A stretch of DNA of 7,307 bases from SAR324 cluster bacterium. Its GTDB lineage: Bacteria > SAR324 > JACQKK01. The notes under the pieces are model-generated. The model was not told the origin of the DNA and searched no databases. It saw nothing but the letters and a program-made list of their open reading frames with translations. The stretch lies in NCBI GenBank assembly GCA_027296185.1, contig JAPUJL010000344.1, positions 1 to 7,307 of the forward strand, written 5' to 3'. The position numbers and the translations under genes are program-made. Below are positions 1 through 7,307 of the stretch, one piece after another (within the stretch, counting starts at the first letter, position 1; each line of letters begins with the position of its first letter).

Positions 1-257
1 CCCCTGAAGTTTCCAGCAGCACCCCCCGGCTTGAGCGATTAGAAAGGCGAACCAGCGGGACGCCTCTGTCCGGGCGTCGAAACTCGTTCGCAATCGAAAG
101 TCCTCGCGCTCCTCCCCGGTGGATATTGGAGGATACAGGACGGGATCGCCCCAGCGGGCAGCACGGGGCCACGCGCCTCCCCCGGGCACGGGCGAGGATA
201 TAAGAGGGGGTCCGCTGCGGTTGCCCCTGTGTAATCTCATCCCGCCCGCCAGAGCCT
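1..257. other. Left-edge stretch without a supported gene
   Basis: I see no convincing coding region here on either strand. Frame 1 from the window edge reads 13 codons to a TAG at 40-42 and could be the tail of a gene lying to the left, but 13 residues are too few to judge. Frame 3 is open from base 3 to a TAA at 201-203; its translation is rich in Arg, Pro and Ser with no recognisable domain, which is typical of chance frames in GC-rich DNA. A TATAAG hexamer at 199-204 resembles a -10 box but has no -35 partner. The stretch may include further decayed sequence of the transposase remnant that follows. Confidence 0.4.
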
Positions 258-490
258 CATCGTTGCCTGGCGATCCGCACGCTGAAGAAGCAAGGCTCGC
301 TGTTCGCCGGCGGCAGCGACCGGCGCCATTTCGCGATCGTGACCCGACTGCCCGGCCCAAGCGGCTGCGCTTTCTGCGGTTCAATCCCGCCGGCCGGGTC
401 GTCCGGCGCGCCCGCCACACCCTCTTGCGCCTCTCCTCCGCCCCGACGAGGCGGCTATTGGTAGGCGCCCGCGCCCCAATCGATGGCCTC
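258..490 (+). pseudogene. Transposase remnant (IS1380-like DDE family), frameshifted and internally deleted
   Basis: Two translated pieces in different frames look like parts of one DDE transposase. Frame 3 (258-347) contains LAIRTLKKQGSLFAGGSD followed by RRHFAIVTR, resembling the strand before the 'VTN' block of IS1380/IS4-like transposases (as I recall the family). Frame 2 (from about 347) contains ARPKRLRFLRFNPAGRVVRR followed by ARHTLLRL, resembling the C-terminal 'ARPKRLRF..F...GR.V.HAR' tail of the same proteins. The part that normally lies between these blocks (the E-containing 'EH.H..LK.EL' region and the following helices, roughly 80-100 residues) is missing, and the reading frame changes at the junction near 340-350. 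No N-terminal half and no terminal inverted repeats were found, so the element is dead. The assignment rests on remembered family motifs; the exact IS family is less certain than the transposase origin. Confidence 0.68.
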
Positions 491-504
491 CCCCCGCCCT
501 TACC

Positions 505-536
505 GGCGGCCCATACCGGCAGAATGCGGGGCCGCC
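505..536. repeat. Inverted repeat, possible terminator-like hairpin
   Basis: Perfect 8-nt arms GGCGGCCC (505-512) and GGGCCGCC (529-536) are separated by a 16-nt loop. The sequence after the right arm is only moderately T-rich (GGTTTCATTT at 541-550), so a rho-independent terminator is possible but weak. It lies between the transposase remnant and the TPR gene and could end transcription arriving from the left. Confidence 0.3.
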
Positions 537-544
537 CCAAGGTT

Positions 545-580
545 TCATTTGCTTCCGAATCGTATTACGATATGTTGACC
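545..580 (+). promoter_or_regulatory. AT-rich patch with 13-nt palindrome, candidate promoter/operator
   Basis: This is the most AT-rich stretch upstream of the TPR gene. It holds a perfect palindrome, ATCGTA-T-TACGAT, at 559-571. A weak promoter can be drawn with -35 TTGCTT (549-554) and -10 TATGTT (571-576), spacer 16; TACGAT (566-571) is an alternative -10. The hexamers match consensus poorly (3/6 and 4/6), so the support is mainly the AT content, the position 60-90 bases before the start codon, and the dyad. A symmetric site overlapping a -10 region would suit a dimeric repressor, but no regulator gene is in the window. Confidence 0.3.
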
Positions 581-587
581 CGCTGTT

Positions 588-602
588 GCCCGGCGGCCGG
601 GC
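588..602 (+). repeat. Short GC hairpin in the TPR gene leader
   Basis: GCCCGG (588-593) and CCGGGC (597-602) are perfect complementary arms around a 3-nt CGG loop. There is no T-run after it, so it is not a terminator. It sits 34 bases before the chosen TTG start and covers the alternative TTG at 586, which makes initiation at 586 less likely. Confidence 0.35.
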
Positions 603-636
603 TGCACAATATTTTCACTCCTTCTCGAGAACCGCG

Positions 637-2109
637 TTGGCGCTCTGGGACAAACTCATCTCAGGCAAGGATTCCGGCGACAAGCGCGCCAAGGAGCTTT
701 GGGACCGCTCGATCAAGTACTACGAGGGGAAGCTCTACAATCGTGCGCTGAAGGATCTGCAGGAGGCCATCGAGCTCAATCCCGACTACCTGAAGGAGGC
801 GGTCGAGTTGATGCAGGTCTTCTCGGCGCAGGGAAACGACGAGCAGGCGGTGAGCGTCGGGTATGCGCTGCTGAAAACGGACTCCACCAACGTGGAGCTC
901 ATGAACAAGCTCGGCAACTCGCTGCGCAACCTGAATTCCTTCGACAAGGCCAAGCGGCTGTACACCCACGCCCTCAAGGTCAACCCCAAGTTCGTCGATG
1001 CCCGGTACAACCTCGCCGCGAGCTCCTTCCGCATCACCGCAGCGGATAGCCAACTGATCCGGCAAACCAAGACGGCGGAGGCCTTCAAGCTTCCCCGCCG
1101 CTACGAGTTTCAGGCAGACCGCGTCGGATTCCACCCCGTGCCCAACGAATCCCTGGAACAAGACGAGTCCAAACCGGCGGAAGAGGAAGGCGAGGAGGAG
1201 CAGCAGGAACTCTCCGAAGAAGATCTCGCCATGATGCGGGACGGCATGATCAAGGAACTGAAGTCCGATCTGGAGGCCAACCCGGATTCCTGGGCCCACG
1301 AGTTCAACATGGCCCTGCTCTACGACCTGTTCGATTTTGGGGAATTGGCCATCCAGCGCTACAAGAAAGCGGTGGCGCTGGAGCCGGAAAACCGGATGTC
1401 CGCCAATAACCTGGGCGTCGCCCTGATGGTGCACAAGAAGGCCCTGGAAGAGGCCGGATCCGTGCTGTTGGGGAACCTCAGCGAGCACCGCCACGACCGC
1501 ACCACCGTGCTCAACCTGGGCATGGTCTACCGCGAGACCGGCAAGGCGTTCCAAACGCTGAAGTACTTCGTCTACCTGGGCGACCTGCTGGAAAAATCCA
1601 TGGGCGAATTCGAAACCGACAAGGTGGAGCAACACGCCAACGAGCTCTACGGGCGGCGCAAGTACCTGGAGGCCATCCCGATCTTCGAGAACCTGGCCAC
1701 CGAAACGGGCGATTCGTACTGGCTGGAAAAGCTCGCCACCATGTACTTCAATCAGAAGAAGGAAGAGCAATACATCGGAACGCTCCAGCGACTGCTCAAG
1801 GCGGATCCCGATCACGCGGACGCCGCGAACAAACTCACCGGGTTGGCCGACTCCTACGAAGAACAGGCGCGGGAGAAGGCACAGAAGGGCAGCCGCTATC
1901 AGGCCATCCAACTGTTCGAAAAAGCGGTCAAGATCGAGGAGACGGCCGAGCGCTGGGTCGAGCTGGCTCAACTCTACGAGGAAGAGGGCGAGGAAATTCT
2001 CATGGACAATGCCCTCAAGCGATGGAAGCAGCTCACCAGCGGCGAAGCGGAGGAAGAAGAGGAGGCCGCAGACGCCGAAAAGGCGCAAGAAGGCGAGTTG
2101 CCCGCCTGA
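637..2109 (+). CDS. Tetratricopeptide-repeat (TPR) protein, function unknown
   Basis: A 490-residue soluble protein with no signal peptide or membrane segment, so probably cytoplasmic. I chose TTG 637 because it gives the natural N-terminus ALWDKLISGKDSGDK and has GAGAA (627-631) 5 bases upstream. The earlier TTG 586 would add 17 unconvincing residues and lies in a hairpin. Helical repeats with TPR character (alternating A/L/Y/G positions, P at repeat ends) occur at about residues 18-50, 54-84 and 87-119. After a linker, they resume at about 218-320 and 331-475. The linker (about 135-205) carries a Glu-rich run near 182-197, and the C-terminus (about 470-490) is also strongly acidic. TPRs normally form a superhelix that binds partner proteins; no catalytic motif is seen. 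The pentapeptide-repeat gene follows 97 bases later on the same strand, so the two are probably co-transcribed. The partner and role are unknown. Confidence 0.85.
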   Translation: MALWDKLISGKDSGDKRAKELWDRSIKYYEGKLYNRALKDLQEAIELNPDYLKEAVELMQVFSAQGNDEQAVSVGYALLKTDSTNVELMNKLGNSLRNLNSFDKAKRLYTHALKVNPKFVDARYNLAASSFRITAADSQLIRQTKTAEAFKLPRRYEFQADRVGFHPVPNESLEQDESKPAEEEGEEEQQELSEEDLAMMRDGMIKELKSDLEANPDSWAHEFNMALLYDLFDFGELAIQRYKKAVALEPENRMSANNLGVALMVHKKALEEAGSVLLGNLSEHRHDRTTVLNLGMVYRETGKAFQTLKYFVYLGDLLEKSMGEFETDKVEQHANELYGRRKYLEAIPIFENLATETGDSYWLEKLATMYFNQKKEEQYIGTLQRLLKADPDHADAANKLTGLADSYEEQAREKAQKGSRYQAIQLFEKAVKIEETAERWVELAQLYEEEGEEILMDNALKRWKQLTSGEAEEEEEAADAEKAQEGELPA

Positions 2110-2206
2110 ACCCGCTCCTCTCGGCAACCCGTCTCGTGACTGCCCCGTCCGGCCCCGGTTCCCCATCCCCTCTCGAATTTTCCCCAGTCTACCGGAAATT
2201 CCGCCC

Positions 2207-3403
2207 GTGAGTTCCCGGCCGCCCAGCGATCGCAGGCTCCGGCGGCACCCCAACCGCGGTTGGCTGCTCCTGCTGCTCATCTGTTGGCTGGGCGCGGCGC
2301 CCTCCGCCGGCGCGGTGCCCTGCCCGGCACCCGAGCCTGGCGCCGACTTGAGGCGCTGCACGTTCGCAGGGGCGGACCTGACGGCCACCAGCCTGGCCGG
2401 TGCGGACATCCGCGACGTGGATTTCCGCGGGGCCATCCTGACCGGCGTCAATTTCACCCGTGCGTTCGCCCGGGGGGCCAACTTCAGTGCCGCGATTCTG
2501 GACGGGGCGGTGCTGAGCGGAGATTTTCAGGGGGCCCAGTTTCGCGGCGCCCAGATGACCGGCGTTCAGGGGGCGCGGGGCATCTTCTTCGGCGCCGACT
2601 TCTCGGGAGCCCGGATGGATCGGGCGAACTTCACCCAGGCCAACCTCCATTCCGCCCGCCTCGTCGGCACCGTGGCGCCGGGTGCGGTCCTGACCCGGGC
2701 TAATCTTCGCCGCATCGAGGCGGTGGGCGCCGATCTGAGCGGTGCCGATTTCTCCCGTGCGGTGCTCATCCACGCGGTGCTCTCCGACGCGAACCTGGCA
2801 CAGGCCAACTTCTCCGAAGCCGATCTCACGGCGACCCGCTTCGACCGTGCCCGGATGAACGGCGCGCGTCTGCGCGGCGCGTACCTGTTCAACACCTCCT
2901 TTGTGGGGGCGCAGGCCACCCGCGTGGATTTACGCGATGCAATCCTGATCCGGCCGCGGGTGTGGGACGCCAACTTCGGCGGGGTCACCGGCGCCCCGGA
3001 CTGGCTGGCGCGGGGCTCGGTGGGCGGCAAGTTCACGCCCCTCAAGATGCAGACCGCGATCCGCCAGGGCCTGCGCGATCTGATGGGGGCCTACCTCCAT
3101 GGGCTGGACCTCTCCGGCCTGGACCTCAGCAAGGCGGATTTGCGCTACGCCGACCTGACCGACGCGGTATTGCTGGAGAGCGATCTGCGGGACAGCGACT
3201 GGCTGTTGGCCGATGCCAGCGGAGCGGACTTGCGCGGCGCAAAGCTGGAGGGCGTCAACTTTGCCGGAGTCCGGCTCGATGGCGCCAAGCTTTCCGCCAC
3301 CCTCAGAGCGGAGGCGGTGGTCTGGGGATTTGTGGGAGAGCCGGAATGGGTGGAACCCGGCGGCACCGAAGGCGGCGCGCGATCCAGCCCGCCGGAGCCC
3401 TAA
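2207..3403 (+). CDS. Exported pentapeptide-repeat protein
   Basis: A 398-residue protein. GTG 2207 was chosen because it places a complete signal peptide at the N-terminus: a basic region (RRLRRHPNR), a hydrophobic core (GWLLLLLICWLG, residues 18-29) and a signal-peptidase I-like A-G-A site ending at residue 36. GGAA at 2194-2197 is a plausible ribosome binding site. The mature protein starts with two cysteines (39 and 51) that could form a disulfide. Repeats of the A(D/N)Lxx type then run from about 52 to 258 and again from about 293 to 365, predicting two right-handed square beta-helix blocks. Each block ends in a GxPxW motif: GAPDWL (262-267) and GEPEWV (377-382). Residues 268-292 look non-repetitive. 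Pentapeptide proteins vary in role, from DNA mimics to structural proteins; export argues against a gyrase-binding role. It probably acts in the periplasm or outside. The function is not known. Confidence 0.85.
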   Translation: MSSRPPSDRRLRRHPNRGWLLLLLICWLGAAPSAGAVPCPAPEPGADLRRCTFAGADLTATSLAGADIRDVDFRGAILTGVNFTRAFARGANFSAAILDGAVLSGDFQGAQFRGAQMTGVQGARGIFFGADFSGARMDRANFTQANLHSARLVGTVAPGAVLTRANLRRIEAVGADLSGADFSRAVLIHAVLSDANLAQANFSEADLTATRFDRARMNGARLRGAYLFNTSFVGAQATRVDLRDAILIRPRVWDANFGGVTGAPDWLARGSVGGKFTPLKMQTAIRQGLRDLMGAYLHGLDLSGLDLSKADLRYADLTDAVLLESDLRDSDWLLADASGADLRGAKLEGVNFAGVRLDGAKLSATLRAEAVVWGFVGEPEWVEPGGTEGGARSSPPEP

Positions 3404-3436
3404 TTCGCCGCGTACGGGTCCGCGCCAGGCTGCGCG
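3404..3436. terminator. Possible weak bidirectional terminator between convergent genes
   Basis: The 33-base gap between two converging genes holds CGCGC (3421-3425) and GCGCG (3432-3436) around a 6-nt loop. The stem is only 5 bp and is followed by just TTATT on the + strand. The position suits a shared terminator, but the structure is marginal. Confidence 0.2.
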
Positions 3437-3850
3437 TTATTCCATGTGCTGCAACGCGTTATCGCCCATTTGAATGAACTGCTCGATCTTGTCGTAGGAA
3501 AATCCCAGCATCTTGCCGATGCGCAGAAATTGCTCCCGCTCCTTGGGGGAAAAATCCCGGTCGGAGATGGCGGTTTCCATCAGATCGATCAGCATCAGCG
3601 CCCGGCCCTTGAGGTTCTTCTGCCAGCCAGTGAACGCCTGCAAATCCGGCATGGTCTTGTAGTGGAGGAACTTCTTCAGCCGGTCGGTGGCGCCGGGGGA
3701 ATCGACGAAGGCAAACGAGCTCACGAGCGATTCGACCTCGCCCTGGGAGACGTTCCCGTCCGCCAGCACCATGGACACCATGGCTGTGGCGAACCACTCC
3801 TTTTGCTTGTCGTCCATCGCCTGGATCGGCGTCTTGAATTTGACCGCCAT
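3437..3850 (-). CDS. TerB-like (tellurite-resistance B fold) small protein
   Basis: A 137-residue all-helical protein whose start is well fixed: ATG at 3850 with a purine-rich GAGGAGGGG ribosome binding site just upstream. The sequence fits the TerB fold, in which two similar helical halves each carry an acidic loop. The first has LADGNVSQGE (residues 29-38: D31, N33, E38) and the second has AISDRDFSPKE (94-104: D97, D99, E104) followed by FLRIGKMLGFS. In the family these loops are thought to bind divalent metal. TerB proteins occur in tellurite, phage and stress-response loci and also as stand-alone proteins, so the name does not prove metal resistance; no other ter genes are present. It lies 91 bases downstream of the CnoX gene on the same strand, possibly in one transcript, which hints at a stress or proteostasis role. 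It is about the usual length for a single TerB domain. Confidence 0.75.
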   Translation of the reverse strand: MAVKFKTPIQAMDDKQKEWFATAMVSMVLADGNVSQGEVESLVSSFAFVDSPGATDRLKKFLHYKTMPDLQAFTGWQKNLKGRALMLIDLMETAISDRDFSPKEREQFLRIGKMLGFSYDKIEQFIQMGDNALQHME

Positions 3851-3882
3851 CCCGTTCTCGTCCCCTCCTCAAGGATGATCCG

Positions 3883-3902
3883 GGCCGTCCCGCACGACGG
3901 CC
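3883..3902. repeat. Hairpin between the CnoX and TerB-like genes
   Basis: Arms GGCCGTC (3883-3889) and GACGGCC (3896-3902) form a perfect 7-bp stem with a 6-nt loop. On the - strand, no T-run follows, so it is unlikely to be a full intrinsic terminator. It may be a transcript-stabilising or partial-termination element between the two genes, and it lies just upstream of the TerB-like gene's ribosome binding site. Confidence 0.3.
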
Positions 3903-3941
3903 GGGCGAGGTTCCACGTGCGGCCGCAGGGATCCAAGCGAA

Positions 3942-4823
3942 TTAAACGAACAGAATCGACGACAGCTTGTTCCGGTACTCCGGTTCCAGGCGCGATTTGG
4001 GCGGAAGCACGTCGAACACGGCCACCATGCCCTTGCGGCCCCCGTCGTCCCTGAATTTCCGGTCGGTCTTCACGATCTCCAGGAAGGCCTCCAGCGCCGG
4101 ACCGTGCCGGCCGGCGACGGCATCCCGGCAGGCCAAGCCGAATTTGGCCTCGAGGTTCATGGGATCGCTCTGCAATTGCGCCCGTAGCGCCATCTCGTCG
4201 CCCGCGTGCTCGTGGAGGAACACCTTGGCCCGAAGCTGGGCCAGCTCCCGGCGGATATCGTCCTCCTCGTCGATCTGCCCGAGCTGCTCCTTGGCCTCGT
4301 CCAGCTTGCCCTGGTCGATCAGTATCAGCCCCAACCCCACGAGCGCCTTGGCGTTCTTCCCGTCCGATTCCAGCGTCTGCCGGAAGACCCGCTCCGCCGC
4401 CGCCGGATCGCCGGACTTGAGCAGACCGGCCCCCTGTTCGGCCTCCAGGTCCTGCTCGGTGGGCAGGTTGAGATCGAGAAACTTCTTGATGGCCGGCTCC
4501 GGAAGGGCCCCGACGAACTCGTCCTTGATCTGCCCCTGCACGATCAGCTTCACAACGGGGATGCTCCGAATCTGGAGCGCATCGGCGAGGTGCTGATTCT
4601 CGTCCACATTGACCTTGGCGAGCACGAATCGGCCTTTGGAATCGGCGGCCATCCGCTCCAGGGTCGGGCCCAACTCCTTGCAGGGGGCACACCAGGGCGC
4701 CCAGAAATCCACCATCACGGGCACCTCGAAGGACTTCTGGATGACCGTCTGCTCGAAGTCGCGCTCGGTGGCTTCGAAGGCCGCCGGCGAAGGGTCGATT
4801 GACATCGCTTGGGAATCTTTCAT
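3942..4823 (-). CDS. cnoX: CnoX/YbbN-type co-chaperone: thioredoxin domain with TPRs
   Basis: A 293-residue cytoplasmic protein, close to E. coli CnoX/YbbN in length and layout. The N-terminal thioredoxin domain (about 13-120) shows VDFWAPWCAPCK with the active pair C45 and C48, buried D39, and the cis-proline motif SIP with P89. TPR-like helices follow (about 125-260), and the C-terminal GMVAVFDVLPP...YRNKLSSILF is typical of the family. Known family members bind unfolding proteins under oxidative or chlorine stress and pass them to GroEL/ES or DnaK. E. coli CnoX lacks a reducing CxxC pair, whereas this one has CAPC and so may also act as a thiol oxidoreductase, as described for some other bacteria. 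ATG 4823 is used; a TAG two codons upstream limits extension. ATG 4805 (M7) is an alternative, and neither has a clear ribosome binding site. The TerB-like gene follows on the same strand. Confidence 0.9.
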   Translation of the reverse strand: MKDSQAMSIDPSPAAFEATERDFEQTVIQKSFEVPVMVDFWAPWCAPCKELGPTLERMAADSKGRFVLAKVNVDENQHLADALQIRSIPVVKLIVQGQIKDEFVGALPEPAIKKFLDLNLPTEQDLEAEQGAGLLKSGDPAAAERVFRQTLESDGKNAKALVGLGLILIDQGKLDEAKEQLGQIDEEDDIRRELAQLRAKVFLHEHAGDEMALRAQLQSDPMNLEAKFGLACRDAVAGRHGPALEAFLEIVKTDRKFRDDGGRKGMVAVFDVLPPKSRLEPEYRNKLSSILFV

Positions 4824-4943
4824 ACGCTATGGAAGGTAATCATGGTGGCGCGCTGGGGAATCGGAGAGCGCGGGGGCCATTTCTGCCGCCCGGCATCTTT
4901 CCGTCTAGGGCCGTCCGTTTCCCAACTATCTAAGCGTGAACAG

Positions 4944-4949
4944 TATCAT
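4944..4949 (+). promoter_or_regulatory. Candidate -10 element for the divergent exonuclease-Nudix gene
   Basis: TATCAT matches the -10 consensus at 5 of 6 positions and overlaps the candidate -10 of the divergent CnoX promoter. No good -35 hexamer lies 16-18 bases upstream, so it would need an activator or be weak. A transcript from here would carry a leader of about 190 bases that includes the overlapping hairpins at 5006-5079. Confidence 0.22.
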
Positions 4950-4976
4950 TCGACCGCGACCCCCGTCCACTGTCAA
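4948..4976 (-). promoter_or_regulatory. Candidate sigma-70 promoter for the CnoX gene
   Basis: Read on the - strand, a perfect TTGACA (+ strand 4971-4976) is followed after 17 bases by TCGAAT (+ strand 4948-4953), which matches the -10 consensus at 4 of 6 positions but lacks the important second-position A. This would give a leader of about 118 bases. The perfect -35 and ideal spacing are the main support. Confidence 0.35.
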
Positions 4977-5005
4977 GCTGGAGCGTCCTTTCCCCGGGCA
5001 CGCGC

Positions 5006-5035
5006 CGCACCGCTCCAGGAGCGGTGCGCTCCTGG
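5006..5035 (+). repeat. Two overlapping, mutually exclusive hairpins
   Basis: Hairpin A has 11-nt perfect arms: CGCACCGCTCC (5006-5016) and GGAGCGGTGCG (5018-5028), with one base between. As RNA, the innermost pairs would open to form a loop; as DNA it is a near-continuous palindrome. Hairpin B has 9-nt perfect arms: CCAGGAGCG (5015-5023) and CGCTCCTGG (5027-5035), with a GTG loop. Both use 5018-5023, so only one can form at a time. The pair lies 112-142 bases before the ATG of the exonuclease-Nudix gene, in its presumed leader. It could be an attenuator-like switch, a binding site for a dimeric regulator, or a dispersed genomic repeat. Confidence 0.6.
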
Positions 5036-5037
5036 CC

Positions 5038-5079
5038 GCCGCCGGCTACGCGGTGACGCGGAGCCGGATTTCCGGCGGC
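5038..5079 (+). repeat. Further inverted repeats in the same leader
   Basis: GCCGCCGG (5038-5045) is complementary to CCGGCGGC (5072-5079), and inside the right arm GCCGGA (5063-5068) pairs with TCCGGC (5071-5076). The two again compete for the same bases. Together with 5006-5035, this makes some 70 bases of dense potential structure just before the exonuclease-Nudix gene. GC-rich DNA gives such pairs by chance more often, so this part is weaker than the preceding one. Confidence 0.35.
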
Positions 5080-5147
5080 AGTGACCCAGTGCATCCATCG
5101 GCCCGCCGGCGCTCCGCGCTTGCGAGCCGTTGAAGGCGGCCACCCAA

Positions 5148-6491
5148 ATGGACGTTCGCGAAGTCATCGTCAACGAAACTCTCCCGCAGATTCCCGCCGG
5201 GATGGTGGCCTTCGACCTGGAGATGGCCAATTCCTTCGCCAACGCCCCGCCGGTGATCTGTATGATCGGCATGGAGCGCTACGACTCCGAGGCGGGCCAC
5301 TGCGTCTCCACCATCGCCTCCATCACCAGCCGGCGGGAGGAGCCGGAGCTGATCGAGTGGTTCGTCCGCGAGCTCTCGGGCCTCGCCGATCGGCACACCC
5401 ACCCGCGCCTGCTGAGCTTTTCCGGGCTGGAGAACGACGTGCCGTGGCTGGAGCAACGGCTGCAGCGATTCGACTTGCCGCCTGAGCAAAGCGGGACACT
5501 CGAGCGCTTCGAGCACGTGGATCTGAAGGCCGAATTCTACCGCCGCACCCACAGCGATCACATGTCGCTGAAAAACCTGGAGCGCATCTTCGGCATCGGC
5601 CGGGAAAGCTCCATCCAATCGCGCAAGGTGAGCTTCATCCTCACCGACGTCATGAGCAGCCGACGCCGCGGCTCGTCCATCCCGGAGAAGATCTTCCGCT
5701 ACTTGCACGAGGACGTGCATCACCTGCTGCTGATTTACAACCGCTGGGAGCAGGTCTCCCTCGATGAGTTCCGGCTCACCGACGAGGAGTACCTGAATTT
5801 CCTCAACAGCCTGAAGAATGCGCTGCACAAACTCGTCCAGTCGCCGCTGGCCCGCCGCAGCGACACCCAGCGTGCCGTGAAGAACCTCGGCGGCTACCTC
5901 AAGGCGTTGAGCGGTGCCCTGGACAAGGCATTGGTGGATCAAACCTTCGCCGAGTTCGAGCTGCCGCCTCTGCCTGAGTTCGACGGGCGGCACCGGGATT
6001 TGGGCCGCATCAAAAAGAAGCACGCCCGCCTGAGCGGCATCTCCCTGCGCGATGCGGAAACCGGGGCCTACCAGCTCCGCAGCCGGCTGCGCAAGCCCAA
6101 GGGCGCCCTGGCCGTGGTACGGCACCAGGGGCGGCTGCTGATGATCCGCCGCGCCGATGGCCTGAAGCGGGCCGCCGGCTACTGGGGCCTGCCCGGCGGC
6201 TCCCTGGAGGAGGGCGAAAGCCCATCCATCGGGGCCGTGCGGGAGTTGTGGGAAGAGCTCAACCTGTACGGCACCGCGGGCCGCATCCTGGGCACCAGCA
6301 CCAGTGTGGGCGGGGAATACACCCTGTACTGGGTGGAGGTGGAGGTGGACGACCTCTCGACCCTCAACGCTGAGCAATCCGAGGTGGCCGAGGTTCGTTG
6401 GATGGCCCAGGGCGAAATCGCCTCCCTGGATCCTCTGATCCCCGGCGCGCTGGAGGGCTTCCACCGCTTTCTGGGCCCCGAGTGGCAGTGA
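5148..6491 (+). CDS. Fusion of a YprB-like DEDDy exonuclease domain and a Nudix hydrolase domain
   Basis: A 447-residue protein. ATG 5148 is preferred over the in-frame TTG 5130 because AAGG (5133-5136) lies 11 bases before it. The N-terminal domain (about 15-200) matches the RNase H-like/YprB 3'-5' exonuclease fold: FDLEM gives D23 and E25, FSGLENDVPWL gives D97, HVDLKAEFYRR and SLKNLERIFGIGR are the family's middle blocks, and YLHEDV gives Y185 and D189 with DEDDy spacing. Residues about 200-315 match nothing I know. The C-terminal domain (about 316-447) is Nudix: GGSLEEGE (350-357) and RELWEEL (365-371) supply R365, E366, E369 and E370, although the usual Gly after the last Glu pair is N372. 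Such domains hydrolyse nucleoside diphosphate-linked compounds. The whole could degrade RNA or DNA ends and process nucleotides or caps; the substrate is unknown. The cupin gene follows 85 bases later. Confidence 0.85.
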   Translation: MDVREVIVNETLPQIPAGMVAFDLEMANSFANAPPVICMIGMERYDSEAGHCVSTIASITSRREEPELIEWFVRELSGLADRHTHPRLLSFSGLENDVPWLEQRLQRFDLPPEQSGTLERFEHVDLKAEFYRRTHSDHMSLKNLERIFGIGRESSIQSRKVSFILTDVMSSRRRGSSIPEKIFRYLHEDVHHLLLIYNRWEQVSLDEFRLTDEEYLNFLNSLKNALHKLVQSPLARRSDTQRAVKNLGGYLKALSGALDKALVDQTFAEFELPPLPEFDGRHRDLGRIKKKHARLSGISLRDAETGAYQLRSRLRKPKGALAVVRHQGRLLMIRRADGLKRAAGYWGLPGGSLEEGESPSIGAVRELWEELNLYGTAGRILGTSTSVGGEYTLYWVEVEVDDLSTLNAEQSEVAEVRWMAQGEIASLDPLIPGALEGFHRFLGPEWQ

Positions 6492-6576
6492 CGATAATCG
6501 CAGGCCGAAACCTGGGGAGCGGCGCCTGCGCTGTCCGGCCGCTCTTGGCCCGCCACCACGCAGCGATCGAGACGCC

Positions 6577-6951
6577 ATGAACGCACCCCTGATCGAGCAC
6601 GCAGGCCAACTGGCGCGCTACGCCCCGCCCGATCACCACGGCACGGTCAACGTGCGGCTGGTAGAGAAGGACTTCTGCGGTACCTTCGAGATGATCCGCG
6701 GCGTCGTGCAGCCCGGCGGCGAAGCCGAACCTCACGCCCACGAGACGGAGCATCAGGTGATGTACGTCATCGCGGGAGAGGCCGAAGTGACCCTCGGCGA
6801 GGCCGCGCCGGAAATCTGCGGTCCCGGCACCATCGTGCGCATACCGCCCAAGCTCAGCCACCGGGTCGTATGTCACGGCGCCGAGCCCCTGGACGTGGTG
6901 ATCGTCTACAGCCCCCCGCTGCCCAAGCGCGCCGACACGCCGCTGGAGTAG
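6577..6951 (+). CDS. Small single-domain cupin protein
   Basis: A 124-residue single-domain cupin with no signal peptide. Motif 1 reads PHAHETEHQVMYVIAGEAEV, providing H53, H55 and Q60 (the usual Glu position, where Gln also occurs) before G67. Motif 2 reads GPGTIVRIPPKLSH, giving P90 and H95. The likely metal site is therefore H53, H55, Q60 and H95. Cupins of this size range from dioxygenases and isomerases to ligand-binding proteins, so no reaction can be assigned. The start is ATG 6577; the ribosome binding site is weak (GAG at 6569-6571). The gap of 85 bases from the exonuclease-Nudix gene on the same strand allows co-transcription but does not prove it. Confidence 0.82.
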   Translation: MNAPLIEHAGQLARYAPPDHHGTVNVRLVEKDFCGTFEMIRGVVQPGGEAEPHAHETEHQVMYVIAGEAEVTLGEAAPEICGPGTIVRIPPKLSHRVVCHGAEPLDVVIVYSPPLPKRADTPLE

Positions 6952-6989
6952 GGCCGTGCAGGGCACTCGGATTGTGCGCCGTCAATGCT

Positions 6990-7026
6990 CCGCACCGATT
7001 CGATCGATGGGGAACCCATCGTGCGG
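6990..7026 (+). terminator. Hairpin downstream of the cupin gene, possible terminator
   Basis: CGATGGG (7005-7011) and CCCATCG (7015-7021) form a perfect 7-bp stem with a GAA loop. An outer pair, CCGCAC (6990-6995) with GTGCGG (7021-7026), can extend it across a one-sided bulge, sharing G7021. It lies 38 bases after the cupin stop codon. No T-run follows, so intrinsic termination is doubtful; it may instead protect the transcript end. Confidence 0.35.
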
Positions 7027-7037
7027 CGGGCATCCCT

Positions 7038-7086
7038 GCCTGTCCTGAGCAACGCCGAAGGGCCTGTCCTGAGCAACGCCGAAGGG
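7038..7086 (+). repeat. Tandem 24-bp repeat, two copies
   Basis: Two identical 24-bp units stand head to tail, at 7039-7062 and 7063-7086. Each begins CCTGTCCTGAGC and ends GCCGAAGGG. The base before each unit is also G, making the periodic tract 7038-7086. The unit resembles a type of interspersed intergenic repeat (CCTTCG...GCTCAGGACAGG on the other strand) that I recall from many bacterial genomes. It lies in the gap between the cupin and the next gene. Confidence 0.85.
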
Positions 7087-7176
7087 GCCGCCCGTTACGC
7101 CGGCCGCTGAGCACGGAAACCCGCGGCGTCCGATTTCCCGATTGCCGGCCCCATTTTCCGTTCTGGAGAAACCGCG

Positions 7177-7307
7177 ATGACGAACAACCCCCGCCGCCTC
7201 CTGCTGACCGCGGCGCTGCTGCTGGGGCTGGCCCCGGCGGGCCTGTGGTCTCAGGGGCAGAGCTTTCCCCCGCCCCCGCCGTTGCAGAGCCCCATCGATG
7301 GGATGAT
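7177..7307 (+). CDS. N-terminus of an exported protein, cut by the window edge
   Basis: Only 43 codons are visible. The start is well supported: ATG 7177 has GGAGAA (7165-7170) 6 bases upstream. The first residues form a clear signal peptide: a basic start (MTNNPRR) and a Leu/Ala-rich core (LLLTAALLLGLAPAGL, residues 8-23), with cleavage possible around WSQG (24-27). A proline run (FPPPPP, residues 30-35) follows, which may be a linker at the start of the mature chain. No cysteine suggests a lipoprotein. The family cannot be identified from this much sequence. The preceding 225-base gap, with a hairpin and tandem repeat, suggests it is a separate transcription unit from the cupin gene. Confidence 0.75.
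   Translation, partial: MTNNPRRLLLTAALLLGLAPAGLWSQGQSFPPPPPLQSPIDGM

What the first reader, a model, noticed from the sequence alone, without database searches (positions are those of the whole stretch)
5148..6491. Exonuclease and Nudix hydrolase joined in one polypeptide
D23/E25, D97 and the Y185...D189 pair give a complete-looking DEDDy active site, and R365/E366/E369/E370 give a Nudix catalytic core. Each family is known separately; I do not recall this order in one protein as a characterised system. The fusion suggests coupled chemistry, such as removal of a 5' NAD- or diphosphate-type cap with trimming from the 3' end, or exonuclease digestion linked to nucleotide clean-up. The coupling is inference.
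Basis: partly seen in the sequence, partly recalled or inferred. Interest (0 to 1): 0.7.

Follow-up and report, generated by a model that had tools for sequence, protein, structure and literature searches.

The report
Exonuclease–Nudix fusion enzyme of SAR324
In one family of the uncultured SAR324 bacteria, a predicted nuclease that would eat nucleic acids from the 3' end and a predicted Nudix enzyme that would cut pyrophosphate bonds are joined in one protein, with the catalytic residues of both halves kept in nearly all relatives compared, so the two reactions are likely coupled in a way not yet tested.

Summary
The ORF at 5148-6491 (+) encodes 447 aa with an RNase_H_2 (PF13482) exonuclease-type domain and a NUDIX (PF00293) domain, both above Pfam cut-offs, joined by a ~100-aa helical spacer. 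It is no sequencing error: 84 full-length sequences share the architecture, 83 keep all eleven active-site residues checked, and the halves co-diverge. It occurs in 10 of 10 genomes of the window's family and in none of 42 other genomes of the phylum.

Hydrolytic exonucleases release NMPs, which carry no pyrophosphate, so direct product clean-up is unlikely. The Nudix half meets neither the MutT, RppH nor NudC models; its nearest solved relatives include an RNA pyrophosphohydrolase and a protein with moderate dinucleoside-polyphosphate activity. I favour (0.35) an enzyme acting on both ends of short RNA or oligonucleotides: 3' trimming plus 5' pyrophosphate or cap-remnant hydrolysis. Nucleotide and DNA quality control is close behind (0.3). 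Standalone RppH-like proteins (8 of 10 genomes) and RNase D/NrnC-type nucleases (9 of 10) count against the favourite. My literature searches found no description of this architecture. A new variant of known domain families; function untested.

The parts
5148..6491 (+). Gene for the 447-aa exonuclease-Nudix fusion protein (stop codon included)
   Evidence: Translation; Pfam; full-length in 10 of 10 family genomes
5196..5762 (+). Exonuclease domain (residues 17-205), RNase_H_2 PF13482 / PolB-proofreading-like DEDDy fold
5214..5222 (+). Codons D23-L24-E25 (first DEDD motif)
   Evidence: D and E in 83 of 84, gap in the 84th
5433..5438 (+). Codons N96-D97 (second DEDD motif)
   Evidence: Invariant in 84 of 84
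5700..5714 (+). Codons Y185 to D189, the YxxxD of the DEDDy type
   Evidence: Y185 and D189 invariant in 84 of 84
5763..6083 (+). Helical spacer (residues 206-312): poorly conserved in sequence, nearly fixed in length
6084..6485 (+). Nudix domain (residues 313-446)
   Evidence: PF00293 66.5 bits; structural matches
6198..6266 (+). Nudix box, residues 351-373, G-x5-E-x7-REL-x-EE-x-N-L; Asn in place of the usual Gly near its end
   Evidence: catalytic positions invariant in 84; position 372 is N in 63, G in 18, other in 3
4824..5147 (.). Intergenic region between the fusion gene and the divergent thioredoxin-TPR gene
   Evidence: ORF coordinates; no sigma-70-like or terminator-like site found by consensus scan of 4780-5180
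3942..4823 (-). Divergent neighbour: thioredoxin-TPR protein with a CAPC motif; its cluster lies upstream and divergent in 8 of 10 loci
   Evidence: Pfam, NCBIfam, synteny clustering

Best explanation
It is a conserved two-domain protein of one SAR324 family that likely works on both ends of short RNA or other oligonucleotides: the exonuclease half is predicted to remove nucleotides from the 3' end, and the Nudix half would cut the pyrophosphate bond left at the 5' end (5'-polyphosphate or a dinucleoside-polyphosphate cap remnant). Shown: one gene, one polypeptide, both catalytic residue sets kept, a spacer of nearly fixed length, halves that diverge together, and presence in one family only among the 52 genomes of the phylum searched. 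Predicted: both folds and both activities. Inferred: that both sites act on one substrate, that this substrate is RNA rather than DNA, and that the Nudix target is a 5' end. As an exonuclease reaches the 5' end it would leave a small polyphosphate-bearing remnant that it cannot digest; a covalently attached pyrophosphatase could finish the job, the role that the exosome and the DcpS scavenger share in eukaryotes (recalled analogy).
Against: A standalone RppH-like protein is present in 8 of 10 family genomes (3 of the 8 above a curated RppH cut-off; none seen in G003 and G009) and a PF01612 (RNase D/NrnC-type) gene in an open frame of 224-268 aa in 9 of 10 (not in G000), so RNA end turnover has other enzymes. 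The exonuclease half superposes best on DNA-polymerase proofreading domains. MutT2 and Orf135-type nucleotide hydrolases match the Nudix half about as well. The authors of the 3grn work think it unlikely that its appropriate substrate was found, and BdRppH is called only distantly related to E. coli RppH (PMC7144940, passages). No RNA-binding domain was detected and none of the neighbours with a Pfam hit is an RNA-decay gene. No activity has been shown for either half.
Confidence: 0.35

Rival explanations
1. Nucleotide and DNA quality control: the Nudix half destroys aberrant (d)NTPs before incorporation and the PolB-like exonuclease removes them from 3' ends afterwards, a stand-in for MutT plus a DnaQ-type proofreader.
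Against: The same lacks occur without the fusion: PF00929 was not found in 23 of 31 genomes of the next family, and only 1 of 52 genomes passes the MutT cut-off, which only 3 of 14 control genomes pass, so it is a weak test. The fusion itself is no better a MutT than others: 27.7 bits against NF008044, less than the standalone L071 with 30.6, and in the window's genome the RppH-like gene on contig 329 is the best TIGR00586 match. The Asn/Asp position of MutT-like relatives is never N or D. yprB null is not a mutator. 3grn was inactive on 8-oxo-dGTP.
Confidence: 0.3
2. The Nudix half is a ligand-sensing or regulatory domain that controls the nuclease, and its own catalysis matters little.
For: Non-catalytic Nudix domains are typically part of multidomain proteins (PMC5389931, passage).
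Against: G351, E357, R365, E366, E369 and E370 are invariant in 84 of 84, and the Nudix half is the most conserved part (60% mean pairwise identity).
Confidence: 0.12
3. Two housekeeping enzymes fused only for co-expression, each acting independently.
For: Family-wide distribution with ordinary neighbours such as cysS, thioredoxin-TPR, TerB-like and pentapeptide-repeat genes.
Against: The nearly fixed spacer length and the scarcity of separate relatives suggest constraint on the joined form: the short hits are few and look like pieces or shortened copies, although one exonuclease-only hit, P0093 (171 aa), is not obviously cut by a contig end. Weak evidence.
Confidence: 0.15
4. An anti-phage defence protein.
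For: The Nudix half matches the PADLOC candidate model PDC-S07 (43.7 bits).
Against: The exonuclease half matches no defence model; the only other hit is a marginal Cas2d match at residues 189-227, 0.017. Present in 10 of 10 genomes of the family with recurring housekeeping neighbours; no match in phages, plasmids or, by exact peptide patterns, viral contigs.
Confidence: 0.05

Closest known systems
PF13482 RNase_H_2 / COG3359 (YprB-type) predicted 3'-5' exonucleases (family F.10 of PMC3985635)
   Same: Same Pfam domain above cut-off, DEDDy residues, PolB-exonuclease-like fold
   Different: COG3359 domains are described there as frequently followed by TPRs, and COG2251 members as carrying DUF83 and often AAA domains (passages); here a helical spacer and a catalytic-looking Nudix domain follow. 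No close standalone family: a search with the exonuclease half returned 6 proteins, P0021, P0089, P0090 and P0083 (already; P0083 includes Nudix sequence) and two further short ones, P0093 (171 aa) and P0094 (118 aa)
MutT / MutT2 / Orf135 and BdRppH-type Nudix hydrolases
   Same: Nudix fold and box; nearest solved relatives by profile and structure
   Different: Below the cut-off of all 22 NCBIfam models matched; Asn/Asp position of MutT-like relatives replaced mostly by Ala; joined to an exonuclease
DUF429 proteins with a NUDIX domain (RNase H-like clade D)
   Same: An RNase H-like domain joined to a NUDIX domain is already reported as an occasional architecture (PMC3985635, passages)
   Different: DUF429 belongs to clade D (with resolvase-type nucleases), not to the 3'-5' exonuclease clade F; a different domain, so presumably a separate fusion
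B. cereus Nudix protein 3Q4I (CDP-Chase)
   Same: Links Nudix and 3'-5' exonuclease activity (listed as '3'-5' exonuclease' in PMC5389931, table passage; the name CDP-Chase is recalled for 3Q4I)
   Different: There the activity is ascribed to a Nudix protein itself; no DEDDy domain is involved (recalled)

Membership tests
RNase_H_2 (PF13482) | Profile score above the curated cut-off | tested here: met
   47.5 bits against 22. In a six-frame genome search the same profile found the fused gene in 7 of 10 family genomes; G005, G006 and G007 were missed
DEDDy 3'-5' exonucleases | Four acidic residues plus the Tyr of YxxxD | tested here: met
   D23, E25, D97, Y185, D189 in 83 of 84
DEDDy 3'-5' exonucleases | 3'-5' exonuclease activity | not testable with these tools
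   Needs purified protein
YprB/COG3359 type | TPRs after the nuclease domain (frequent, not universal) | tested here: not met
   No TPR hit in P0001 at E up to 1
Nudix hydrolase superfamily | Nudix box GX5EX7REUXEEXGU and Nudix fold | tested here: met
   Box present, with N for the late G in 63 of 84; PF00293 66.5 bits; fold matches
MutT (TIGR00586, NF008044) | Score above the curated cut-off | tested here: not met
   24.9 against 97.9 and 27.7 against 148
RppH (NF001938) | Score above the curated cut-off | tested here: not met
   25.8 against 116
NudC NAD+ diphosphatase (NF001299) | Profile match | tested here: not met
   Not among the 22 NCBIfam hits of P0001 at E up to 1
Nudix hydrolase superfamily | Substrate and pyrophosphohydrolase activity | not testable with these tools
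   Needs assay
Known anti-phage defence protein | Match of both halves to one defence model | tested here: not met
   Only the Nudix half matches PDC-S07; the other hit, Cas2d, is marginal at 0.017

The most novel reading that the evidence does not exclude
A bacterial all-in-one 'degrade and scavenge' enzyme: a single polypeptide that digests capped or triphosphorylated RNA from the 3' end and then hydrolyses the 5' cap or polyphosphate remnant in its second active site, the bacterial counterpart of the eukaryotic exosome plus scavenger decapping enzyme.
Probability: 0.2. Interest if true: 0.8.

Novelty: new variant of a known kind. Interest (0 to 1): 0.45.

Why it matters
If the coupling is real, one protein would join two reactions that bacteria are known to carry out with separate enzymes, and it would give a handle on what the little-characterised PF13482 exonucleases act on. 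Because the fusion was found in every genome searched of one bacterial family and in none of its relatives in the phylum, that family is a natural test of what such coupling is good for. If the halves turn out to be independent, the finding is still a clean case of a lineage-specific domain fusion.

Tried and rejected
Sequencing error or chance adjacency: rejected.
Mobile or viral origin: no match in viral contigs by exact peptide patterns, in phages or in plasmids.
Replacement of a lost enzyme: the lack of RNase_T-type exonucleases (7 of 10 in the family, 23 of 31 in the next family, 0 of 11 in the other two; TIGR00573 gives a similar picture) and of cut-off-passing MutT (51 of 52 genomes) does not track the fusion.
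Replacement of the ordinary exonuclease: a second, standalone PF13482 hit exists in 7 of 10 family genomes, although the one in G006 overlaps a stronger PF01612 match.
Exonuclease half against solved structures by sequence profile: nothing meaningful (best 0.028, a designed repeat protein; Rrp6-type nucleases at 0.3-0.4).
Same architecture arising independently elsewhere: one search reached only sequences sharing 5-residue words, and scored only the 7997 candidates sharing most; the genome-contig scan used two peptide patterns (52 stretches, 10 relatives, 9 of them full-length and one, L040, a Nudix-only match). An unrelated exonuclease-Nudix fusion in another phylum could have been missed. 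The 50 rows shown of the viral structure library gave single-domain matches or long alignments with very high rmsd.
DEDD dinucleases near NUDIX genes (PMC11706625, passages): there a NUDIX gene is a separate gene of the same mobile element; the word 'fused' does not occur. No Rfam family in the window.
Correlation of the halves on the 10 loci only was weak (r 0.20); on 83 sequences it is 0.77.

Full report

Conservation. Of proteins P0001-P0087 (the query and its 86 best hits), 84 have at least 430 aa; P0021, P0082 and P0083 are shorter and were dropped. D97, Y185, D189, G351, E357, R365, E366, E369 and E370 are invariant in the 84, and D23/E25 are present in 83 (gap in P0056). N96, D125, W346, W395 and W418 are also invariant. 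The Nudix box has Asn at its late Gly position in 63 of 84, Gly in 18. Residues 200-317 span 113-118 aa in the 84, although residues 206-312 have only 34% mean pairwise identity, against 53% for the exonuclease and 60% for the Nudix half (83 sequences, P0002 left out as a near-duplicate). Identities of the halves correlate (r 0.77; 0 of 999 permutations as high); on the ten genome loci alone the correlation is weak (0.20). Third codon positions differ most and second positions least between the window and each of nine relatives in both enzyme halves, except that first and second positions are equal in the Nudix half of L036; the spacer shows this less clearly. This fits selection on the protein sequence of both halves.

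Distribution. Full-length matches lie in 10 of 10 genomes of the window's family (10 genera) and in 0 of the 42 other genomes of the phylum, where only Nudix pieces match. A scan of the species-genome collection with two conserved peptides found nine full-length loci, in records titled SAR324 (4), Candidatus Lambdaproteobacteria (2) or Deltaproteobacteria (3); their contig lengths equal those of the nine other family genomes. The few source names agree. Three more divergent homologues (39-44% identity, P0085-P0087) sit on contigs of 0.7-1.7 Mb whose taxon I could not see. No match in phages or plasmids, nor, by exact peptide patterns, in viral contigs. A search with the exonuclease half alone returned six proteins: four known and two further short ones of 171 and 118 aa. 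The search with the Nudix half listed 120 of 1497 hits; after five pieces of this family (P0095-P0099) the next ones, P0100-P0110, are 36-44% identical.

Neighbours. Among the ten loci (window and L031-L039), a thioredoxin-TPR gene lies upstream and divergent in 8, a TerB-like gene in 7, a TPR gene in 7, a pentapeptide-repeat gene in 6, and convergent cysS downstream in 6; the cupin gene after the fusion is shared only by the window and L031 (clusters; one or a few members of each identified by Pfam; several contigs end early, so these are lower bounds). This is a housekeeping-type setting and gives no direct functional clue.

What other enzymes these genomes have. The ten family genomes hold 40 NUDIX places: the 10 fusions and 30 standalone genes. 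By best NCBIfam hit, most below the curated cut-offs: 8 RppH-like (3 above a cut-off; none seen in G003, G009), 9 CoA-pyrophosphatase-like, 6 YfcD-like, 3 MutY, 1 NudE-like, 1 ADP-ribose diphosphatase, and 2 (L071, L072) with best matches to NMN-adenylyltransferase/Nudix and NtrR models. None has MutT or NudC as best match, though L072 has the NudC model second (43.4 bits, cut-off 158) and L071 scores 30.6 against MutT NF008044, more than the fusion's 27.7. A PF01612 nuclease gene (RNase D/NrnC type; the NrnC label is recalled) in an open frame of 224-268 aa is in 9 of 10. RNase_T-type exonucleases (PF00929) are in 3 of 10, against 8 of 31, 1 of 1 and 10 of 10 in the other three families, so their absence does not track the fusion. 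These ten genomes are 72-97% complete, so absences are soft; the MutT and RppH cut-offs are each passed by only 3 of 14 control genomes, so failing them says little.

Mechanism. A hydrolytic 3'-5' exonuclease releases NMPs, which are not Nudix substrates (recalled chemistry), so the halves can share a substrate only if the Nudix half acts on the other, 5' end of the molecule or on its remnant; otherwise they work in parallel. For the first: the nearly fixed spacer, the nearest Nudix relatives (BdRppH by profile; 3grn by VIA-align, with moderate Ap3A-Ap5A activity and none on 8-oxo-dGTP, PMC5158307 passages), and the loss of the Asn/Asp position of MutT-like relatives. Against it: RppH-like and RNase D/NrnC-type proteins already exist in most of these genomes, MutT2/Orf135 match nearly as well, and the 3grn authors doubt that its substrate is known. 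For quality control: the proofreading-like fold and the lack of MutT and, in 7 of 10, of RNase_T-type exonucleases; against: the same lacks without the fusion in the next family, the weak MutT score of the fusion itself, and the yprB null that is not a mutator (PMC5627055 passages). I commit to the first at 0.35 and keep the second at 0.3.

Known or new. PMC3985635 (passages) places PF13482 among presumed 3'-5' exonucleases, names TPR, DUF83 and AAA partners for its subfamilies, and its single mention of NUDIX is beside DUF429 of another clade. Full-text searches for Nudix with YprB/exonuclease/fusion, RNase_H_2, DEDDy exonuclease, SAR324, RNase H-like/bifunctional and oligoribonuclease/nanoRNA terms, and for PF13482 with exonuclease (listings and starts of abstracts seen) showed no description of this architecture; the library lacks most subscription papers. 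Verdict: a real, conserved, lineage-specific new combination of two known domain families, function untested.

Noticed in passing
window 3942-4823 (-): Thioredoxin-TPR protein (CnoX/YbbN-like by domain order, recalled) with an intact CAPC motif, divergent from the fusion gene in 8 of 10 loci; co-regulation is possible but untested.
   Followed up: partly
window 586-4823: Recurring block TPR gene, pentapeptide-repeat gene, TerB-like gene, thioredoxin-TPR gene: members of these clusters are found beside the fusion in 7, 6, 7 and 8 of 10 loci.
   Followed up: partly
genomes G000-G051: RNase_T-type (DnaQ/Orn-like, PF00929) exonucleases were not found in 7 of 10 genomes of the window's family and 23 of 31 of the next family, but were found in all 11 genomes of the other two families; how these lineages proofread DNA is open.
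   Followed up: partly
protein P0021 (271 aa): Matches the window's exonuclease half at 100% identity over 48% of the query and then runs into a different tail just after the domain; probably a chimera in a metagenome assembly, not verified.
   Followed up: no
proteins P0089 (279 aa) and P0095 (156 aa): Exonuclease-plus-spacer piece and Nudix piece, each with a longest contig of 1981 bases; possibly one contig with the gene split by a frameshift. Not verified.
   Followed up: no
window 7038-7085: Perfect tandem duplication of a 24-base unit.
   Followed up: no
window 5046-6578 (-) and 661-2481 (-): Long antisense ORFs (510 and 606 aa) opposite the coding genes; similar ones recur opposite the same genes in relatives (clusters 1 and 3, 8 and 7 loci), as expected of shadow ORFs in GC-rich DNA.
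   Followed up: no
window 6261-6263 (residue 372, Nudix box): The usual Gly late in the Nudix box is Asn in 63 of 84 homologues and Gly in 18.
   Followed up: partly
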